Shown here: one piece after another, positions 1 through 64,000 of the stretch | How the letters are laid out: each line of letters opens with the position of its first letter | Position numbering within the stretch: the first letter of the stretch is position 1 | From: Chryseobacterium hagamense | Lineage (GTDB): Bacteria > Bacteroidota > Bacteroidia > Flavobacteriales > Weeksellaceae | Length of the DNA: 64,000 bases | Reading direction: 5' to 3' | NCBI RefSeq assembly: GCF_007991455.1 | Contig: NZ_BJYJ01000001.1 | Coordinates: forward strand, 186,001-250,000 | The notes under the pieces: generated by a model | Told to the model about the DNA's origin: nothing | The model's input: only the letters and a program-made list of their open reading frames with translations | The model's database searches: none | Made by a program: the position numbers and the translations under genes

Positions 1-1164
1 TCCGTGAACGAAGGGAAGCTTCCGCTTGGAAATTCGCAGAATACTTATATTCCATTTGACATCCGGAGGGTTTTCGATCTTCATACTTTTCTGGAAAACG
101 ACAGCATTTATGCCTATCATTTTTACCGCTTGATCCAGGATGCAAAAAATGTCCATCTGTTGTTTAATGCATTAAGCTCAGGCGTGAATACCGGAGAGAA
201 AAGCCGCTTCATTACCCAGATCGAAATGGAAAGTTCCCATCCGATCGAGCATGTTATTATTGAAAATTCTTCAGAGCCGATCGTAACCCAGCCAATTGAA
301 ATTTCCAAGACGGATGTCGTGATGCAAAGGCTTGAGAAATGGAAAGAGAAAGTTTCCGCTTCACACCTGACCAGTTACCTGTATAACCCTATTGATTTTT
401 ACCTTTCCAAGATTCTGAATACTTCAGAAAGCGATGAGATCGAAGAAGAACTCTCCGTGAAAAATTATGGAAACCTGGTCCATTATACGCTTCAAGAGGT
501 GTATGAAGTGTTGAAGGGTAAAGTTTTAAAAGAAAGCGATTTAAAAGATTCAGTTAAAGCTATTGATCAGTATATTGAAACTGCCATCGAAAAGCTTAAG
601 CACCAGCCGGAATTTTATGAGAAGGGAATGAATTTCATCCACAAAGCCATTGCTAAAAAGGTAATCGAAAATATCCTGACCTATGACCTTGAGCTGATAA
701 AAGACGGCAATACCTTAGAAATTCTAGATATTGAAAAACGCTTCGAAGGAGTCGATTTTTACCTGGAAGACCATAATAAAATTTCCTTTTTCGGATTTAT
801 CGACCGGATTGACCGCCTGAATGGTACCCTTAGGATTATCGATTATAAAACGGCAAAAATCAAGAACCTGACGGTGAAAATTGACGAATCCAATGTTGAA
901 GAATACTTCCACAACAGTGACCGGAAGCAGGCCCTTCAGCTTTGCATTTACCAGTATGTGGTCCAGAACCTTCCCGAATTCTGGGGAATGCCGGTTGAGA
1001 CGGGAATCTGGAGTTTTGCCGAAGCCAAAAAAGGGGTGGTCTCCCTGCAGTTTGAAAAAGGGGATATCGATGATGCCATGAAATCGGTGAAAAGCCTGAT
1101 CGAAGAAATCCTGAATCCGGATATTAATTTTGTGGAGGAAATCAAAGCTTACAGCAATAATTAA
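1..1164 (+). CDS. RecB/AddB-type PD-(D/E)XK nuclease, C-terminal part (5' truncated by window)
   Basis: The frame is open from base 1, so the 5' end lies outside the window; the GTG at 4 is probably an internal codon. The visible 387 residues end in a RecB-family nuclease fold: a GNLVHYTLQ stretch (active-site His region), then GFIDRIDR and IIDYKTAK around residues 260-285. These match the metal-binding Asp and the D-x-K catalytic motif of PD-(D/E)XK nucleases. The upstream half looks like the degenerate C-terminal helicase part of AddB-like proteins. The inferred role is double-strand-break processing together with a helicase/nuclease encoded upstream, outside the window. A strong hairpin terminator follows at 1201-1238. 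The nuclease family call is firm; the exact AddB assignment is inference. Confidence 0.8.
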   Translation, partial: SVNEGKLPLGNSQNTYIPFDIRRVFDLHTFLENDSIYAYHFYRLIQDAKNVHLLFNALSSGVNTGEKSRFITQIEMESSHPIEHVIIENSSEPIVTQPIEISKTDVVMQRLEKWKEKVSASHLTSYLYNPIDFYLSKILNTSESDEIEEELSVKNYGNLVHYTLQEVYEVLKGKVLKESDLKDSVKAIDQYIETAIEKLKHQPEFYEKGMNFIHKAIAKKVIENILTYDLELIKDGNTLEILDIEKRFEGVDFYLEDHNKISFFGFIDRIDRLNGTLRIIDYKTAKIKNLTVKIDESNVEEYFHNSDRKQALQLCIYQYVVQNLPEFWGMPVETGIWSFAEAKKGVVSLQFEKGDIDDAMKSVKSLIEEILNPDINFVEEIKAYSNN

Positions 1165-1200
1165 ATCCTATCAAACCTCATAGGTTTTCCATAGAATAAA

Positions 1201-1238
1201 CATAAGAAAAGAGCTTGATTTCAAGCTCTTTTCTTATG
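1201..1238. terminator. Bidirectional intrinsic terminator
   Basis: A perfect 18-bp inverted repeat (1201-1218 with 1221-1238, 2-nt loop) contains the GAGCTTGA/TCAAGCTC core flanked by A- and T-rich arms. It lies between two convergent genes, the nuclease on plus and the acyl-CoA dehydrogenase on minus, and can serve both. Confidence 0.85.
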
Positions 1239-1254
1239 TTTTAAAATCTATTGT

Positions 1255-2433
1255 TTAAAAGGCATTGATTCCCGTGATATCCAGGCCGGTGATCAGCAAA
1301 TGGACGTCATGCGTTCCTTCATAAGTAATCACGGATTCCAGGTTGGCAGCGTGTCTCATCATCGGGAATTCACCCATAATGCCCATTCCGCCCAGGATCT
1401 GGCGCGACTCGCGCGCGATATCGATCGCCATTTTTACATTGTTCCTTTTGGCCATGGAGATCTGTGCGGGTGTTGCCTTATGTTCATTTTTAAGGTTTCC
1501 CAACTGTAGGCAGAGCAATTGTGCCTTTGTGATTTCCGTTAAAAATTCGGCCAGCTTTTTCTGTTGAAGCTGGTAAGAACCAATGGGCTTCCCAAACTGG
1601 TTTCTTTCCTTGGAATATTGAACTGCAGTGCAATAACAATCGATGGCTGCACCGATGACACCCCATGAAATTCCGTAACGGGCAGAATTTAAGCAGGACA
1701 GCGGTCCCTTCAGGCCGGTGACGCCGGGAAGCAGATTCTCTTTGGGAACTTTTACGTTATTAAAAACCAGTTCTCCCGTTTTGGAAGCCCGTAAGCTCCA
1801 TTTATTGTGGGTCTCCGGCGTAGTGAAACCTTCCATTCCTCTTTCCACGATCAGTCCCTGAACTTTCCCTTCCTCATTTTTAGCCCAGACTACGGCAATG
1901 TGACAGAGCGGGGAGTTGGTGATCCACATTTTGGCGCCGTTCAGCAGGTAATGGTCGCCCATATCTTTGAAACTGGTTTCCATTGAGCTCGGATCAGAAC
2001 CGTGATTGGGCTCGGTCAGCCCGAAAGAACCGATCATGTCTCCGGATGCCAGCTGAGGCAGGTATTTTTTCTTCTGTTCTTCGGAACCGAATTCATTGAT
2101 CGGGAACATCACAAGGGAACTCTGTACGGAAGCAGCAGAGCGGACGGCAGAGTCACCTCTTTCGAGCTCCTGCATGATCAGTCCGTAGGAAATCTGGTCC
2201 AGCCCGGAACCTCCGTATTCTTCAGGAATATAAGGTCCCAGTGCGCCGATCTGACCTAACTCCTTCATCAGATTGGGAATGTCGGTATGGTTTTGGGCAG
2301 CCTGGTCGATCTGCGGCATCACGAAACCCTCCACCCAGTCTCTTACGGACTGCCGGATGAGCTTATGTTCTTCGGTAAGTAAAGCATCGATCCCATAATA
2401 ATCGGGGATGCTGGTAAGGGAATAATATGACAT
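1255..2433 (-). CDS. Glutaryl-CoA dehydrogenase-like acyl-CoA dehydrogenase
   Basis: A 392-residue FAD-dependent acyl-CoA dehydrogenase of normal length. It carries the N-terminal helical domain, the FAD-contact segment FGLTEPNHGSD, the beta domain, and a C-terminal helical domain with VITYEGTHDVH. The Glu at about residue 372 sits where glutaryl-CoA dehydrogenases keep the catalytic base. The TYEGTHDVH context and overall similarity favour glutaryl-CoA dehydrogenase (lysine/tryptophan breakdown, glutaryl-CoA to crotonyl-CoA plus CO2) over a straight-chain enzyme. It is cytoplasmic and encoded alone between two oppositely oriented or spaced genes. Substrate assignment is from family resemblance only. 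Confidence 0.85.
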   Translation of the reverse strand: MSYYSLTSIPDYYGIDALLTEEHKLIRQSVRDWVEGFVMPQIDQAAQNHTDIPNLMKELGQIGALGPYIPEEYGGSGLDQISYGLIMQELERGDSAVRSAASVQSSLVMFPINEFGSEEQKKKYLPQLASGDMIGSFGLTEPNHGSDPSSMETSFKDMGDHYLLNGAKMWITNSPLCHIAVVWAKNEEGKVQGLIVERGMEGFTTPETHNKWSLRASKTGELVFNNVKVPKENLLPGVTGLKGPLSCLNSARYGISWGVIGAAIDCYCTAVQYSKERNQFGKPIGSYQLQQKKLAEFLTEITKAQLLCLQLGNLKNEHKATPAQISMAKRNNVKMAIDIARESRQILGGMGIMGEFPMMRHAANLESVITYEGTHDVHLLITGLDITGINAF

Positions 2434-2555
2434 TCTATTTTAATTTTCCTAAAAATAAGACTTTTCATTATTACAGGGAAATTTATTTTCAAATGTCTTT
2501 TACCGGCTGATTATTAAAAACTTACGCCGGATGTTGAAACGGAAGCCCCTAAAAA

Positions 2556-3344
2556 TCAGTCTTCCTCTTCGTTGGAAATCGGGTAATGGTTGGCAGGATT
2601 GTAGATTCTGTTTTTAAACTTATACAGATACGGTGCTTTATTGGCAGAACCGTCGTACAGCTTTTCCAGCCGTTCCAGAATATTCAGGCTTAAGATCTTG
2701 CGTTGGAAATTGTTTCTCCGGAACTGTTCATTCAGGATGGTTTCATACAGCAGCTGAAGGTCTTTCATAGTAAACTTCTCAGGAAGCAGATTGCTGGCGG
2801 CTACTTCGGTATTGATGTTCATCCTCAGGTATTCCAGACCCGTTTCGATAATCCGGTCATGATCGAAAGCCATTTTGGGAAGCTTGTCTACCTCAAACCA
2901 CTCGCAGCTTTCGTTAAAAGCATCCGGGAATGTGTTGGCCATCGAAAAATCGATCAGGCTGCAGTAGCCCACCGTAATGAACCGTTGGAAGATCCAGTGG
3001 TCCTTCGGTACTTCAACGCCCTTGTTTTTAAGAAGGATCTGGTGCACGTTGTTTTCCGTACGGTCGATTCTTCCGAAAGTGTGGAACTGTTTCAGGAAGA
3101 TGTCTTTCAGGTGGGTCCGTTCGTATAAAACGCGGGCAGCCGCTTCGCGGAGGTCTTCATCGTTGAAGACAAAACCGCCGGGCAGCGACCAAAGGTCGAG
3201 GTCGTGGTATTTCAGCAGCAGGACTTTCAGGATGTTGTTATGAAAACCAAATATGGTGCAGTCTACAGATACGTGTGCTACAAAATCTTTTGTATCAATG
3301 AGTTCCTGAAGGGTTTCCTTGTTTTTTTCGTTATTGATTTTCAT
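2556..3344 (-). CDS. NUDIX-fold transcriptional regulator (NrtR/AraR type) with winged helix
   Basis: A 262-residue protein with an N-terminal NUDIX fold (about residues 20-160) and a C-terminal winged-helix region (about 175-250). The Nudix box starts normally (GGFVFNDEDLREAAAR) but continues VLYERTHL. Of the REUxEE glutamates only one remains, so hydrolysis is unlikely. Such proteins in Bacteroidota act as sugar-responsive repressors or activators (the NrtR/AraR family). It lies 23 bp downstream of the MFS transporter on the same strand, divergent from the susC operon, so it probably controls this glucan locus. The effector is unknown. The protein ends in an acidic EEED tail. Confidence 0.82.
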   Translation of the reverse strand: MKINNEKNKETLQELIDTKDFVAHVSVDCTIFGFHNNILKVLLLKYHDLDLWSLPGGFVFNDEDLREAAARVLYERTHLKDIFLKQFHTFGRIDRTENNVHQILLKNKGVEVPKDHWIFQRFITVGYCSLIDFSMANTFPDAFNESCEWFEVDKLPKMAFDHDRIIETGLEYLRMNINTEVAASNLLPEKFTMKDLQLLYETILNEQFRRNNFQRKILSLNILERLEKLYDGSANKAPYLYKFKNRIYNPANHYPISNEEED

Positions 3345-3367
3345 GGAAGTAAAAATAAAATTTTTTT

Positions 3368-4555
3368 CTAATTTTTCTGATCTGCAAATCTAAAATAAAT
3401 TAAGCTAATAATAAAGAGTACGGACACAGCACACAAAATATAGAACGGATAAAAATTAAGCATCCGGTTTTCAAACAGTACCGCCATCGTCATCGAACTT
3501 ACCGAACTTCCCAGAGAGGAGAAAATAACGATCAGCGAAGTAAGAAGATTGGCTTTTAATTTATCGATGCGGACAATCATTTTTGAATTGATTACCGGAT
3601 AAAGCGGTGAAAGGAAAAGCCCGATCACAGGAAATAAAAAAAGCAGAATCCGGGAGTCTTCCGCATCGGCAAACTGGATTCCGATGATGATCGCCAGCAC
3701 CAGCAGAATTAATGAAATACACAGGATATAATATTTCGATAGGGAAAACCTCTGAATGATATTGGCCGTAATTATTCTTCCGACATAGGAAAACAAAGCC
3801 ATGAAGGAGGAAGCCTGAAGGGCAAAGAAAGAGTTGACTTTCAGGTGGTTTTTATAAAACGACGGCAGCCAGGAATTGAAGCTCTGTTCGACAAATAGAA
3901 TAGAAAAAATAACGGCTAAGAAGATAATCAGCATCGGGTTGATTAAATTGGAGACTTCTTTAAAAACATTGTTCTGGTCCGATTTCTCAGGTTCTGAAAT
4001 CTTCAGTCTGGAAAATAAGAATATCGCAATTCCCGACAGGACCGAGATCGATAAAAACCCGAATTTCCAGAATTCCGAAAACCGGCTGGAAATGAGCCAG
4101 CCGAAACCGGTATTGACTACAAAAATACCGATCATGAAAGAAGCTTCCACACTGTTCATGGTTTTCGCCAGCGACTTTTCATCCGGAATATTATTTCTGA
4201 TGATTCCGAAGACACAGATTTTCCCGACTGCAAAACAGGCCCCGATAACGGCAAACCATAACTTATAAAACCAGAAAACTTCCACAAACGGTAAGATAAG
4301 TGAACAGATCCCAACAATTGTTAATGCCAGAATCAATGAATTTTTTGTTCCGGTTCTGCTGATAAAGTTCACCGCAAAAAGTGAAATAAAAGCAACGGGA
4401 AGATCTTTGAAAGACTCTAAAAAACCCAGTTTATCATAGGTGATTTTTGCTTCCGAAAGCTGAAGGATTACAATGCCCATGCAGTTTAGCACCATGGAGA
4501 AAATAAGGAAGGTAAGTTTAAGCGGAAGGGAAAATTCGGAGAGCTTGGTCGTCAT
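3368..4555 (-). CDS. MFS transporter, FucP-like sugar permease candidate
   Basis: A 395-residue, very hydrophobic inner-membrane protein with about 12 predicted helices in two halves. The linker is charged (KISEPEKSDQNN, about residues 190-200). Length and layout fit the major facilitator superfamily and resemble the sugar permeases that Bacteroidota pair with polysaccharide loci. It is the first gene of a two-gene minus-strand unit with the NUDIX regulator and diverges from susC across a 177-bp intergenic region. The inferred job is uptake of the mono- or disaccharide released by the periplasmic glycosidases. No substrate motif can be read from the sequence. Confidence 0.78.
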   Translation of the reverse strand: MTTKLSEFSLPLKLTFLIFSMVLNCMGIVILQLSEAKITYDKLGFLESFKDLPVAFISLFAVNFISRTGTKNSLILALTIVGICSLILPFVEVFWFYKLWFAVIGACFAVGKICVFGIIRNNIPDEKSLAKTMNSVEASFMIGIFVVNTGFGWLISSRFSEFWKFGFLSISVLSGIAIFLFSRLKISEPEKSDQNNVFKEVSNLINPMLIIFLAVIFSILFVEQSFNSWLPSFYKNHLKVNSFFALQASSFMALFSYVGRIITANIIQRFSLSKYYILCISLILLVLAIIIGIQFADAEDSRILLFLFPVIGLFLSPLYPVINSKMIVRIDKLKANLLTSLIVIFSSLGSSVSSMTMAVLFENRMLNFYPFYILCAVSVLFIISLIYFRFADQKN

Positions 4556-4700
4556 TTTGGGGAAACTTTTTATCGGTTTTTTTTAAATATCCAGGGTTTG
4601 GAGGATAAAATTTAGGCCCTGAAACCCCCAAAAATACTGGAAATATTAAAATAGTTATTAATAAAATGTTAATTATTTAAAAAAAAATATATTTTTATTG

Positions 4701-4713
4701 TCTCAATTTGAGA
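4701..4713. promoter_or_regulatory. Perfect dyad TCTCAA-T-TTGAGA upstream of susC
   Basis: Six-base arms with a single central base end 19 bp before the susC ATG, in the divergent control region shared with the MFS/NUDIX unit. The dyad overlaps TCAATTTG, a degenerate version of the TAnnTTTG -7 box. It is a candidate operator for the adjacent NUDIX regulator. The symmetry is seen directly; the function is inferred. Confidence 0.4.
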
Positions 4714-4732
4714 ATTAAAAAACTAACTGTAT

Positions 4733-7630
4733 ATGAATGTAAGAATATCTAGGAGTTTGGGGATGGTGGCAGTGCTGTATTTTACGGCCAGTTTCAATGC
4801 CCAGAACACAAAGAACGACACCCTTCCGAAAGAGCAGAAAATTGAGGAAGTGGTGATGATCGGTTACGGTACCCAGAAGAAGAGTAACGTCACGGGAGCC
4901 ATCTCCAGCATCAAGGCAAGCGACATTGAAAATGCTCCGGTAGCGGGCAGACCGGAACAGGTATTGCAGGGAAGGGCAGCCGGTGTAAGTGTGATCTCGA
5001 ATTCCGGACAACCGGGCTCAGCACCCACTGTACGGGTAAGAGGTATTACCAGTTTCGGAGCGGGAAGCAATGATCCGCTTTGGGTTGTAGACGGTATTGT
5101 CGTAGATAATATCGGATGGCTGAACCAGTCTGATATTGAAGGGATGGAAATCTTAAAAGACGGTGCGTCAGCCGCAATCTATGGAGTTTCCGCAGCAAAA
5201 GGTGTCGTTCTTATCACAACGAAAAAGGGAGCAAGAGGAAGAATGAATCTTTCTTACAATGGCTTTTTCGGAGTTGGAAGTGCCGCCAGAAAGCTTGATC
5301 TTCTGAATGCTACTCAATATGCCACCATCATGAACGAAGCTAATATAAATGATGGAAAAGCTCCTGTATTTTCTAACCCTGCTTCACTGGGAACAGGAAC
5401 GGACTGGCAGAAACAGATTTTCAACAGCGCACAGCGGCAGTCTCATGAGATTAGCATCAGTGGGGGAAGCGATAAATCCACATTTTATACATCATTTGGA
5501 TACTACGATCAGCAAGGAATTGTTTTAAGAGATATTTCTAATTATAAGAGAATCAACGGAAGATTCAATTCCACCCATAAAGTTTTTGATTTCCTGACAG
5601 TGGGTCAAACATTTGCCTATACGCACGTTAAGGCACAGGGAATTGATGATAACAATGAATTCGGAGGACCGCTGAGTTCAGCCATTAATCTTGATCCCAT
5701 CACCTCTGTACTTGCTACGGACCTCAGTTTACCTGTCTACACGAATAATGCTAATATTGTAAGGGATCAATACGGAAATCCTTATGGAATTTCCAGTTAT
5801 GTGAGTAAAGAGATGACTAACCCTCTAGCATTCCAGGAAACACAGCGTGGGAGATACAGATGGTCAGATGATATTGTAGCCAATGTTTTCGCCGATGTAA
5901 AAATCAATAAGCATATCAACTTTAAGTCAAGTGTTAATGGAAAACTTGCCTATTGGGGCAATCAGGCTTTTACTCCCATAGCTTATCTAAGTACTGCAAA
6001 TAATAATCTCACCAACAGTCTTTACCGTGAGATGCAGAAAAAATTTGAATGGAACACTGAAAATACGATTACTTACCAGAATAAATTCGGAGCGCACAAT
6101 TTAAGCATTTTATTAGGTCAGGGGTATTACGAGTATAATATTTCTTATGGGCAGGGAGCCACTTATAAAAATCTTCCGGTAAATAATTGGGAGGATGCAT
6201 CTTTTAACTTTGATGTCGCTGAATCAGATAAAACTTCGAACGCATGGGACGGGAAACAGACTCATAAAGCATCTTATTTCGCCAGAGTAGTCTATGATTA
6301 TAATAATCGATACCTCTTTACAGGGACCCTGCGAAGAGATGGTTCATCAAAATTTGGAAGAAACAATCATTGGGGTAATTTCCCGGCAATGTCATTGGGA
6401 TGGAATATTTCCAATGAAAACTTCTGGCCCGAAAACAATGTTGTCAATAGCTTCAAACTGAGAGGTGGGTACGGAGTACTTGGTAATGATGCAATTGATG
6501 ATTTTGCCTACGCAAGTTTTCTTGTTCCAGGCAGCAACTACACTTCAGGAGATAATATCATCAGGGTAGGATATGCACCAAGTACATTGGAAAATCCCGA
6601 TTTAAAATGGGAAAGGACATCGCAGATCAATATTGCTGCCGACCTTAAACTTTTCAGAAATTTTGATCTGAGTGTCGACCTCTATCGAAAAAAGAGTACG
6701 GATATTCTGAGAAGAGTTGAACTTCCGGGATATTTAGGATTAAGCCAAAATCCTTTTAGAAATATCGGCGATATGAATAATGATGGAATTGAAGTAAGTT
6801 TGGGATACAAAAAAAGCTGGGGAGATTTCGGTATCTCTGCCAATGGAAATTTTGCTTATCTGAAAAATGAAATCTTAAGACTTGAAGGCGATAAAGAATT
6901 TGTAAATTTTGCGTCATATCAGACCCTAGGGCAGGTTTCAAGATTACAGGTAGGCCAATCCTATGGTTCTTTCTATGGTTACCAGAATCTGGGGGTTTTC
7001 CAGAATCAAGCTGAAATAGATGCTTATAGGAACGCTTCCGGAGGACTGATTCAGGCTAATGCGAAACCAGGAGATTATAAAAGACTGGATGCAAACGGAG
7101 ATGGTAAGATTGATGACAATGATTTTGTGAATCTCGGAAATTCTGTACCGAAATATACATTTGGTTTTACGGTCAATATGAATTATAAAAACTTTGATTT
7201 AATGGTTTTTGCCCAGGGACAAGCCGGTAATAAAATTTTCCAGGGACTGAGAAGGCTTGATATTCAGGAGGCTAATTACCAGACCGCCATTCTGAACCGT
7301 TGGACAGGTGAAGGAACATCCAATACCATTGCGAGGATAACCAAAGATGATCCGAATCAGAATTATACCAAGATGTCGGATTATTACCTTCAGAAAGGAG
7401 ATTATCTCCGCCTGAAATTAATTCAGATAGGGTATACGCTTTCTCAAGATGCTGCAAAAACCATAGGTGCTTCTAAAATAAGATTTTATGTTACGGGAGA
7501 GAATCTGGTAACTTTTACAAAATATACGGGATATGATCCTGAAATTGCAGGAGGAGATACTTTCGGGATAGACAGAGCTTATTATCCACAGGCCAGAACC
7601 TTCCTTTTCGGTGCTAATGTTCAATTTTAA
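4733..7630 (+). CDS. SusC/RagA-family TonB-linked outer-membrane transporter
   Basis: A 965-residue protein with a signal peptide (about 1-23), a TonB-box-like stretch IEEVVMIGYGTQKK, a plug domain containing TVRVRGITSFG and LWVVDGIVVDN, and a long C-terminal beta-barrel ending in aromatic FLFGANVQF. It lacks the N-terminal carboxypeptidase-regulatory-like extension of many SusC proteins, so it is near the short end for the family. It imports oligosaccharides across the outer membrane, powered by TonB, with the SusD partner as lid. SusD follows 10 bp downstream. It heads the plus-strand glucan operon and faces the MFS/NUDIX unit. Confidence 0.95.
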   Translation: MNVRISRSLGMVAVLYFTASFNAQNTKNDTLPKEQKIEEVVMIGYGTQKKSNVTGAISSIKASDIENAPVAGRPEQVLQGRAAGVSVISNSGQPGSAPTVRVRGITSFGAGSNDPLWVVDGIVVDNIGWLNQSDIEGMEILKDGASAAIYGVSAAKGVVLITTKKGARGRMNLSYNGFFGVGSAARKLDLLNATQYATIMNEANINDGKAPVFSNPASLGTGTDWQKQIFNSAQRQSHEISISGGSDKSTFYTSFGYYDQQGIVLRDISNYKRINGRFNSTHKVFDFLTVGQTFAYTHVKAQGIDDNNEFGGPLSSAINLDPITSVLATDLSLPVYTNNANIVRDQYGNPYGISSYVSKEMTNPLAFQETQRGRYRWSDDIVANVFADVKINKHINFKSSVNGKLAYWGNQAFTPIAYLSTANNNLTNSLYREMQKKFEWNTENTITYQNKFGAHNLSILLGQGYYEYNISYGQGATYKNLPVNNWEDASFNFDVAESDKTSNAWDGKQTHKASYFARVVYDYNNRYLFTGTLRRDGSSKFGRNNHWGNFPAMSLGWNISNENFWPENNVVNSFKLRGGYGVLGNDAIDDFAYASFLVPGSNYTSGDNIIRVGYAPSTLENPDLKWERTSQINIAADLKLFRNFDLSVDLYRKKSTDILRRVELPGYLGLSQNPFRNIGDMNNDGIEVSLGYKKSWGDFGISANGNFAYLKNEILRLEGDKEFVNFASYQTLGQVSRLQVGQSYGSFYGYQNLGVFQNQAEIDAYRNASGGLIQANAKPGDYKRLDANGDGKIDDNDFVNLGNSVPKYTFGFTVNMNYKNFDLMVFAQGQAGNKIFQGLRRLDIQEANYQTAILNRWTGEGTSNTIARITKDDPNQNYTKMSDYYLQKGDYLRLKLIQIGYTLSQDAAKTIGASKIRFYVTGENLVTFTKYTGYDPEIAGGDTFGIDRAYYPQARTFLFGANVQF

Positions 7631-7640
7631 TTAAAGAAAA

Positions 7641-9179
7641 ATGAAAAATAAAAAATTTATATATAAAAGTATTTCTGTTCTGATGCTGGCAGGTATTGGT
7701 CTTGGCGCAGTATCTTGTAATAACAGCAATTTAGAGGACGTAAAGAATACAGGAACATTCGATACGGATAATTATTACCAAAATGAAGAACAGTCTTTTT
7801 CAGCGTTGGTGTCTACTTATGATATGCTGAGAAAATATTCCGGAGGTTTTGAAAATATGGTGACTTTTTTCAATGCAGCATCAGATGACTTTTATTCCGG
7901 TGGAGGAAATTCATCTGACGGAGCAGGAATACAGGGCTTTTCAAACTATTCCCTGAATCCCGTTATCATGCCGGCAAGCTATTGGAAAGATTATTACCAG
8001 GGTATTGCTAAAGCTAATATCTTAATAGACAGGGTTCCGAATGCTAAAATGGATGATCAGAAAAAAAAGAGATTCATTGCTGAAGCAAAAGTTCTAAGAT
8101 CATTATATTATTTTGAGCTGGTAAGGATATTTAAAAATATTCCTCTTATAACCAAGCCTATTCTGGCAACGGACGATTATTACAATATTCCACAGGAAGA
8201 TCCGGCAAAAGTATATAACCAGATAGAGGCCGATATTGTATCGGCAATCAGTGACCTGCCTTTAAATATTGCTTCAGATAGTGAGAAAGGGAGAATTACC
8301 CAAGGAGCAGCACGCGCTATATTAGGAAAAATTTATCTGTATGATAAGAAGTATAACCTGGCTGCAGCCGAACTGCAACAGGTCAATGGAACTCCTGGAG
8401 GAACAAGCCAATACGGATATGCACTGGTTCCGAACTTTGCAAGTCTTTGGGTGGTTGATAATAAATTTACAACTGAATCTATTCTTGAAGTCAATCATAC
8501 AACCAAAGGAAATGGAACCTGGGCAAATTGGGGAAATGGAAAAGATGAAGGGAACTCTATTAATGTAATGTTGGGAATTATTTCCTATGGACGTAAAACG
8601 ACAACACCTAATAATGATGCTCCCAGCATTTATTCCGGTTGGGGTTTCAATCCTGTAACAGAAGATCTTTTTAATTTCATGCAGGGTGACCCACGTTTAA
8701 ATGCAACTATTTTCAATGGGAAAATACTGAAAGAACAGGATAAAATTACTTACTCACCAGGATTCAGAGATACCGGATATTTCTTAAATAAATTCTTACC
8801 GAGAACTTCTGATATAACTCCGGGAGCAGGCAATGTAGACCTGAATTTCCGTCAGAACTATATGGTTATCAGACTTGCGGATACTTATCTGATGGAAGCA
8901 GAAGCTTTAAATGGTTCAGGATCGAGAGCGCAGGCATTGCTTGATGCTGTTAGAGCAAGAGTTGGTTTGGCATCAGTTCCGGTTTCAATGCAGGCGATCA
9001 AAGATGAAAGGAGAAGAGAATTGGCAGGAGAAGGACATCGATGGTTTGATCTGGTAAGATGGGGAGATGCACCGGCAAAATTAGGAGCGAGAGGCTTTAC
9101 TGCGGGTAAAAATGAAATTCTTCCGATACCTTTTAATGAATTAATCAATACTGCCTTGAAACAAAACCCTGGCTACTAA
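7641..9179 (+). CDS. SusD/RagB-family outer-membrane glycan-binding lipoprotein
   Basis: A 512-residue lipoprotein: the signal peptide ends in GAVSC, with Cys26 as the lipidated residue. The TPR-rich SusD fold shows YWKDYYQGIAKANILIDRV, FIAEAKVLRSLYYFELVRIF and the C-terminal RRRELAGEGHRWFDLVRWG, all hallmarks of RagB/SusD. It captures glycan at the cell surface and feeds it to the SusC barrel. The 10-bp spacing from susC and 18-bp spacing to the next lipoprotein indicate co-transcription. Confidence 0.95.
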   Translation: MKNKKFIYKSISVLMLAGIGLGAVSCNNSNLEDVKNTGTFDTDNYYQNEEQSFSALVSTYDMLRKYSGGFENMVTFFNAASDDFYSGGGNSSDGAGIQGFSNYSLNPVIMPASYWKDYYQGIAKANILIDRVPNAKMDDQKKKRFIAEAKVLRSLYYFELVRIFKNIPLITKPILATDDYYNIPQEDPAKVYNQIEADIVSAISDLPLNIASDSEKGRITQGAARAILGKIYLYDKKYNLAAAELQQVNGTPGGTSQYGYALVPNFASLWVVDNKFTTESILEVNHTTKGNGTWANWGNGKDEGNSINVMLGIISYGRKTTTPNNDAPSIYSGWGFNPVTEDLFNFMQGDPRLNATIFNGKILKEQDKITYSPGFRDTGYFLNKFLPRTSDITPGAGNVDLNFRQNYMVIRLADTYLMEAEALNGSGSRAQALLDAVRARVGLASVPVSMQAIKDERRRELAGEGHRWFDLVRWGDAPAKLGARGFTAGKNEILPIPFNELINTALKQNPGY

Positions 9180-9197
9180 CTCAATAAACATTAAGAA

Positions 9198-10058
9198 ATG
9201 ATTACGAAATATATCAGCAAAAGTTTACTATTAGCTCCTGCAATGCTTTTCTTTGCAAGCTGTACCCCGGATACCGTCGATGGTGACGGAAACGGTATTG
9301 TGCAGGGACCTTTGGATGCATCTTTCAAGATTACCAAAACCTCAGAAAACCATTATTCAATAAAAAGAAATTTCAATAACTATCTGATGTCAAAATGGAA
9401 TATTGATGATGATGGTTTTAATACTGGCAAAGAAGAGGAAAAAATATTCTTGCCAGATGCAGGCACGTATGTGATCCAACATCAGGCTATAGGCGTCGGA
9501 GGAGCTTTGGGAGGAACGGCTAGCGAAACAGTGGTTGTTCCGACTTCAGATCCGATTGCCGGTAATATGATCCAGGGAGGAAGATTTGATACGCCGGATG
9601 AAGCCGCAAAATGGTCGATCCATAAAATTAGTGCTTCAGGAGCGCAGTGGGTCATAGGAAATGGTACAGGCGTAGCAACAATTGTAGCAAACGGAAGCAA
9701 TCAGCAGGGAATTTATCAGGCTGTAAATGTAGTGGCAGGACAGAAATATTCCATTGACCTGGTAGCAGAATCACAAACTCCATTGATAAATACCTGGTTT
9801 GAAGTATATGTACTAAACTCAGTTCCGGTAGATGGACAGGATATCAACGGTACGGTTTACAGAAACATCAATACCTGGGATGGTTGCGGAACAAGTAAGT
9901 TTAAAGGAAGAGTTTCCTCTATAGGATGTAATGGCTCTAAAAATGGCGGAGTCTATACGGCAACGACTACTGGAACAGTTTATTTGGAAATTAAATGCGG
10001 GGGAGGAACTGTTAACAGCTTAAAAGTTGACAAAGTTGAATTCCGTAGAATGCAATAA
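9198..10058 (+). CDS. Surface lipoprotein of the glucan locus (SusE/F-position, probable glycan binding)
   Basis: A 286-residue lipoprotein with lipobox FFASC (Cys22) and a short Asp/Gly-rich linker after it. A PKD-like beta-sandwich (about 40-115) is followed by a second beta-sandwich (about 125-285) that resembles carbohydrate-binding modules. The second domain begins MIQGGRFDTPDEAAKWSI and ends VDKVEFRRM. The position directly after susD is where Bacteroidota encode SusE/SusF-like surface glycan-binding proteins. The family is not named with certainty. The stop is 6 bp before the next start. Confidence 0.75.
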   Translation: MITKYISKSLLLAPAMLFFASCTPDTVDGDGNGIVQGPLDASFKITKTSENHYSIKRNFNNYLMSKWNIDDDGFNTGKEEEKIFLPDAGTYVIQHQAIGVGGALGGTASETVVVPTSDPIAGNMIQGGRFDTPDEAAKWSIHKISASGAQWVIGNGTGVATIVANGSNQQGIYQAVNVVAGQKYSIDLVAESQTPLINTWFEVYVLNSVPVDGQDINGTVYRNINTWDGCGTSKFKGRVSSIGCNGSKNGGVYTATTTGTVYLEIKCGGGTVNSLKVDKVEFRRMQ

Positions 10059-10064
10059 TTTGAT

Positions 10065-11534
10065 ATGAAATCACAACATTCATATAGTTTCGTACTTAGA
10101 AGTGCTGCACTCTGCGGTGTAGCGCTTCTTTCTTTTTTAAGCTGCAGCAGTACGTCTTCGGATCTGGCCAGTAATGGAGATAATTCCGGCAACGGCAACG
10201 GTGGAAATACCACCGGGGATCCCGTACAGATGTGGCTCACAAAAGGGGACCAGTCGGTGAAACTACAACAACAGGGCACCGCTTACTTTTCAGGAGCTGT
10301 AAGCTCAGGAACAACCATAGAGATCGATCCGGCACAGGTTTTCCAGACCGTCGACGGTTTCGGATATACCCTTACCGGAGGAAGTGTACAGGTAATCAAC
10401 CAGCTGAGTGCAGCCAAGAAGCAGGAATTGCTGAATGACCTGTTCAGCAGCTCGGGAATCGGCATCAGTTACCTGAGGATCAGTATCGGAGCTTCGGATC
10501 TGAACAGCGAAGTCTTTTCGTATGACGATATGCCGGCAGGACAGACCGATCCGACGCTTGCTCAGTTCAGCCTTACCAAAGATCAGGCGGTCATTCAGAT
10601 GCTGAAAGATATCCTGATGATCAATCCGAACATTAAAATCCTGGCGACTCCATGGTCGCCGCCAGTCTGGATGAAAGACAACGGCAATACAATGGGCGGA
10701 AGCTTAAAGCCCGAATATTATGGGACTTATGCACAGTATTTTGTAAAATACATCCAGGCCATGCAGGCCCAGGGGATTAAAATCGATGCCGTTACCCCTC
10801 AGAACGAACCTCTGCACCCGGGCAACAACCCGAGCATGTACATGACGTCAGGCAATCAGACCACGTTTATTAAAGCGAATTTAGGCCCTGCATTCCAGGC
10901 AGCCAACCTTACCACCAAAATTATTGCTTACGATCACAACTGCGACGACCCGGCTTATCCGCTGGCCGTTCTGAATGATCCGGCCGCCAATCCTTATGTG
11001 GACGGATCGGCTTTCCACCTCTATGCAGGAAATATTTCGGCCTTGGGAACGGTCCATGACCTGTTCCCGAATAAGAATGTTTATTTTACAGAACAATGGA
11101 CCAGTTCCACCGGAAGTTTCTCGGGAGATTTGGATTGGCACGTAAAAAACATTATTATTGGGTCCATGAGAAACTGGAGTAGAACAGCTTTGGAATGGAA
11201 TGTTGCTAACGATGCGTCTTTCGGCCCTCACACACCGGGCGGCTGTACACAGTGTAAAGGAGCCATTACCATTACCGGAGGCAGCAGCTACGATAAAAAT
11301 GTAGCCTACTACATCATTGCCCATGCGTCAAAATTTGTTCCGGTAAACTCACAGAGGATTGCTTCCACGCAAGGCGATAACCTTTCGACGGTTGCTTTTA
11401 AAACACCGGCAGGAAAAACGGTATTGATTGTCCAGAACAGCAATTCCGTAGAGAAAGCATTTAATATTAAATATAACCAGAAAACAGCGTCCGTAAACAT
11501 TCCTGGAATTTCAACGGCAACCTATATCTTTTAA
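10065..11534 (+). CDS. GH30 glycoside hydrolase, lipoprotein (beta-glucanase candidate)
   Basis: A 489-residue lipoprotein with signal ending SFLSC (Cys27) and a Ser/Gly/Asn-rich linker. The GH30 (beta/alpha)8 barrel keeps TVDGFGYTLTGGS, ATPWSPPVWMK, the acid/base motif TPQNEP (Glu248) and the nucleophile motif FTEQW (Glu343). A small beta domain follows, ending IPGISTATYIF. The family includes beta-1,6-glucanases and glucosylceramidases; with GH16 and GH3 neighbours beta-1,6-glucanase is the better guess. The lipid anchor and Gly/Asn linker suggest display on the outer membrane, perhaps at the cell surface. The stop is 8 bp before the GH3 start. Confidence 0.92.
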   Translation: MKSQHSYSFVLRSAALCGVALLSFLSCSSTSSDLASNGDNSGNGNGGNTTGDPVQMWLTKGDQSVKLQQQGTAYFSGAVSSGTTIEIDPAQVFQTVDGFGYTLTGGSVQVINQLSAAKKQELLNDLFSSSGIGISYLRISIGASDLNSEVFSYDDMPAGQTDPTLAQFSLTKDQAVIQMLKDILMINPNIKILATPWSPPVWMKDNGNTMGGSLKPEYYGTYAQYFVKYIQAMQAQGIKIDAVTPQNEPLHPGNNPSMYMTSGNQTTFIKANLGPAFQAANLTTKIIAYDHNCDDPAYPLAVLNDPAANPYVDGSAFHLYAGNISALGTVHDLFPNKNVYFTEQWTSSTGSFSGDLDWHVKNIIIGSMRNWSRTALEWNVANDASFGPHTPGGCTQCKGAITITGGSSYDKNVAYYIIAHASKFVPVNSQRIASTQGDNLSTVAFKTPAGKTVLIVQNSNSVEKAFNIKYNQKTASVNIPGISTATYIF

Positions 11535-11542
11535 CAGATCCT

Positions 11543-13765
11543 ATGAAGAGAATTTATTTCGTTTTGGCATTTACAGCATTCGGGTTCAATGCATTCGGAC
11601 AGAAGACCATTGATCAGAAAGTATCTGCTCTATTGTCGAAAATGACGTTGGAGGAAAAAGTCGGGCAGCTTGTTCAGTACAGTGGTTTTGAATATGCAAC
11701 CGGCCCTCAGAATTCCAGTTCTGCAAACGTCTTAAATGAAATAAAGCAGGGCAAAGTAGGTTCCATGCTCAACGTAGCCGGAGCTGTAGAAACCCGGAAA
11801 TTCCAGGAGCTCGCCTTAAGATCAAGGCTGAAAATCCCTTTGCTGTTCGGCCAGGACGTGATCCATGGCTACCGGACAACTTTTCCGGTAAATCTGGGAC
11901 AGGCGGCAAGCTGGGACCTGAAATTAATAGAAAAGTCGGAACGGATAGCTGCTACCGAAGCTTCGGCTTACGGCATCCACTGGACCTTTGCACCGATGGT
12001 CGATATCGCCCGTGATCCGAGATGGGGAAGGGTGATGGAAGGCTCCGGCGAAGATACCTATCTGGGTATGCAGATCGGTCTGGCAAGGATCAGAGGATTT
12101 CAGGGAAAGGGCCTGGGTGCCCTTGATGCTATAATGGCCTGCGCCAAACATTTTGCAGCATACGGAGCAGCAGTCGGCGGCAGAGATTATAATTCCGTAG
12201 ACATGAGCCTGAGACAACTGAATGAAACGTATCTGCCTCCTTTTAAAGCCGCTGCAGAAGCCGGAGTAGCTACTTTTATGAATTCCTTTAACGATATCAA
12301 CGGGATTCCGGCAACAGCCAACCGTTATATCCTGAGGGATTTATTAAAAGGAAAATGGAATTATCAGGGTTTTGTAGTTTCGGACTGGGGAAGCATCGGT
12401 GAAATGGTTCCGCACGGCTATGCAAAAGACAATAAGGAAGCTGCCGAAAAAGCCCTTCTTGCAGGAAGCGATATGGATATGGAAAGCCGGGCTTATATGG
12501 CAGAGCTTCCCAAACTCGTTCAGGAAGGAAAAGTAGATCCGAAGCTGATTGATGAGGCCGCCAGACGGATTTTAATTAAAAAATTCGAAATGGGCCTGTT
12601 TGATGACCCTTACCGGTTCAGCAATGAAAAAAGACAGCAGGAACAGACCGATAATCAGGAGAACCGGAAATTCGGAAGAGTGTTCGGATCTAAAAGTATC
12701 GTTCTTCTTAAAAATGAAAAAAATATCCTACCTCTTTCAAAATCGACGAAGACGGTTGCTTTGATCGGGCCCTTCGGAAAAGAAACGTCTGCCAATCATG
12801 GTTTCTGGTCGGTTGCCTTTAAAGATGACCATCAGAGAATCGTAACACAGTTTGACGGGATTAAAAATCAGCTGGATAAAAATTCTACCTTATTGTATGC
12901 AAAAGGCTGCAATGCAGACGATCAGGATCGCTCCATGTTCGCCGAAGCCGTAGAAACGGCCAGGAAAGCGGATGTGGTGATCATGACCCTGGGAGAAGGC
13001 CATGCCATGAGCGGTGAAGCCAAAAGCCGGAGCAATATCCATTTTTCAGGGGTTCAGGAAGAACTGTTGAAAGAAATTGAAAAAACCGGGAAACCGGTGA
13101 TTCTGATGATCAATGCCGGAAGGCCATTGGTTTTTGACTGGGCAGCAGATCATGTCCCGGCTATCCTCTACACCTGGTGGCTGGGAACGGAAGCAGGAAA
13201 TTCCATTGCCGATGTGCTTTTCGGAACGGTAAATCCGGGTGGAAAACTGCCGATGACTTTTCCGAGAACAGAAGGACAGATCCCGGTATACTACAACCAT
13301 TACAATACGGGAAGGCCGGCGAAAAACAATACCGACAGGAATTATGTGTCAGCCTACATCGATCTTGATAACGATCCTAAATTCCCGTTTGGGTATGGTT
13401 TAAGCTATACTCAGTTTAAATATGCCGATATGAATCTCAGTTCAGCGAACCTTAAAGGAAGTCAGACCCTAAAAATCAGCGTCAGTGTTTCCAATACTGG
13501 AAATTACGATGGGGAAGAGGTCGTACAGCTTTATATCCGGGATATTTTCGGAAAAGTGGTAAGGCCGGTAAAGGAACTGAAAGGTTTTGAAAAGGTGTTT
13601 ATTAAAAAAGGGGAAACCAAAACCGTTACTTTTACTTTAACCCCGGAAAACCTGAAATTCTATGATGATCAGCTGAATTACGATTGGGAAGCAGGCGAAT
13701 TCGACATCATGGTCGGAACCGATTCTCGGAACGTTCAGACAAAAAGAATCAACTGGTTAAAATAA
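11543..13765 (+). CDS. GH3 beta-glucosidase (BglX-like)
   Basis: A 740-residue secreted enzyme with signal peptide MKRIYFVLAFTAFGFNAFGQ. The N-terminal barrel contains RDPRWGRVMEGSGEDTYL and KHFAAYGA. The nucleophile is Asp281 in GFVVSDWGS. The second alpha/beta sandwich (about 380-600) includes TLGEGHAMSGEAKSR, and a C-terminal fibronectin-III-like domain completes the usual BglX architecture at normal length. It is likely periplasmic, cutting oligosaccharides imported by SusC/D to glucose. A hairpin 20 bp after the stop may end or attenuate transcription before the GH16 gene. Confidence 0.95.
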   Translation: MKRIYFVLAFTAFGFNAFGQKTIDQKVSALLSKMTLEEKVGQLVQYSGFEYATGPQNSSSANVLNEIKQGKVGSMLNVAGAVETRKFQELALRSRLKIPLLFGQDVIHGYRTTFPVNLGQAASWDLKLIEKSERIAATEASAYGIHWTFAPMVDIARDPRWGRVMEGSGEDTYLGMQIGLARIRGFQGKGLGALDAIMACAKHFAAYGAAVGGRDYNSVDMSLRQLNETYLPPFKAAAEAGVATFMNSFNDINGIPATANRYILRDLLKGKWNYQGFVVSDWGSIGEMVPHGYAKDNKEAAEKALLAGSDMDMESRAYMAELPKLVQEGKVDPKLIDEAARRILIKKFEMGLFDDPYRFSNEKRQQEQTDNQENRKFGRVFGSKSIVLLKNEKNILPLSKSTKTVALIGPFGKETSANHGFWSVAFKDDHQRIVTQFDGIKNQLDKNSTLLYAKGCNADDQDRSMFAEAVETARKADVVIMTLGEGHAMSGEAKSRSNIHFSGVQEELLKEIEKTGKPVILMINAGRPLVFDWAADHVPAILYTWWLGTEAGNSIADVLFGTVNPGGKLPMTFPRTEGQIPVYYNHYNTGRPAKNNTDRNYVSAYIDLDNDPKFPFGYGLSYTQFKYADMNLSSANLKGSQTLKISVSVSNTGNYDGEEVVQLYIRDIFGKVVRPVKELKGFEKVFIKKGETKTVTFTLTPENLKFYDDQLNYDWEAGEFDIMVGTDSRNVQTKRINWLK

Positions 13766-13784
13766 ATACAGATTTTATTTACTG

Positions 13785-13807
13785 AAAGCGGGATGAAACC
13801 CGCTTTT
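13785..13807 (+). terminator. Intra-locus hairpin between GH3 and GH16
   Basis: AAAGCGGG (13785-13792) pairs with CCCGCTTT (13799-13806) and is followed by only a short T stretch. This weak intrinsic terminator sits within the otherwise co-directional glucan operon. It could lower expression of the two downstream hydrolases relative to susC-GH3. Confidence 0.5.
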
Positions 13808-13859
13808 GGCGGCAAAAGACTTAAGCTTAAATTTTGAATTTTAAATCCGAAATCGATTC

Positions 13860-14663
13860 ATGAAACTCCAACCCTTTATTCATCTGGTAATCGGCGGAAC
13901 GCTCCTGCTGTCCGTGACAGGCTGTGCTTCAAACAGACCGGACCGAAGCAGAAAACTGATCTGGAGCGATGAGTTCAATATTCAAGGATTGCCCGATGCA
14001 ACAAAATGGAACTATGATACCGGCGGCAGCGGATTCGGAAATGAGGAAGCCCAGTTTTATACCCGGGAACGTCCGGAAAATGCACGGGTTGAAAACGGAA
14101 AGCTGATTATCGAAGCACGGAGAGAAAACCGTGAAAATAAAAAATATACTTCGGCAAGACTGTTGACAAAAGGCAAGTTTTCTTTCCGGTACGGAACCGT
14201 TGAAGTAAGGGCCAAATTGCCTGAAGGACGCGGAACCTGGCCTGCGGTTTGGATGATGAGCGAGGGTATGAAAAAATGGCCGGATGACGGTGAACTCGAT
14301 ATAATGGAGCATGTCGGCTATCATCAGGGCTACATTCACGCTTCGGTTCATACGAAAAAGTACAACCACATCATGCAGACCCAAAAAACCGATACCCTGT
14401 TTGTAAAAGACGCAAGCGAAGAATTCCATGTCTACAAAGCAGAATGGTCACCGGAGAAAATTGACGTTTATGTGGATGATAAGAAATTTTTTACCTACGC
14501 AAACAAGGAAAAGTCCTATGATGCCTGGCCCTTCGATAAACCGTATTTTCTGATCTTAAATCTGGCCATCGGTGGATTCTGGGGTGGCAAAGAAGGAATC
14601 GATGACACCATTTTTCCGCAAAAATTTGAAATCGATTATGTAAGGGTCTATCAGCATAAATAA
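13860..14663 (+). CDS. GH16 endo-beta-1,3-glucanase (laminarinase), lipoprotein
   Basis: A 267-residue lipoprotein with lipobox SVTGC (Cys22) and one GH16 jelly-roll. The catalytic motif GELDIMEHVG supplies nucleophile Glu145, Asp147 and acid/base Glu150. WSDEFN near the N-terminus and AIGGFWGG near the C-terminus are typical of laminarinase-type GH16. Family length is normal for a single-domain enzyme. It should cut beta-1,3-glucan chains internally and is probably attached to the outer membrane. It sits 94 bp after GH3, behind a hairpin, and upstream of the second GH30. Confidence 0.93.
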   Translation: MKLQPFIHLVIGGTLLLSVTGCASNRPDRSRKLIWSDEFNIQGLPDATKWNYDTGGSGFGNEEAQFYTRERPENARVENGKLIIEARRENRENKKYTSARLLTKGKFSFRYGTVEVRAKLPEGRGTWPAVWMMSEGMKKWPDDGELDIMEHVGYHQGYIHASVHTKKYNHIMQTQKTDTLFVKDASEEFHVYKAEWSPEKIDVYVDDKKFFTYANKEKSYDAWPFDKPYFLILNLAIGGFWGGKEGIDDTIFPQKFEIDYVRVYQHK

Positions 14664-14728
14664 TTAAATAGTACAGAGAAGTCTTTCTGAAATAAGAAAG
14701 ATGAATGATAAAAATAAGAAATGATATA

Positions 14729-16168
14729 ATGAAGAGATTAGTCGTGAGCTGCCTGATGATTGGAACAGCATTCAACGTCCAGGCACAGGATTACTGGAAA
14801 AAAAATGCCGGTAAGACCGCAAAAGTAATTCTTACCAATTCCGGAACAAAAGAGAAAATGGCAGATAAAGGCATGGTGAAATTTGAAAAGATGGATCAGC
14901 CGAAAGAAACGGATGCCTGTATATTTGTGGACCCGGATTTTAAATACCAGAAACTGATAGGCATCGGCGGGGCCATTACCGACGCTTCCGCAGAAACGTT
15001 TTACAAGTTGCCTAAAGCAAAACAGAAAGAAATTCTTGAAGCTTATTACGGGAAAAATGGTCTGGGATATACCGTCGTCCGTACCAATATGAATTCCTGT
15101 GACTTTTCCAGCGATTCCTATACCTATGTCGACGAAAATGACAAAGCATTGAAATCCTTTAATGTGGCGCATGACGAAAAATATAAGATCCCGATGGTTA
15201 AAGAAGCACAGAAGCTGATCGGAAAGGATTTTACCTTTTATTTTTCACCGTGGAGCCCGCCGGCCTGGATGAAATCCAACAAAAGCATGCTGAAAGGCGG
15301 AAGGCTGGAGAATACGTTTTACCAGACCTGGGCCGATTATTACATCCGGTTCATTAAAGAATATGAAAAAAGAGGCATCAATGTATGGGGACTGACGGTA
15401 CAGAATGAGCCCATGGCCACACAGACGTGGGAATCCTGTATCTACACCGCACAGGAAGAGGGGGAGTTCCTGAAAAACAATCTGGGACCTACCCTTTGGA
15501 AAAACGGCTTCAGAGATAAAAAAGTGATGATCTGGGACCATAACCGTGACCTGATCTACCAGAGAGCCACGACCACCCTAGGCGACCCCGAAACTTCAAA
15601 GTATGCAGCAGGAATCGGCTATCACTGGTATGAAACCTGGAACAACAAAACCCAGCTTTTCGATAACCTTACGGAAACCCAAAGGGCTTTCCCGGATAAA
15701 TTCCTGGCCTTTACCGAAGGCTGTAAGGAGCAGTTCGACCTGTCTAAAATTTACGACGTTAAACTGGGTGAGCTGTACGGAAGGAATATGCTGAACGATT
15801 TCAATAAAGGAACGGCTTTATGGACGGATTGGAACGTTCTTCTTGACGAAACCGGCGGACCGAACCATGTGGGGAATTTCTGTTTTGCCCCGATTATTGC
15901 CGATACGAAAACCGGCGAAGTTCATTATACCTACGAATATTATTATGTCGGCCATGTTTCGAAATTCATCCGGCCCAATGCTGTAAGAATAGGAAGCTCA
16001 TCAAACAGAATAGCGTTGACTTCCTCTACTTTCATGAACCAGAACGGACAGTTGGTTACCGTCATCATGAATGATTCGGATAACGATATCGATACCAACC
16101 TGTGGATCGAAGGGATGGCAGCAAAATTAAACGCACCGGCCCACTCGATACAGACGGTGATTTTATAA
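14729..16168 (+). CDS. Second GH30 glycoside hydrolase, secreted
   Basis: A 479-residue enzyme counted from the ATG at 14729, which begins a clean signal peptide (MKRLVVSCLMIGTAFNVQAQ). An in-frame ATG at 14705 would add eight polar residues and is less likely. The GH30 barrel shows GIGGAITDASAETF, YFSPWSPPAWMKSN, acid/base Glu227 in VQNEP and nucleophile Glu330 in FTEGC. There is no lipobox, unlike the first GH30, so it is probably periplasmic. The two GH30 enzymes are clearly different in sequence and may act on different chain lengths or linkages of the same glucan. A terminator follows at 16201-16229. Confidence 0.92.
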   Translation: MKRLVVSCLMIGTAFNVQAQDYWKKNAGKTAKVILTNSGTKEKMADKGMVKFEKMDQPKETDACIFVDPDFKYQKLIGIGGAITDASAETFYKLPKAKQKEILEAYYGKNGLGYTVVRTNMNSCDFSSDSYTYVDENDKALKSFNVAHDEKYKIPMVKEAQKLIGKDFTFYFSPWSPPAWMKSNKSMLKGGRLENTFYQTWADYYIRFIKEYEKRGINVWGLTVQNEPMATQTWESCIYTAQEEGEFLKNNLGPTLWKNGFRDKKVMIWDHNRDLIYQRATTTLGDPETSKYAAGIGYHWYETWNNKTQLFDNLTETQRAFPDKFLAFTEGCKEQFDLSKIYDVKLGELYGRNMLNDFNKGTALWTDWNVLLDETGGPNHVGNFCFAPIIADTKTGEVHYTYEYYYVGHVSKFIRPNAVRIGSSSNRIALTSSTFMNQNGQLVTVIMNDSDNDIDTNLWIEGMAAKLNAPAHSIQTVIL

Positions 16169-16200
16169 AGAGCACTTCATGTTAACATTTATTTTTTAGG

Positions 16201-16229
16201 AATCTGCGGCACCGATAATGTCGCAGATT
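16201..16229. terminator. Terminator at end of glucan locus
   Basis: AATCTGCG (16201-16208) pairs with CGCAGATT (16222-16229), followed by T-rich sequence. It lies between the convergent GH30 and lipoprotein genes. Confidence 0.7.
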
Positions 16230-16239
16230 TCATTTTTAA

Positions 16240-17316
16240 TTATTCTCTATGTAATTCCATCCATTCTTTTATAGTGCCTTCACCGCCAACTCCTTTTATA
16301 TAATATTTTTCCTTTTCTTTTTTTATACTAAATTTAGCGGAATCAGATTTACAATGTTCTTCTGCATCATTATAATAGATCTGAAAAATTTTATTGTGTT
16401 CTTTTAGAACGTATTTCCCATTACAGGTTATGGGTTCATGATAGGTACTGGTCTCTAGTATGACTTCATTCCCGCTTATTTTGAATGAATAACTGATTGA
16501 GGCCATTCCTGTAGTTGTAGGTTCCGTTTCAACACTGATAGAATAATTACCGTCGATACTTGAAAAATGTTTATGGCCGCTAACCTGTAAACTTGCTTTA
16601 TAATATCTGAAAGTTTCTAAATCATCATTGGTTACTTTTATTCCGATATGATCATCACCGAACCAGGCTGTATCTATAACCTTGAAATTACTTGACGAAT
16701 AGCTTCTGTATTCCGTTAATGTTTTTTTATCAGATCCGATTTTTAATATACCGATGAAACTTTTATTTTGATCATAGATATAATTGTAGTGATATACCAG
16801 ATATTTTGTCATAGGAGAAACCACCGGATTTTCTACCTTATCATCTCCAGGTGATATGATGCTGTAAAAAAAAGAATTGGATGTATTAATCAAGTTGAGT
16901 TCACTAAATCCCAAATTATCACTTAAACTATTTTCGGAAAAGGCGTACATGTTTAAGGTAGGATAAAATCCCAAATAATGATATTGCTTTTCCCCTTCTT
17001 TTACGGTGGGTGTCATTTCTTTTAATTGAAGGGTTTTATTTTTAACATTCAATAAATAATTATGATTTCTTTTTTTTACGGGAAAATCTGTAATAAAATT
17101 AGCTTCAATTTTCAAATTGTTGTATTCATTCTCAGTAATTTCTACAAAATTCAATACGGGAACCGATTCAAAGTTTTCGGATGATCCAACTTCGAGATGT
17201 TTTAAATCATTAATATCAATAAATGCTTTCTGAACCGAAAATTCAGATTTTGTTTCTTTTTTATTACAGTTAATCAAAACAGCCGTTAATAAAATAATCT
17301 GTGCAATATTTTTCAT
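16240..17316 (-). CDS. Hypothetical lipoprotein
   Basis: A 358-residue protein counted from the ATG at 17316; a TTG at 17328 is possible but the ATG starts the signal peptide directly. MKNIAQIILLTAVLINC ends in a lipobox-like Cys17 followed by NKKE, so it is likely anchored in the inner or outer membrane. The rest is Asn/Ser/Lys-rich and predicted mostly beta, with no enzymatic motif that I recognise. It is AT-richer than its neighbours. It lies just downstream of the fabI terminator and convergent with the glucan locus; no functional link is evident. Confidence 0.7.
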   Translation of the reverse strand: MKNIAQIILLTAVLINCNKKETKSEFSVQKAFIDINDLKHLEVGSSENFESVPVLNFVEITENEYNNLKIEANFITDFPVKKRNHNYLLNVKNKTLQLKEMTPTVKEGEKQYHYLGFYPTLNMYAFSENSLSDNLGFSELNLINTSNSFFYSIISPGDDKVENPVVSPMTKYLVYHYNYIYDQNKSFIGILKIGSDKKTLTEYRSYSSSNFKVIDTAWFGDDHIGIKVTNDDLETFRYYKASLQVSGHKHFSSIDGNYSISVETEPTTTGMASISYSFKISGNEVILETSTYHEPITCNGKYVLKEHNKIFQIYYNDAEEHCKSDSAKFSIKKEKEKYYIKGVGGEGTIKEWMELHRE

Positions 17317-17334
17317 TTTATTTGACAATAAAAA

Positions 17335-17360
17335 AAACCAAAGCAGTTATACTTTGGTTT
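17335..17360 (-). terminator. fabI terminator
   Basis: AAACCAAAG (17335-17343) pairs with CTTTGGTTT (17352-17360). On the minus strand it is followed by a run of T residues, directly after the fabI stop. Confidence 0.8.
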
Positions 17361-17385
17361 ATATGGGAAACTAATGATTAATGAA

Positions 17386-18195
17386 TTACTCAGCATCATA
17401 TTTGCGGATCACTTTCTGGGTAACGCCTGAGCTACTGAAACCTCCGTCATGGAAAAGGTTCTGCATGGTTACCTTCCTGGTAAGATCGGAGAAGAGAGAC
17501 ACACAGTAGTCCGCACATTCAAGCGCCGTTGCATTCCCAAGCGGAGACATATCTTCTGCATAACCCAGGAAATTTCCGAAGCCTTTTACGCCGCTTCCTG
17601 CCGTCGTAGGCGTAGGAGACTGCGAAACCGTGTTGACACGCACTTTTCTTTCACCCCAATAGTTCCCGAAAGTCCTTGCAATACTTTCCAGGTATGCTTT
17701 ATTGTCGGACATATCGTTGTAATCAGGGAAGGTTCTCTGCGCAGCAATATAGGTCAGTGCCAGGATGCTTCCCCATTCGTTCATACAGTTTTTCTCATAA
17801 GCTACCCTCATTACTTTATGGAAGGAAACCGCGGAGATATCCCAGCCTTTTTCCAACCAGTCATAGTTCATTTCAGTATAGTGTTTTCCCTTTCTCACAT
17901 TCACGGACATCCCGATGGAGTGCAGGATAAAATCAATTTTTCCAAATTTGGCTATAGCGGCATCAAAAAGCTTTTCAAGATCTTCAAGAGAAGTGGCATC
18001 AGCCCCGATTACTTCAGAACCCGTTTTTTCTGCTAAACCGTTAAGTTCCCCCATTCTCAAAGCGATAGGAGCGTTGGATAAGATAAATTCAGCACCTTCT
18101 TCATGACATCTTTCTGCAACTTTCCATGCGATCGATTGTTCATTAAGGGCTCCAAAAATAATTCCCTTTTTGCCTTTAAGTAAACCGTATGACAT
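17386..18195 (-). CDS. fabI: Enoyl-[acyl-carrier-protein] reductase (NADH), FabI
   Basis: A 269-residue short-chain dehydrogenase that reduces trans-2-enoyl-ACP in the last step of fatty-acid elongation. The FabI-type cofactor loop GALNEQSIAW replaces the classic TGxxxGIG motif. The catalytic pair is Tyr149/Tyr159 with Lys166 in the FabI arrangement (Y-x9-Y-x6-K). The substrate-binding region PTTAGSGVKGF is present. Length matches the family. It is monocistronic, flanked by terminators on both sides. It is the expected target class of triclosan-like inhibitors. Confidence 0.95.
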   Translation of the reverse strand: MSYGLLKGKKGIIFGALNEQSIAWKVAERCHEEGAEFILSNAPIALRMGELNGLAEKTGSEVIGADATSLEDLEKLFDAAIAKFGKIDFILHSIGMSVNVRKGKHYTEMNYDWLEKGWDISAVSFHKVMRVAYEKNCMNEWGSILALTYIAAQRTFPDYNDMSDNKAYLESIARTFGNYWGERKVRVNTVSQSPTPTTAGSGVKGFGNFLGYAEDMSPLGNATALECADYCVSLFSDLTRKVTMQNLFHDGGFSSSGVTQKVIRKYDAE

Positions 18196-18254
18196 AATTT
18201 TTTAATGTTTATTTTGATACAAATGTAGCAATAATTTGTGTTTAGAGCATAATA

Positions 18255-18289
18255 AAAAACGGAGCCTTCGCTAAAAAGGCTCCGTTTTT
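18255..18289 (-). terminator. Terminator of the small helical-protein gene
   Basis: AAAAACGGAGCC (18255-18266) pairs with GGCTCCGTTTTT (18278-18289). The A/T arms make it usable in both directions. It lies after the stop of the minus-strand gene at 18317 and before the fabI start. Confidence 0.85.
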
Positions 18290-18316
18290 CTTGAAAATAT
18301 TTATATGACTGAAATT

Positions 18317-18616
18317 TTAGTTGGTTTTTTTGTTCCATTCTGCTTTTGCATCTTCTGCAGCGTCTTTGGTTTTTTCCCATGCATCGTTTGCTTTGTCCTT
18401 GATATCATCCCATGCATCAGAGGCGTTGTTCTTTACTCTGTCCAGCCAGTCTTCATGGGTAGCTTCCTCGTCATTGGATCTTTTTTCATTGATATAATCC
18501 TTTGCTTTATCAGAAAGTTCCTCAACTTTCCATTTCGCATTATCTGCCGCATTTTTCAAAGAATTTTCAGTGTTGTCTACTGCATTTTCTGCTTTGTTGT
18601 ATTCTGAATTGTTCAT
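18317..18616 (-). CDS. Small hydrophilic helical protein (LEA/CsbD-like stress protein)
   Basis: A 99-residue, highly charged protein made of Asp/Lys/Ala/Glu/Asn-rich repeats, such as SDAWDDIKDKANDAWEKTKDAAEDA. It is predicted to be one or two long amphipathic helices with no signal peptide or membrane segment. The composition resembles LEA-like, CsbD-like and YtxH-associated stress proteins. No named family is certain. It is preceded by a 550-bp AT-rich spacer and followed by its own terminator, so it is probably transcribed alone. Confidence 0.7.
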   Translation of the reverse strand: MNNSEYNKAENAVDNTENSLKNAADNAKWKVEELSDKAKDYINEKRSNDEEATHEDWLDRVKNNASDAWDDIKDKANDAWEKTKDAAEDAKAEWNKKTN

Positions 18617-19168
18617 AATGTTGATATTTTGTTGTGTTGCTGTACATCAAACAATAACTATTCCTAAAATTTCGTGGTACTGTTAAAATTTTCATAAAGT
18701 TCAGATTTGTGCTGAATGGTCTGATATGGGGTATTCTCAAAACATTCCCTAATCATAAGATATATCGAAATGACAAAACCTGATGGTATAATCATTTATG
18801 AATGTAAATTCCATGTATATAAATTATTATGAATGAATAAAATCTATGCTCTGGTATTTGAATGCTTATTTATTGCAATTTTATGAGCCATATTACACGA
18901 TATGTAAATTTAATTATATTCAATTAAATTGTTTATTTATTATTAAAAATAAAATATATAAATAAATAAAAATCGCCTTTTAATGTCTTATTATGAGGGT
19001 TTATTATAGAATTAATTCTATAAAAAACAATTTAAATCACTGTTTATGCGAGTATTAAATGGAATGAGATTAAGTAAAAAATATGAAATGATGATATTTT
19101 AAAAATATTAGGTTTTTATTAAATATTTTATATATTTGCAGCCGGAAACTATAACCTAAAATATACAC
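18617..19168. other. Long AT-rich intergenic region
   Basis: About 550 bp with very low GC between two divergent genes. Apart from the TATATTTG -7 box near its right end I see no ORF, tRNA, strong hairpin or direct repeat. Low GC and lack of coding suggest regulatory or decayed DNA. Confidence 0.6.
19131..19138 (+). promoter_or_regulatory. -7 box TATATTTG
   Basis: A full match to the Bacteroidota TAnnTTTG element, 30 bp before the ATG at 19169. No clear -33 TTG is visible at the right distance. Confidence 0.6.
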
Positions 19169-20542
19169 ATGTATACAAACTCCAAATTTCAGATCGCATT
19201 AACGGCCTCTTTACTTTTAAATTTTAATTTTTTGCTTTGTCAGGTGGGAATAGGAACCACCACCCCGGATCCTTCTTCGATCCTGGATATTAAATCCACA
19301 AACAAAGGGGTTCTTCTCCCTGGTATCGCCATAACTTCGCTCACCGATCATTTAACCATAGCCTCCCCGGCAAACGGATTGATTATCTGGAATAATGGGT
19401 TGGGAGGGATTGCAGATACCGGATTGTATTACTGGAACAACCAGAAATGGAACAAAATTTCCAGTGCAGCTAGCCAAGGTGCGGTTGCTTCCGGCAGTTC
19501 AGGAAATGCATGGAACAATTCTGCTACCAATAGCGGGAACAATACAGGATCCGGAACAAATCTTTCCCTCGGAACCAATACCTATGACGACCTTATTTTT
19601 AAGGTGAATTCTGTAAAATCCGGAAGATTGGGAACCGACAATTCTATAAGCCTCGGCCTAGGTGCCAATGCGGGACAAAACGGTATTGCCATCGGAATGT
19701 CCGGTTCTGCTTATCAGGGGGTATCAGTCGGAAATGAAGCATCGGTAACAGCCAATGACGGGCTTGCGATAGGAAATAAGGCCTTTGCAGCCGCCTATAA
19801 GTCGAATGCCATCGGATATAATGCCAAAACCAATAAGAATGAATCGACCGCGGTGGGAAATAATTCTTTTGCCGACGGATTCCAGTCTACTGCCATCGGA
19901 TATAACGCCAAAACCACCGCTAACGAGTCTGCTGCATTGGGAAATAATGCACAGGCGGCAGGATTTCAGTCGGTCGCTGCGGGTTACGGCGCCAAAACAA
20001 ATTCCAACAGTGAAACGGCAGTCGGGTATTATGCTTTAACAAACGGCCAGAATTCTACCGCTGTGGGTTCAGGAGCTTCAGCCACAGGACAGCAATCCAC
20101 AGCGATCGGATACAATGCAGCTACCTCACAATACAATGCCATTGTTTTAGGGGACAGCAATGCCAATATCGGGATCGGAACCTCCACCCCAAATACAACC
20201 GCCAGGCTGGATGTAAGCGGGCAGTATAAATTGGGAAATCAGGGAACCATCCAGAAAAACCAGATCAGCTTCGAGGCATGGCCCGGAGTTTCCATACACA
20301 ATCTTCCGAGCGGTAAATCCGTAACGATGAATATTGCTATTCCCCCAACGATGCTTCCGGGATCCACTAAAGCAACCCTTACCGTAACGCCGGCAGGAGA
20401 TTTTGCAGGAAATTCCACCTTCTCGATTTCAAATCCCAGGATGACGTCAACTTCCAATATCACGGTTAATCTAACCAATATCTCTGCTAATGCGGAAAGC
20501 TTATATTCTTCCCACTTCTACATTATGATTAATGAATTCTAG
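19169..20542 (+). CDS. Secreted protein with YadA-head-like repeats
   Basis: A 457-residue protein with signal peptide to about residue 25. The segment VGIGTTTPDPSSILDIKST followed by NKGVLLPGI is common at the start of flavobacterial surface proteins. Residues about 155-330 are a series of roughly 14-residue units of the form (S/N)-x-A-(I/V)-G-x-x-A, as in STAIGYNAKTTANESAALG. These resemble the left-handed beta-roll head of YadA-type trimeric adhesins. A beta-sandwich-like C-terminal region follows. Neither a YadA membrane-anchor barrel nor a recognisable T9SS sorting domain is visible, so its attachment to the cell is unexplained. Adhesion is the likely but unproved role. Confidence 0.75.
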   Translation: MYTNSKFQIALTASLLLNFNFLLCQVGIGTTTPDPSSILDIKSTNKGVLLPGIAITSLTDHLTIASPANGLIIWNNGLGGIADTGLYYWNNQKWNKISSAASQGAVASGSSGNAWNNSATNSGNNTGSGTNLSLGTNTYDDLIFKVNSVKSGRLGTDNSISLGLGANAGQNGIAIGMSGSAYQGVSVGNEASVTANDGLAIGNKAFAAAYKSNAIGYNAKTNKNESTAVGNNSFADGFQSTAIGYNAKTTANESAALGNNAQAAGFQSVAAGYGAKTNSNSETAVGYYALTNGQNSTAVGSGASATGQQSTAIGYNAATSQYNAIVLGDSNANIGIGTSTPNTTARLDVSGQYKLGNQGTIQKNQISFEAWPGVSIHNLPSGKSVTMNIAIPPTMLPGSTKATLTVTPAGDFAGNSTFSISNPRMTSTSNITVNLTNISANAESLYSSHFYIMINEF

Positions 20543-20600
20543 AAATTCAGATATTGCATTTCTGGCCCGGAGACCGGTAAGATATACTGTAACGGTACAT

Positions 20601-20640
20601 AATAAAAAAGGATTTCAACAATTTGAAATCCTTTTTTATT
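20601..20640. terminator. Strong bidirectional terminator
   Basis: A perfect 18-bp stem (20601-20618 with 20623-20640, 4-nt loop CAAT) has A-rich and T-rich outer arms. It lies between the convergent repeat protein and nucleoside phosphorylase genes. Confidence 0.9.
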
Positions 20641-20839
20641 ATCAATTTAATCAGGTTCGATTTATACGTTTTGCATTCAATCTATTTATGGAATGGCTAT
20701 ACGGATAAACTTTCTTGTCAGGTTAAATATAATTTTATCATCCTGTCGGTCGTCATCAAAATCCATCTTTTTCGAAAAACCGGTAATTTCTAATATTCAA
20801 GAATACTTTGTGACCAGACAAGTCATATAATAACTCGTC

Positions 20840-21694
20840 TTATTTAATAATCCTGTCCAATACCCATTCGATCAGGTTCTTTTCGGAAGCGTGATGATCG
20901 GCGGAGAATTCGCCGCGTCTCCTGTTGGCAATAACATTGTTTACCGTAATGGCTTTATGGCCCAACATCTTGGATAAGGCATAGATGGCCGAGGTTTCCA
21001 TTTCGAAATTGGTAACCCCTAGATCGTTCAGGGTTTCCAGGAACTGGTCATCAACCGCTTTTAAACGCAGCTGTCTGCCCTGTGGCGCATAAAACCCCGG
21101 GAAAGTAGCGGTATTCCCATGGTATCTGGCATCTTTATACAGTTCGCCCAGCTCTTCCGCCCATTCCGAAAAATACAGCATCGGTTTAATTTTTTCATAA
21201 GGAAAGCGGTCTGAAAAGTTTTTAGAGAATTCGTTTTCAAACGCATAATCCTGATAAAAATGCATCAGGCCATCCAGTCCTACGACGTTTTGGGTAACCA
21301 GCATATTATCCACCTGTACTTCAGGGTTTACGCTTCCGCAGGTTCCCATCCGGAAAAGCTGCAACGCCGTATGCTCCGTTTTGAATTCTTTGTTCTGAAG
21401 ATCGATATTTACCAGTGCATCCAGCTCATTCATCACGATGTCGATATTTTCCGTACCGATTCCCGTGGACATTACGGTAATTCTTTCCCCGCGCAACGTT
21501 CCCGTATGCGTATAAAATTCCCTTTTGTTCTTCCGGATTTCCACCGTGTCAAAATATTTGGAGACTTTGGCCACCCGGTCCGGATCACCGACCAGGATTA
21601 CTTTTCCGGCAATATCTTCCGGTAATAGGTTCAGATGATAAACACTTCCGTCTTCGTTCAGCACCAGTTCTGAAGCTGCAAGTTTATTGAGCAT
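20840..21694 (-). CDS. Nucleoside phosphorylase (uridine phosphorylase family)
   Basis: A 284-residue PNP/UDP-family enzyme that splits nucleosides with phosphate in salvage. It shows the phosphate-binding VGDPDRV near residue 36, STGIGTENIDIVMNEL, the RMGTCGSVNPEV segment, and NFEMETSAIYALSKMLG (ribose-binding Met-Glu). Length is slightly above the 250-residue bacterial Udp norm. Uridine phosphorylase is the closest guess; purine specificity cannot be excluded. It is transcribed alone, with a terminator well downstream. Confidence 0.88.
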   Translation of the reverse strand: MLNKLAASELVLNEDGSVYHLNLLPEDIAGKVILVGDPDRVAKVSKYFDTVEIRKNKREFYTHTGTLRGERITVMSTGIGTENIDIVMNELDALVNIDLQNKEFKTEHTALQLFRMGTCGSVNPEVQVDNMLVTQNVVGLDGLMHFYQDYAFENEFSKNFSDRFPYEKIKPMLYFSEWAEELGELYKDARYHGNTATFPGFYAPQGRQLRLKAVDDQFLETLNDLGVTNFEMETSAIYALSKMLGHKAITVNNVIANRRRGEFSADHHASEKNLIEWVLDRIIK

Positions 21695-21969
21695 AATTGT
21701 TTTTTTTATCGTTTAAAATGAAAATTGTTGTTCACTAAAATCCTCCCGCCATATACTTCATCATTGTTCAGAGAGAGCCTGTACAGAATAGGCTGTTTCA
21801 GTAATGAATGTGATTTCGGGGTTTAAAATTAATAAAAAAAATTATATGGCAGGCGTGTTTAAGCATATTTTGCACGTCCTGTTGAATTAGCAAGAAATTC
21901 AGACAGGCCTGTAAACATTATTTAATCCAAATTTAAAACTGAGGTAATACTTTAGCGGCGGGCGATTCA

Positions 21970-21977
21970 TAGTTTTG
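21970..21977 (+). promoter_or_regulatory. -7 box TAGTTTTG close to the peroxidase start
   Basis: A TAnnTTTG match ending only 7 bp before the ATG at 21985. If used, transcription would start at or within a few bases of the start codon, giving a leaderless or nearly leaderless mRNA. Confidence 0.45.
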
Positions 21978-21984
21978 CGCAAAA

Positions 21985-23820
21985 ATGATCATGAGGTTTT
22001 ATCCTTTGGCACTTGCTGCTGTACTGACCGGTTTTGCGGTCATGTCTTTTAACCCGGTGGATAAGGGATTTAAAAATGAAAATACAGCGGTCATCCGGGG
22101 ACTGACTGATTTCAGAACAAAAATAGAGACTTTAAAATCTGACGCTCACGATTTTGCCGACGGCAATATATCTCTTGAAAAACTTCGCGAATCCCTGCGC
22201 AACACAAGAAATTCCTTCAAGGAAACCGAGTTTTATATAGCGTATCATTATCCTGAATTTACCAAAACCAGGCTGAATGCAGCACCATTGTTTCATATCG
22301 AAGCAGCCGGTACAAAAGCATATACTTTGCCGCCGGAAGGCCTGCAGGTTCTGGATGAGCTGGTTTTTTCCGATGAAGCGGAAGATAAGAAAGAAGAAAT
22401 CAAAACCATTAGCGATTTTTTATACAACTCCTACGCCGCTTTCTACCAGAGTGCCCTTAAGAACGGCCTGAGCCTGGGAAGCAACAAGACGCTGCCGCTC
22501 AGAATCGAACTCGTCAGGATCTACAGTCTTGGAATTACAGGATTCGATACCCCCGGGTCACTGAATGTTTCCGAAGAGGCGGCCCATGCTTTTTCAGGAA
22601 TGAGAAAATACCTTAATGATGAACCTTATTTCAGAAACTACAATACCCGGAAAGCCGATGCCCTCCTGACGGAAGGGATGGATTATCTGTCAAAGAATAC
22701 GGATTTCGAGACCTTTGACAGGATTGAGTTTTATAAAAAATATATTCATCCCCTGTATGAGGAACTGGGCAGCTGGGACGGACGAAGCGATGACCTGAAA
22801 GAATTCTCCGGCTGGAATGTGAATAACAAGAACCTGTTCAGCAGTGATTTTCTGGATCCGTATTTTTATACTTTGCTGAAAAAGGAAGATGACAGCCCGG
22901 AACTGAGGAAGCTGGGAAAAGAAATTTTTTATGACCGGAATATCAGCGAAAACGGAAAAATGAGCTGTGCCACCTGCCACCTGCCGGAAAATGCATTTAC
23001 CGACCTGCAGGTAAAATCCCCCGGTAATGTGGAAGGTAAAACCGTCCTGAGAAATTCCCCGACGCTATATAATGCCGTTTTTGCCAAAAGATTCTTTTAT
23101 GACCTGAGGGCTTTCTACCTGGAACAGCAGGCCGAGCACGTTATTTACAACAAAGATGAATTCAATACCAGCTATGAAAGCATCATCAGAAAACTGAAGG
23201 CCAGACCGGAATACCGGAAAGCTTTTAAGGCAGCTTATAAAAACGGCGATATCAACAAAGAAAATTTCTCAAAAGCATTGAGTTCCTATGTGGCTTCCCT
23301 GTATTCATACGACAGCGATTTCGACCGGTTTATGCGGAATGAAAAAGAAATTTCTCCTGATGCCGCAAAAGGATTCAATCTGTTTATGGGGAAGGCGAAT
23401 TGCGCCACCTGTCATTTTGTACCGACGTTCTCCGGATTGGTTCCGCCATTATTTAACGAAAATGAATCGGAAGTGCTCGGGATCACCGCAAAGCCGCTCA
23501 GCCGAAAGCCGTTTGAGCTTGATTCGGACAAGGGAAGAATCAACAGCCCCGTGAAAAAAGAAAATTCCTGGATTTATGAAAACTCCTTCAAAACCGTAAC
23601 GGTACGTAACATTGCCCTTACAAAACCGTATTTTCATAATGGCGCCTTCAATTCTTTGGAGGAAGTATTGGATTTTTATAATGACGGAGGTGGTGAAGGT
23701 CTCGGGATGAATGTGAAAAACCAAACCCTGGCTCCTGACAAATTGAATCTTACCAAAACGGAAATCAGGCAGATCATAGCTTTCTTAAATTCCCTGACGG
23801 ACATCAGCCAAGCGAAATAG
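21985..23820 (+). CDS. Di-heme cytochrome c peroxidase-type protein with imelysin-like N-terminus
   Basis: A 611-residue exported protein. The signal-peptide-like N-terminus reads from ATG 21985 or, more simply, ATG 21991. Residues about 30-270 are helical and contain PPEGLQVLDELVF, which recalls a degenerate imelysin motif. The C-terminal 310 residues form a CcpA/MauG-type domain with two heme sites, CATCH at about 328 and CATCH at about 473. Family members reduce hydrogen peroxide or carry out heme-based oxidation in the periplasm. Ordinary CcpA proteins are about 330 residues, so the N-terminal half is an added domain. The next gene is a PhoX-family protein on the same strand. Confidence 0.88.
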   Translation: MIMRFYPLALAAVLTGFAVMSFNPVDKGFKNENTAVIRGLTDFRTKIETLKSDAHDFADGNISLEKLRESLRNTRNSFKETEFYIAYHYPEFTKTRLNAAPLFHIEAAGTKAYTLPPEGLQVLDELVFSDEAEDKKEEIKTISDFLYNSYAAFYQSALKNGLSLGSNKTLPLRIELVRIYSLGITGFDTPGSLNVSEEAAHAFSGMRKYLNDEPYFRNYNTRKADALLTEGMDYLSKNTDFETFDRIEFYKKYIHPLYEELGSWDGRSDDLKEFSGWNVNNKNLFSSDFLDPYFYTLLKKEDDSPELRKLGKEIFYDRNISENGKMSCATCHLPENAFTDLQVKSPGNVEGKTVLRNSPTLYNAVFAKRFFYDLRAFYLEQQAEHVIYNKDEFNTSYESIIRKLKARPEYRKAFKAAYKNGDINKENFSKALSSYVASLYSYDSDFDRFMRNEKEISPDAAKGFNLFMGKANCATCHFVPTFSGLVPPLFNENESEVLGITAKPLSRKPFELDSDKGRINSPVKKENSWIYENSFKTVTVRNIALTKPYFHNGAFNSLEEVLDFYNDGGGEGLGMNVKNQTLAPDKLNLTKTEIRQIIAFLNSLTDISQAK

Positions 23821-24209
23821 GAAAGGAGGATATTGAATAGTGAGCCTCACTTGGCTGGTGAATTTTAAAATCATTTTGCGATATTTTTCCGCAATGTTTT
23901 TCATTTGCCACTCCAAACTTCTATTAGATTATTTATATGGGACATAGCAAAAAAAATCAGTGATTGCCTCGGAGGGGCTTTCATGATTATAGTCCATGGT
24001 AAAACACCGGTTAAAAAGGCAGGTAATCGGTAGAATGTAAATCCTGAAGTTAAAATTTTAATCTTTTTTTAATTTAACATAAAATTCATTTAAGTAACAT
24101 TAGGTTTTCCATTAATTAATATTTCCCGGAATTTATTTAAACTCCTATTCACAGAGGCTTCGGGACAATCGGATAGCTTTGCAGAGTCTAATTCAATCGA
24201 AATTTGAAA
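23821..24209. other. Intergenic region before phoX-like gene
   Basis: A 389-bp spacer holding a -7 box near its right end and no ORF that I can support. No strong terminator is visible after the peroxidase gene, only a short GTGAG/CTCAC inverted repeat near 23842. Confidence 0.5.
24174..24181 (+). promoter_or_regulatory. -7 box TAGCTTTG upstream of phoX-like gene
   Basis: A full TAnnTTTG match, 28 bp before the ATG at 24210. No convincing -33 element is seen. Confidence 0.55.
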
Positions 24210-26354
24210 ATGAAAAGAAAACTACTTACCGTTGCAGCTCTTGCAATGATTACAGGCTCTCTGATGAATGCCCAGACCTATGTCTTCAACAAAAACGCTT
24301 CCTGGAAATACAATGATGGGAATACCGCATTGGTAGCCCAATGGAAAGATGCCAATTATGATGTTTCAGGATGGGCGCAGGGGAACGGCCCGCTGGGATA
24401 CGGTGATCCGGTAACCACTACGACCGCTAATAACCTGGTTACCGCTTATTTTGCCAAAGATTTCACCGTCAATCTCAATGACCTTTCGACAACGATGGAA
24501 CTCGGCGTAATGAGAGATGACGGAATCGTCGTTTATCTTAACGGGGAAGAAGTGGTAAGGGACAATATGCCTTCGGGAACCATTACCTTCAATACCTGGG
24601 CCAGCACCACCATCGGCGGCTCTGCAGAAGAGGTGTATAATGTCTTTTCGATCCCGAAATCCAAATTTGTCAACGGAACCAACAGGATTTCCATCGAACT
24701 TCACAACCGGGATGCTTCCAGTTCAGATTTAAGGGTAGATGCTTATCTTAAAACAACGGCTGCCGTGACGCCGGTAGCGTGTAATGCCCTTCACATCAGC
24801 TGCTTTACTTCCATCGTTCCCACGGCCCAGACCGGTAAGCTGATTATTCCTGCCGAACATAAATACCAGCTGATCCTGAAAGAAGGCGACAATTACACCG
24901 AAGGCGGCGGCCTGGTAGGGGGACAGAATGATTTTACCGCTTACGTTCCTAAAAATGCCAGCAGTACAAACGGATACCTCTCCGTAAATCACGAAACGAA
25001 TCCGGGAGGGGTCACGATGGCGGAGATCAATTACAATGCTTCAACCAAACTTTGGCAGCTGACGAGATCAAGAGCCGTAAGCTTTTCATCACCCAGCCTG
25101 GTGCAGACCATCAGGAACTGTTCGGGAGGCGTAACGCCTTGGGGAACGGTGGTTACTGCAGAAGAGCAGACGACTTCCAGCGATGTAAACGCAGACGGAA
25201 TGAAAGACTATGGCTGGCTGGTAGAGATCGATCCGGCAACCGCTCAGGTGATTTCCCAGAACGCTGACGGATCGAAGGGCAAGCTCTGGCAAATGGGAAT
25301 CATGAACCATGAAAACGTCGTGGTCAACAGTGCCGGAACCATCGCTTATTACGGGGAAGACGGAGGAACCCACATGGTTTACAAATACGTTATGGATACC
25401 CCGAATAATCTTTCTTCAGGGAATCTTTACGTTTTGAAGCTGGATCAGGGATTAAGCAACGGCGATCCGGTAGCCACTACAGCCACATGGATCCAGGTGC
25501 CGAATAAAACGAAAGCCGACCAGAACAATACACAGACTCTGGCCCAGTCTCTAGGCGGAACTTCCTTCAACGGGATTGAGGATGTGGACATCAGCCCGAT
25601 CGACGGGAAAGTTTACTTTACCGCTAAAGGACTCAATAAAGTCTACAGGCTTCAGGACAACGGAAGCACGGCTTCACAGGTTGAGACTTTTGTAGGAGGA
25701 CTTACCACCAACTATTCTTTCAATACCGCTCAGGGAACAAAAACGGAAGCATGGGGTGACGGAAACGATAACCTGACCTTTGACGAGCTAGGAAACCTCT
25801 GGGTACTTCAGGACGGCGGTAAAAATTACATCTGGGTTGTAGCTCCGGATCACACACAGGCCAATCCGAAAGTAAAACTTTTTGCTTCCATGCCGGCAGG
25901 TTCGGAACCTACGGGGCTTACCTTTACACCGGATTATAAATTCGGATTCTTCTCCGTGCAGCATCCGGATTCCACGATCTCTACCGATGTGGATGCTACA
26001 GGGAATACCATCGATTACAAAGGTAAATCGGCTACCGTTGTGGTTGCGCTGAAAAACAACCTGGGAACAGCCGGTACCCTGGGAACCATCGATGCCCAAT
26101 CGGAAAATACGGTAACGGTAGCGCCGAACCCGACTTCAGGAATGGTAAAGATCAATTCTCCGAAAGGCCTGAAAAACATCCTGGTGACAGCTTACAGCAT
26201 CGACGGAAAAATCGTGTTTACCCAGAAATATTCGGGAACCCAGAAAATGCTGGACCTGGATTTTACCCAACAGCTTGAGGCCTCCAGAGTTCTGATACTG
26301 AATATAGAAGCGGAAGGAGGATTCCAGCAGACCGTAAAATTGCTTAAAAAATAA
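24210..26354 (+). CDS. PhoX-family (DUF839) protein with T9SS sorting domain
   Basis: A 714-residue secreted protein. The ATG at 24210 starts the signal peptide MKRKLLTVAALAMITGSLMNAQ; a TTG six bases earlier is not needed. Residues about 25-185 form a beta-sandwich (WKYNDGN to GWAQGNGPLGYGD) found in several flavobacterial exported enzymes. The PhoX/DUF839 beta-propeller then shows TPWGTVVTAEE, MNHENVVVN, FNGIEDVDISPIDG and PAGSEPTGLTF. The last 75 residues, beginning VAPNPTSGMV, are a type A T9SS C-terminal signal. PhoX enzymes are calcium/iron phosphatases; phosphatase activity here is inferred. A terminator follows immediately. Confidence 0.88.
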   Translation: MKRKLLTVAALAMITGSLMNAQTYVFNKNASWKYNDGNTALVAQWKDANYDVSGWAQGNGPLGYGDPVTTTTANNLVTAYFAKDFTVNLNDLSTTMELGVMRDDGIVVYLNGEEVVRDNMPSGTITFNTWASTTIGGSAEEVYNVFSIPKSKFVNGTNRISIELHNRDASSSDLRVDAYLKTTAAVTPVACNALHISCFTSIVPTAQTGKLIIPAEHKYQLILKEGDNYTEGGGLVGGQNDFTAYVPKNASSTNGYLSVNHETNPGGVTMAEINYNASTKLWQLTRSRAVSFSSPSLVQTIRNCSGGVTPWGTVVTAEEQTTSSDVNADGMKDYGWLVEIDPATAQVISQNADGSKGKLWQMGIMNHENVVVNSAGTIAYYGEDGGTHMVYKYVMDTPNNLSSGNLYVLKLDQGLSNGDPVATTATWIQVPNKTKADQNNTQTLAQSLGGTSFNGIEDVDISPIDGKVYFTAKGLNKVYRLQDNGSTASQVETFVGGLTTNYSFNTAQGTKTEAWGDGNDNLTFDELGNLWVLQDGGKNYIWVVAPDHTQANPKVKLFASMPAGSEPTGLTFTPDYKFGFFSVQHPDSTISTDVDATGNTIDYKGKSATVVVALKNNLGTAGTLGTIDAQSENTVTVAPNPTSGMVKINSPKGLKNILVTAYSIDGKIVFTQKYSGTQKMLDLDFTQQLEASRVLILNIEAEGGFQQTVKLLKK

Positions 26355-26373
26355 CTTATTAATATTTACACTG

Positions 26374-26407
26374 CTGCCGGCAATAGTTTTTGCCGGTAGT
26401 TTTTTTA
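26374..26407 (+). terminator. Terminator after phoX-like gene
   Basis: CTGCCGGCAA pairs with TTGCCGGTAG (one G-U) and is followed by seven T residues. The T run ends about 4 bp before the next start codon at 26411. Confidence 0.85.
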
Positions 26408-26410
26408 TAT

Positions 26411-27310
26411 ATGAAAAAGATTGTTATTATCCTTGCTCTGGTCGTTCTTTCACAGGCAAAAGCGCAGATCGATCCAGTAAAGTACCCGACCTACACGAAT
26501 ATCGATGATGCGCTGAAAAGCGGACAGCCCGTCTACAGCATAAGCCTCAGAGGAAAAAAGATGTTTAATCTGCCGGCAGAAATTCAGAAATTGCCGTCTG
26601 TCTTTTTCCTGAACCTGATGGAAAATAATTTTGAGAAGATGGATGAATCGATCTTCAGTTTAAAGGAACTGACGATCTTGAACCTCAGCGAAAACAGCAT
26701 CAAATATATTCCGGATGAAATCGCATCCCTTCAGAAACTGGAAAGCCTTTCTTTCAGCCTGAACAGCTTGACCGGCATCAATCCGAAGCTTGCAGGACTT
26801 CACCTGCTGAAAGTTATTCATCTGGATGCCAATAACCTGAATGTATTCCCGGAAGCGTTGCTTGAAATTTCCGGTTTAGAAGAGATTAACCTGCAGGGAA
26901 ACCAGATCAGCTTTGTTACAAAGGATTTGGATAAAATAAAAAGCCTGAAATCATTAAACCTGGCTTCCAATCAGATCAACGATATGGATGGTCTCCGCTT
27001 TCCTGAATCCCTGAAGTATCTGGAACTGCAGCAGAATTCAATAGCGGTACTTCCTGAAAGAATATACCGTCTGAAAAACCTTGAATTTTTAAATGTCGGT
27101 CAGAATAACATCCGGGAAATTTCACCGGAGGTAAAAGGATTGAAAAATGTGGTCAGCATCAACCTGGCCAACAATCGATTGAAGGATCTTCCAGGGGAAT
27201 TCTCGAAGCTGAAAAATCTCAAAACCCTCATCCTAACCGGGAATCCGATCGGAAAATCCACCCTTGAAAAGCTGAAAGCGCTTCTGCCGGGAACGCAGAT
27301 TTATTTTTAA
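26411..27310 (+). CDS. Secreted leucine-rich-repeat protein
   Basis: A 299-residue protein from the ATG at 26411, with signal peptide MKKIVIILALVVLSQAKAQ; an in-frame TTG at 26390 lies inside the upstream terminator and is rejected. Residues about 45-285 hold about ten bacterial LRRs of 22-23 residues, with consensus LxxLxxLxLxxNxIxxLPxxI. The protein ends in a short cap after the last repeat. It is likely periplasmic or surface exposed and used for protein binding. There is no T9SS domain or lipobox. The start codon directly follows the phoX terminator, so expression must come from read-through or a promoter inside that region. Confidence 0.82.
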   Translation: MKKIVIILALVVLSQAKAQIDPVKYPTYTNIDDALKSGQPVYSISLRGKKMFNLPAEIQKLPSVFFLNLMENNFEKMDESIFSLKELTILNLSENSIKYIPDEIASLQKLESLSFSLNSLTGINPKLAGLHLLKVIHLDANNLNVFPEALLEISGLEEINLQGNQISFVTKDLDKIKSLKSLNLASNQINDMDGLRFPESLKYLELQQNSIAVLPERIYRLKNLEFLNVGQNNIREISPEVKGLKNVVSINLANNRLKDLPGEFSKLKNLKTLILTGNPIGKSTLEKLKALLPGTQIYF

Positions 27311-27347
27311 AGTCAGGAAGAGGGGTGCTGGATACCGGGAGTTTTTC
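27311..27347 (+). repeat. Copy of dispersed GGAAGAGGG...GGAT element
   Basis: It shares GGAAGAGGG, GC, GGAT, GG, AGT and TTTC in register with the copies at 45305 and 58175 (about 27 of 37 positions). It sits directly after the LRR stop codon. Confidence 0.4.
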
Positions 27348-27386
27348 AAGGTTAATTGCCCTGCAAAGCAGAATTCGCCATGCACC

Positions 27387-27710
27387 TTATCCGCCGACTC
27401 TCTTGGTCCTATAGCCCATATCTTTCAGGATCTCCATGATCCTATCGCGGTTGTCTCCCTGGATGATAATCGTACCGTCTTTTTCAGACCCGCCGATTCC
27501 CAAGGTCGTCTTGATCTTCTTTGAGATCTTTTTAAGCTCCTCTTCGCTGCCTTCCCAGCCTTCGACAACCGTCACCGGTTTCCCGTTCCTGCCTTTCTTT
27601 TCAAATTTGCATACCAGCGGTTCTTTTTGTTTAAACTGTTCTTCGGGCATCTCGAAATCCTGCTCTTCATGCTCAGGAAAAAGGTTTTTCAGTTGGTCTC
27701 TTAAATCCAT
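27387..27710 (-). CDS. SUI1/eIF1-family translation factor (YciH-like)
   Basis: A 107-residue protein. The N-terminal about 35 residues are acidic and Gln/Glu-rich, and the C-terminal SUI1 domain (about 35-105) shows GRNGKPVTVVEGW, LKTTLGIGGSEKDGTIIIQGD and MGYRTKRVGG. Length matches bacterial YciH. It is thought to act at the ribosome on start-site selection, as eIF1 does, but its bacterial role is not well established. It is encoded alone, between a plus-strand LRR gene and the divergent pyrophosphatase gene. Confidence 0.9.
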   Translation of the reverse strand: MDLRDQLKNLFPEHEEQDFEMPEEQFKQKEPLVCKFEKKGRNGKPVTVVEGWEGSEEELKKISKKIKTTLGIGGSEKDGTIIIQGDNRDRIMEILKDMGYRTKRVGG

Positions 27711-27853
27711 GCATCAAAATTAATAATTATTTGCATTAAAGAAAATAATAAACCCGAATTAAAACGGTCCCTGCAAACCGGTATGATATTTTAATGGATG
27801 ATAATCATAAAATGAGTATATTTAGTAATCTTTTACCAAAAAAATATTAAACT

Positions 27854-30589
27854 ATGGATCTATTTGTATTAATCCCCATTTTCGGGATTGCTGCGCTGGT
27901 GTATACCTTTCTCCAGAGCAATTGGGTGAATAAGCAGGATGCCGGAGATGAAAAAATGAAACTGATCAGCGGACATATTGCTGACGGAGCCATGGCTTTT
28001 CTGAAAGCCGAGTACAAGGTATTGGCATATTTCGTTGCGATTGTTGCCGTTCTTCTCGCCATCATGGGCATGAGCAATGCCAATTCACATTGGACCATCG
28101 GGATCGCCTTCGTCTTCGGAGCTGTGTTCTCTGCGGCAGCCGGTTTTATCGGAATGAAGATCGCCACCACAGCCAATGTTCGGACAGCCCAGGCTGCAAA
28201 AACATCACTTTCCAGCGCACTGAAAGTTTCTTTCACCGGCGGCTCTGTGATGGGTATGGGCGTCGCTGGATTAGCCGTTCTTGGATTGGGGTCCCTGTTC
28301 CTGATTATCCGTCAGATTTTTGCCGCGGGCGCTCCTGTTGATTCCCACGAAATGGAAAGAACCATTGAGATCCTTACCGGATTTTCTCTGGGAGCAGAAT
28401 CCATTGCGCTTTTTGCAAGAGTAGGTGGCGGGATCTACACGAAGGCTGCCGATGTCGGAGCGGATTTGGTAGGAAAAGTAGAAGCGGGGATTCCGGAAGA
28501 TGATCCGAGGAATCCCGCAACCATTGCAGATAATGTAGGCGATAATGTAGGCGATGTGGCCGGGATGGGAGCCGATCTGTTCGGTTCGTATGTTGCCACG
28601 GTACTGGCTACCATGGTTCTAGGCAGGGAAACGGTTTCAGTAGACGCCTTTGATGGGTTTGCACCGATCCTGCTGCCGATGCTGATTGCCGGAACAGGAA
28701 TTGTTTTCTCGATGGTAGGTACTTTGTTTGTAAGAATTAACGATAATGAAGAGGCCTCCACCTCCAGCGTGCAGAATGCACTGAATCTCGGGAACTGGGG
28801 AAGCATTGTCATCACAGCGATTGCTTCTTATTTTCTGGTGACCTATATCCTGCCGGATAAGATGGTGCTGAGAGGTCATGAATTTACCAAAATGGGTGTC
28901 TTTGGGGCCATTATGGTCGGACTTGTTGTCGGAACTTTAATGAGTATCATCACCGAATATTATACGGCTATTGGGAAAAGACCGGTTTCAAGCATTGTCA
29001 GACAGTCTTCTACCGGGCACGCGACCAACATCATCGGCGGGCTTTCGGTTGGGATGGAATCTACTTTACTGCCGGTTATCGTACTGGCAGGCGGAATTTA
29101 CGGATCTTATCTTTGCGCCGGATTATACGGAGTTGCGATTGCCGCAGCTGGTATGATGGCAACAACCGCCATGCAGCTTGCTATCGATGCCTTCGGGCCT
29201 ATTGCCGACAATGCGGGTGGTATTGCAGAGATGAGTGAACTGCCGAAAGAAGTCCGTGAAAAAACCGATATCCTGGATGCGGTAGGAAATACGACCGCAG
29301 CTACAGGAAAGGGATTTGCAATCGCTTCTGCGGCATTAACGGCTCTTGCTTTGTTTGCCGCATTCGTGGGTATTGCAGGAATCGACGGGATCGATATCTA
29401 CCGGGCTGATGTTCTTGCCGGATTGTTTATCGGCGGAATGATCCCTTTTATATTTTCATCACTTGCGATTACTGCAGTAGGACAGGCGGCCATGGCCATG
29501 GTGGAAGAGGTGAGAAGGCAGTTCCGCGAAATTCCGGGAATCCTGGAAGGTAAAGCCCAGCCGGAGTATGAAAAATGTGTTGCGATTTCCACAGATGCTT
29601 CCATCAGGAAAATGATGATGCCGGGAGCCATTGCAATAATTTCCCCGCTGCTGATCGGATTTATTTTCGGGCCCGAAGTATTGGGCGGATTTTTGGCAGG
29701 TGCCACGGTATGCGGGGTGCTGATGGGTATGTTCCAGAATAACGCCGGAGGTGCCTGGGATAATGCAAAGAAATCTTTTGAAAAAGGAGCGAACATCAAC
29801 GGGCAGACCTATTACAAAGGTTCCGAGCCTCATAAAGCTTCCGTAACCGGTGACACGGTAGGTGATCCGTTTAAGGATACTTCCGGGCCTTCGATGAATA
29901 TCCTGATTAAACTGATGTCGATCGTATCGCTGGTAATTGCGCCGACTTTAGCGGTCATGCACAAAGATAAAATTGAAGCCAACCGCAAGGCGAAGCTGGA
30001 AGCCTTAACGGGAACTTCCGGTACAGCAACCGTTAACCCTGTTACAGCAACCGCACCTGGAGTTGCTGCACTACCGGAAGTAAAAGGGTACCTGAATGAA
30101 AACGGGGATTTTGTTTATGATACCGGAGCGGTGACAGAAGTGGAACTCAAGGATGGGAAAAGAATAAAAATCGGTGAAGGCAGCCAGCTGTATCAACTGT
30201 ACAATGCAGTTAACACTAAAGATCAGGCAGTACTGGATCCGAATAAATGGTACACCATCGAAAACCTGTATTTTGAAACCGGATCGGCTGACCTGAGGCC
30301 GGGTTCCGAGACCCAGCTGCTGAATCTGGTAGAGCTTTTAAATGCTTATCCGACCATGAAGATTAAGTTGGGAGGTTACACGGATGACAGCGGCAACGAG
30401 GAAAGCAACCAGAAACTTTCCAACCTGAGAGCACAGACGGCAAAGCTTAAATTACTGGAACTCGGTATAGGCGGCGACAGGGTAGAGGCGGAAGGCTACG
30501 GCTCCCAGCACCCGATTTGTGCAGCCAACGATACCGACGAATGTATGGCGAAAAACAGAAGGATTGACATAAGGGTTCTGTCTCTGTAA
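27854..30589 (+). CDS. hppA: K+-dependent membrane pyrophosphatase fused to a C-terminal OmpA-like domain
   Basis: A 911-residue protein. Residues 1 to about 715 are a membrane-bound ion-pumping pyrophosphatase with many membrane helices and the pyrophosphate-binding motif [20 protein letters not shown]. At [10 protein letters not shown], Ala482 occupies the site where K+-independent enzymes have Lys, so a K+-dependent enzyme is predicted. It could pump Na+, H+ or both. After a Pro/Ala/Thr-rich linker, residues about 795-911 form an OmpA-like peptidoglycan-binding domain ([49 protein letters not shown]). Ordinary HppA proteins stop near 680-720 residues. The fusion suggests anchoring of the pump to peptidoglycan. 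Confidence 0.93.
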
Positions 30590-30609
30590 TCCTGATAATA
30601 TATCTACTG

Positions 30610-30635
30610 AAAGCACTGCCAAAAAGCAGTGCTTT
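30610..30635 (+). terminator. Terminator after hppA-ompA
   Basis: AAAGCACTGC (30610-30619) pairs with GCAGTGCTTT (30626-30635) over a 6-nt loop, followed by a T-rich stretch. Confidence 0.85.
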
Positions 30636-30806
30636 TAATTTTACCGCAAAAGTCACAAAAGCATTTTTTTAATTTACGTAGACAGTTAAGTTCTCAAAAT
30701 AAAAAATCTTTGATTTTTAATCTTAGGTGTTCTTACATATCCGCAATCCTTTAACCTAAAATCTTATGTGACTCATGTGTTTTAAAAGCTTTGAGGTTTA
30801 AACAAA

Positions 30807-31946
30807 TCAAAGCATTTTTCTCAAATGCTCCAGCGCATCAACAATCAGATCATCATTTTTCGCAAAACTGAACCGGATGTAATCGGAATCCTGTCTTGAA
30901 TTGTAAAACGCAGACAGCGGCAGGCAGGAAACTTTTTTCTCCACCGTCAGCCACTTGGAAAATTCCACGTCGGTCATGGTTTTGGAAACTGCTCTGAAAT
31001 TGGCTATCTGGAAAACTGCCCCTTCGGCTTTTTGCTCAACCCTCAATGGTGTCTGGCCGATTAATTCATAAAAAAGGTCGCGTTTTCCCTGCATCAGGAT
31101 CTGGTTGGCGGAAGGATCAAAAACGTCAAGGTACTTTGCAATGGCGTATTGGCAGGGTGCACTGGCACCATAGGAAATATATTGCTGATGGCACCGGAAT
31201 TTGGCTGTCAGATCTTCCGGGGCCAGAAGATAACCTACTTTCCAACCGGTAGTATGGAACATCTTCCCGAAAGAAAAAATACCGAATGTCCTTTTCCGCA
31301 ATTCCGGATGGAGAAAGGAGCTGTAATGTTCTTTACCGTCGAAACAGTACGTATCATAGATTTCTTCAGAAATAAGGTAAATTTCCTGATCCTTGATCAA
31401 AGTATACAATTGATTCCAATCTTCCTGCGACCAGATTTTCCCGGTGGGATTCTGAGGGGAATTGACGATGACAGCTTTCGTTTTTTCAGAAATGCAGTTG
31501 TGCAGCTTTTCCCAGTTGATCGAGAAATCATGTTCAAGATCATAATATACGGGAATACCGCCGTTCAGGAAAACCGAAGGACCGTAGGTATAATAAGACG
31601 GCTGGATAACGATGACTTCATCACCCTGATGCAGGATAGAGCGAAGTGAAGTGTATAAGGCAAAAGTAGCACAGGGCACAATCGTTACTTCATGTTCATG
31701 CACGCTGACGCTGTGTTTTCTGGTGATGTTAAACGTCATGACCTTTTTTACCAACAGCGGATTTCCGGCCAGCGGTTCGTAATTATGCTGGTTAAGGTCA
31801 GCCGCTTCCTTCAGGTATTCCCGCAGGCGATGGTCGATGTCAAAATCAGGTAAACCCAGGGAAAGATCGAAGCTGTTGTTTCTAACCGCCAGTTCAGACA
31901 TTTCCGTGAAAAAAGAGTAATGATTGAATCCGTAGATGTTCCCCAT
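30807..31946 (-). CDS. Class I/II PLP-dependent aminotransferase
   Basis: A 379-residue cytoplasmic aminotransferase of fold type I. It shows YEPLAGNPLLVKKV, VNSPQNPTGKIW, the SEEIYDTYCF Asp/Tyr region, the Schiff-base Lys in SFGKMFHTTGWKVGY and the substrate-carboxylate Arg in IRFSFAK. The layout resembles YbdL-type methionine aminotransferases used in methionine salvage, but substrate cannot be read from sequence. It is divergent from the M28 peptidase gene and convergent with hppA. Nearby genes give no pathway hint. Confidence 0.88.
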   Translation of the reverse strand: MGNIYGFNHYSFFTEMSELAVRNNSFDLSLGLPDFDIDHRLREYLKEAADLNQHNYEPLAGNPLLVKKVMTFNITRKHSVSVHEHEVTIVPCATFALYTSLRSILHQGDEVIVIQPSYYTYGPSVFLNGGIPVYYDLEHDFSINWEKLHNCISEKTKAVIVNSPQNPTGKIWSQEDWNQLYTLIKDQEIYLISEEIYDTYCFDGKEHYSSFLHPELRKRTFGIFSFGKMFHTTGWKVGYLLAPEDLTAKFRCHQQYISYGASAPCQYAIAKYLDVFDPSANQILMQGKRDLFYELIGQTPLRVEQKAEGAVFQIANFRAVSKTMTDVEFSKWLTVEKKVSCLPLSAFYNSRQDSDYIRFSFAKNDDLIVDALEHLRKML

Positions 31947-32034
31947 ACTTTTTGCATTTATTCCAAATATATGAAAAATACCATTCCACCGGAGATTAAA
32001 TAAATTTTGCTATTTTTAGGCAAATTATTCATCA

Positions 32035-33081
32035 ATGAAAAAATTGTTCATTCCATTATTTTCAGTAGCTGTAATGGTAAGCTGCGGCACTGCGAAAAAT
32101 ACTTCCGTTGCAGGGATTTCAAAATCTTCGCCTGCCGTACAGGGCAGTAAGGCGTTTCTTTCTGCCTATAAAGAAATTAAAGCCGAAGATTTAAAGAAAA
32201 ACCTGTATGTCATTGCTTCCGATGAGATGGAAGGAAGGGATACGGGAAGCCCGGGGCAGAAGAGGGCCGGAGAATACATGGTTAACTATTATAAAAACCT
32301 GGGTATCCCTTATCCGAAGGCATTGGGTTCCTATTACCAGAAGGTTCCGGCAGATTTTATGAAAAAAAGGGGCGGCGGAAACCTACCCGATTCTGAAAAC
32401 ATTTTAGCCTTCATCGAAGGTTCTGAAAAGCCGCAGGAAATTGTGGTGATTTCCGGACATTACGACCATGTGGGAACGCGCAACGGGATAGTTTACAACG
32501 GTGCGGATGACGACGGAAGCGGAACTGTTGCCGTAATGGAAATTGCAAAGGCTTTCCAGGCGGCCAAAAAAGCGGGAAACGGCCCTAAGCGTTCCATTCT
32601 TTTCCTTCATGTCACGGGAGAGGAACACGGGCTCTTCGGCTCTGAATATTATACTGATAATCCGGTATTTCCGCTGGCCAGTACCGTGGTTGATTTAAAC
32701 ATTGATATGATCGGGCGTGATGATCCGGAAAACAGAGGGAAACAGTATGTTTACGTGATCGGTTCGGAAATGCTGAGCTCGCAGCTGAAAGTCATCAATG
32801 AAGCCGCAAATAAAATGACGAATAACCTGGAGCTTAATTACAAATATGACGACCCGAATGATACGGAAAGATTATATTATCGTTCGGACCATTACAATTT
32901 TGCCAAGAACAATGTTCCGGTAGCCTTTTTCTTTGACGGGATCCATGAAGATTACCATAAACCGACCGATGATGTAGAAAAAATCGATTATAACCTGTTG
33001 GCTAAAAGAGCACAGCTGGTTTTTGCTACGGCGTGGGAACTGGCCAACCGGCCGCAGAGAATCGTGGTTGATAAAAAATAA
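32035..33081 (+). CDS. M28-family zinc aminopeptidase, lipoprotein
   Basis: A 348-residue lipoprotein with signal ending VMVSC (Cys17). The M28 fold shows metal-site residues His142 in SGHYDH, Asp158 in GADDDGSG, Glu196/Glu197 in TGEEHG, Asp224 in NIDMIGRD, and the last His in HEDYHKPTDD. Members are co-catalytic zinc exopeptidases that trim amino-terminal residues. The lipid anchor places it at a membrane, probably the outer one, facing periplasm or surface. It is monogenic with a terminator at 33099-33133. Confidence 0.9.
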   Translation: MKKLFIPLFSVAVMVSCGTAKNTSVAGISKSSPAVQGSKAFLSAYKEIKAEDLKKNLYVIASDEMEGRDTGSPGQKRAGEYMVNYYKNLGIPYPKALGSYYQKVPADFMKKRGGGNLPDSENILAFIEGSEKPQEIVVISGHYDHVGTRNGIVYNGADDDGSGTVAVMEIAKAFQAAKKAGNGPKRSILFLHVTGEEHGLFGSEYYTDNPVFPLASTVVDLNIDMIGRDDPENRGKQYVYVIGSEMLSSQLKVINEAANKMTNNLELNYKYDDPNDTERLYYRSDHYNFAKNNVPVAFFFDGIHEDYHKPTDDVEKIDYNLLAKRAQLVFATAWELANRPQRIVVDKK

Positions 33082-33098
33082 TACCTCCCTGATAAAAT

Positions 33099-33133
33099 AA
33101 AAGGCAAATGTGCTGGTCAGCCGTTTGCCTTTT
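33099..33133 (+). terminator. Terminator after M28 peptidase gene
   Basis: AAAAGGCAAA (33099-33108) pairs with TTTGCCTTTT (33124-33133) around a 15-nt loop and runs into more T residues. Confidence 0.75.
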
Positions 33134-33158
33134 TACTTTAAATGAACAAAAATAAATT

Positions 33159-33527
33159 ATGAAACAAAATGTAAAATCCATCCGGCCGTTTATCGGTTCG
33201 GAAAATTTTGAAGTCAGCAGAAGCTTTTATCGTGACCTTGGTTTTGAAGAGATAATAATCGATCCGAAAATGTCATTGTTCAGGTGGAATGATACCGGAT
33301 TTTATCTTCAGGACGGATATGTGAAAGACTGGATCGACAACACCATGGTTTTTATGGAAGTAGAGGATACCGATACATTCTATGCAGAAATTTCAGCATT
33401 GAACCTTAGGGAAAAATACAAATCGGCAAAAGTAAGTCCCGTACAAACGCTGCCTTGGGGAAAAGAATGTTTCGTGCACGATCCCAGCGGCGTGCTGTGG
33501 CATTTCGGTGAATTTTTCCAAGAATAA
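33159..33527 (+). CDS. Glyoxalase/VOC-fold protein
   Basis: A 122-residue protein with the paired beta-alpha-beta-beta-beta layout of the vicinal oxygen chelate (VOC) superfamily: RPFIGSENFEVSRSFYRDLGFEE at the start and FVHDPSGVLWHFGEF at the end. The C-terminal HDPSGVLWH is typical of bleomycin-resistance/glyoxalase-like members. The usual metal-ligand set is not complete to my reading, so catalysis is uncertain. It starts 78 bp after the M28 gene behind a terminator and is followed closely by an endonuclease V homologue. Confidence 0.82.
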   Translation: MKQNVKSIRPFIGSENFEVSRSFYRDLGFEEIIIDPKMSLFRWNDTGFYLQDGYVKDWIDNTMVFMEVEDTDTFYAEISALNLREKYKSAKVSPVQTLPWGKECFVHDPSGVLWHFGEFFQE

Positions 33528-33564
33528 ATTTTTAACTCTAAACCATTAACTTTTTTCTTTTTGC

Positions 33565-34065
33565 ATGATCTACGCTTTTGATACGTATTATTACCACGAT
33601 TACGCCAACACCATCTGTCTCGCCTTTGAAGACTGGAACTCTGACCAGGAATCGGAAATTTTAAGCGAAAGGACAATCGTTACTTCAGACTATGAAAGCG
33701 GGGCCTTTTACAAAAGGGAACTGCCCTGTATCCTGAGCCTTTTAAACCAAATCAGCCTGCAGCCGGGTGATCTGATTATTGTTGACGGCTATGTTACTCT
33801 GGATGAAAGCGGAAAAAACGGTCTTGGCGGTTACCTTTACGAAGCCTTGGATCGGAAATTTCCCGTTATCGGAATCGCTAAAAACGGCTTTAACAGCGAC
33901 GACCCTGCAAGAAGAACGGTTTACCGTGGCGAAAGCAAAACACCGCTTTTTCTCACGGCAAAAGGAATCGATGTGGATGCAATACAGCCCGAAATTGAGC
34001 GGATGCACGGCAATTTCAGAATCCCTGCGCTGCTTAAAAAACTTGATCAGCTGACCCGGAGCTGA
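33565..34065 (+). CDS. Endonuclease V-like protein (short form)
   Basis: A 166-residue protein related to deoxyinosine 3'-endonuclease V (Nfi), an RNase H-like fold enzyme for repair of deaminated adenine. Visible family landmarks are an N-terminal FDTYY (first Asp), FYKRELPCIL (catalytic Glu region), LIIVDGYV (second Asp), GLGGYLYEAL and IGIAKNGF. It is shorter than E. coli Nfi (about 220 residues), and the DGY replaces the usual DGNG/DGHG, so activity should be tested. It lies 37 bp after the glyoxalase-fold gene on the same strand and may be co-transcribed. Confidence 0.8.
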   Translation: MIYAFDTYYYHDYANTICLAFEDWNSDQESEILSERTIVTSDYESGAFYKRELPCILSLLNQISLQPGDLIIVDGYVTLDESGKNGLGGYLYEALDRKFPVIGIAKNGFNSDDPARRTVYRGESKTPLFLTAKGIDVDAIQPEIERMHGNFRIPALLKKLDQLTRS

Positions 34066-34425
34066 ATTTTAAAAAAAAATATCTGAAATATAATCAACAC
34101 GGGCAAGTTAATCTTCAGTTTGTTAAAGGAAAATAAAGCCAGATCGGGTACAGGGATTTAATTAAATAACTAATAAATAACTCCGATCAATTATTAACAA
34201 AGCAACTCCGGGCATCCGGCATCCGTCCTCAGGTCTACATTCATGGCTTCTCATTCCTTCATCTCTATAAAGAAAAGGTCCGGAAATCTTTAAGAAGTGA
34301 CAAATATCATTGTTTAATTATTTTTTATTAATTCTAAATAAATATAAATTTGTATCAACAAAAAACACAAACAATTATATCCATATCAATTTTTGTTTTT
34401 TCTGACCGGCCATTTAGGGCCGGTT
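34066..34425. other. Intergenic region with promoter-terminator pair
   Basis: A 360-bp spacer. Its right end holds a -7 box and a GC-rich hairpin separated by about 50 bp of AT-rich, ORF-free DNA (see ncRNA candidate). A GC-rich stretch at 34205-34228 resembles a dispersed repeat on the minus strand. Otherwise I see nothing. Confidence 0.5.
34205..34228 (-). repeat. Possible partial copy of dispersed repeat
   Basis: On the minus strand it reads GGACGGATGCCGGATGCC then CGGAGTT, sharing GCCGGATGCC and GGA with the copy at 58175. It is short and could be chance. Confidence 0.3.
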
Positions 34426-34433
34426 TTATTTTT
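34353..34433 (+). ncRNA. Candidate small RNA
   Basis: The -7 box TAAATTTG (34345-34352) is followed by about 50 bp with no ATG. Then comes an intrinsic terminator, ACCGGCC (34405-34411) with GGCCGGT (34418-34424) and a T-rich tail. This would give a transcript of about 70-80 nt. No -33 element is visible, and the hairpin may instead serve the HxlR gene on the other strand. Confidence 0.25.
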
Positions 34434-34785
34434 GATAGAGGGATTTTCTGTATTCGATACCCCATTTTGCGATTTCATCGATAATGGGTTCAATGGTTTT
34501 GCCGTATTCCGTTACTTCATACTCAACGGTTACAGGTTTTGTATCCAGGACGGTCCGTTTGATGAGGTGGTTGATTTCCATATCCTGAAGTTCCTTGGAA
34601 AGCATTTTTGCTGCAATACCGTCGATTTCCCGCAGCAGGTCCATAAACCGCATTTTACCGCCCTGCATCAGAGTTCCCAGAATATGGAACTTCCACTTGC
34701 CGGACAGGATTTCCATCGAGTCCTTGATGGCGTTCATTCTGTTCTTGCATACCAAAGAGGTGTTGAAGCTGGCTTCCTTTCTCAT
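34426..34785 (-). CDS. HxlR-family winged-helix transcriptional regulator
   Basis: A 119-residue HxlR regulator from the ATG at 34785 (MRKEASFNTSL). A longer reading to 34836 is rejected because it would contain the -7 box TATCTTTG at 34804-34811. The family core CKNRMNAIKDSMEILSGKWKFHILGTLMQGGKMRFMDL begins with the conserved Cys and Trp-Lys, followed by ELQDMEINHLIKRTV. HxlR proteins sense thiol/disulfide or aldehyde stress and bind short palindromes. It is divergent from a DsbA-family thiol protein, which is its probable target. Confidence 0.88.
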   Translation of the reverse strand: MRKEASFNTSLVCKNRMNAIKDSMEILSGKWKFHILGTLMQGGKMRFMDLLREIDGIAAKMLSKELQDMEINHLIKRTVLDTKPVTVEYEVTEYGKTIEPIIDEIAKWGIEYRKSLYQK

Positions 34786-34803
34786 TTTGATTCGTTTAAA
34801 CAG

Positions 34804-34811
34804 CAAAGATA
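34804..34811 (-). promoter_or_regulatory. -7 box TATCTTTG for HxlR gene
   Basis: A full TAnnTTTG match on the minus strand, 18 bp upstream of the ATG at 34785. It fixes the start codon of the regulator. Confidence 0.6.
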
Positions 34812-34891
34812 GGAAATTCCGGTTAGTTGGTTTCATAGAGGAAACCGGTTTCCAAAAGGAAATCCATTATCCTTTTATTGTCATTAAAGAT

Positions 34892-34899
34892 TAGCTTTG
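34892..34899 (+). promoter_or_regulatory. -7 box TAGCTTTG for DsbA-family gene
   Basis: A full TAnnTTTG match about 38 bp before the ATG at 34938, in the divergent region shared with the HxlR gene. Confidence 0.55.
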
Positions 34900-34937
34900 T
34901 AATAGAGTAATAAGGATATCAAATCTCAACATCATAC

Positions 34938-35942
34938 ATGCTGAATTGCAAAATATTAACATTTCTGTTCCTGACGGCCGTGATGAGCAGCTGCAACGGA
35001 CAGAGTGACAAACGTAAGAAAATGGAAAATAAATCAACAAATCCGCTGTTATGCGATCCTGCCACAGGAATTTGTGAGGTTCCCGGAGAACGAACCGAAA
35101 TCGGGAACATCGATGTAAAGGCCAACGAGAAGCCGGTGAAGGTTATTTATTTCACGGATCCGATCTGTTCTTCATGCTGGGGAATCGAACCGCAGCTGAG
35201 AAAGCTCAAACTGGAATACGGAAACAATGTCGATATCGAATACAGAATGGGCGGCCTTCTTCCGGACTGGAGCTACAACAGCGGCGGCATCAGCAAGCCT
35301 TCTGACGTGGCCCACCACTGGGACGAAGTAAGCCTGTATTATGATATGCCGATTGACGGGGATGTATGGCTTCAGGATCCGCTGGATTCTTCCTATCCGC
35401 CTTCCATCGCTTTTAAAGCAGCACAGCTTCAGGATAAAACCAAGGCTGTTGAATTCATGAGGGAACTCCGCGAAATGGTATTCCTGAAGAAAAAGAATAT
35501 TGCCAGATGGGAGCATATTGCCGCTGCAGCCAAAAAAACAGGCCTGGATACCGACCAGCTGAAAAAAGACTTCGACGGAAGAGCAAAAGAACTTTTCCAG
35601 GAAGATCTGAAGATGGCCAGGGAAATGGGCGTAAGAGGTTTTCCTACCATGTTCTTTACGAACGATGCGGGAAATAAAGAAATCGTATACGGATCAAAGC
35701 CTTATGCCTTTTACGAAACCGCTATTTTAAAAGTAAATTCGGATACCAGAAAATCCGAGTATTCTAAAAACTGGGAAAGCCTTTTTTCCAGATACAGCTC
35801 ACTCACGGCCAAAGAATATTCCGAATTATCGGGAACACCGAGAAGGGAAAGCGAGCAATTGCTCAATGATCTTTCAGCTAAAGGAAGCCTTGAAAAGCTT
35901 ACCACAAAAAACGGTTCGATCTGGACCTTTAAACAGAATTAA
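34938..35942 (+). CDS. DsbA-family thiol-disulfide protein (YjbH/FrnE-like)
   Basis: A 334-residue protein. The first 20 residues look like a lipoprotein signal (LTAVMSSC, Cys19). A second ATG at 35022 would give a cytoplasmic form starting MENKSTNPLLCDP. The thioredoxin-like DsbA fold holds the redox motif CSSC (Cys77-Cys80) in TDPICSSCWGIEP, which resembles YjbH/FrnE proteins, and the cis-Pro in GVRGFPTMFF. The tail (about 265-334) is a helical extension resembling a winged helix. The promoter position supports the longer form. Divergent pairing with HxlR suggests thiol-stress control. Confidence 0.85.
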   Translation: MLNCKILTFLFLTAVMSSCNGQSDKRKKMENKSTNPLLCDPATGICEVPGERTEIGNIDVKANEKPVKVIYFTDPICSSCWGIEPQLRKLKLEYGNNVDIEYRMGGLLPDWSYNSGGISKPSDVAHHWDEVSLYYDMPIDGDVWLQDPLDSSYPPSIAFKAAQLQDKTKAVEFMRELREMVFLKKKNIARWEHIAAAAKKTGLDTDQLKKDFDGRAKELFQEDLKMAREMGVRGFPTMFFTNDAGNKEIVYGSKPYAFYETAILKVNSDTRKSEYSKNWESLFSRYSSLTAKEYSELSGTPRRESEQLLNDLSAKGSLEKLTTKNGSIWTFKQN

Positions 35943-36309
35943 TTTTCATTAATATTTAGCAAATTTTTTTCCGGAAGCTTTTACGAGTTTCCGGTTTTTG
36001 TTTTTAAGCCTAACGGAACCTGTGAAATAGAAAGCAAAATTCCGAAACTTAAGATAGATTTAACAAAACATACCTTTCCTGTCTTAAATGTTAAAAAATA
36101 AATTCAGGCTTTAACTTACAGGCTTCATAAATTAATAAATTTTTATCATTTTTAATTCTTTCCAGGAGGATTTATTATCCTTATTTTGCCTGAAATAAAG
36201 GGAGTAAGATTGATTAAGATTAAGAAATCTTCCGGCAGAAATAAATTTTAAATTTTACCCCTGACCTTTTATTTGATAGAGTCCGCTAAAACCTTTAAAT
36301 GAGAATAAT
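35943..36309. other. AT-rich intergenic region
   Basis: A 367-bp spacer between the DsbA-family and GLPGLI genes. A CCGGAAGCTTTTACGAGTTTCCGG inverted repeat near 35971-35994 may end the upstream transcript. TTATTTTG near 36180 is a near-match to a -7 box. No ORF is supported. Confidence 0.45.
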
Positions 36310-37128
36310 ATGAACAAACTGATTTTTACCTTTTTGCTTGCGGGATCACTGATGAGATCCCAGACCCACCGTTTCATCTATGACGTCGTGTATAAAAAAG
36401 ATTCCGCATCAACCGTCCGGACCAGAGAGAATTACCATTTGGACATCGAAAATGATCATGTCACTTACTACACCAGGGATTTTTTTATTGCAGATTCTCT
36501 CATGAGCAATAACCTGAAATTTCCGGTTGATACCAAATTGAATACGTCTTCAATCATCTATCACAAAAAAGGTGATGATCAGTATGAGGAGTTCGATATC
36601 CTGGAAGGCAGTACGGTCCTGAAGCTTCAGTCTGCGGAATTGCAGAACTGGAAACTGACGAAGGAAAGTAGGAAAGTGAAAGATCTGACACTTCAGAAGG
36701 CAACCACCACCTATGGCGGAAGAAACTGGACTGCATGGTTTACGCGAGAAATCCCCTTCCAGGAAGGGCCGTATAAGTTTCACGGCCTGCCGGGACTGAT
36801 CGTTGAGTTATACGATGATAAGGACAATTACCGGTTCGAACTCGTGAAGTCCGTGAAGAGGTCAGATATTCCGAAAAACCAGTTTATTGAAATGTCAAGA
36901 CAGATGAGCGTTCCGGTAGATTGGGAAAAATACAATAAAACCAAGCTTACTTTTTATGAATCCCCGATAAATTACCTTAAAAATGCTTCGAACCGGGACC
37001 AGTTTTATCTGAACGACGGAACGGCAGTGAATGCTTCAAATTCCAGGGAAATCAACGACCGCCTGAAGGCGAATATTAAGAAGTATAACAATCCTATCGA
37101 TCTTGAAAAAGCTGTAGTTTATCCTTAA
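36310..37128 (+). CDS. GLPGLI-family secreted protein
   Basis: A 272-residue exported protein with signal peptide to about residue 18. It carries the signature HGLPGLIVELYDDKDNYRFEL at about residues 158-178, which defines the Bacteroidota GLPGLI family. Upstream of the motif TTYGGRNWTAWFTREIPFQEGPYKF matches the usual family lead-in. Function of the family is unknown; many genomes carry several copies. Expected location is periplasm or outer-membrane face. It is transcribed alone. Confidence 0.88.
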   Translation: MNKLIFTFLLAGSLMRSQTHRFIYDVVYKKDSASTVRTRENYHLDIENDHVTYYTRDFFIADSLMSNNLKFPVDTKLNTSSIIYHKKGDDQYEEFDILEGSTVLKLQSAELQNWKLTKESRKVKDLTLQKATTTYGGRNWTAWFTREIPFQEGPYKFHGLPGLIVELYDDKDNYRFELVKSVKRSDIPKNQFIEMSRQMSVPVDWEKYNKTKLTFYESPINYLKNASNRDQFYLNDGTAVNASNSREINDRLKANIKKYNNPIDLEKAVVYP

Positions 37129-37303
37129 TACTTTTTCCGGCTAAAGTATGCTTTGAAACTTCTTCCGGATAATTGGTGAATTTAACATTCCGTTCATGGT
37201 TTGGCATAGAATTTATTCTTACATTTACTAAGAAATACAACTGAAGTGGAACTTAATTTTGCTTTTTTCAGCTTTGAAATCGCAATTAAATTTATAAAAA
37301 TTT

Positions 37304-37337
37304 AAGCACAGCATCGTCGGCTGTGCTTTTTTATTGT
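37304..37337 (+). terminator. Intrinsic terminator
   Basis: AAGCACAGC pairs with GCTGTGCTT around a CATCGTCG-type loop, followed by TTTTTTATT. It is 175 bp after the GLPGLI stop, far for a normal terminator. Confidence 0.7.
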
Positions 37338-37372
37338 TGTCTAATTAAAAAAATGAGATGTATTTATCTACT

Positions 37373-37405
37373 GAATTCGCTCCTAAAGAGCGGATTCTTT
37401 TATTT
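37373..37405 (+). terminator. Second intrinsic terminator
   Basis: GAATTCGCTC pairs with GAGCGGATTC (one G-U) over CTAAA, followed by TTTTATTTT. It lies only about 20 bp upstream of the tRNA -7 box. Confidence 0.65.
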
Positions 37406-37423
37406 TAAATCATAAAAAATTAC

Positions 37424-37431
37424 TATATTTG
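37424..37431 (+). promoter_or_regulatory. tRNA promoter -7 box TATATTTG
   Basis: A full TAnnTTTG match 12 bp before the tRNA 5' end, the usual spacing for a short tRNA leader. Confidence 0.65.
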
Positions 37432-37443
37432 CCAACCTAAAAC

Positions 37444-37515
37444 GGTCCCATAGTTCAACGGATAGAATAGAAGTTTCCTAAACTTTAGATCCAAGTTCGA
37501 TTCTTGGTGGGACTA
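37444..37515 (+). tRNA. tRNA-Arg (anticodon CCU)
   Basis: It folds as a full cloverleaf. The acceptor GGTCCCA pairs with TGGGACT (one G-U). The D stem is GTTC/GAAT. The anticodon stem is GAAGT/ACTTT with loop TTCCTAA and anticodon CCT. The T arm CCAAG-TTCGATT-CTTGG is standard. Discriminator is A; the following bases are CCG, so the 3' CCA is not fully encoded. It reads AGG codons. It is flanked by its own -7 box and a terminator. Confidence 0.93.
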
Positions 37516-37541
37516 CCGGACAGAAATGTCATTATATAAAA

Positions 37542-37574
37542 ACATCACAGGCCTGAAACCTGTGGTGTTTTTTA
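37542..37574 (+). terminator. Terminator after tRNA-Arg
   Basis: ACATCACAGG (37542-37551) pairs with CCTGTGGTGT (37559-37568), followed by a T run. Confidence 0.85.
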
Positions 37575-37618
37575 TTATCAACCTTAGTCAGGTTACCAAA
37601 CCGGGAAATGGTATCCAT

Positions 37619-37647
37619 TAAAAAAAGCTGCCCCTCCGGACAGCCTT
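37619..37647 (-). terminator. uvrA terminator
   Basis: On the minus strand AAGGCTG pairs with CAGCTTT (wobble and mismatch at the end) over a GC-rich loop, then a T run. It lies directly after the uvrA stop. Confidence 0.6.
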
Positions 37648-37652
37648 TATTA

Positions 37653-40445
37653 TTAATTTTCCAGCTTTTCTTTGATGTATTTTGCGGTATGGGATTTTTT
37701 GTCTTTGGCAAGCTGTTCCGGTGTTCCGGTGAAAACCACTTCGCCGCCGTGTTTTCCGGCTTCCGGCCCGATATCGATGATGTAATCTGCCGATTTGATA
37801 ATATCCGGCTGATGTTCGATCACAATCACGGAATGTCCGAGATCGATCAGGGCCTGTAAAGACTTCAGCAATTTTTGGATATCGTGGAAATGCAGGCCGG
37901 TAGACGGCTCGTCAAAAATAAACAGGGTTTTGTCTGTCGTAACGCCTTTTACCAGGAAGGAAGCCAGCTTTACCCGCTGTGCTTCGCCGCCGGAAAGGGT
38001 AGAGGAACTCTGCCCAAGCTGCAGATAGCCCAAACCGACATCCTGCAGAGGTCTTAATTTGGTAACGATTTTCTCTTCTTTATTATCACTGAAGAACTCC
38101 AGTGCTTCGTCAACGGTCATGTGGAGGATATCCGAAATGTTTTTCTCGTCATATCTTACTTCCAGGATCTCGTTTTTAAAGCGGGTTCCTTTACAGGTTT
38201 CACATTCCAGCTCGATGTCTGCCATAAACTGCATAGACACATTGATGACGCCTTCTCCTTTACATTCGTCGCATCGTCCGCCGTCTACATTAAATGAAAA
38301 ATGCTTCGGCTTGTAACCCATCATTTTCGCCATTTTCTGCCTGGCAAAAAGGTCCCGGATGTCATCGTATGCTTTAAGATACGTTACCGGATTTGACCGT
38401 GATGATTTTCCGATCGGATTCTGGTCGATCAGTTCGATGTTTTTAATCAGTTTGGCCGGAAATTCCACGGAATCATAGTCTCCTTTTTTTCCGCCCATAC
38501 CCAATTGGATCTGGATGTCGTTGGTCAGGATTTCCTTCATTAAGGTGGACTTTCCGCTTCCTGAAATTCCGGAGATCACCGCAAGGCTTTCGAGAGGAAT
38601 ATCCACATCAACATTTTTCAGGTTGTTCTGACGCGCCCCCTTTATTTTGATCCATTCTTTCGGTTTTCTGCGCTTTTTCGGGACTTCGATTTCCAGCCTT
38701 CCGGTAAGATATTTTGAAGTCAGGGTATCTGCCTTTTTCAGTTCCTTGTAATCGCCTGCAAATACGAGCTCACCCCCTAAGTAGCCGGCTTCCGGTCCGA
38801 TATCTATGATATAATCTGCGGCCTTCATTACATCTTCGTCGTGCTCTACCACGATAACGGTATTTCCAAGATCACGCAGGTTGTGCAGTACCTCGATTAA
38901 ATTTTCAGTGTCCCTGGAGTGGAGCCCGATGGAAGGCTCGTCAAGAATATAGATGGAACCTACCAGGGAGCTTCCCAAGCTTGTCGCCAGGTTGATCCGC
39001 TGGCTTTCCCCGCCGGAAAGCGTATTGGAGGTTCTGTTCAGGGTTAAGTAGCCCAGCCCTACCTTCAGTAAAAATTCGATACGGGTCGTTATTTCGTACA
39101 GGAGTCTTTTTGCGATTTCCTGATCGTGTTCAGATAACTTCAATCCTTTAATCAAAGGAAAAAGTTCGTCCAGAGGCAGTTCGATCATCGACTGGATGTT
39201 GTGACCGTCGATTTTCACCCAGCCGGTTTCTTCACGCAGCCTCAGGCCTTCGCAGGTCGGGCACAGTGTTTTTCCGCGGTACCGGGAGAGCATGACGCGG
39301 TACTGGATCTTATATAAATTTTCCTCCAGCATCTTAAAGAAATTGTCGATGGAAGGGAAAGTACTTTTTCCGTCGCCTTTCCAAAGGTATTTTCTCTGCT
39401 CTTTCGTTAATTGATGGTAAGGTTTGTGAATCGGGAAATCTTTTGCTTTTTTAATGAAATCCTTTTTCCATTCGCTCATGCTTTCGCCTCTCCATGAAGC
39501 GACGGCATCCTCAAAAACCGATAAGGCTTTGTTCGGGACTACGAGGTCTTCATCGATGCCGATCACTTTTCCGTAGCCTTCGCAGGTCGGGCAGGCTCCG
39601 TAAGGATTATTAAAGCTGAAAAAATGGACGTTCGGTTCCAGGAATTCAATGCCGTCCAGCTCAAACTTGTTGGAGAATTCCTTTACTTTTCCGGTATCCA
39701 TATTCTTCAGTGAACAGTAACCCCGGCCTTCATAAAAAGCCATCTGGATGGAATCCGCCAGACGCTGAAGGAAACTTTCGTCTTCTTCATAGGCAAAACG
39801 GTCGATCACCAGATTGATTTCCATTCCTTTTTCCGGAGTGAAGCCAAAACTTTCGAGGTCTTCAATTCCCGCTACATTGCCGTTCACTTCAAGCCGGGTA
39901 AAACCGGCCAGTTTAAGAACATTCAGATTCTCACCGAAATTTTCCGCATCATAGTCATACGGAGCCGTCAGTAGAAACGAAGCTTCTTTTTTTGAAGCCC
40001 TGATAAAATCCACCACATCGGAAACGGAATCTTTTTTCACTTCCTCACCGGAAACCGGGGAATAGGTTTTCCCGACCCTTGCGAAAAGGAGTTTCATATA
40101 GTCGTAAATTTCCGTGGAAGTCCCTACCGTCGATCGCGGGTTGGAGGAAATCACTTTCTGCTGAATGGCGATGGAAGGTGCCAGTCCTTTGATATCGTCC
40201 ACTTTCGGTTTTTCAAGTTTTCCCAAAAATTGCCTTGCATAAGAGCTTAAGCTCTCTACATACCGTCTTTGTCCTTCCGCATAAATCGTATCAAACGCCA
40301 ATGAGGATTTTCCGCTTCCGGAAACACCCGTGATGACGATCAGCTTATTTTTGGGGATGAGAACATCAATGTGTTTCAGATTGTTAAGATGTGCATTCTT
40401 GACGAAAATCTGTTTTTTAATATCTATATCTGTTTTAGTAGCCAT
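37653..40445 (-). CDS. uvrA: Excinuclease ABC subunit A (UvrA)
   Basis: A 930-residue nucleotide-excision-repair ATPase. Both ABC halves are intact: Walker A GVSGSGKSSLAF and GISGSGKSTLMKE; signatures LSGGESQRINLA and LSGGEAQRVKLA; Walker B ILDEPSIGLH and FDEPSTGLHF. Cys-pair zinc modules appear as CPTCEGYG, CPTCEGLRL and CDECKGEG...CETCKGT. It binds damaged DNA as a dimer with UvrB in the cytoplasm. The length is slightly under the 940-residue norm. Its promoter region contains a 14-18 bp dyad (40502-40519) shared with the transposase side. Confidence 0.97.
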   Translation of the reverse strand: MATKTDIDIKKQIFVKNAHLNNLKHIDVLIPKNKLIVITGVSGSGKSSLAFDTIYAEGQRRYVESLSSYARQFLGKLEKPKVDDIKGLAPSIAIQQKVISSNPRSTVGTSTEIYDYMKLLFARVGKTYSPVSGEEVKKDSVSDVVDFIRASKKEASFLLTAPYDYDAENFGENLNVLKLAGFTRLEVNGNVAGIEDLESFGFTPEKGMEINLVIDRFAYEEDESFLQRLADSIQMAFYEGRGYCSLKNMDTGKVKEFSNKFELDGIEFLEPNVHFFSFNNPYGACPTCEGYGKVIGIDEDLVVPNKALSVFEDAVASWRGESMSEWKKDFIKKAKDFPIHKPYHQLTKEQRKYLWKGDGKSTFPSIDNFFKMLEENLYKIQYRVMLSRYRGKTLCPTCEGLRLREETGWVKIDGHNIQSMIELPLDELFPLIKGLKLSEHDQEIAKRLLYEITTRIEFLLKVGLGYLTLNRTSNTLSGGESQRINLATSLGSSLVGSIYILDEPSIGLHSRDTENLIEVLHNLRDLGNTVIVVEHDEDVMKAADYIIDIGPEAGYLGGELVFAGDYKELKKADTLTSKYLTGRLEIEVPKKRRKPKEWIKIKGARQNNLKNVDVDIPLESLAVISGISGSGKSTLMKEILTNDIQIQLGMGGKKGDYDSVEFPAKLIKNIELIDQNPIGKSSRSNPVTYLKAYDDIRDLFARQKMAKMMGYKPKHFSFNVDGGRCDECKGEGVINVSMQFMADIELECETCKGTRFKNEILEVRYDEKNISDILHMTVDEALEFFSDNKEEKIVTKLRPLQDVGLGYLQLGQSSSTLSGGEAQRVKLASFLVKGVTTDKTLFIFDEPSTGLHFHDIQKLLKSLQALIDLGHSVIVIEHQPDIIKSADYIIDIGPEAGKHGGEVVFTGTPEQLAKDKKSHTAKYIKEKLEN

Positions 40446-40462
40446 AGTAAAATTAAGACTAA

Positions 40463-40470
40463 CAAAATTA
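40463..40470 (-). promoter_or_regulatory. uvrA -7 box TAATTTTG
   Basis: A full TAnnTTTG match on the minus strand 17 bp upstream of the uvrA ATG. Confidence 0.55.
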
Positions 40471-40503
40471 CGAAATTTTGACGGAAGTTCAGGTATATGT
40501 TTA

Positions 40504-40529
40504 GGTAACTATTTACCTATCTACACCAT
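40504..40529 (+). repeat. Repeat copy A, includes dyad TAGGTAA-CTAT-TTACCTA
   Basis: A 26-bp unit starting GGTAACTATTTACC. With flanking bases the dyad 40502-40519 has 7-bp perfect arms. It is about 32 bp upstream of the uvrA -7 box. Copy B differs at four positions, all transitions. Confidence 0.7.
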
Positions 40530-40626
40530 CTGAAAATTAAATTTATACAATATCCGCCTTCTGATTCTTCTGAGGCATTTTCTTGTGCCGGTAAAATTTT
40601 AAAAGTGGGTCAAAGCCGGGCTGTAT

Positions 40627-40652
40627 GGTAATTACTTACCTGTCTACACTAT
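40627..40652 (+). repeat. Repeat copy B
   Basis: A second 26-bp unit, GGTAATTACTTACC followed by TGTCTACACTAT, 123 bp from copy A. It keeps the 5-bp GGTAA/TTACC arms. A looser TTACCTA match in inverted orientation lies at about 41796-41802, past the transposase. Confidence 0.7.
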
Positions 40653-40802
40653 TCAAAATGATACGTTTTATCAAATCCTGTTGAAATAAATTGCCCCTGG
40701 TTTTTCTAAATCACGATTTTTTGAAAAATATGAAACTTTAACTAAAATTTAATAATATGAAGTCAAACTATGCGTTCAGATAATTGCTAATATTGCAATA
40801 CC

Positions 40803-41729
40803 ATGATTAACACAAATTTCAAGTCTGTACTGGAATTAGTTCACACTTTCTCTTCAGAGCAGGTATGTATAGACTACTTAGAGCAAATGAGATGGGGCGG
40901 ATCCGTTGAAAGTCCGTTCGATCAAGAATCAAAGATCTATAAATGCAGTAACAACCGTTACCGCTGCAAGAATACCGGCAAGTACTTCAATGTAAAAACC
41001 GGCACGATGTTCGAGAATACCAAGATCAGCCTTCAGAAATGGTTTCTGGCCATCTGGCTGCTAACCTGCGGCAAAAAAGGCATCAGTTCGGTCCAACTCG
41101 CAAAAGACATCGGTGTTACCCAGAAGACCGCATGGTTTTTGTCCCACCGTATCCGTGAATGTTTCGGCATTGAAAATAGCCATGCGCTGGAAGGGGACAT
41201 CGAATGTGACGAAACCTTTGTCGGCGGCAAAAACAAAAACCGGCACTCCCGGAAAAAAGCAAAATATACCGGAGGACGTAATTTTCCGGATAAGGTTCCG
41301 GTCATGGGCATGCTGCAGCGGGGCGGTAAGATGAATGCCTTCGTGATAGAAAATACCGGTAAAGACAATATCCAGCCGTTGATCTACCGGTACATAAGCC
41401 TGAAGAATACAAGGCTGATCAGTGATGAATGGTCCGGGTATAACGGACTGCAAAAATCTTATCACCATCTGGTCATTGATCATTCTAAAAAAGAATATGT
41501 AAGCAGGCAGGATAAAACAATACACACCAACAGCATTGAAGGCTGCTGGAAAATCCTTAAAAACTCACTTTACGGCATATACAATTCCGTTTCAAGAAAA
41601 CATCTTCAACGGTATGTCAACGAGTTTCTCTACCGGTTCAATCTGAGAAACGCTCCGGATCACACCAAATTTGTTTATCTTCTGAGGAAAAGTAAAGTCA
41701 GGACCAAATACAAAAGTCTCATCTTATAA
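40803..41729 (+). mobile_element. IS1595-family transposase
   Basis: A 308-residue transposase of the IS1595 (ISXO2-like) family. Residues about 25-75 form a degenerate zinc-ribbon (YKCSNNRYRCKNTGKYFNVKTGTMF) in which the usual first Cys pair is replaced by SPFD. A helix-turn-helix follows (ISSVQLAKDIGVTQKTAWFL). The catalytic core has Asp136 in ECDETFVGG, Asp208 in SDEWSGY and Asn243 in HTNSIEGCWK. The reading frame is intact, so it may be active. Terminal inverted repeats and target duplications could not be defined with confidence. It lies between uvrA and an orphan small gene. Confidence 0.88.
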
Positions 41730-41963
41730 CCTTCTGTATAACCGGAAATTTCAAGAGTAACAGAACAGATCAGTAGATGTTATCCGTTTTTACAGTAGGT
41801 AAGAAAATAGGGATAAGATACGAATACGGTTAGATATTCATAAATTTGTTACCGGAGATTATATTATTTGATGACCGGTTGTTTTTATGGAGACTGAAAA
41901 TCTGAAAAAGAAATAATTATTCCTTTCAGATTAGCCTAAATATGACTACTTTAACCGTTGAAA

Positions 41964-42185
41964 ATGTTACCTGATATATTAAAAGAAAAAAAAATAAAAA
42001 GTATTCTTATAGAACAAGAAGAATATTTTGATGCAACTGATATCAAAAACAATCATCCTGATTTGAAAATTGATGTCAGCCAGGTCATTGTTTTTAAAAA
42101 AGCGGAGTTTATAAAGGCAGAGCATGTAGCACCTTTAACCGGTTTCGATCATATGATTAAACATGTTTTTAAACCGAAAAAATAG
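41964..42185 (+). CDS. Small hypothetical protein
   Basis: A 73-residue Lys-rich protein from the ATG at 41964; a TTG at 41958 would add two residues. There is no signal peptide or membrane segment. The stretch SILIEQEEYFDATDI faintly recalls BRO/KilA-N-type phage antirepressor domains, but the match is too short to rely on. A ten-codon frame starting ATG 41942 overlaps its start in another frame. It is downstream of the transposase and may be accessory DNA. It is AT-rich. Function unknown. Confidence 0.55.
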   Translation: MLPDILKEKKIKSILIEQEEYFDATDIKNNHPDLKIDVSQVIVFKKAEFIKAEHVAPLTGFDHMIKHVFKPKK

Positions 42186-42387
42186 GTTTGTTTAAAAACA
42201 GAATTACAATTGATCTTTTCTAAATTGACTCTGAATGATCCGGGATTAAGGATCTTGACGAATTTTATGGCGTCCGCATATTTTATACCATTTAAATTTT
42301 GAATATTAAAAAAAGAACATATTTTCATTATCGTAATCGAAAAAATGGTGTTTAATGAAAATTTATGTGAATATTATTAACAAGGTA

Positions 42388-42418
42388 TTGTTTTTTAGTA
42401 GAAAATACATTAAAATTG
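42388..42418 (+). promoter_or_regulatory. Promoter for microgene: TTG-N20-TAAAATTG
   Basis: The -33 TTG at 42388-42390 and -7 box TAAAATTG at 42411-42418 (one mismatch to TAnnTTTG) are separated by 20 bp. Predicted transcription start is near 42424, about 18 nt before the microgene ATG. Confidence 0.45.
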
Positions 42419-42441
42419 TACTTATTAATTGGTAATTAAAT

Positions 42442-42492
42442 ATGAGAAAACTATTCAGAGATCTGGTTACACATTTAATGAGAAAAAGATAA
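42442..42492 (+). CDS. Candidate microgene, 16-residue cationic peptide
   Basis: ATG at 42442 to TAA at 42490-42492 encodes MRKLFRDLVTHLMRKR, a short amphipathic peptide with positively charged ends and a hydrophobic centre. It has its own promoter-like pair upstream and a strong intrinsic terminator 19 bp downstream, giving a transcript of about 110 nt. The following receptor gene has a separate promoter, so this is not simply a leader for it. Possible roles are a membrane-active or regulatory peptide, a small toxin, or a dual-function RNA. I do not recognise a family. The reading could be fortuitous because the ORF is so short. Confidence 0.4.
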   Translation: MRKLFRDLVTHLMRKR

Positions 42493-42508
42493 ACACGATA
42501 ATTCCCGG

Positions 42509-42538
42509 GATGCGATTTTTTCGCATCCTTTTTTTTAT
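42509..42538 (+). terminator. Terminator after microgene
   Basis: GGATGCGA pairs with TCGCATCC over TTTT, followed by eight or more T residues. This is a textbook intrinsic terminator with no other gene within 300 bp upstream. Confidence 0.9.
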
Positions 42539-42549
42539 GACAACTATCA

Positions 42550-42581
42550 TTTGCCTGTGTTGGCGAACTCCACTATTTTTG
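42550..42581 (+). promoter_or_regulatory. Receptor promoter TTTG-N20-TATTTTTG
   Basis: The -33 TTTG at 42550-42553 and -7 TATTTTTG at 42574-42581 both match the Bacteroidota consensus with 20-bp spacing, 34 bp before the receptor ATG. Confidence 0.7.
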
Positions 42582-42615
42582 AGACCATAAACTAACTGAG
42601 AATAAACCCGAAATT

Positions 42616-44427
42616 ATGATTAAAAAAGCTGGGAGTATTTTTTTCCTTGGTGCTCTGTTTTTCGTTCAGGCACAGGAAAAGTCAACGGATATTGAAACCA
42701 TTGAAGTCCAGGGAAAGCTTTTTTCCACCCCTTACAAAGCGGCCAACCAAAACATTACGGTCATTACAAAAGAAGACATTATCAATTCCCCGGCGAAAAG
42801 CATTGATGAAATCCTTCAGCTGGTTCCGGGAATGGACATCCGCAGGAGGGGAGCCAACGGGGTACAGAGTGACATCGGGTTCCGGGGGAGCTCTTTTGAG
42901 CAGGTTCTGCTGCTTTTGAACGGAATCAGGATGAATGATTCCCAGACCGGGCACAATTCCATGAATCTTCCGGTAGATCTGGATGAAGTGGAAAGGATCG
43001 AGGTTATCAAAGGTCCTGCGGCCAGAAGGTTCGGACAGAATGCGTATGCAGGCGTCATCAACGTGATTACAAAGACAGACCCCGGGAAAAGGGTGAAAGT
43101 AAGTGCTGAAGGCGGAGATTTTGAAACCTATGGCTTCGGCCTGAATGCCCGGCTGGGAAATGAAAAATTTTCAAATTCCCTGCAGGCCAACTCCGCGAGC
43201 TCCCAGGGATACATCTACAATACAGACTATGAAATCCGGAATGTTTTTTACCAGAGCAAGCTGAATATTAAAGAAGGCGATATCAGATTACAGGCCGGCT
43301 TTTCAGAGAAAAAATTCGGAGCCAACGGATTCTATTCGTCCAAAGCTGCTACCGATCAGTATGAAGAAACGCAGGCTTCTGTGGTGAGTCTTGCACACCG
43401 GCAAAAATTCGGGAAATTGAAACTGAATTCAAATCTGTACTGGAGGAGAGGGCAGGATATGTACCTCTTCAACAGGGAAAAGCCGGAAATATACCGCAAT
43501 ATGCACATTGGAAATAATGTAGGCGGTGAAGTGAACTCCGCTTACGACTGGGGATTGGGAACCACGGGATTAGGTGTTGAACTGAGAAAGGAACTGCTGG
43601 TAAGCAACAACCTGGGCAACAGAAACCGCTTTGTTTCGCAGGTATTTTTCGAACATCATTTTTCTTTACTTGACAACAGGCTGTCCATAAGCCCCGGCAT
43701 TTCCTGGGCTAATTACTCGAAGGAAGGAAACTTTTTCTATCCGGGACTGGATGCCGGCTTTACCTTTAATGAAAACAATAAGGTCTACGGAAATATTGCC
43801 CGGGTACACCGGGTGCCGACGTTTACCGATCTTTACTATACCAGCAAAACGGAACACGGGAATCCTGATCTAAGACCTGAAAATGCGGTATATTCCGAAA
43901 TCGGTTACCAGTATCAGACTAAAAATATCCTCGTGAAAGTAAGCGGATTCCTGAGGGATACGCATGATGCAATCGACTGGACCAAAATCAATGAAAGCGA
44001 TACTTTCTGGTCTGCCCAGAATATCGGGAATACCACCATCAAAGGCATTGAAGCCGAATTGAATCACCGGTTGAACGACTGGCTGAAATACACGGTCGGC
44101 TATACCTATCTGGATAATAAAATCAACCAGCCGGGAAATTTTTTGGCACGGTATGCCTTGGATAATTTAAGGCACCAGTTTATCGCGAAATTAGAAACCC
44201 GGTTTCTTAAAAATTTCACCAACGAAATTGCATATCGTTATAATGAACGGCTGAATAACGGAAGCTATCATCTGGTCGATGAAAAATTAAGTTTCGTTAA
44301 AAAAGACTTCTCCGTATATGTTCTGGTTAATAATATAACAAACACTTATTATACAGAGACTTTTGGCGTACAGATGCCACAAAGGTGGTTTCATTTGGGG
44401 TTTTCCTATAATATCAATATTAAGTAA
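42616..44427 (+). CDS. TonB-dependent outer-membrane receptor
   Basis: A 603-residue receptor: signal peptide to about residue 19, TonB box region IETIEVQGK, and plug domain with ITVITKEDIINSPAKSIDEILQLVPGMDIRRRG and VERIEVIKGPAARRFGQNAYAGVINVITK. The beta-barrel ends in aromatic HLGFSYNINIK. Its compact size, BtuB-like plug and absence of a SusD partner point to a small ligand such as a vitamin, metal chelate or siderophore rather than glycan. No riboswitch or Fur-type box was recognised to choose among them. A DUF2490 gene follows 72 bp later under its own -7 box. Confidence 0.9.
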   Translation: MIKKAGSIFFLGALFFVQAQEKSTDIETIEVQGKLFSTPYKAANQNITVITKEDIINSPAKSIDEILQLVPGMDIRRRGANGVQSDIGFRGSSFEQVLLLLNGIRMNDSQTGHNSMNLPVDLDEVERIEVIKGPAARRFGQNAYAGVINVITKTDPGKRVKVSAEGGDFETYGFGLNARLGNEKFSNSLQANSASSQGYIYNTDYEIRNVFYQSKLNIKEGDIRLQAGFSEKKFGANGFYSSKAATDQYEETQASVVSLAHRQKFGKLKLNSNLYWRRGQDMYLFNREKPEIYRNMHIGNNVGGEVNSAYDWGLGTTGLGVELRKELLVSNNLGNRNRFVSQVFFEHHFSLLDNRLSISPGISWANYSKEGNFFYPGLDAGFTFNENNKVYGNIARVHRVPTFTDLYYTSKTEHGNPDLRPENAVYSEIGYQYQTKNILVKVSGFLRDTHDAIDWTKINESDTFWSAQNIGNTTIKGIEAELNHRLNDWLKYTVGYTYLDNKINQPGNFLARYALDNLRHQFIAKLETRFLKNFTNEIAYRYNERLNNGSYHLVDEKLSFVKKDFSVYVLVNNITNTYYTETFGVQMPQRWFHLGFSYNINIK

Positions 44428-44478
44428 ATGTTAATTAATAATGAATTAAAGTTAATATTACGAAATTGTTAATTCATC

Positions 44479-44486
44479 TACATTTG
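44479..44486 (+). promoter_or_regulatory. -7 box TACATTTG
   Basis: A full TAnnTTTG match 13 bp before the ATG at 44500, giving a very short leader for the DUF2490 gene. Confidence 0.55.
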
Positions 44487-44499
44487 CAAAAATTTTTAC

Positions 44500-45216
44500 A
44501 TGAAATTATTTATAAGTTTGAGCTTACTGCTAAGCGTTACTTTTTTTAAAGCCCAGGAACATATTTCCAGCTTCAATGCACTCACCATAACTTATAAATT
44601 TCATCCTAAATTCTTCCTGTATCTTGAAGGCCAGTCCAGAGGGATCGAAGAATACAGCTATCCCGATTATTATGAAATAAAAGGAGGTCTGGGATATAAT
44701 CTGACGAAGAATCATAAGCCCTTTGTAGGTTTGGGAAGATATGCGACCTATAAAGAGCATGCCATCAACAAGGAGGAATTCCGGGTCTGGCTGCAGGATG
44801 TGATCGATTTTAAAAAAGGAATCGTTAAGTTCGAAAACCGCATACGTGTTGAAAAATCCTGGTTTTATGAACCGCAGACGGATAAAAACTCGGAAAGAAT
44901 GCGGTACCGGTACCGTCTGAATGTTTCAGTACCGCTGAATGCCAAGAAAATCGGTCCGAAAACACTTTTTGCCAATGTTTATGATGAAATATTTATTGTT
45001 TCCCCTAACAAACCATCATTTGCCAGGAACAGGATTTACGGCGGTCTTGGATATCAGATCGACGAACATTTCGGGGTACTTGGCGGATATCTTCTTCAAA
45101 GGGAATTTGAAGCCAAAGGAAACAGGAATTTCCATTTTGTCTACCTCGCCTTAAACATCAATATAGACGATACCAATCCGCCGGCCAGAACCTATCATTT
45201 CCCGGGTGCGGATTAA
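44500..45216 (+). CDS. DUF2490-family outer-membrane beta-barrel protein
   Basis: A 238-residue exported protein with signal peptide MKLFISLSLLLSVTFFKAQ. The rest is alternating beta strands rich in Tyr, Phe and Arg, including YEIKGGLGYNLTKNHKPFVGLGRY, FENRIRVEKSWFY and RMRYRYRLNVSV, in line with DUF2490. The last strands end LALNINIDD, before a short tail. It is presumably a small outer-membrane barrel. Function is unknown. The co-directional TonB-dependent receptor just upstream suggests a related surface role, but each has its own promoter-like box. Confidence 0.82.
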   Translation: MKLFISLSLLLSVTFFKAQEHISSFNALTITYKFHPKFFLYLEGQSRGIEEYSYPDYYEIKGGLGYNLTKNHKPFVGLGRYATYKEHAINKEEFRVWLQDVIDFKKGIVKFENRIRVEKSWFYEPQTDKNSERMRYRYRLNVSVPLNAKKIGPKTLFANVYDEIFIVSPNKPSFARNRIYGGLGYQIDEHFGVLGGYLLQREFEAKGNRNFHFVYLALNINIDDTNPPARTYHFPGAD

Positions 45217-45630
45217 CAGGACAATTCAGGTTTAAATAAATTCTCCACAGCAGATCTGTGGAGGATTATATTTTACGTGAACTGAAAGGCGGACCGGAGT
45301 TAGCAGGCTGGAAGAGGGAAGCCGGATGCAGGAAGTCTTTCCCGTCAAAATATCATGATGGTTTTGATAATAAGACAAAACATTTTGTCATTCTATCGAA
45401 GGAAATCCCTGTTTAATCCTGAATAAACAGCCTCAAACCAAGATCTGATTTATATTGTTTTAAAGTCCCGAAGGAACGGCTTACTAAAGGATAGGATAAA
45501 ATCCTATCAGAAGCGTAACGTTTACTTATCTTAACCAGAGAAATTCTAATCATAATCCTGATTAAATCATCCTTAATTTTATTTTGAATTAAGTAATTAC
45601 GTGAATTGATATGGCCGAGTTCACATTATT
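45217..45630. other. Intergenic region with dispersed repeat
   Basis: A 414-bp spacer between convergent genes. It contains a CTCCACAG / CTGTGGAG hairpin at about 45242-45264 that probably ends the DUF2490 transcript, a repeat copy at 45305-45387, and a short AGGATAGG-AT-AAAATCCTAT-type inverted repeat near 45489-45509. No ORF is supported. Confidence 0.6.
45305..45387 (+). repeat. Dispersed repeat copy 1
   Basis: About 83 bp similar to 58175-58256. The first 36 bases agree at about 30 positions (AGGCTGGAAGAGGG-AGCCGGATGC core), and the AT-richer remainder keeps GTCA-AAATAT-AT and TTGAT-AT-A landmarks. Both copies lie just after a gene end. Confidence 0.6.
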
Positions 45631-46077
45631 TTAGTATTTTTCAATCAGGTAATGGTAGGCCTTCAGGTATTTGTTGAACCTCTTGATATCTTTCGGCGTC
45701 AGTTCCCGGGTTACCCTTCGCAAATCCATATTATCGCGCAGGTCATTCAGCTTTACGGCAACGGCCAGGGGCGATCTTTCGGTTCTTTTCACAAAATCAT
45801 CATATTCCTCTTCAGGATCGAATTTGGTCAGGCAGCTGATGGCAAAAATGATATATTCGGGGAAGCCTTCGTCGCGCAGGTAATCCAGGCTGAATTCCTG
45901 GGGATGGTCTTCTACGACGTCGTGCAGTACGCCTACAATTTTTTCATCCATGGTCTTTCCGTATTCCATGACACGCATTACATGGGCAATGTAGGGAGCA
46001 TGGTATTTATCGGTCTGCCCTTTATGTGCTTTGTCGGCAATTTTTATGGCTCTGTTGAGCAGTTCTTCTTTTGTCAT
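45631..46077 (-). CDS. HD-domain phosphohydrolase (RelA/SpoT hydrolase-like)
   Basis: A 148-residue protein from the ATG at 46077 (MTKEELLNRAIKIA). A reading from 46116 is rejected because the -7 box TATTTTTG at 46096-46103 would lie within it. The HD superfamily metal motif appears as AHKGQTDKYHAPYIAHVMRV and VLHDVVEDHP, with a later KLNDLRDNMD, as in the hydrolase domain of RelA/SpoT and MESH1-like small alarmone hydrolases. It could degrade (p)ppGpp, but this is inferred from the fold only. There is no synthetase domain. It is encoded alone. Confidence 0.82.
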   Translation of the reverse strand: MTKEELLNRAIKIADKAHKGQTDKYHAPYIAHVMRVMEYGKTMDEKIVGVLHDVVEDHPQEFSLDYLRDEGFPEYIIFAISCLTKFDPEEEYDDFVKRTERSPLAVAVKLNDLRDNMDLRRVTRELTPKDIKRFNKYLKAYHYLIEKY

Positions 46078-46095
46078 GATCTTTACAGTAGACTG

Positions 46096-46103
46096 CAAAA
46101 ATA
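46096..46103 (-). promoter_or_regulatory. -7 box TATTTTTG for HD-domain gene
   Basis: A full TAnnTTTG match on the minus strand, 18 bp upstream of ATG 46077; it decides the start codon. Confidence 0.6.
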
Positions 46104-46236
46104 AAAAATGCTCCAAAATTACAGGGCATTTTTATCTATTATTTTAGTCGGCCTTAATCTTTGCATCAGCTCATTTATTCCGGGTTATCTTTTAGCGATA
46201 AAATTCCTCTTTTGATTAGTGAAAAGAGATACCGCG

Positions 46237-46554
46237 TTATTTGCCCCTGGACTTGGGAAAATTATCCGCTTTTCGCGTCTGAAGTTCTTCCGGCTTCATG
46301 GCATTAAGCATCCTGTAATCCGTTCGGTCGGTTCCGGTATCCTTTAAGCTGGAATATTCAGCCCCTTCAGAAGGTTTTGCAGTGGGCATATTGTAAAAAT
46401 TTTTCTCCTGATCTGTCGGTCCTATCGTATCTCCGATGCACTTATTCTTTTTATTAAGCGTATCATTTGGTACAATAAATGGCTTCAATTCTTTTCTCTG
46501 GGCAAAACAGGAAACCGAAACAGACAGTAAAATAGGAAACAACAACTTTTTCAT
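46237..46554 (-). CDS. Small secreted hypothetical protein
   Basis: A 105-residue protein with signal peptide MKKLLFPILLSVSVSCFAQ (cleavage after FAQ likely; the Cys at 16 is not in a good lipobox). The mature part is short, polar and low in predicted structure (NDTLNKKNKCIGDTIGPTDQEKNFYNMPTAKPSEGAEYSS). I do not recognise a family. Flavobacteria commonly carry such short exported proteins. It stands alone between the HD-domain gene and the beta-oxidation operon. Confidence 0.65.
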   Translation of the reverse strand: MKKLLFPILLSVSVSCFAQRKELKPFIVPNDTLNKKNKCIGDTIGPTDQEKNFYNMPTAKPSEGAEYSSLKDTGTDRTDYRMLNAMKPEELQTRKADNFPKSRGK

Positions 46555-46763
46555 TATATATTTTTTAAATTGAGCTATGATTAAAGACCGTTCAATGCTG
46601 GTTTTTATTACACGGAAAAATATTTGATCGGCTAAAGTAAAACAAATAAAAAAATATTTAACCTCGTTCCTGCCGGTCAGATTAGGGAGAAATATAATTT
46701 AAGCCACTATTGCTGTAAGGGGGTTAAAGCAAACTAATCAAAAGTCTTTTTTAAAAACAAAAA

Positions 46764-46783
46764 CGCCTCAGATCACTGAGGCG
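46764..46783 (-). terminator. Terminator of the beta-oxidation operon
   Basis: CGCCTCAG (46764-46771) pairs with CTGAGGCG (46776-46783) over ATCA. On the minus strand it is followed by TTTTTGTTTTT, 28 bp after the acyl-CoA dehydrogenase stop. Confidence 0.85.
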
Positions 46784-46811
46784 CTTTGAAATCAAATTTA
46801 TATATAAAAGA

Positions 46812-48590
46812 CTAATAAGTTCCTTTATTAATGTAGTGGGCGGCAATTTTTTCCGTTAATGCCACTACGTTCGGGTGGTTGGTATATTTGGTAAACCTTC
46901 TCAGTCCGGAAAGCATCATTCGTTGTTCATCGCCTTCTGCGAATGAAATAATTCCTTCTTTAGCTGCAACGGTGATTTTTTCTACCGCTTTATAAAGATT
47001 CAGCTGGGCCATTGCGGCCTCTACAGATTCCGGAGCCGAATGCTTTTCAGCCCTGAGAACTGAAGATTCCGCCATGTAGATCTGGTTCAGGATTTCGGAA
47101 GCATTTAGCAAAAGGTGCTGCTGCTTTTCAATATCCATCATGTATTTCTGAAGGGCCGCTCCGGAAACCATCAGGAAAACTTTCTTCAGGTTGGCGATAA
47201 TTGCCTTTTCCTCACTCATGAAAGCAGAATAATCCGGGACGTCAAAGGAAGGAATTCCCATCAGCTCTTTACCAATGGCCATTGCCGGAGACAAGAGATC
47301 CAGTTCTCCTTTCATGGCTCTCTTGATCAGCATTCCTACGGCAAGCAGCCTGTTGATTTCATTGGTTCCTTCGTAAATCCTGGAAATCCGTGAATCTCTC
47401 CATGCCGATTCCATCGGGGTATCTTCAGAGAATCCCATTCCACCGTACACCTGGATTCCTTCGTCCGCTGTATGCTGGGCTAAATCTGAAACAAAAACTT
47501 TCAGGATAGAACATTCCACTGCAAATTCTTCCACGCCTTTCAGCTCTGCCGCCTGGTGATCCATTCCGCCGGCTACCAGTTCATCAATTTTATCCTGGAT
47601 GTCTTTTGCGGCTCTGTAAGATCCGGCTTCACTTACGTAAACCCCGGTTGCCATTTCGGCAATTTTCTTTCTGATCGCTCCAAAAGTGGAAATGGAAACG
47701 CCGAACTGTTTTCTCTCGTTTGAATACTGAATGGAATGGTTCAGGATTCTTCTCTGTGCATCCAGACACGCTGCCGCCAGCTTGATACGGCCTACGTTCA
47801 GGGCATTCAGTGCGATTTTGAAACCGTTGTTTCTTTCGCCCAGAAGGTTCTCTACCGGAACCTTCATGTCGTTGAAGAAAACCTGTCGGGTAGAGGAGGC
47901 CCGGATTCCCAGTTTGTGCTCTTCTTCACCGAAAGTCAGGCTTTCAGGATTTTCCAGTTCGGAACGGTTGATTACAAAGCCGGTAATGTTTTTATCGTCG
48001 TCTATTTTAGCGAATAAAGTAAAAGTATCGGCGAACCCTGCATTGGAAATCCACATCTTCTGTCCGTTGATGAGGTAATGTTTTCCGTCTTCAGATAATC
48101 TGGCTCTCGTTTTACCTGAATTGGCATCAGAACCTGCATCCGGCTCCGTTAAGCAGTAAGCGCCGAATTTTGTACCGGCTGCCAGGTCAGGAAGATACTT
48201 CTGCTTCTGCGCTTCGGTTCCGTACAATACGATCGGTAGGGTTCCGATTCCCGTATGTGCTCCATAGGCTGTTGCCAGAGACCCTGTAGCTCCGGAAATA
48301 TAATCGCAGGCCAGCATGGTCGTTACGAATCCCATTCCCAGGCCGCCGTATTCTTCGGGAACAGCAATTCCCAGCATTCCCATTCCGCCGAGCTTACGCA
48401 TTACTTCCTCCGTTAGCGCATAATCTTTTTTCTCGAAGCGCTCCTTTTGAGGAACCACTTCACGGTCAATAAATTCCTTCGCAGAATCGCGAAGCATTTT
48501 CTGTTCTTCATTCAGCTCTTCAAGACTGAAGATTTCGTTTGCAGGAATTTCCCTGATCAGGAATTCACCACCTTTTACTATATTTCCCAT
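46812..48590 (-). CDS. Acyl-CoA dehydrogenase (long-chain, VLCAD-like), last gene of fad operon
   Basis: A 592-residue FAD enzyme, longer than the 380-residue standard because of a C-terminal extension as in very-long-chain acyl-CoA dehydrogenases. It shows AYCLTEPDAGSDANSGKTRA for FAD contact, MWISNAGFADTFTLFAK, and the catalytic Glu in SRIYEGTNEINRLL. Residues about 430-592 are an extra helical domain. It performs the first oxidation of beta-oxidation. It lies after the thiolase on the minus strand, 111 bp away, and completes the set with marR, hydratase/dehydrogenase and thiolase. Confidence 0.92.
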   Translation of the reverse strand: MGNIVKGGEFLIREIPANEIFSLEELNEEQKMLRDSAKEFIDREVVPQKERFEKKDYALTEEVMRKLGGMGMLGIAVPEEYGGLGMGFVTTMLACDYISGATGSLATAYGAHTGIGTLPIVLYGTEAQKQKYLPDLAAGTKFGAYCLTEPDAGSDANSGKTRARLSEDGKHYLINGQKMWISNAGFADTFTLFAKIDDDKNITGFVINRSELENPESLTFGEEEHKLGIRASSTRQVFFNDMKVPVENLLGERNNGFKIALNALNVGRIKLAAACLDAQRRILNHSIQYSNERKQFGVSISTFGAIRKKIAEMATGVYVSEAGSYRAAKDIQDKIDELVAGGMDHQAAELKGVEEFAVECSILKVFVSDLAQHTADEGIQVYGGMGFSEDTPMESAWRDSRISRIYEGTNEINRLLAVGMLIKRAMKGELDLLSPAMAIGKELMGIPSFDVPDYSAFMSEEKAIIANLKKVFLMVSGAALQKYMMDIEKQQHLLLNASEILNQIYMAESSVLRAEKHSAPESVEAAMAQLNLYKAVEKITVAAKEGIISFAEGDEQRMMLSGLRRFTKYTNHPNVVALTEKIAAHYINKGTY

Positions 48591-48701
48591 TTAATACTGT
48601 TTTTATTTTAATTTTAAATTGTCAATGCAGAAACAACCGCTTTTCATCCACAATAAAAGCTAAATGATTTTAACTCTGCATGATCTCTTTGTTTTTTTTA
48701 A

Positions 48702-49880
48702 TTAAAGTAATTCAAAAATACTGGCTGCTCCCTGACCGGTTCCTACGCACATGGTCACCAGACCATATTTGTTTCCGCGTTTTCTCATCTCATCAAGCAG
48801 CTGAACCGTCAGTTTGGTTCCGGTACATCCCAGCGGGTGACCTAAAGCGATGGCGCCTCCGTTAACGTTTAGAATATCAGGATTTAAATCCAACTCTTTT
48901 TTTATAGCTACGGATTGGGACGCAAAAGCCTCATTCATTTCGATCAGCTCAATATCCTTCAGTTTCAGTCCCGCCTGTTTTAATGCTTTCGGAATCGCGT
49001 AAAGCGGACCCATTCCCATAATTCTCGGCTCGAGACCGGCAGCAGCGTAGGAAACCAGTCTGGCTTCCGGCTGTAATCCGAGTTCTTTTACCATTTCTTC
49101 ACTCATTACGACTACAAAAGCCGCTCCGTCACTCATCTGAGACGAGTTTCCTGCCGTTACGCTTCCGCCGTTCGCAAAAACGGGCTTCAGTTTGGCAAGG
49201 CCTTCCAGGGATGTATCTGCTCTCGGGCCTTCATCCACGGCGAAGTCAAACTTCTTGGTCTGTATTTTTTGGTTTTCATCCAGAAAATTATATTCTACGG
49301 GAACCGGAACGATCTGACTTGCAAATCTGCCTTCCTGATTAGCTTTTAATGCCTTTCTGTGAGATTCAAAGGCAAATGCGTCCTGTTCTTCTCTGGTAAT
49401 GTTATACTGTTTGGCCACTTCTTCTGCAGTGTAGCCCATGCCCCAGTAATAATCGGGGTTTGTTTTGGCAATATCCGTTTCCGGTACCGGCTTGTAACCG
49501 CCCATCGGAATATAGGACATGGATTCCGTACCGCCTGCAATGATACAGTCGGCCATACCGGCCTGGATTTTTGCGGAAGCAATGGCAATCGCTTCACTTC
49601 CTGATGCACAATACCTGTTGACGGTAACGCCCGGAACTTTGTCGGTATTCAATCCCATCAGCGAAATCAGACGCGCTACATTCAGTCCCTGTTCTGCTTC
49701 CGGCATGGCATTTCCTACGATCAGGTCATCCACTTTGTTTTTATCCAGTTGCGGAAGCTCGGCCATTAATTTTTCAATTACGGTAGCGGCCATTATGTCG
49801 GGTCTTGTAAACCGTAAACTTCCTTTTGGTGCTTTTCCAACGGCGGTTCTGAACCCTTTTACTATATATGCTGTTTTCAT
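48702..49880 (-). CDS. fadA: Acetyl-CoA acyltransferase (thiolase)
   Basis: A 392-residue thiolase of standard length. The nucleophile Cys91 is in NRYCASGSEAI. The C-terminal motifs are NVNGGAIALGHPLGCTG (catalytic His) and GLVTMCVGTGQGAASIFE (second Cys). GGTESMSYIPMGGYKP is the family loop. In the beta-oxidation operon it most likely acts in the degradative direction, cleaving 3-ketoacyl-CoA to acetyl-CoA. A four-helix-bundle gene separates it from the upstream hydratase/dehydrogenase. Confidence 0.94.
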   Translation of the reverse strand: MKTAYIVKGFRTAVGKAPKGSLRFTRPDIMAATVIEKLMAELPQLDKNKVDDLIVGNAMPEAEQGLNVARLISLMGLNTDKVPGVTVNRYCASGSEAIAIASAKIQAGMADCIIAGGTESMSYIPMGGYKPVPETDIAKTNPDYYWGMGYTAEEVAKQYNITREEQDAFAFESHRKALKANQEGRFASQIVPVPVEYNFLDENQKIQTKKFDFAVDEGPRADTSLEGLAKLKPVFANGGSVTAGNSSQMSDGAAFVVVMSEEMVKELGLQPEARLVSYAAAGLEPRIMGMGPLYAIPKALKQAGLKLKDIELIEMNEAFASQSVAIKKELDLNPDILNVNGGAIALGHPLGCTGTKLTVQLLDEMRKRGNKYGLVTMCVGTGQGAASIFELL

Positions 49881-49926
49881 AAATTGTATAATGTATTAAT
49901 GTATGATGTACAATGTATTTCTAGTC

Positions 49927-50280
49927 TTAACTTGAGTAAACTTTTTTCAGTTTTATAATCATATTTTGTATATGCTGTATTTCAATTAACGTTTTCTGGA
50001 ATTTACCTTCCGCAAAAAATTCACATTCCTTTGCGATGATAATCTGGGTTTCAAATTCAAAAGAAGAACCTAAAGCAATATTTAAAAAATGTGAGAACTG
50101 AGCATTGGTATCTCTGCCTGCTCCTTCCGCTATATTGGATGGAATTGAATATAAACATCTTCTTGATTGAGCAATTAAACCAAATAGCTTATCTTTAGGA
50201 AATTCTTTCGAAAAGAAATAATAGATTTTACAAAGCTGAATAGATTTTTTCCAAACTTCTAATTGCCTAAAATCATGCAT
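49927..50280 (-). CDS. Four-helix-bundle protein (S23/IVS family)
   Basis: A 117-residue protein with the family start MHDFRQLEVWKKSIQLCKIYYFFSKEFPKDKLFGLIAQSRRCLYSIPSNIAEGAGR. It is predicted as an antiparallel four-helix bundle that oligomerises. The first family members were found in 23S rRNA intervening sequences; stand-alone copies are common in Bacteroidota. Here it sits inside the beta-oxidation operon, between the thiolase and the hydratase/dehydrogenase, 46 bp from each. Function is unknown. It is AT-richer than its neighbours, suggesting later insertion. Confidence 0.88.
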   Translation of the reverse strand: MHDFRQLEVWKKSIQLCKIYYFFSKEFPKDKLFGLIAQSRRCLYSIPSNIAEGAGRDTNAQFSHFLNIALGSSFEFETQIIIAKECEFFAEGKFQKTLIEIQHIQNMIIKLKKVYSS

Positions 50281-50326
50281 ATTAAAATACTCTTTACGTT
50301 AATACTTTTTACATTTTACAAATAAT

Positions 50327-52720
50327 CTAGTTTCTCAATGGTTTTCCATTCTGTAACATGTACTGGATTCTTTCCAATGTTTTTCTTTCCCCGCAAAGCT
50401 GCAGGAAAGTCTCTCTTTCGAGATTAAGCAGATACTGCTCGGTAACCACGGTTTCTTCGGAAAGATTTCCTCCGACCATAACATTGGCCAGTTTATCGGC
50501 AATCTTTTTGTCATGCTCGGAAATATAGTTTCCGGTAAGCATCTGGTCGGTTCCGACGTAGAACATTCCGAGGGCATCTTTCCCTAAAACTTTTACCTTT
50601 TGCTCGATAGGCTGGGTATAGCCGTGTTCGGCTAAGCTTTTTGCCAGCATTTTTGCGGTCATGATCTGGTTCCTCTTATCTACGGAAACGATGTCCTTTC
50701 CATGCTCGAGAATTCCCATGTCGTAGGCTTCGTAGGCAGACGTGGCCACTTTACCCATCGCAATATTCATAAAGGCTTCCCGTAGACGGTTGTTCTTAAC
50801 ATCATCTTTATGGAATTCCCTCGATGTTCTCAGGGTAAGCTCTTTGGTACCGCCACCACCCGGAATTACTCCGACTCCTGTTTCTACCAGTCCGATATAG
50901 GTTTCTGCTGCGGCAACCACACGGTCGGCATGCATTGTCATTTCACATCCGCCGCCTAAAGTCATACCGTGAGGAGCAACCACAACCGGAACAGAGGAGT
51001 AGCGTACCCGCATCATGGATTTCTGGAAATAAGCGATCGCCATATTCAGATCGTCCCAGTCCTGTTCGATGGCCATCATCAGAATCATGGCCAGGTTGGC
51101 TCCCACGGAGAAATTGGTTCCCTGGTTACCGATAACAAGACCGTCGTATTCTTTTTCGGCGAGATCGATGGCCCGGTTTAATCCATCCAGGACTTCACCC
51201 CCTAAAGAATTCATCTTTGAACGGATTTCAAAGTTGATGATGCCGTCGCCCAGATCTTCAATTGCCACTCCGGAATTGCTCCAAAGGGTTTTGTTTTTCC
51301 GGATATTGTCTAAAATGATCAGTGAATCCTGCCCCGGGATTTTGCCGTATTCACCTGAGTTTTTATCAACATAAATACTTTGTCCGTCTTCATTTACCTT
51401 ATAAAAGGTTTCCACATTCTTCACCCAGTCCGATACGTCGTAGCCGGCATCCTCAGCAAGCTCAATACCTTTTTGAACACCAACGGCATCCCAGATTTCA
51501 AACGGTCCGTTTTCCCATCCGAAACCTGCTTTCATGGCATCATCGATCTTGTATACCTCATCGGAGATTTCAGGGACTTTATGTGAAACGTAAGCGAACA
51601 GGGCACCCAGTGATTTCCGGTAAAGTTCTCCGGCCTTATCTTTACCGCCGATCAACACTTTAAAACGGTCGATCGGTTTGTCTATGTTTTTAGTCAGTTC
51701 CAGGGTCGGGAAGGAAGATTTTCCCTGCAGCTCATAATCCATGGTATCCAGGTTCAACCCATGGATTTCGGACTTGCCGTCTGCATTTTTCACTTTCTTA
51801 TAAAAACCCTGCTGGGTTTTGGAACCCAGCCATTTGTTATCCACCATCTTCTGGATATACCCCGGAAGAGCGAATACATCATTAAAATTATTAGCTTCCG
51901 CACCGCTCTGGCGTACGCCGTTGGCTACCATAACCAAAGTATCCAGACCAACCACGTCCGCTGTCCTGAATGTTGCTGATTTCGGACGCCCGATAACCGG
52001 TCCTGTCAGTTTATCAACTTCGGAAACCGTCAATCCTAACTTCTGTACATTATGAAGCAGATCCATCATAGAAAACACTCCGATTCTGTTGGCAATGAAC
52101 GCAGGGGTATCTTTCGCCAGAACCGTTGTTTTTCCAAGGAATTTTGCACCGTAGTTCATGTAAAACTCGATTACTTCGGGAAGGGTATCGTGGGTTGGGA
52201 TCACCTCCAGTAAGGGAAGGTAACGCACCGGATTAAAGAAATGGGTTCCTGCAAAATACTGTTTGAAGTCCTCGCTTCTTCCTTCCGTTAAGAAGTGAAT
52301 CGGAATTCCGGAGGTATTGGAAGAAATTAAAGTTCCCGGTTTTCTGAACTGTTCTATTTTTTCGTAAACGGATTTTTTGATGTCCAGTTTTTCTACGACG
52401 ACCTCGATAATCCAGTCCGTATTTTTTATTTTAGGCAAATCATCATTAAAGTTTCCGACGGTAATTCTATCTGCGAATTTCGGCGAATAGAGCAGTGCCG
52501 GACTTGCTTTCTTCAGTTTTTCAAAATTTTCTGAAGCAATCCTGTTTCTTACCGTTTTGTCGTCTCTGGTTAAACCTTTTTTCTGTTCTGCTTCGTTCAG
52601 CTCAAAAGGAACAATATCGAGCAGCGATACCTGGACGCCGATATTGGCAAAATGCGCCGCAATACCGCTTCCCATAATTCCTGAACCAAGAACGGTCACG
52701 TGTTTGATTCTTCTTTTCAT
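50327..52720 (-). CDS. Fused 3-hydroxyacyl-CoA dehydrogenase / enoyl-CoA hydratase
   Basis: A 797-residue bifunctional enzyme. The NAD-binding dehydrogenase comes first (VTVLGSGIMGSGIAAHFANIG; GTHFFNPVRYLPLLEVIPT) with its C-terminal dimerisation repeats (about 190-430). The crotonase-like hydratase is at the C-terminus (about 480-790; oxyanion-hole segment HGMTLGGGCEMTMHADR, and ETGVGVIPGGGGTKELTLR). This order is the reverse of E. coli FadB, where hydratase precedes dehydrogenase. It catalyses the two middle steps of beta-oxidation. It is 80 bp downstream of marR and probably shares its promoter. Confidence 0.93.
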   Translation of the reverse strand: MKRRIKHVTVLGSGIMGSGIAAHFANIGVQVSLLDIVPFELNEAEQKKGLTRDDKTVRNRIASENFEKLKKASPALLYSPKFADRITVGNFNDDLPKIKNTDWIIEVVVEKLDIKKSVYEKIEQFRKPGTLISSNTSGIPIHFLTEGRSEDFKQYFAGTHFFNPVRYLPLLEVIPTHDTLPEVIEFYMNYGAKFLGKTTVLAKDTPAFIANRIGVFSMMDLLHNVQKLGLTVSEVDKLTGPVIGRPKSATFRTADVVGLDTLVMVANGVRQSGAEANNFNDVFALPGYIQKMVDNKWLGSKTQQGFYKKVKNADGKSEIHGLNLDTMDYELQGKSSFPTLELTKNIDKPIDRFKVLIGGKDKAGELYRKSLGALFAYVSHKVPEISDEVYKIDDAMKAGFGWENGPFEIWDAVGVQKGIELAEDAGYDVSDWVKNVETFYKVNEDGQSIYVDKNSGEYGKIPGQDSLIILDNIRKNKTLWSNSGVAIEDLGDGIINFEIRSKMNSLGGEVLDGLNRAIDLAEKEYDGLVIGNQGTNFSVGANLAMILMMAIEQDWDDLNMAIAYFQKSMMRVRYSSVPVVVAPHGMTLGGGCEMTMHADRVVAAAETYIGLVETGVGVIPGGGGTKELTLRTSREFHKDDVKNNRLREAFMNIAMGKVATSAYEAYDMGILEHGKDIVSVDKRNQIMTAKMLAKSLAEHGYTQPIEQKVKVLGKDALGMFYVGTDQMLTGNYISEHDKKIADKLANVMVGGNLSEETVVTEQYLLNLERETFLQLCGERKTLERIQYMLQNGKPLRN

Positions 52721-52800
52721 TAATATTTATTTTTAGTTATTATCTGTATAATAAAGTTCGCCTGTCCAGTTCCTCTCTAATCTGATGAGGAATGACAAGC

Positions 52801-53253
52801 TTATTTTTTGTTGTTGATATCCGATGCGATTTTCATTATCTCACTCATAACTTCCTTGAAGGTTTCGAGTTTATCCGGTGATATCTTCTCCATGACCTTC
52901 TTATTGAAGTTGACAACTACCTCTTTAGACATGTTTCTGGAGTTGAGGCCTTTATCCGTAAGTTTGATAATGACTTCCCGCTTATCGGTGGTGGTCTTTT
53001 CTTTATAGATATAGCCGTTATCTTCGAGGAGTTTGATAATTCTGGTGAGGGAAGTAGGCTCAATTGCCATTTTCGGGCCGAGATTGGTACTTCTTGTTCC
53101 TTCTTTAGGATCAATTTTTAAAAGAGTAAGGGCCTGGACCGCCGTAGAATCATGTTCCTGGGCCAGTTCGGTATACATTTTGGAAACAGCCAGCCAGGTC
53201 TGCTTTAAGATTAAATCTACGTTCTCTATTTTTTCTTTATTATTATCCATCAT
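52801..53253 (-). CDS. MarR-family regulator of the beta-oxidation operon
   Basis: A 150-residue winged-helix regulator. LTLLKIDPKEGTRSTNLGPKMAIEPTSLTRIIKLLEDNGYIYKEKTTTDKREVIIKLTDKG holds the MarR recognition helix and the DxR wing motif. It is the first gene of the minus-strand fad operon. Two palindromic sites upstream (53289-53306, 53371-53390) have the length and symmetry of MarR operators, and one overlaps the predicted promoter. Repression relieved by fatty acid or acyl-CoA is the expected but inferred logic. Confidence 0.9.
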   Translation of the reverse strand: MMDNNKEKIENVDLILKQTWLAVSKMYTELAQEHDSTAVQALTLLKIDPKEGTRSTNLGPKMAIEPTSLTRIIKLLEDNGYIYKEKTTTDKREVIIKLTDKGLNSRNMSKEVVVNFNKKVMEKISPDKLETFKEVMSEIMKIASDINNKK

Positions 53254-53275
53254 TTTTTACTGAATGGTTCTAAAC

Positions 53276-53283
53276 CAAATTTA
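53276..53283 (-). promoter_or_regulatory. fad operon -7 box TAAATTTG
   Basis: A full TAnnTTTG match on the minus strand, 22 bp upstream of the marR ATG. Palindrome 1 lies immediately upstream, in the -33/-7 spacer. Confidence 0.6.
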
Positions 53284-53288
53284 GTAAA

Positions 53289-53306
53289 TATTATGCATGC
53301 ATAGTA
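53289..53306. promoter_or_regulatory. Candidate MarR operator 1
   Basis: TATTATGCATGCATAGTA contains the perfect 12-bp palindrome TATGCATGCATA (53292-53303). It lies between the predicted -33 and -7 positions of the fad promoter, where a bound dimer would block RNA polymerase. Confidence 0.6.
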
Positions 53307-53370
53307 TTTATTTGCGTTAAAATTTGTTAATAAAATGAAAATGAGGATGTTAATTAATATGAGAAGCATA

Positions 53371-53390
53371 ATATTATGCATGCATAATAT
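53371..53390. promoter_or_regulatory. Candidate MarR operator 2
   Basis: ATATTATGCATGCATAATAT is a perfect 20-bp palindrome with the same TATGCATGCATA core as operator 1, 83 bp away centre to centre (about eight helical turns). Confidence 0.65.
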
Positions 53391-53416
53391 ATGAGTTATT
53401 TAAACTAAAGCCCTGA

Positions 53417-54340
53417 TTAATGAATGGTTTTCACGAATTTAACGATTTCTTCAAAAGATTCGCATTGCTGCAACAGGTGACCGGAGGTAACCAGCCAAAT
53501 ATCATTCCGGAATTCAAATTGTAGTGAAGAAAGGTCTTTTCGAAAGTTTTTCTGAAGCAGGGAATACAGCATTTCTTTATAAGTATCCGGCGCTTTGATC
53601 AAGGGAGGGACAAAATTCTCGTTGATCTCAAAAAGAGTGGGATTAAGCAATTCATCATGCCTTAGCAGAACATCTTCCACAATCCCCGAGTATAATTGTC
53701 CTTCTTTCACATACCAGATCTTATCGGCAAACTCTTTAGCGAGGCGCCAGTCGTGGGAAGAGAAAAGGATGAGCTTGTTTTGCTCTTTCGCCAGTTTTCT
53801 GAGGGTTTTGAGAATGATGATCTTATTTTTTTCATCCAGATGGGTCGTCGGCTCATCCAGGATAATGATCGGGGAGTTTTGGGTTATGGCCCTTCCGATA
53901 AATGCTTTCTGAAGGTTACCGTCCGAAAGGTTTTTCAGCAGCGTATCTTTATACTGTAAAAGATCCAGTTCCCGGATGATCCGGGAAACCTCCTCACGGT
54001 CTTCTTTTTTCAGTTCAAAATAAAAAGGATAATAAATATATTTCCCCAGCGAAATCAGGTCTTCCACCGTGTAATTCTGCGGAACCGGAGCAGTTGAAAA
54101 AACCACGGCAATCTGTTCTGCAATTTCCTTTACGGAAAAGTGCCTGATGTTTTTATCCTCAATAAAAATGTCTCCATCAAGCAAATCAGTCTGATTTAGG
54201 ATCGATTTGATTAAAGTGGTTTTCCCCACACCGTTGTCTCCGATCAGCAGGCATACTTCTCCCAGATGCAGATGGGCATCTGCTTTTGAAATTAAGTTTT
54301 TATTATAGCCAATGTCTGCCTGTTTAATTATTAAATGCAT
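53417..54340 (-). CDS. ABC transporter ATP-binding protein (FecE-like)
   Basis: A 307-residue ATPase with Walker A GDNGVGKTTLIK, the variant signature LSDGNLQKAFIGRA, Walker B IIILDEPTTHLD and switch His in LFSSHDWRL. It is longer than FecE/FhuC (about 255 residues), with an extra C-terminal region of unknown use after residue 240. It serves the FecCD-type permease encoded upstream on the same strand and likely imports an iron chelate, heme or corrinoid. Its start overlaps the preceding small membrane-protein gene by 17 bp, indicating translational coupling. Confidence 0.87.
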   Translation of the reverse strand: MHLIIKQADIGYNKNLISKADAHLHLGEVCLLIGDNGVGKTTLIKSILNQTDLLDGDIFIEDKNIRHFSVKEIAEQIAVVFSTAPVPQNYTVEDLISLGKYIYYPFYFELKKEDREEVSRIIRELDLLQYKDTLLKNLSDGNLQKAFIGRAITQNSPIIILDEPTTHLDEKNKIIILKTLRKLAKEQNKLILFSSHDWRLAKEFADKIWYVKEGQLYSGIVEDVLLRHDELLNPTLFEINENFVPPLIKAPDTYKEMLYSLLQKNFRKDLSSLQFEFRNDIWLVTSGHLLQQCESFEEIVKFVKTIH

Positions 54341-54638
54341 TACTTAAATAGAAACGATTAGGAAAAAAAATTATAGTAGGAACCATACTAAAAATAAAAT
54401 ATAGAAATTTATGCTTCCTGACTTTCCATAAGCTATATACTCCTAAGATTAAGGATCCCCAAAATGCTGAAGATATTGCTATCATAAACCACCAATTACA
54501 ACTGAATGAATATATCCAATGTTTTTCCTGATCTATTCTGAACATTTTTGAATATTCTAAGAGCCAAAAGCTTACTACAAACAAAATAATGTTTGCTGCA
54601 ATCAGTTGTTTCTGCTTTATCTCTATATTCATAATCAC
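54324..54638 (-). CDS. Small membrane protein, unknown
   Basis: A 104-residue hydrophobic protein with about three membrane helices (LIAANIILFVVSFWLLEY; WWFMIAISSAFWGSLILGVYSLW; FLYFIFSMVPTIIFF). It sits between the permease and ATPase genes and overlaps the ATPase start by 17 bp. It could be an accessory subunit of the transporter or an insertion. No family is recognised. AT-rich codon use differs from the permease gene upstream. Confidence 0.6.
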   Translation of the reverse strand: MIMNIEIKQKQLIAANIILFVVSFWLLEYSKMFRIDQEKHWIYSFSCNWWFMIAISSAFWGSLILGVYSLWKVRKHKFLYFIFSMVPTIIFFPNRFYLSNAFNN

Positions 54639-54795
54639 TTTTAAAAATATGATTTTGTATTAAATGGTTATATCCAAAGCATCTCTACAAAATTAGTCTG
54701 GATTCCTGCGGAATGACAAACTAAGGTATATATTTTATTATTTAAATTACATATTCTCAAACATCTGTGCAATCTGCAAAATCTGCGAGAGATAA

Positions 54796-55767
54796 TTAAG
54801 CCTTGTTCTGTTTCAAAAGCATTCCCAGAATCACCGGGATTCCGAAAACCGAACTGATTACATTCAGAGGAATCTGCGTCTTTTCGGCAATTACAGAAAA
54901 CAGGAGCATCATCAGCATTCCCAGGAACATATTCAGAATCCATTGCTGCCACAGCCTGGAAGGATTATAAATCAGCCGGCAGAAATGCGGTACGATAATG
55001 CCGATGAATAGAATCGGTCCTAAAAAAGCAGTCACGGAAGCCGACAGCAGGGAAGAGGCAGCGATGATCCCGATCTTCAGACGGTTCAGGTTGACGCCGA
55101 GGCTCTGAGCGTAAGAAGTACCTAAGGAATTACCGATCAACGGTTTGATCATGTTAAAGCAGACCCATAATCCTGCTGCAATCAGAGCGGATAACACGTA
55201 AATCTGGTTCCGGGAAACCATATTGTTTGCTCCGAAAGACCAGAGAATATAGTTTTTAAGGCTTTGATTTTCCGCATAGAACTGAAGCAGCGAAACAATG
55301 GCTCCGGCAAACGCCGAAACCAGAAATCCGAAAATAACGAGATAAGATTTATCCTGAAACCGCTTCGAGATCGAAAGCAGCACCAGCATCAGCAATAAGC
55401 TTCCGGCAATGGCCGACAAACTGAGGAAGCTGTTCTGAAGGAATTCCGGAAGGAAGATATCATGGGAAAAAAAAATGTAAAAAGCAACTGAGAGACTGGC
55501 CACGGAGGTAATCCCGAGAATATCCGGCCCTGCCAATGGGTTCTGAAAATATTCCTGCATCAGGAAACCGGAAGTCGGAATGGAAATTCCGGCGAGCAGC
55601 ATCACCAGTACCCGGTTGACACGGATCTCGGCAATCTGGCTGTTCGACGCATTTCCCCAAAAGTCATGAAAGTTTAGGCTTAAAAATCCGGTGTTCAGAT
55701 TAATGACGGCCATAGCCAGGATTGCAATCAGCAAAAATAAACACAGGATTTTAAATTTATCGGACAT
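54796..55767 (-). CDS. FecCD-family ABC transporter permease
   Basis: A 323-residue inner-membrane permease with about nine or ten helices. Family landmarks are RVNRVLVMLLAGISIPTSGFLMQEYFQNPLAGPDILGITSVASL and the C-terminal FLGPILFIGIIVPHFCRLI. It pairs with the FecE-like ATPase to take up iron-siderophore, heme or vitamin B12. It begins 20 bp downstream of a TlpA-like lipoprotein gene. No substrate-binding protein gene lies within this cluster. Confidence 0.92.
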   Translation of the reverse strand: MSDKFKILCLFLLIAILAMAVINLNTGFLSLNFHDFWGNASNSQIAEIRVNRVLVMLLAGISIPTSGFLMQEYFQNPLAGPDILGITSVASLSVAFYIFFSHDIFLPEFLQNSFLSLSAIAGSLLLMLVLLSISKRFQDKSYLVIFGFLVSAFAGAIVSLLQFYAENQSLKNYILWSFGANNMVSRNQIYVLSALIAAGLWVCFNMIKPLIGNSLGTSYAQSLGVNLNRLKIGIIAASSLLSASVTAFLGPILFIGIIVPHFCRLIYNPSRLWQQWILNMFLGMLMMLLFSVIAEKTQIPLNVISSVFGIPVILGMLLKQNKA

Positions 55768-55787
55768 TTATGAAAAGGATGCGCAGA

Positions 55788-56342
55788 TTATTTTAAGAAT
55801 GAATTTATTTTTTCATTCAGCATTTCTTCAGACATCGAGCCTTCAATTTCGCCGGTTTTATCGCCTTTTCTGAAGTAGGTAAAAGGGATTCCGTTGCCTG
55901 TCCAGGTTTCGAAATTGGAAAAGAAGGTATTGTCGAACTTAGATTCGTCTACCAGAACGATATGGTTTTCCAGTCCGTTTTCCTTTGCAAATGCCGGAAC
56001 TTTATCTTTCCAGGCAGGCTTATCCATAATATCAACAAAGGTAAATTTTACCGGCTTGCCATTCAGCTCACTGATCTTTTTCTTGAAATGCGGAATTTCC
56101 ATCATACAGGGGCCGCACCAGGTTGCAAAGAAATTGGTAACATATAAAGTATCATTTTTCTTGGATAAATGACTGACCAATTCCTGCTGTGAAATTTCTT
56201 TCAGGTCAACAGAGGATGTCGCAGCTCTTTGGGAAACTGCGGTAGAATCTGCAGATCCCGTAGTATCTTCCGTTCTTGTACTTTCTTTTTTGCAGCCTGC
56301 CAGGGCAAAAAGCACCAGCGCAGACAAAATTATCTTCTTCAT
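55788..56342 (-). CDS. TlpA/ResA-like thioredoxin lipoprotein
   Basis: A 184-residue lipoprotein counted from ATG 56342 (MKKIILSALVLFALAGC, lipid Cys17). A start at 56417 would place the signal peptide 25 residues in and is rejected. After a Thr/Ser-rich linker the thioredoxin fold carries TWCGPCMMEIP (CGPC redox motif) and the cis-Pro in GNGIPFTYF. It is a membrane-tethered, periplasm-facing reductant of the TlpA/ResA type. Being 20 bp upstream of the permease, it is in an operon with the Fec-like transporter. Confidence 0.9.
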   Translation of the reverse strand: MKKIILSALVLFALAGCKKESTRTEDTTGSADSTAVSQRAATSSVDLKEISQQELVSHLSKKNDTLYVTNFFATWCGPCMMEIPHFKKKISELNGKPVKFTFVDIMDKPAWKDKVPAFAKENGLENHIVLVDESKFDNTFFSNFETWTGNGIPFTYFRKGDKTGEIEGSMSEEMLNEKINSFLK

Positions 56343-56357
56343 AATTATTTTTTTATC

Positions 56358-56365
56358 TATTTTTG
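56358..56365 (+). promoter_or_regulatory. -7 box TATTTTTG for oxidoreductase gene
   Basis: A full TAnnTTTG match ending 10 bp before ATG 56376, implying a leader of only a few bases. Confidence 0.5.
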
Positions 56366-56375
56366 AGTTAAAGTT

Positions 56376-57500
56376 ATGGAAGAATACATCTATAAAGGGA
56401 AACAGACGCAGTTTCATCGGTTAAAAATAGCGAAAAAGAAAGAACTTACCAAAAATACTTTTTCCCTGGAATTTGAAATTCCGGAGCATCTGAAGGAAAA
56501 TTTTAAGTTTGAAGCGGGACAGTTTGTCAGCGTAAGATTTAAGGCAGAGGGTGAATACGTGATCCGGGATTACTCGATGACTTCAGCCCCTTATGAACAT
56601 AAGATAACCCTTGCCATCAAAATCAATTCTCCACAGGCCGTTGCTGCACAGCTGTCTGAAAATTATCGGGAAGGCGATTTGCTGTGGGTGAGTGAGCCGG
56701 CAGGAAGATTTACTTTGATTTCCAAGCCCAGCGAATTCAGGACGATTGTAGGCTTTGCTGCAGGAATCGGGATTACCCCGGTCTTAAGCCATTTTAAAAA
56801 TATCCTTCACAACGAACCGAGGACGCGGCTATACCTGTTTTTCGGAAATAAAAGTTCGGAAGGGCTGATCTTCAGGGATGAGCTGGATCGTCTTGCTGAA
56901 GAATACAACAACCGGCTGCAGATTTTTTATTTCTACTCCAGGGAAAAAGCAGCCAATAGTTTCTTCCATGGAAGGCTGGACGATAAAAAATTAAGCCTGA
57001 TCATCAACCAGATTCTCCACCTGGATGATACTGACGAGGAATCGACGATCTGGGATGCCGTAGACGAAGTGCTGATCTGCGGAAAAGGGGAGATGATCAG
57101 GACCCTGGCAAATGCCTGCTACCATCATGGAATTCCTAAGAAAAACATTCACTTTGAACTGTTTGAAGCCTTTAATGATGATATTTATCCTGTAGAAAAA
57201 GAATTCCCGCTGATCGAAAACGTAAAAGTGGAATTCAATTTGCTGGGTACGGCCTATGACACCCTATTACCGGACAATAAAGAAAAAATTCTGCAGCAAT
57301 TGTTAATTCAGAAATTTCCTGTACCTTATTCATGCAAATCCGGGATCTGCGGAAGCTGCGAATGTATTCTGGAAGAAGGAGAAGTAGAATTGCTTGAAAA
57401 TGAATATCTAACGGAAAAAGAAGAAATAAACGGACATATTTTAGCTTGTATGTCGATTGCCAAAAGCAGGAAAATAAAGCTTAACTTTGATCTTAGTTGA
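56376..57500 (+). CDS. FAD/2Fe-2S oxidoreductase (ferredoxin-NAD(P)+ reductase type, PaaE-like)
   Basis: A 374-residue, three-domain electron-transfer protein. The FAD-binding barrel shows RDYSMTSAP, the NAD(P)-binding domain GFAAGIGITPVLSHFK, and the C-terminal plant-type [2Fe-2S] ferredoxin domain binds via Cys320, Cys325, Cys328 and Cys358 (CKSGICGSCECIL...LACMS). The same layout occurs in PaaE and in the reductase of Hcp, but no paa genes lie nearby, so phenylacetate metabolism cannot be claimed. It is divergent from the TlpA gene and coupled to the next gene through a TTGA overlap. Confidence 0.9.
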   Translation: MEEYIYKGKQTQFHRLKIAKKKELTKNTFSLEFEIPEHLKENFKFEAGQFVSVRFKAEGEYVIRDYSMTSAPYEHKITLAIKINSPQAVAAQLSENYREGDLLWVSEPAGRFTLISKPSEFRTIVGFAAGIGITPVLSHFKNILHNEPRTRLYLFFGNKSSEGLIFRDELDRLAEEYNNRLQIFYFYSREKAANSFFHGRLDDKKLSLIINQILHLDDTDEESTIWDAVDEVLICGKGEMIRTLANACYHHGIPKKNIHFELFEAFNDDIYPVEKEFPLIENVKVEFNLLGTAYDTLLPDNKEKILQQLLIQKFPVPYSCKSGICGSCECILEEGEVELLENEYLTEKEEINGHILACMSIAKSRKIKLNFDLS

Positions 57501-58114
57501 GAATAATAAAGAACATATTTAATCTTGTATTCGTATCGATAGAAATAGGTATTCTGTTGATATGCCTGGCCAATGCCTGGGTTTTTGCCCTGACAGACGG
57601 CCGGACCTATACAAAAATCTCCAAAATTCCGCCCCGGGAAGTGGCCCTTGTCCTCGGAACATCCCCCAGAATGAGATCGGGAATATCCAATCCTTATTTT
57701 ACAAAGAGAATGGACGCCGCCGCGCTCCTGTATCACCACGGTAAAATCCGGAAGATCCTGGTAAGCGGTGAAAAGAGCAAAGGGTATGACGAACCTGCCG
57801 CCATGAAGACGTATCTGGTCTATCAGGAAGGGGTTCCGGAAGAAATTATCATGGAGGATCCGAGAGGCTTCAATACCTATCAGAGCATTCTCCGCTGTAA
57901 GGATGTTTACCATAAGGACAATGTCATTATTGTCTCTCAGGGCTTTCATAATCTTCGGGCTCTTCTTTTTGCCAGAAACAACAACATGAATGCCCTGGGT
58001 TTTGATGCACAGGATGTAATGAAACCTGAAAGTTATTACAGGAACCAGTTCCGGGAGATCCTTGCCAGGACAGTGGCGGTTGTATACTTTGCTTTGGGAA
58101 TTTCGCCGGATTAA
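57497..58114 (+). CDS. SanA/YdcF-like DUF218 membrane protein
   Basis: A 205-residue protein from a TTG start that overlaps the previous stop (TTGA), so it should be translationally coupled. One N-terminal membrane helix (FNLVFVSIEIGILLICLANAWVF) is followed by a periplasmic DUF218 domain: ALVLGTSPRMRSGISNPYFTKRMDAAALLY, ILVSGEKSKGYDEPAAMKTYL and ITVSQGFHNLRALLF-like motif IIVSQGFHNLRALLFAR. This is the SanA (vancomycin high-temperature exclusion) subgroup, linked to envelope integrity. The biochemical activity is unknown. Confidence 0.88.
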   Translation: MRIIKNIFNLVFVSIEIGILLICLANAWVFALTDGRTYTKISKIPPREVALVLGTSPRMRSGISNPYFTKRMDAAALLYHHGKIRKILVSGEKSKGYDEPAAMKTYLVYQEGVPEEIIMEDPRGFNTYQSILRCKDVYHKDNVIIVSQGFHNLRALLFARNNNMNALGFDAQDVMKPESYYRNQFREILARTVAVVYFALGISPD

Positions 58115-58174
58115 CAGGGTTACTCCCTGATCGTTTTAGATTCATGTGAACCCGAAGAAGAACTTGGGGTTTAA

Positions 58175-58256
58175 AGGCTGGAAGAGGGCAGCCGGATGCC
58201 GGAAATTCTTTTGTCAGAAATATGATCAAAGGTCTTGATGATCAAACGAATCATTT
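58175..58256 (+). repeat. Dispersed repeat copy 2
   Basis: About 82 bp similar to 45305-45387, beginning AGGCTGGAAGAGGGCAGCC, in the same orientation and again just after a gene end. Confidence 0.6.
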
Positions 58257-58341
58257 CAACTTGTGAAAGTTCTGAACTTTGACAAAGTTTTTCAATAGCC
58301 TTAGAATCAAGTACAAAATCGGTTCATCGTATCAAATATTG

Positions 58342-60933
58342 TTAGAAAGGATATCCGAAAGCGATATTAAGCGTCGGCTTAAACGGCTGGAAATATTTTA
58401 ATCTCCATTTTTCGCCGTCAGGACGGTTCGGTTCATACATTTTATAGGCTAAATCCAGTCTCACTTTGATGTACGCAATGTTTAGCCTCAATCCGACACC
58501 GCTTCCGACACCAACCTGCTTCAAGAATTTATTGAATTTAAATTCGTCTCCGTAATTGTTATTTTTAAGACTCCAGATGTTCCCGATGTCCGTAAAGACA
58601 GCCCCTTCATACGTATCGTTAAAAGGAACCCTGAATTCGATGTTGGTGGTCAGTTTCATATTATCCGTCATATAGGTACGGACTCTTTCGTCAACCTGGG
58701 AATCGGCAGGTCCCAGTCCGCCGAAAGGCACCCAGGCCCTGATGTCGTTGGGCCCACCATTGAAATAAGAACGGATTACCGGCATATTGGAAGAATTTCC
58801 GTACGGAATCCCGATACCGACAAACTGGCGCAGGGCCAGGGTATTATCCCCGAATTTAAAATATTTCCTGATATCAAAATCAAACTTCACAAACTGGGCA
58901 TAAGGAATATTGAAAATAGTCCTCTCCGGGCTCGTGGTAATCCCCCCTTCATTTCTTTTCTGGTTGAAAATACTGAAGATATTTCCGGCCAGCTCTACCT
59001 TACCGCTAAAATAGAAAGCATTGGGATAATCATTCTTTCCGATTTCATTATAGATAAAATTGTAGATCATGGAGGAAATCAGGACGTCCTGTGTCTGCCG
59101 GTCTTTGTTGACCAGCGTTCCTACAAATGCCGTATACCGGTCCAGACCCTGCTGATTAAGCCCCTGAATATAATCGGTATCATTAATAATCTGCTGGGAA
59201 ACCTGATCAATCGTCAATTGGCCTGCATAGAACTTTTGGGCAATCTCGGAATTGGTGGCAAAATAATCATTGAAAAATTCTTCACGGATGGCATTATCGC
59301 TGGTAAAGTAGCTGTAATAGGCGTCTTTATTCTTTGTTAAACTGAGCTGCGTATTGAAAAGCGTCAGCCTGTGGGTTACCTTTTCATTTACCGTTGCAAG
59401 ATAATTCAGTCCGGTATTGAAATTCAGTCTTCCAAGACCGATATTGTTCTGGTCGGAGACTCCTAAAACAATAGAGGAAGTCGGGCTGTACCGTTTGGGG
59501 ATCAGCTTGTAATAGTTGAATGGCAGCAGCAACCTTGGGAAGCTCAGAGAAGCCTGGGCTGAGATTTCGTAGGCCAGGATTCTTCTGTCGATATCTTTAG
59601 GATCAACAATACGTCCGAACGTTCCGGATACGCTTGTGGATAGGTTTTCAGCGCCACCGAATACGTTTCTTGTAATAAGATCTACAGAAGGAGAAACTCC
59701 GAAGTTCAGTACCTCGGAATAATTTAAATCCAATCCGACTTTCAGGTCATATTTCGGCAGGGGCTTTAAGATATAAGTAACATCCACAATACTGTCATTG
59801 GGGCTGGTACCGCCGCCCCGTCTTAATGAATCTCTCGCCTTCAGGATGCTGAAATTATTCATCGACAGAATATTCCTTTTGGTAAGATCCAGCTTGTTCT
59901 GGTCATACACCTGCTTATTTCCTACGATAATAGCTCTCCATATTGCCCGGGAATCATAATTGTTATTTGTTTTGTGAAAGCGGATTCCTCTTAAACTGTC
60001 TTTTCTGGTTCTTCCGGGAAAATCCTTGATATCATCCACAATCGCTACATCAATATTTCCGATGGTGGATTTTTTATACGGACTGTCCAGAGAATCTTTA
60101 TGAACTTCCATAACAAGAGGGACCTGCTTGGTACTTTTCAGTGAATCTGCCACGAATCCCACTTCATCCCCCAAAGCATTGAAGCGGTAGTAGCCATATT
60201 CCCTCATAAGGTCATTAACCCGGTTTACCTCCTTTTCAAGGACCGTCTGATCCAAAATCTGCCCGCTCCTTATAAGGCTTTCCCTTAAATGCTGCTGATA
60301 GATGCTTTTTACCTCTTTATCGGTAATATTGTAATAATAGTCTTTAATGTAAGTAGGATCCTTATGGGTAATAAGATACGTAACGGACGCTTTTTTGGCC
60401 GCAGAATCCAGATCATGCTTAAACTTTACCTCGGCATCCCAATATCCTCTGTACGTAAGCCTTTTCTCAATAGAAACAGCACTTTTCTCCGTCCGGGCCT
60501 GATCCAGGATGACCGGAGCGGAGCCCCAGTTATGGTACAGCCTGTCCATAAAGAGACTTTTCCCGATATCATTGTTCATATTATACTTGATGAAAAGAGA
60601 ATCCCGGAGTTTCTGGTTTCTCATCTCATTAGGATAAGTCATGTATTCATTGAGGAGGGTATCGTATTTCGGGTTGGCGGCGTTGTACAGCCAAAGGCTC
60701 AGCGGCATGAAAAGAAACTGCCTTTTATTGGGCTTCTGCTGAACATAGCCTTTCAGTTCCCCGTCGAAAGGTTCCTTCTTATCTTCAAACTCAAAATTGT
60801 TCCTGACCAGCAGATAATCGCCGTCCGGAACTTTTTTCGTCGTACTGCACGCATACAAGAGACCAACAAATGTTGCAAATGAGATAATTTTATAATACTT
60901 TTGAGGAGAATTCTTATAATGCTTACAGCTCAT
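58342..60933 (-). CDS. tamL: TamL-type outer-membrane assembly lipoprotein (Omp85 family)
   Basis: An 863-residue BamA/TamA-family protein. The lipoprotein signal ends GLLYAC (Cys29), the feature that separates Bacteroidota TamL from TamA. Residues about 30-400 contain POTRA-like repeats (KRLTYRGYWDAEVKFK; LDLTKRNILSMNNFSILKARDSLRRGG). The rest is a 16-strand-type barrel with the conserved IRSYFNGGPNDIRAWVPFGGLGP motif and the C-terminal strand ending AFGYPF. TamL is thought to work with inner-membrane TamB in outer-membrane homeostasis; tamB is not in the window. The start overlaps the divergent methyltransferase start by 15 bp. Confidence 0.9.
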   Translation of the reverse strand: MSCKHYKNSPQKYYKIISFATFVGLLYACSTTKKVPDGDYLLVRNNFEFEDKKEPFDGELKGYVQQKPNKRQFLFMPLSLWLYNAANPKYDTLLNEYMTYPNEMRNQKLRDSLFIKYNMNNDIGKSLFMDRLYHNWGSAPVILDQARTEKSAVSIEKRLTYRGYWDAEVKFKHDLDSAAKKASVTYLITHKDPTYIKDYYYNITDKEVKSIYQQHLRESLIRSGQILDQTVLEKEVNRVNDLMREYGYYRFNALGDEVGFVADSLKSTKQVPLVMEVHKDSLDSPYKKSTIGNIDVAIVDDIKDFPGRTRKDSLRGIRFHKTNNNYDSRAIWRAIIVGNKQVYDQNKLDLTKRNILSMNNFSILKARDSLRRGGGTSPNDSIVDVTYILKPLPKYDLKVGLDLNYSEVLNFGVSPSVDLITRNVFGGAENLSTSVSGTFGRIVDPKDIDRRILAYEISAQASLSFPRLLLPFNYYKLIPKRYSPTSSIVLGVSDQNNIGLGRLNFNTGLNYLATVNEKVTHRLTLFNTQLSLTKNKDAYYSYFTSDNAIREEFFNDYFATNSEIAQKFYAGQLTIDQVSQQIINDTDYIQGLNQQGLDRYTAFVGTLVNKDRQTQDVLISSMIYNFIYNEIGKNDYPNAFYFSGKVELAGNIFSIFNQKRNEGGITTSPERTIFNIPYAQFVKFDFDIRKYFKFGDNTLALRQFVGIGIPYGNSSNMPVIRSYFNGGPNDIRAWVPFGGLGPADSQVDERVRTYMTDNMKLTTNIEFRVPFNDTYEGAVFTDIGNIWSLKNNNYGDEFKFNKFLKQVGVGSGVGLRLNIAYIKVRLDLAYKMYEPNRPDGEKWRLKYFQPFKPTLNIAFGYPF
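60873..60903 (+). promoter_or_regulatory. Methyltransferase promoter TTG-N20-TACTTTTG inside tamL
   Basis: The -33 TTG (60873-60875) and -7 TACTTTTG (60896-60903) lie within the first codons of tamL on the opposite strand, 15 bp before ATG 60919. Confidence 0.6.
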
Positions 60934-61650
60934 ACAATAAAAGTTTTACAGTCTTTGGATAAAAAGAAGTTCAGGCAAAAATACAATTTGTTTTTGGTTG
61001 AAGGTAATAAAATCATTTGTGAACTTTTCAATTCTAAGGTTAAAATTAAAGAAATATTTTCTATCGATCCTCAAAAACTGGACCGTACGGATGTACCCGT
61101 CACCCATATCTCTGAAAATGAGCTCAAAAAAATAAGCATGCTGCAGCATCCCAAAGATTCTGTAGCGGTCTGCCATCTTGAACCTCAGGAAAAGTCGGAA
61201 GATAAGGCTATTCAGCTGGTGCTGGACGGGATTCAGGATCCGGGAAATCTGGGGACAATCATCCGGCTGGCCGACTGGTTTGGAATCGAGCAGATCATCT
61301 GCAGTGACGATACGGCAGACGTTTATAACCCGAAAGTCATTATGGCCACCATGGGTTCTTTCGCCAGGGTAAACGTTGTTTATACAAATCTGACAGAATA
61401 TTTAGCGGATACGGAAAATGTGAATATCGGAACCGATATGGAAGGAGAGAATATTTACCGTTTTGAAAAGCCTCAGAAGCTGAATTTAATTCTGGGGAAC
61501 GAAGGAAACGGGATGCGTCCGGAAACCGAACGGCTGGTCGAAAAAAGCGTGATGATTCCGAGGTTCGGAAAATCCAGATCTACAGAAAGCCTGAATGTTT
61601 CCATGGCTGCAGGAATTATTCTGGGACAGCTTTTCAAAGAAGCGGAATAA
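60919..61650 (+). CDS. TrmH/SpoU-family RNA 2'-O-methyltransferase
   Basis: A 243-residue SPOUT methyltransferase from ATG 60919 (MLTAHTIKVLQSL); an in-frame TTG at 60901 lies in the -7 box and is rejected. The N-terminal substrate-binding domain has KFRQKYNLFLVEGNKII. The three SpoU motifs are DGIQDPGNLGTIIRLADWFG, LNLILGNEGNGMRPETERL and IPRFGKSRSTESLNVSMAAGIILGQ, forming the knotted SAM site. It methylates a ribose in tRNA or rRNA; the target nucleotide is not evident. It is divergent from tamL with overlapping 5' ends. Confidence 0.92.
   Translation: MLTAHTIKVLQSLDKKKFRQKYNLFLVEGNKIICELFNSKVKIKEIFSIDPQKLDRTDVPVTHISENELKKISMLQHPKDSVAVCHLEPQEKSEDKAIQLVLDGIQDPGNLGTIIRLADWFGIEQIICSDDTADVYNPKVIMATMGSFARVNVVYTNLTEYLADTENVNIGTDMEGENIYRFEKPQKLNLILGNEGNGMRPETERLVEKSVMIPRFGKSRSTESLNVSMAAGIILGQLFKEAE
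60976..60983 (-). promoter_or_regulatory. tamL -7 box TATTTTTG inside methyltransferase gene
   Basis: A full TAnnTTTG match on the minus strand, 42 bp upstream of the tamL ATG and within the methyltransferase coding region. Confidence 0.5.
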
Positions 61651-61714
61651 TACAATTTCAGGGCTTTAAAGTAGGACAAAATGTAATTTAACCGCGACTT
61701 TAAAACCCTGAAAA

Positions 61715-62212
61715 TTAGATAAGCTGTTCCATACTGGATACGCTTTTGTTTTTCTGGTAGGTTTCAAGTTTTTTTCTGATAAAGCGCAATGCCATGGGTG
61801 CTAAATAAATCATGGCAGCACCGATAAGTTTTTTCTTCCAGTTGGAGCTTTTGAAGTTCTTCCGGGCATAATTTCCGACAAGGGTGGTTACGGCAAGATT
61901 AATCATGATATCCATCGCTTCCCCTTTAAAGGCCGAACCTGCGATGGCCGCCGCCGAGTTTTTGCCGGTAAAAGCTTCTTTTATTTCGCTGGTAATCTGT
62001 TTGGCGATTACATCCTTCCGGAGGACTACTTTTTCATCACCATCCGCATCTACCTTTTCCTGAAGATACTGGTCGGTTAAGCCGTTGGTAAATGCACTAA
62101 GGGTTTCTTTTGTATTTTTGAAGGTCAGGAGATCTTCCATCCCTTCAAGTTCCTGCTTCAGCAGATTTTTCTTTCTTCTCAGTTCTTCGAGGTTTTCATA
62201 CTTTCTGCCCAT
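61715..62212 (-). CDS. Hypothetical protein of ytxH/holin-like cassette
   Basis: A 165-residue protein. It has an N-terminal charged helix (MGRKYENLEELRRKKNLLKQELEGMEDLL) likely to form a coiled coil, a middle region, and weakly hydrophobic C-terminal segments (MDIMINLAVTTLVGNYARK; LIGAAMIYLAPMALRFI) ending in a basic tail. It starts 3 bp after the preceding holin-like gene, so they are co-transcribed. It may be an inner-membrane-associated envelope protein. No family name is certain. Confidence 0.7.
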   Translation of the reverse strand: MGRKYENLEELRRKKNLLKQELEGMEDLLTFKNTKETLSAFTNGLTDQYLQEKVDADGDEKVVLRKDVIAKQITSEIKEAFTGKNSAAAIAGSAFKGEAMDIMINLAVTTLVGNYARKNFKSSNWKKKLIGAAMIYLAPMALRFIRKKLETYQKNKSVSSMEQLI

Positions 62213-62215
62213 AAT

Positions 62216-62524
62216 TTAATGATTTAAGAATTTAATGACCTGATCTGCCACAGAATTTACGATTTTCTTTTTAAATACCATTACTAAAATCATAATCAGT
62301 AGGTAAAATCCTGCCACGATCAGAAATCCGTAAGACTGATTGCCCAGTGCTTCCCCAATGAGAAAGGCAATTCCGAAATTAAACAGGATGATGAAAAAAC
62401 CAAAAGCAACAAGCATGGCCACAAAATAAGTGATGGCTCCTGCAGAAAGGGAAGACTTTTCAGTAGCTTCTATCTTCAGCAAGTCAATTCTTTTTGACAC
62501 ATATTCTTTAATAGTTTCTATCAT
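62216..62524 (-). CDS. Phage_holin_3_6/DUF1469-like membrane protein
   Basis: A 102-residue protein from ATG 62524 (MIETIKEYVSKRIDLLKIEATEK). A longer start at 62563 would run into the upstream terminator hairpin and is rejected. Two membrane helices (AGAITYFVAMLVAFGFFIILFNFGIAFLI; YGFLIVAGFYLLIMILVMVF) follow an amphipathic N-terminus, as in the holin-X/DUF1469 family of small envelope proteins. There is no phage context, so lysis is not implied. It lies between ytxH and the orphan gene. Confidence 0.82.
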   Translation of the reverse strand: MIETIKEYVSKRIDLLKIEATEKSSLSAGAITYFVAMLVAFGFFIILFNFGIAFLIGEALGNQSYGFLIVAGFYLLIMILVMVFKKKIVNSVADQVIKFLNH

Positions 62525-62545
62525 TGTTTTTTTATTTGAAGTTAT

Positions 62546-62579
62546 AAAAAAAGGAACTTTCATTTATAAAGTTCCTTTC
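62546..62579 (-). terminator. Terminator between ytxH and holin-like gene
   Basis: AAAGGAACTTT pairs with AAAGTTCCTTT around CATTTAT. On the minus strand it ends in a run of seven T residues. It would separate ytxH expression from the two downstream genes, or attenuate it. Confidence 0.8.
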
Positions 62580-62606
62580 CATAATTTACCTAAAAGAATA
62601 AATCAT

Positions 62607-62954
62607 TTATTGTTTTAGATCGTTAAGTTCCGATTCCACGTTTTTTACAACATCTGCCGTTTTGGAAACAATCTGATCTTTGTATTTATCATATCCGTCT
62701 TTTACGGTATGGGCTACAGTATTTGCCGTTTCTTTAAAAGTAGATGAAATATTGCTGTACTGATCTTTAACTTTTTCAGAAACTTCATCATATTTATTTA
62801 CAGCCTGATCCTTGATATCGTTAGCTTTTGTTTTAATCTTTTTTCTGGTTTCCTTTCCTTCTTCAGGAGCGTAAAGCATTCCTAGAATTACACCTGCTGC
62901 AGCACCTGCAAGAAGTCCTGCTAAAACACCTGCTGTATTGTTTTTTTTAGACAT
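62607..62954 (-). CDS. YtxH-domain protein
   Basis: A 115-residue protein with the YtxH signature: NNTAGVLAGLLAGAAAGVILGMLYAPEEGKETRKKIKTKANDIKDQ, one Gly/Ala-rich membrane helix followed by APxxGxxxR/K. A long Lys/Asp/Val-rich amphipathic helix follows. Such proteins are found in general stress and cell-envelope settings. It lies 83 bp upstream of the holin-like gene with a terminator between. Probable inner-membrane stress protein; function unknown. Confidence 0.85.
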   Translation of the reverse strand: MSKKNNTAGVLAGLLAGAAAGVILGMLYAPEEGKETRKKIKTKANDIKDQAVNKYDEVSEKVKDQYSNISSTFKETANTVAHTVKDGYDKYKDQIVSKTADVVKNVESELNDLKQ

Positions 62955-63049
62955 TTTCGTTTTTTTTAATAGTTAATAAATACTAGCTTTTTTCTTCCTG
63001 TAAAGTGTACAATTTATATACCAAAAGAAGTAAAAGGGTATTAAAATTG

Positions 63050-63724
63050 TTAAAATGAGTCAATGTATGAAAGAATCGCATCAATCGTTTCCTGCTTGTT
63101 GAGATTGGTATTATCAATAACGATGGCGTCTTCAGCCTGCTTCAGTGGGGCTATTTCCCGTTCGCTGTCGATCCGGTCCCGTTCAATCAGGTTTTTCTTG
63201 ACCTGCTGTTCATCAGCGGTGATTCCGAGGCTCAGGAGTTCCTGGTATCTCCTGCGGGTTCTTTCATCAATACTGGCAGTGAGAAAGAATTTATAGTCTG
63301 CATCAGGCAGGACAACGGTCCCGATGTCGCGTCCATCCATAATAATGCCGCCTTTTTCAGCCTGGGACCTCTGGGCTTGCAGTAGAAAATCCCTTACCGG
63401 CTTCTGTTTGGCCACAAAGCTTACATTATCCGAAACTTCATTGGTGCGGATGGCTTTTGAAATATCGATATGGTTGAGAAAAAGTATCAGCTCGCCACCA
63501 AAGTTCCTGAATTCAAGCTCAATCTCGGGAAAGGACGAGAACAGCCTGTCCGGATCAATGGAGCCGTTCCCGCCGGTACAGTTCTGGAGGGCAAACCAGG
63601 TAACCCCCCGGTACAGGGCTCCGGTATCGAGATGGATGATCCCCAGTTTTTCGGCAATAATTTTAGAGATTGAACTTTTTCCGGTAGACGAGTACCCGTC
63701 GATCGCGATTACAGGTTTTTTCAT
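63050..63724 (-). CDS. cmk: Cytidylate kinase
   Basis: A 224-residue CMP/dCMP kinase that makes CDP and dCDP from ATP. The P-loop is AIDGYSSTGKSS, followed by HLDTGALYRGVTWFAL, IIMDGRDIGTVVLPDADYKFFLTAS (CMP-binding) and ERTRRRYQELLSLG with the RxxR lid. Length equals the usual bacterial enzyme. It lies upstream of a possible porQ gene across a terminator; both face the minus direction. Confidence 0.95.
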   Translation of the reverse strand: MKKPVIAIDGYSSTGKSSISKIIAEKLGIIHLDTGALYRGVTWFALQNCTGGNGSIDPDRLFSSFPEIELEFRNFGGELILFLNHIDISKAIRTNEVSDNVSFVAKQKPVRDFLLQAQRSQAEKGGIIMDGRDIGTVVLPDADYKFFLTASIDERTRRRYQELLSLGITADEQQVKKNLIERDRIDSEREIAPLKQAEDAIVIDNTNLNKQETIDAILSYIDSF

Positions 63725-63756
63725 TCTGCAAATTTCCAGATTTTTTCTTAAAAATC

Positions 63757-63789
63757 AAGGAACCTTAAGAGATTTTCTTAAGGTTCCTT
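63757..63789. terminator. Terminator upstream of cmk
   Basis: AAGGAACCTTAAGA (63757-63770) pairs perfectly with TCTTAAGGTTCCTT (63776-63789) over GATTT. It lies after the stop of the minus-strand gene that enters from the right. Confidence 0.85.
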
Positions 63790-63818
63790 TTATTTTATTG
63801 CTTCGCTTTTTATCTTAA

Positions 63819-64000
63819 TTAATATCCTGCATGGCTGGTAAGATCTACAGAGATACCTATCTGGTTGACATTCGAAGCGTTATGGTATCTTACATGGGCA
63901 TAATCGATCCTGAACCTGGAAAGCCTGACGCCGAAACCTGCCGATAATCCTGAGAAGTTTCTCTGGTCTACAACAGCCAGCTCGCTTCCGCGCTTCACAT
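63819..64000 (-). CDS. porQ: Probable PorQ, T9SS outer-membrane protein (C-terminal fragment)
   Basis: Minus-strand frame open from base 64000 to the stop at 63819-63821, giving about 60 residues; the 5' part is outside the window. The translation contains ELAVVDQRNFSGLSAGFGVRL, then SRFRIDYAHVRYHNASNVNQIG and ends VDLTSHAGY. This looks like the last beta-strands of an outer-membrane barrel, and FxGLSAGFGxRxSRFRIDYA resembles PorQ. The call rests on that resemblance and on location beside cmk. A PorV-like protein is the main alternative. Confidence 0.6.
   Translation of the reverse strand, partial: VKRGSELAVVDQRNFSGLSAGFGVRLSRFRIDYAHVRYHNASNVNQIGISVDLTSHAGY

Follow-up and report, generated by a model that had tools for sequence, protein, structure and literature searches.

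A palindromic site upstream of marR-fad as the predicted operator of a MarR-family regulator of beta-oxidation in Bacteroidia

The marR-fad operon and its regulator

The window, i.e. the whole stretch of 64,000 nucleotides of Chryseobacterium hagamense DNA that was analysed, carries a beta-oxidation operon on its minus strand. The first gene of this operon, marR (52801..53253), codes for the proposed regulator, and is followed by a fadB-like gene for a 3-hydroxyacyl-CoA dehydrogenase/enoyl-CoA hydratase (50327..52720), identified by profile matches and found after marR across the class. Further downstream lie the genes for an acyl-CoA thiolase (48702..49880), also recognised by profile matches, and for a FadE-type acyl-CoA dehydrogenase (46812..48590) scoring above the cut-off of NF058590. 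This gene order, marR-fadB-thiolase-acyl-CoA dehydrogenase, is widespread. Between fadB and the thiolase gene, the operon of the window also holds an inserted gene for a four-helix-bundle protein of the 23S rRNA IVP family (49927..50280, minus strand; PF05635 and TIGR02436). Relatives of this gene are found repeatedly in the fad operons of the class, at varying positions, either between fadB and thiolase or between thiolase and acyl-CoA dehydrogenase, with two copies at locus L344, as if they had been placed there by repeated insertion.

All the tests run here place the regulator in the MarR family. Its winged-helix domain matches PF01047 with 43.3 bits against a cut-off of 24.6, the AlphaFold model (a winged helix with a pLDDT of 90) and the Foldseek matches agree with this assignment, and a pseudo-palindromic operator in or near the own promoter, a trait of the family, is present as well. 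Only MarR-type winged-helix domains were found in the protein, a GntR or TetR domain being absent, and none of the named MarR equivalogs (HpaR, OhrR, SlyA, MarR, AdcR and others) reached its NCBIfam cut-off, the best score being 47 bits against 200. Searching by fold returned MarR proteins of a general kind, CouR and FabT included, that share about 14-25% identity with the regulator; no close solved structure was found among them. Among the matches listed, one of the nearest named loci, L307 from an uncultured Chryseobacterium, encodes a MarR that is 98% identical. Across 26 orthologues, there is no variation at E64, S67 and R70 of the recognition helix, at D89 and R91 of the wing, or at four other positions: W19, M25 and Y26 (helix 1) and F115 (helix 5). 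These last four presumably fall in the region where MarR proteins usually bind their ligand.

Operator sites and promoter architecture

Upstream of marR lies a gap of 163 bp, bounded on its far side by a gene for a FecE-like ABC ATPase that is encoded on the same strand as marR and ends at 53417. The original prediction described two sites with a shared core in this gap, the second one being a perfect 20-bp palindrome 83 bp away from the first, and all of this holds: the gap contains two exact copies of the core TATGCATGCATA, at 53292-53303 and 53375-53386, with a core-to-core spacing of 83 bp. Operator 1 (53289..53306, unstranded) reads TACTATGCATGCATAATA on the minus strand with one mismatched pair, and its core is identical in 19 of the 19 aligned genus members. 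Operator 2 (53371..53390, unstranded), upstream of operator 1, is the perfect palindrome ATATTATGCATGCATAATAT; it is found in eight genera of the family and is missing from many others. A degenerate third operator, TATGA-N3-GCATA (53358..53370, unstranded), adjoins operator 2 and is kept as TTATGCnnnTCATAT across the eight genera, in which it usually follows operator 2 (in the form TATGC-N3-TCATA). This third site, together with the etfB site and the class-wide conservation described below, goes beyond what had been noticed before.

Operator 1 was also thought to occupy the spacer between a -33 and a -7 element. The -7 part of this claim stands, since a perfect -7 box, TAAATTTG, lies at 53276..53283 on the minus strand, its first T being 14 nt from the core centre of operator 1. 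There is, by contrast, no recognisable -33 TTTG, and in the marR promoter the operator itself fills the region from about -35 to -18. The missing element is a minor matter, because the -33 motif is hardly evident in the promoters of F. johnsoniae (PMC6847099). With the numbering of the same study, which puts the T at -12 and the G at -5, transcription is predicted to begin near 53271, and the marR ATG would follow 18 nt further on. The geometry is a general one: in 69 of the family's 76 marR sites, TAnnTTTG starts at a distance of 13-18 nt from the core centre, against a background rate of 1%. In place of it, the etfB promoters mostly have a TAnnTTAG-type box, 17 to 21 nt from the core.

Besides the operators, a TTAAC-N5-TTAAC direct repeat (53316..53330, minus strand) lies upstream of operator 1 and is kept in the genus and in several other genera; in its N5/6 form, it occurs mostly in the genera with a distance of 14 nt between -7 box and core. 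It is possible that this repeat is the site of a second factor, maybe an activator, but its count across the own genome was not clearly set apart from that of its control. Between operators 2 and 1, at 53331-53357, a TTAA block and then T[GT]ATTnTCA are also kept across several genera. Such conserved DNA around the operators (the TTAAC repeat and TGATTnTCA) suggests that additional factors act at the promoter.

Genomic copies and conservation within the family

A genome scan for the palindrome had been proposed as a check. The 4.67-Mb genome contains exactly three exact cores, where about 0.45 would be expected by base composition; no match was obtained with the reversed-pattern control. The third one has its centre 146 nt upstream of etfB-etfA, so that the three cores precede two transcription units, marR-fad and etfB-etfA. 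ETF is the electron acceptor of acyl-CoA dehydrogenases, and all three cores therefore stand before genes of fatty-acid oxidation. When three mismatches were allowed in the 18-mer, one extra poor match appeared in the own genome. A fourth match to TATGCNNGCATA (C1:63196) lies within a coding sequence and was put down to chance.

Conservation near orthologous fad operons had been set beforehand as a test that could refute the prediction, and the core turned out to be kept across the family and the class. The family set comprised 148 genomes, which are non-independent samples, 20 of them from the genus. Exactly three cores are present in 19 of the 20 genus members, the exception being G072, a fragmented assembly in which a contig end cuts fadB. 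Family-wide, TATGCnnGCATA is found upstream of marR in 76 of 79 regions and upstream of etfB in 48 of 58; the etfB site is missing despite the presence of MarR in G003, G007, G015 and G025. The operator occurs a second time, over the start region, in g11 and g20. When all 1024 possible 5+2+5 palindromes were ranked with one genome per genus, TATGCNNGCATA came out on top in three independent sets, with 27 of 30 upstream regions at marR (3 of 30 for the next best) and 23 of 29 at etfB (2 for the runner-up).

The regulator, fadB and the etfB site are also absent together in several genomes. The 12 family genomes without a MarR orthologue contain a single core in total, and fadB is missing from them or represented by weak matches only. 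The one core, in G016, lies within a transporter gene and is attributed to chance. Three genomes (G016, G029 and G081) have kept etfB, the site of which is missing. A Fisher test of the joint absence gives p 1.6e-7, a value that ignores relatedness and is hence only indicative. A separate case is G002 (locus L070), which has an intact MarR orthologue with 75% identity, no fadB, and no operator at marR or etfB.

Conservation across the class

At loci from other families of the order and the class, where MarR identity falls to 37-50%, the core is found in 32 of 37. Nearly all of them have fadB downstream, and in many the distance between core and TAnnTTTG equals that in the family. It is still there in two loci with about 30% MarR identity (L401 and L403). 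In L229, L231 and L239, MarR is present and the core is not, and the other classes of the phylum yielded only generic MarR proteins, with neither fadB nor the core.

The regulons of distant genomes were read from a scan based on DNA only, in which TATGCATGCATA-N7-13-TANNTTTG, i.e. the operator and the -7 box, was searched in about 85,000 species genomes and returned at least 118 stretches. The matches listed come almost all from Bacteroidota. In a separate search, a degenerate pattern that was one base out of register, and hence of use as a negative control only, gave 0-1 matches per genome. Among the at least 120 places listed, 87 are marR promoters (84 by BLAST, and three by eye where the sequence ended). 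Most of the others listed stand before genes of fatty-acid oxidation. Ten precede genes for acyl-CoA dehydrogenases, one etfB, two hotdog thioesterases and one an SDR, and another two a membrane protein with 4Fe-4S clusters and an architecture resembling that of EtfD (L283, from 1263 onward, and L294; one of them a fragment). EtfD is proposed to connect ETF to the respiratory chain. Another 11 matches listed precede an NMO/FabK-like flavoprotein (L243, L244, L258, L273, L284, L301, L330, L331, L333, L341 and L360), which suggests that this protein is linked with fatty-acid oxidation via the shared operator and -7 box. The remaining six places listed are unrelated, incomplete or without assignment. 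In L281 and L343, the operator and -7 box stand before genes for M28-like and M16-like peptidases, either by chance or as members of the regulon.

Proposed mechanism and alternative explanations

Sites, promoter geometry, conservation, gene content and joint absence are all directly visible in the sequences. On this comparative basis, TAnTATGCnnGCATAnTA is very probably the operator of the adjacent MarR, a predicted class-wide autorepressor of beta-oxidation in Bacteroidia that would act by blocking RNA polymerase; the original claim that the sites are operators of this protein, one of them within its own promoter, is thereby reinforced by their conservation throughout the class. Without inducer, a MarR dimer would sit on operator 1, next to the -7 box on its upstream side, and keep RNA polymerase off the marR-fadB-thiolase-fadE promoter, and the same dimer would repress etfB-etfA. 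Operator 2 and the degenerate operator 3 may be auxiliary sites by which some members of the family raise local occupancy, possibly through cooperative binding. On the arrival of fatty acids, an inducer, most likely acyl-CoA, would take the repressor off the DNA. Such a circuit would limit itself, marR being the operon's first gene. The chances that an ancestral MarR sensor of acyl-CoA governs beta-oxidation as master repressor in all of Bacteroidia, with a near-invariant operator positioned directly upstream of the -7 box and a regulon that includes the NMO/FabK-like flavoprotein and the putative EtfD, are in our opinion about even.

That the palindromes would merely reflect chance is next to impossible: short palindromes do arise in AT-rich intergenic DNA, but conservation, promoter geometry and gene specificity all contradict such an origin here. 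Another regulator might bind the palindrome, MarR being simply encoded nearby, and G002, which keeps MarR without sites, could be read in this way. This is very unlikely in view of the adjacency of marR and site across the class, and of the loss of the etfB site in genomes without MarR; moreover, the invariant residues of the recognition helix and wing match an invariant operator, and are therefore counted in favour of MarR as the binder. It is just as improbable that MarR activates transcription from these sites. Promoters devoid of a -33 consensus might need help, but a dimer bound between about -35 and -18, beside the -7 box, should block RNA polymerase, and the second copy over the start region in g11 and g20 likewise speaks against activation. 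We therefore favour repression by MarR as the sign of the regulation.

Two further points concern how this MarR repressor would work. Acyl-CoA thioesters specifically, and not free fatty acids, acyl-ACP or a redox signal, have somewhat better than even chances of being the inducer. The argument is one of pathway logic, every clear member of the regulon working on or after acyl-CoA. CoA esters also act as the releasing ligands of MarR repressors in other pathways, p-coumaroyl-CoA in the case of CouR; on the other side, the proteins matched by fold are generic members of the MarR family whose ligands vary. As for the twin operators, the original prediction had raised looping over whole helical turns. 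The 83 bp found throughout the genus do correspond to 7.9 turns, but seven genomes of g26 have a spacing of 78 bp (7.4 turns) and other genera one of 82 or 84 bp, many genera lack the second site, and in other lineages pairs of operators are 29-33 bp apart. These spacings rule out looping across eight turns as a firm claim and leave a phased loop formed by MarR improbable; they are a better fit to added occupancy.

Significance and relation to known systems

A candidate regulator and an exact operator can now be given for fatty-acid degradation in Bacteroidia. In Flavobacterium psychrophilum, beta-oxidation genes were found to be strongly induced in fish mucus and plasma, which was "unexpected" to the authors, and a MarR is not mentioned in that paper (PMC9723704). 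The operator and -7 box could serve in annotating genes of fatty-acid oxidation in Flavobacteriales and Cytophagales, and could suggest what flavoprotein and Fe-S genes do where these share the pair.

Fatty-acid degradation has known regulators in Proteobacteria and some other groups. No description of this MarR regulator and no regulator of fatty-acid degradation for Bacteroidia were found in the open-access literature searched. The regulator thus appears to be undescribed: MarR autorepressors are known as a kind, while the assignment to this pathway and lineage is apparently new. Within the MarR fold, FabT from Streptococcus (PDB 6jbx) also acts in lipid metabolism, although it controls fatty-acid synthesis, in Firmicutes, and its NCBIfam equivalog model NF050133 gives the present MarR only 27.8 bits against a cut-off of 200. 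CouR (PDB 6c2s), for which a DNA-bound structure is available, shares the fold as well, but with about 21% identity in the fold match and a role in an aromatic-acid pathway. By function, the FadR of Sulfolobus acidocaldarius (PMC6449355) similarly regulates genes of fatty-acid metabolism, whereas it is an archaeal protein with a TetR fold and an unrelated operator. The closest parallel in terms of apparent role lies in FadR (GntR), PsrA (TetR) and FadP (TetR), the fatty-acid-degradation regulators of Proteobacteria, in which one regulator and its palindromic site likewise preside over dispersed beta-oxidation operons (PMC5343134). In contrast to these members of the GntR and TetR families, the task would here fall to a MarR protein, with another operator and on Bacteroidota promoters.
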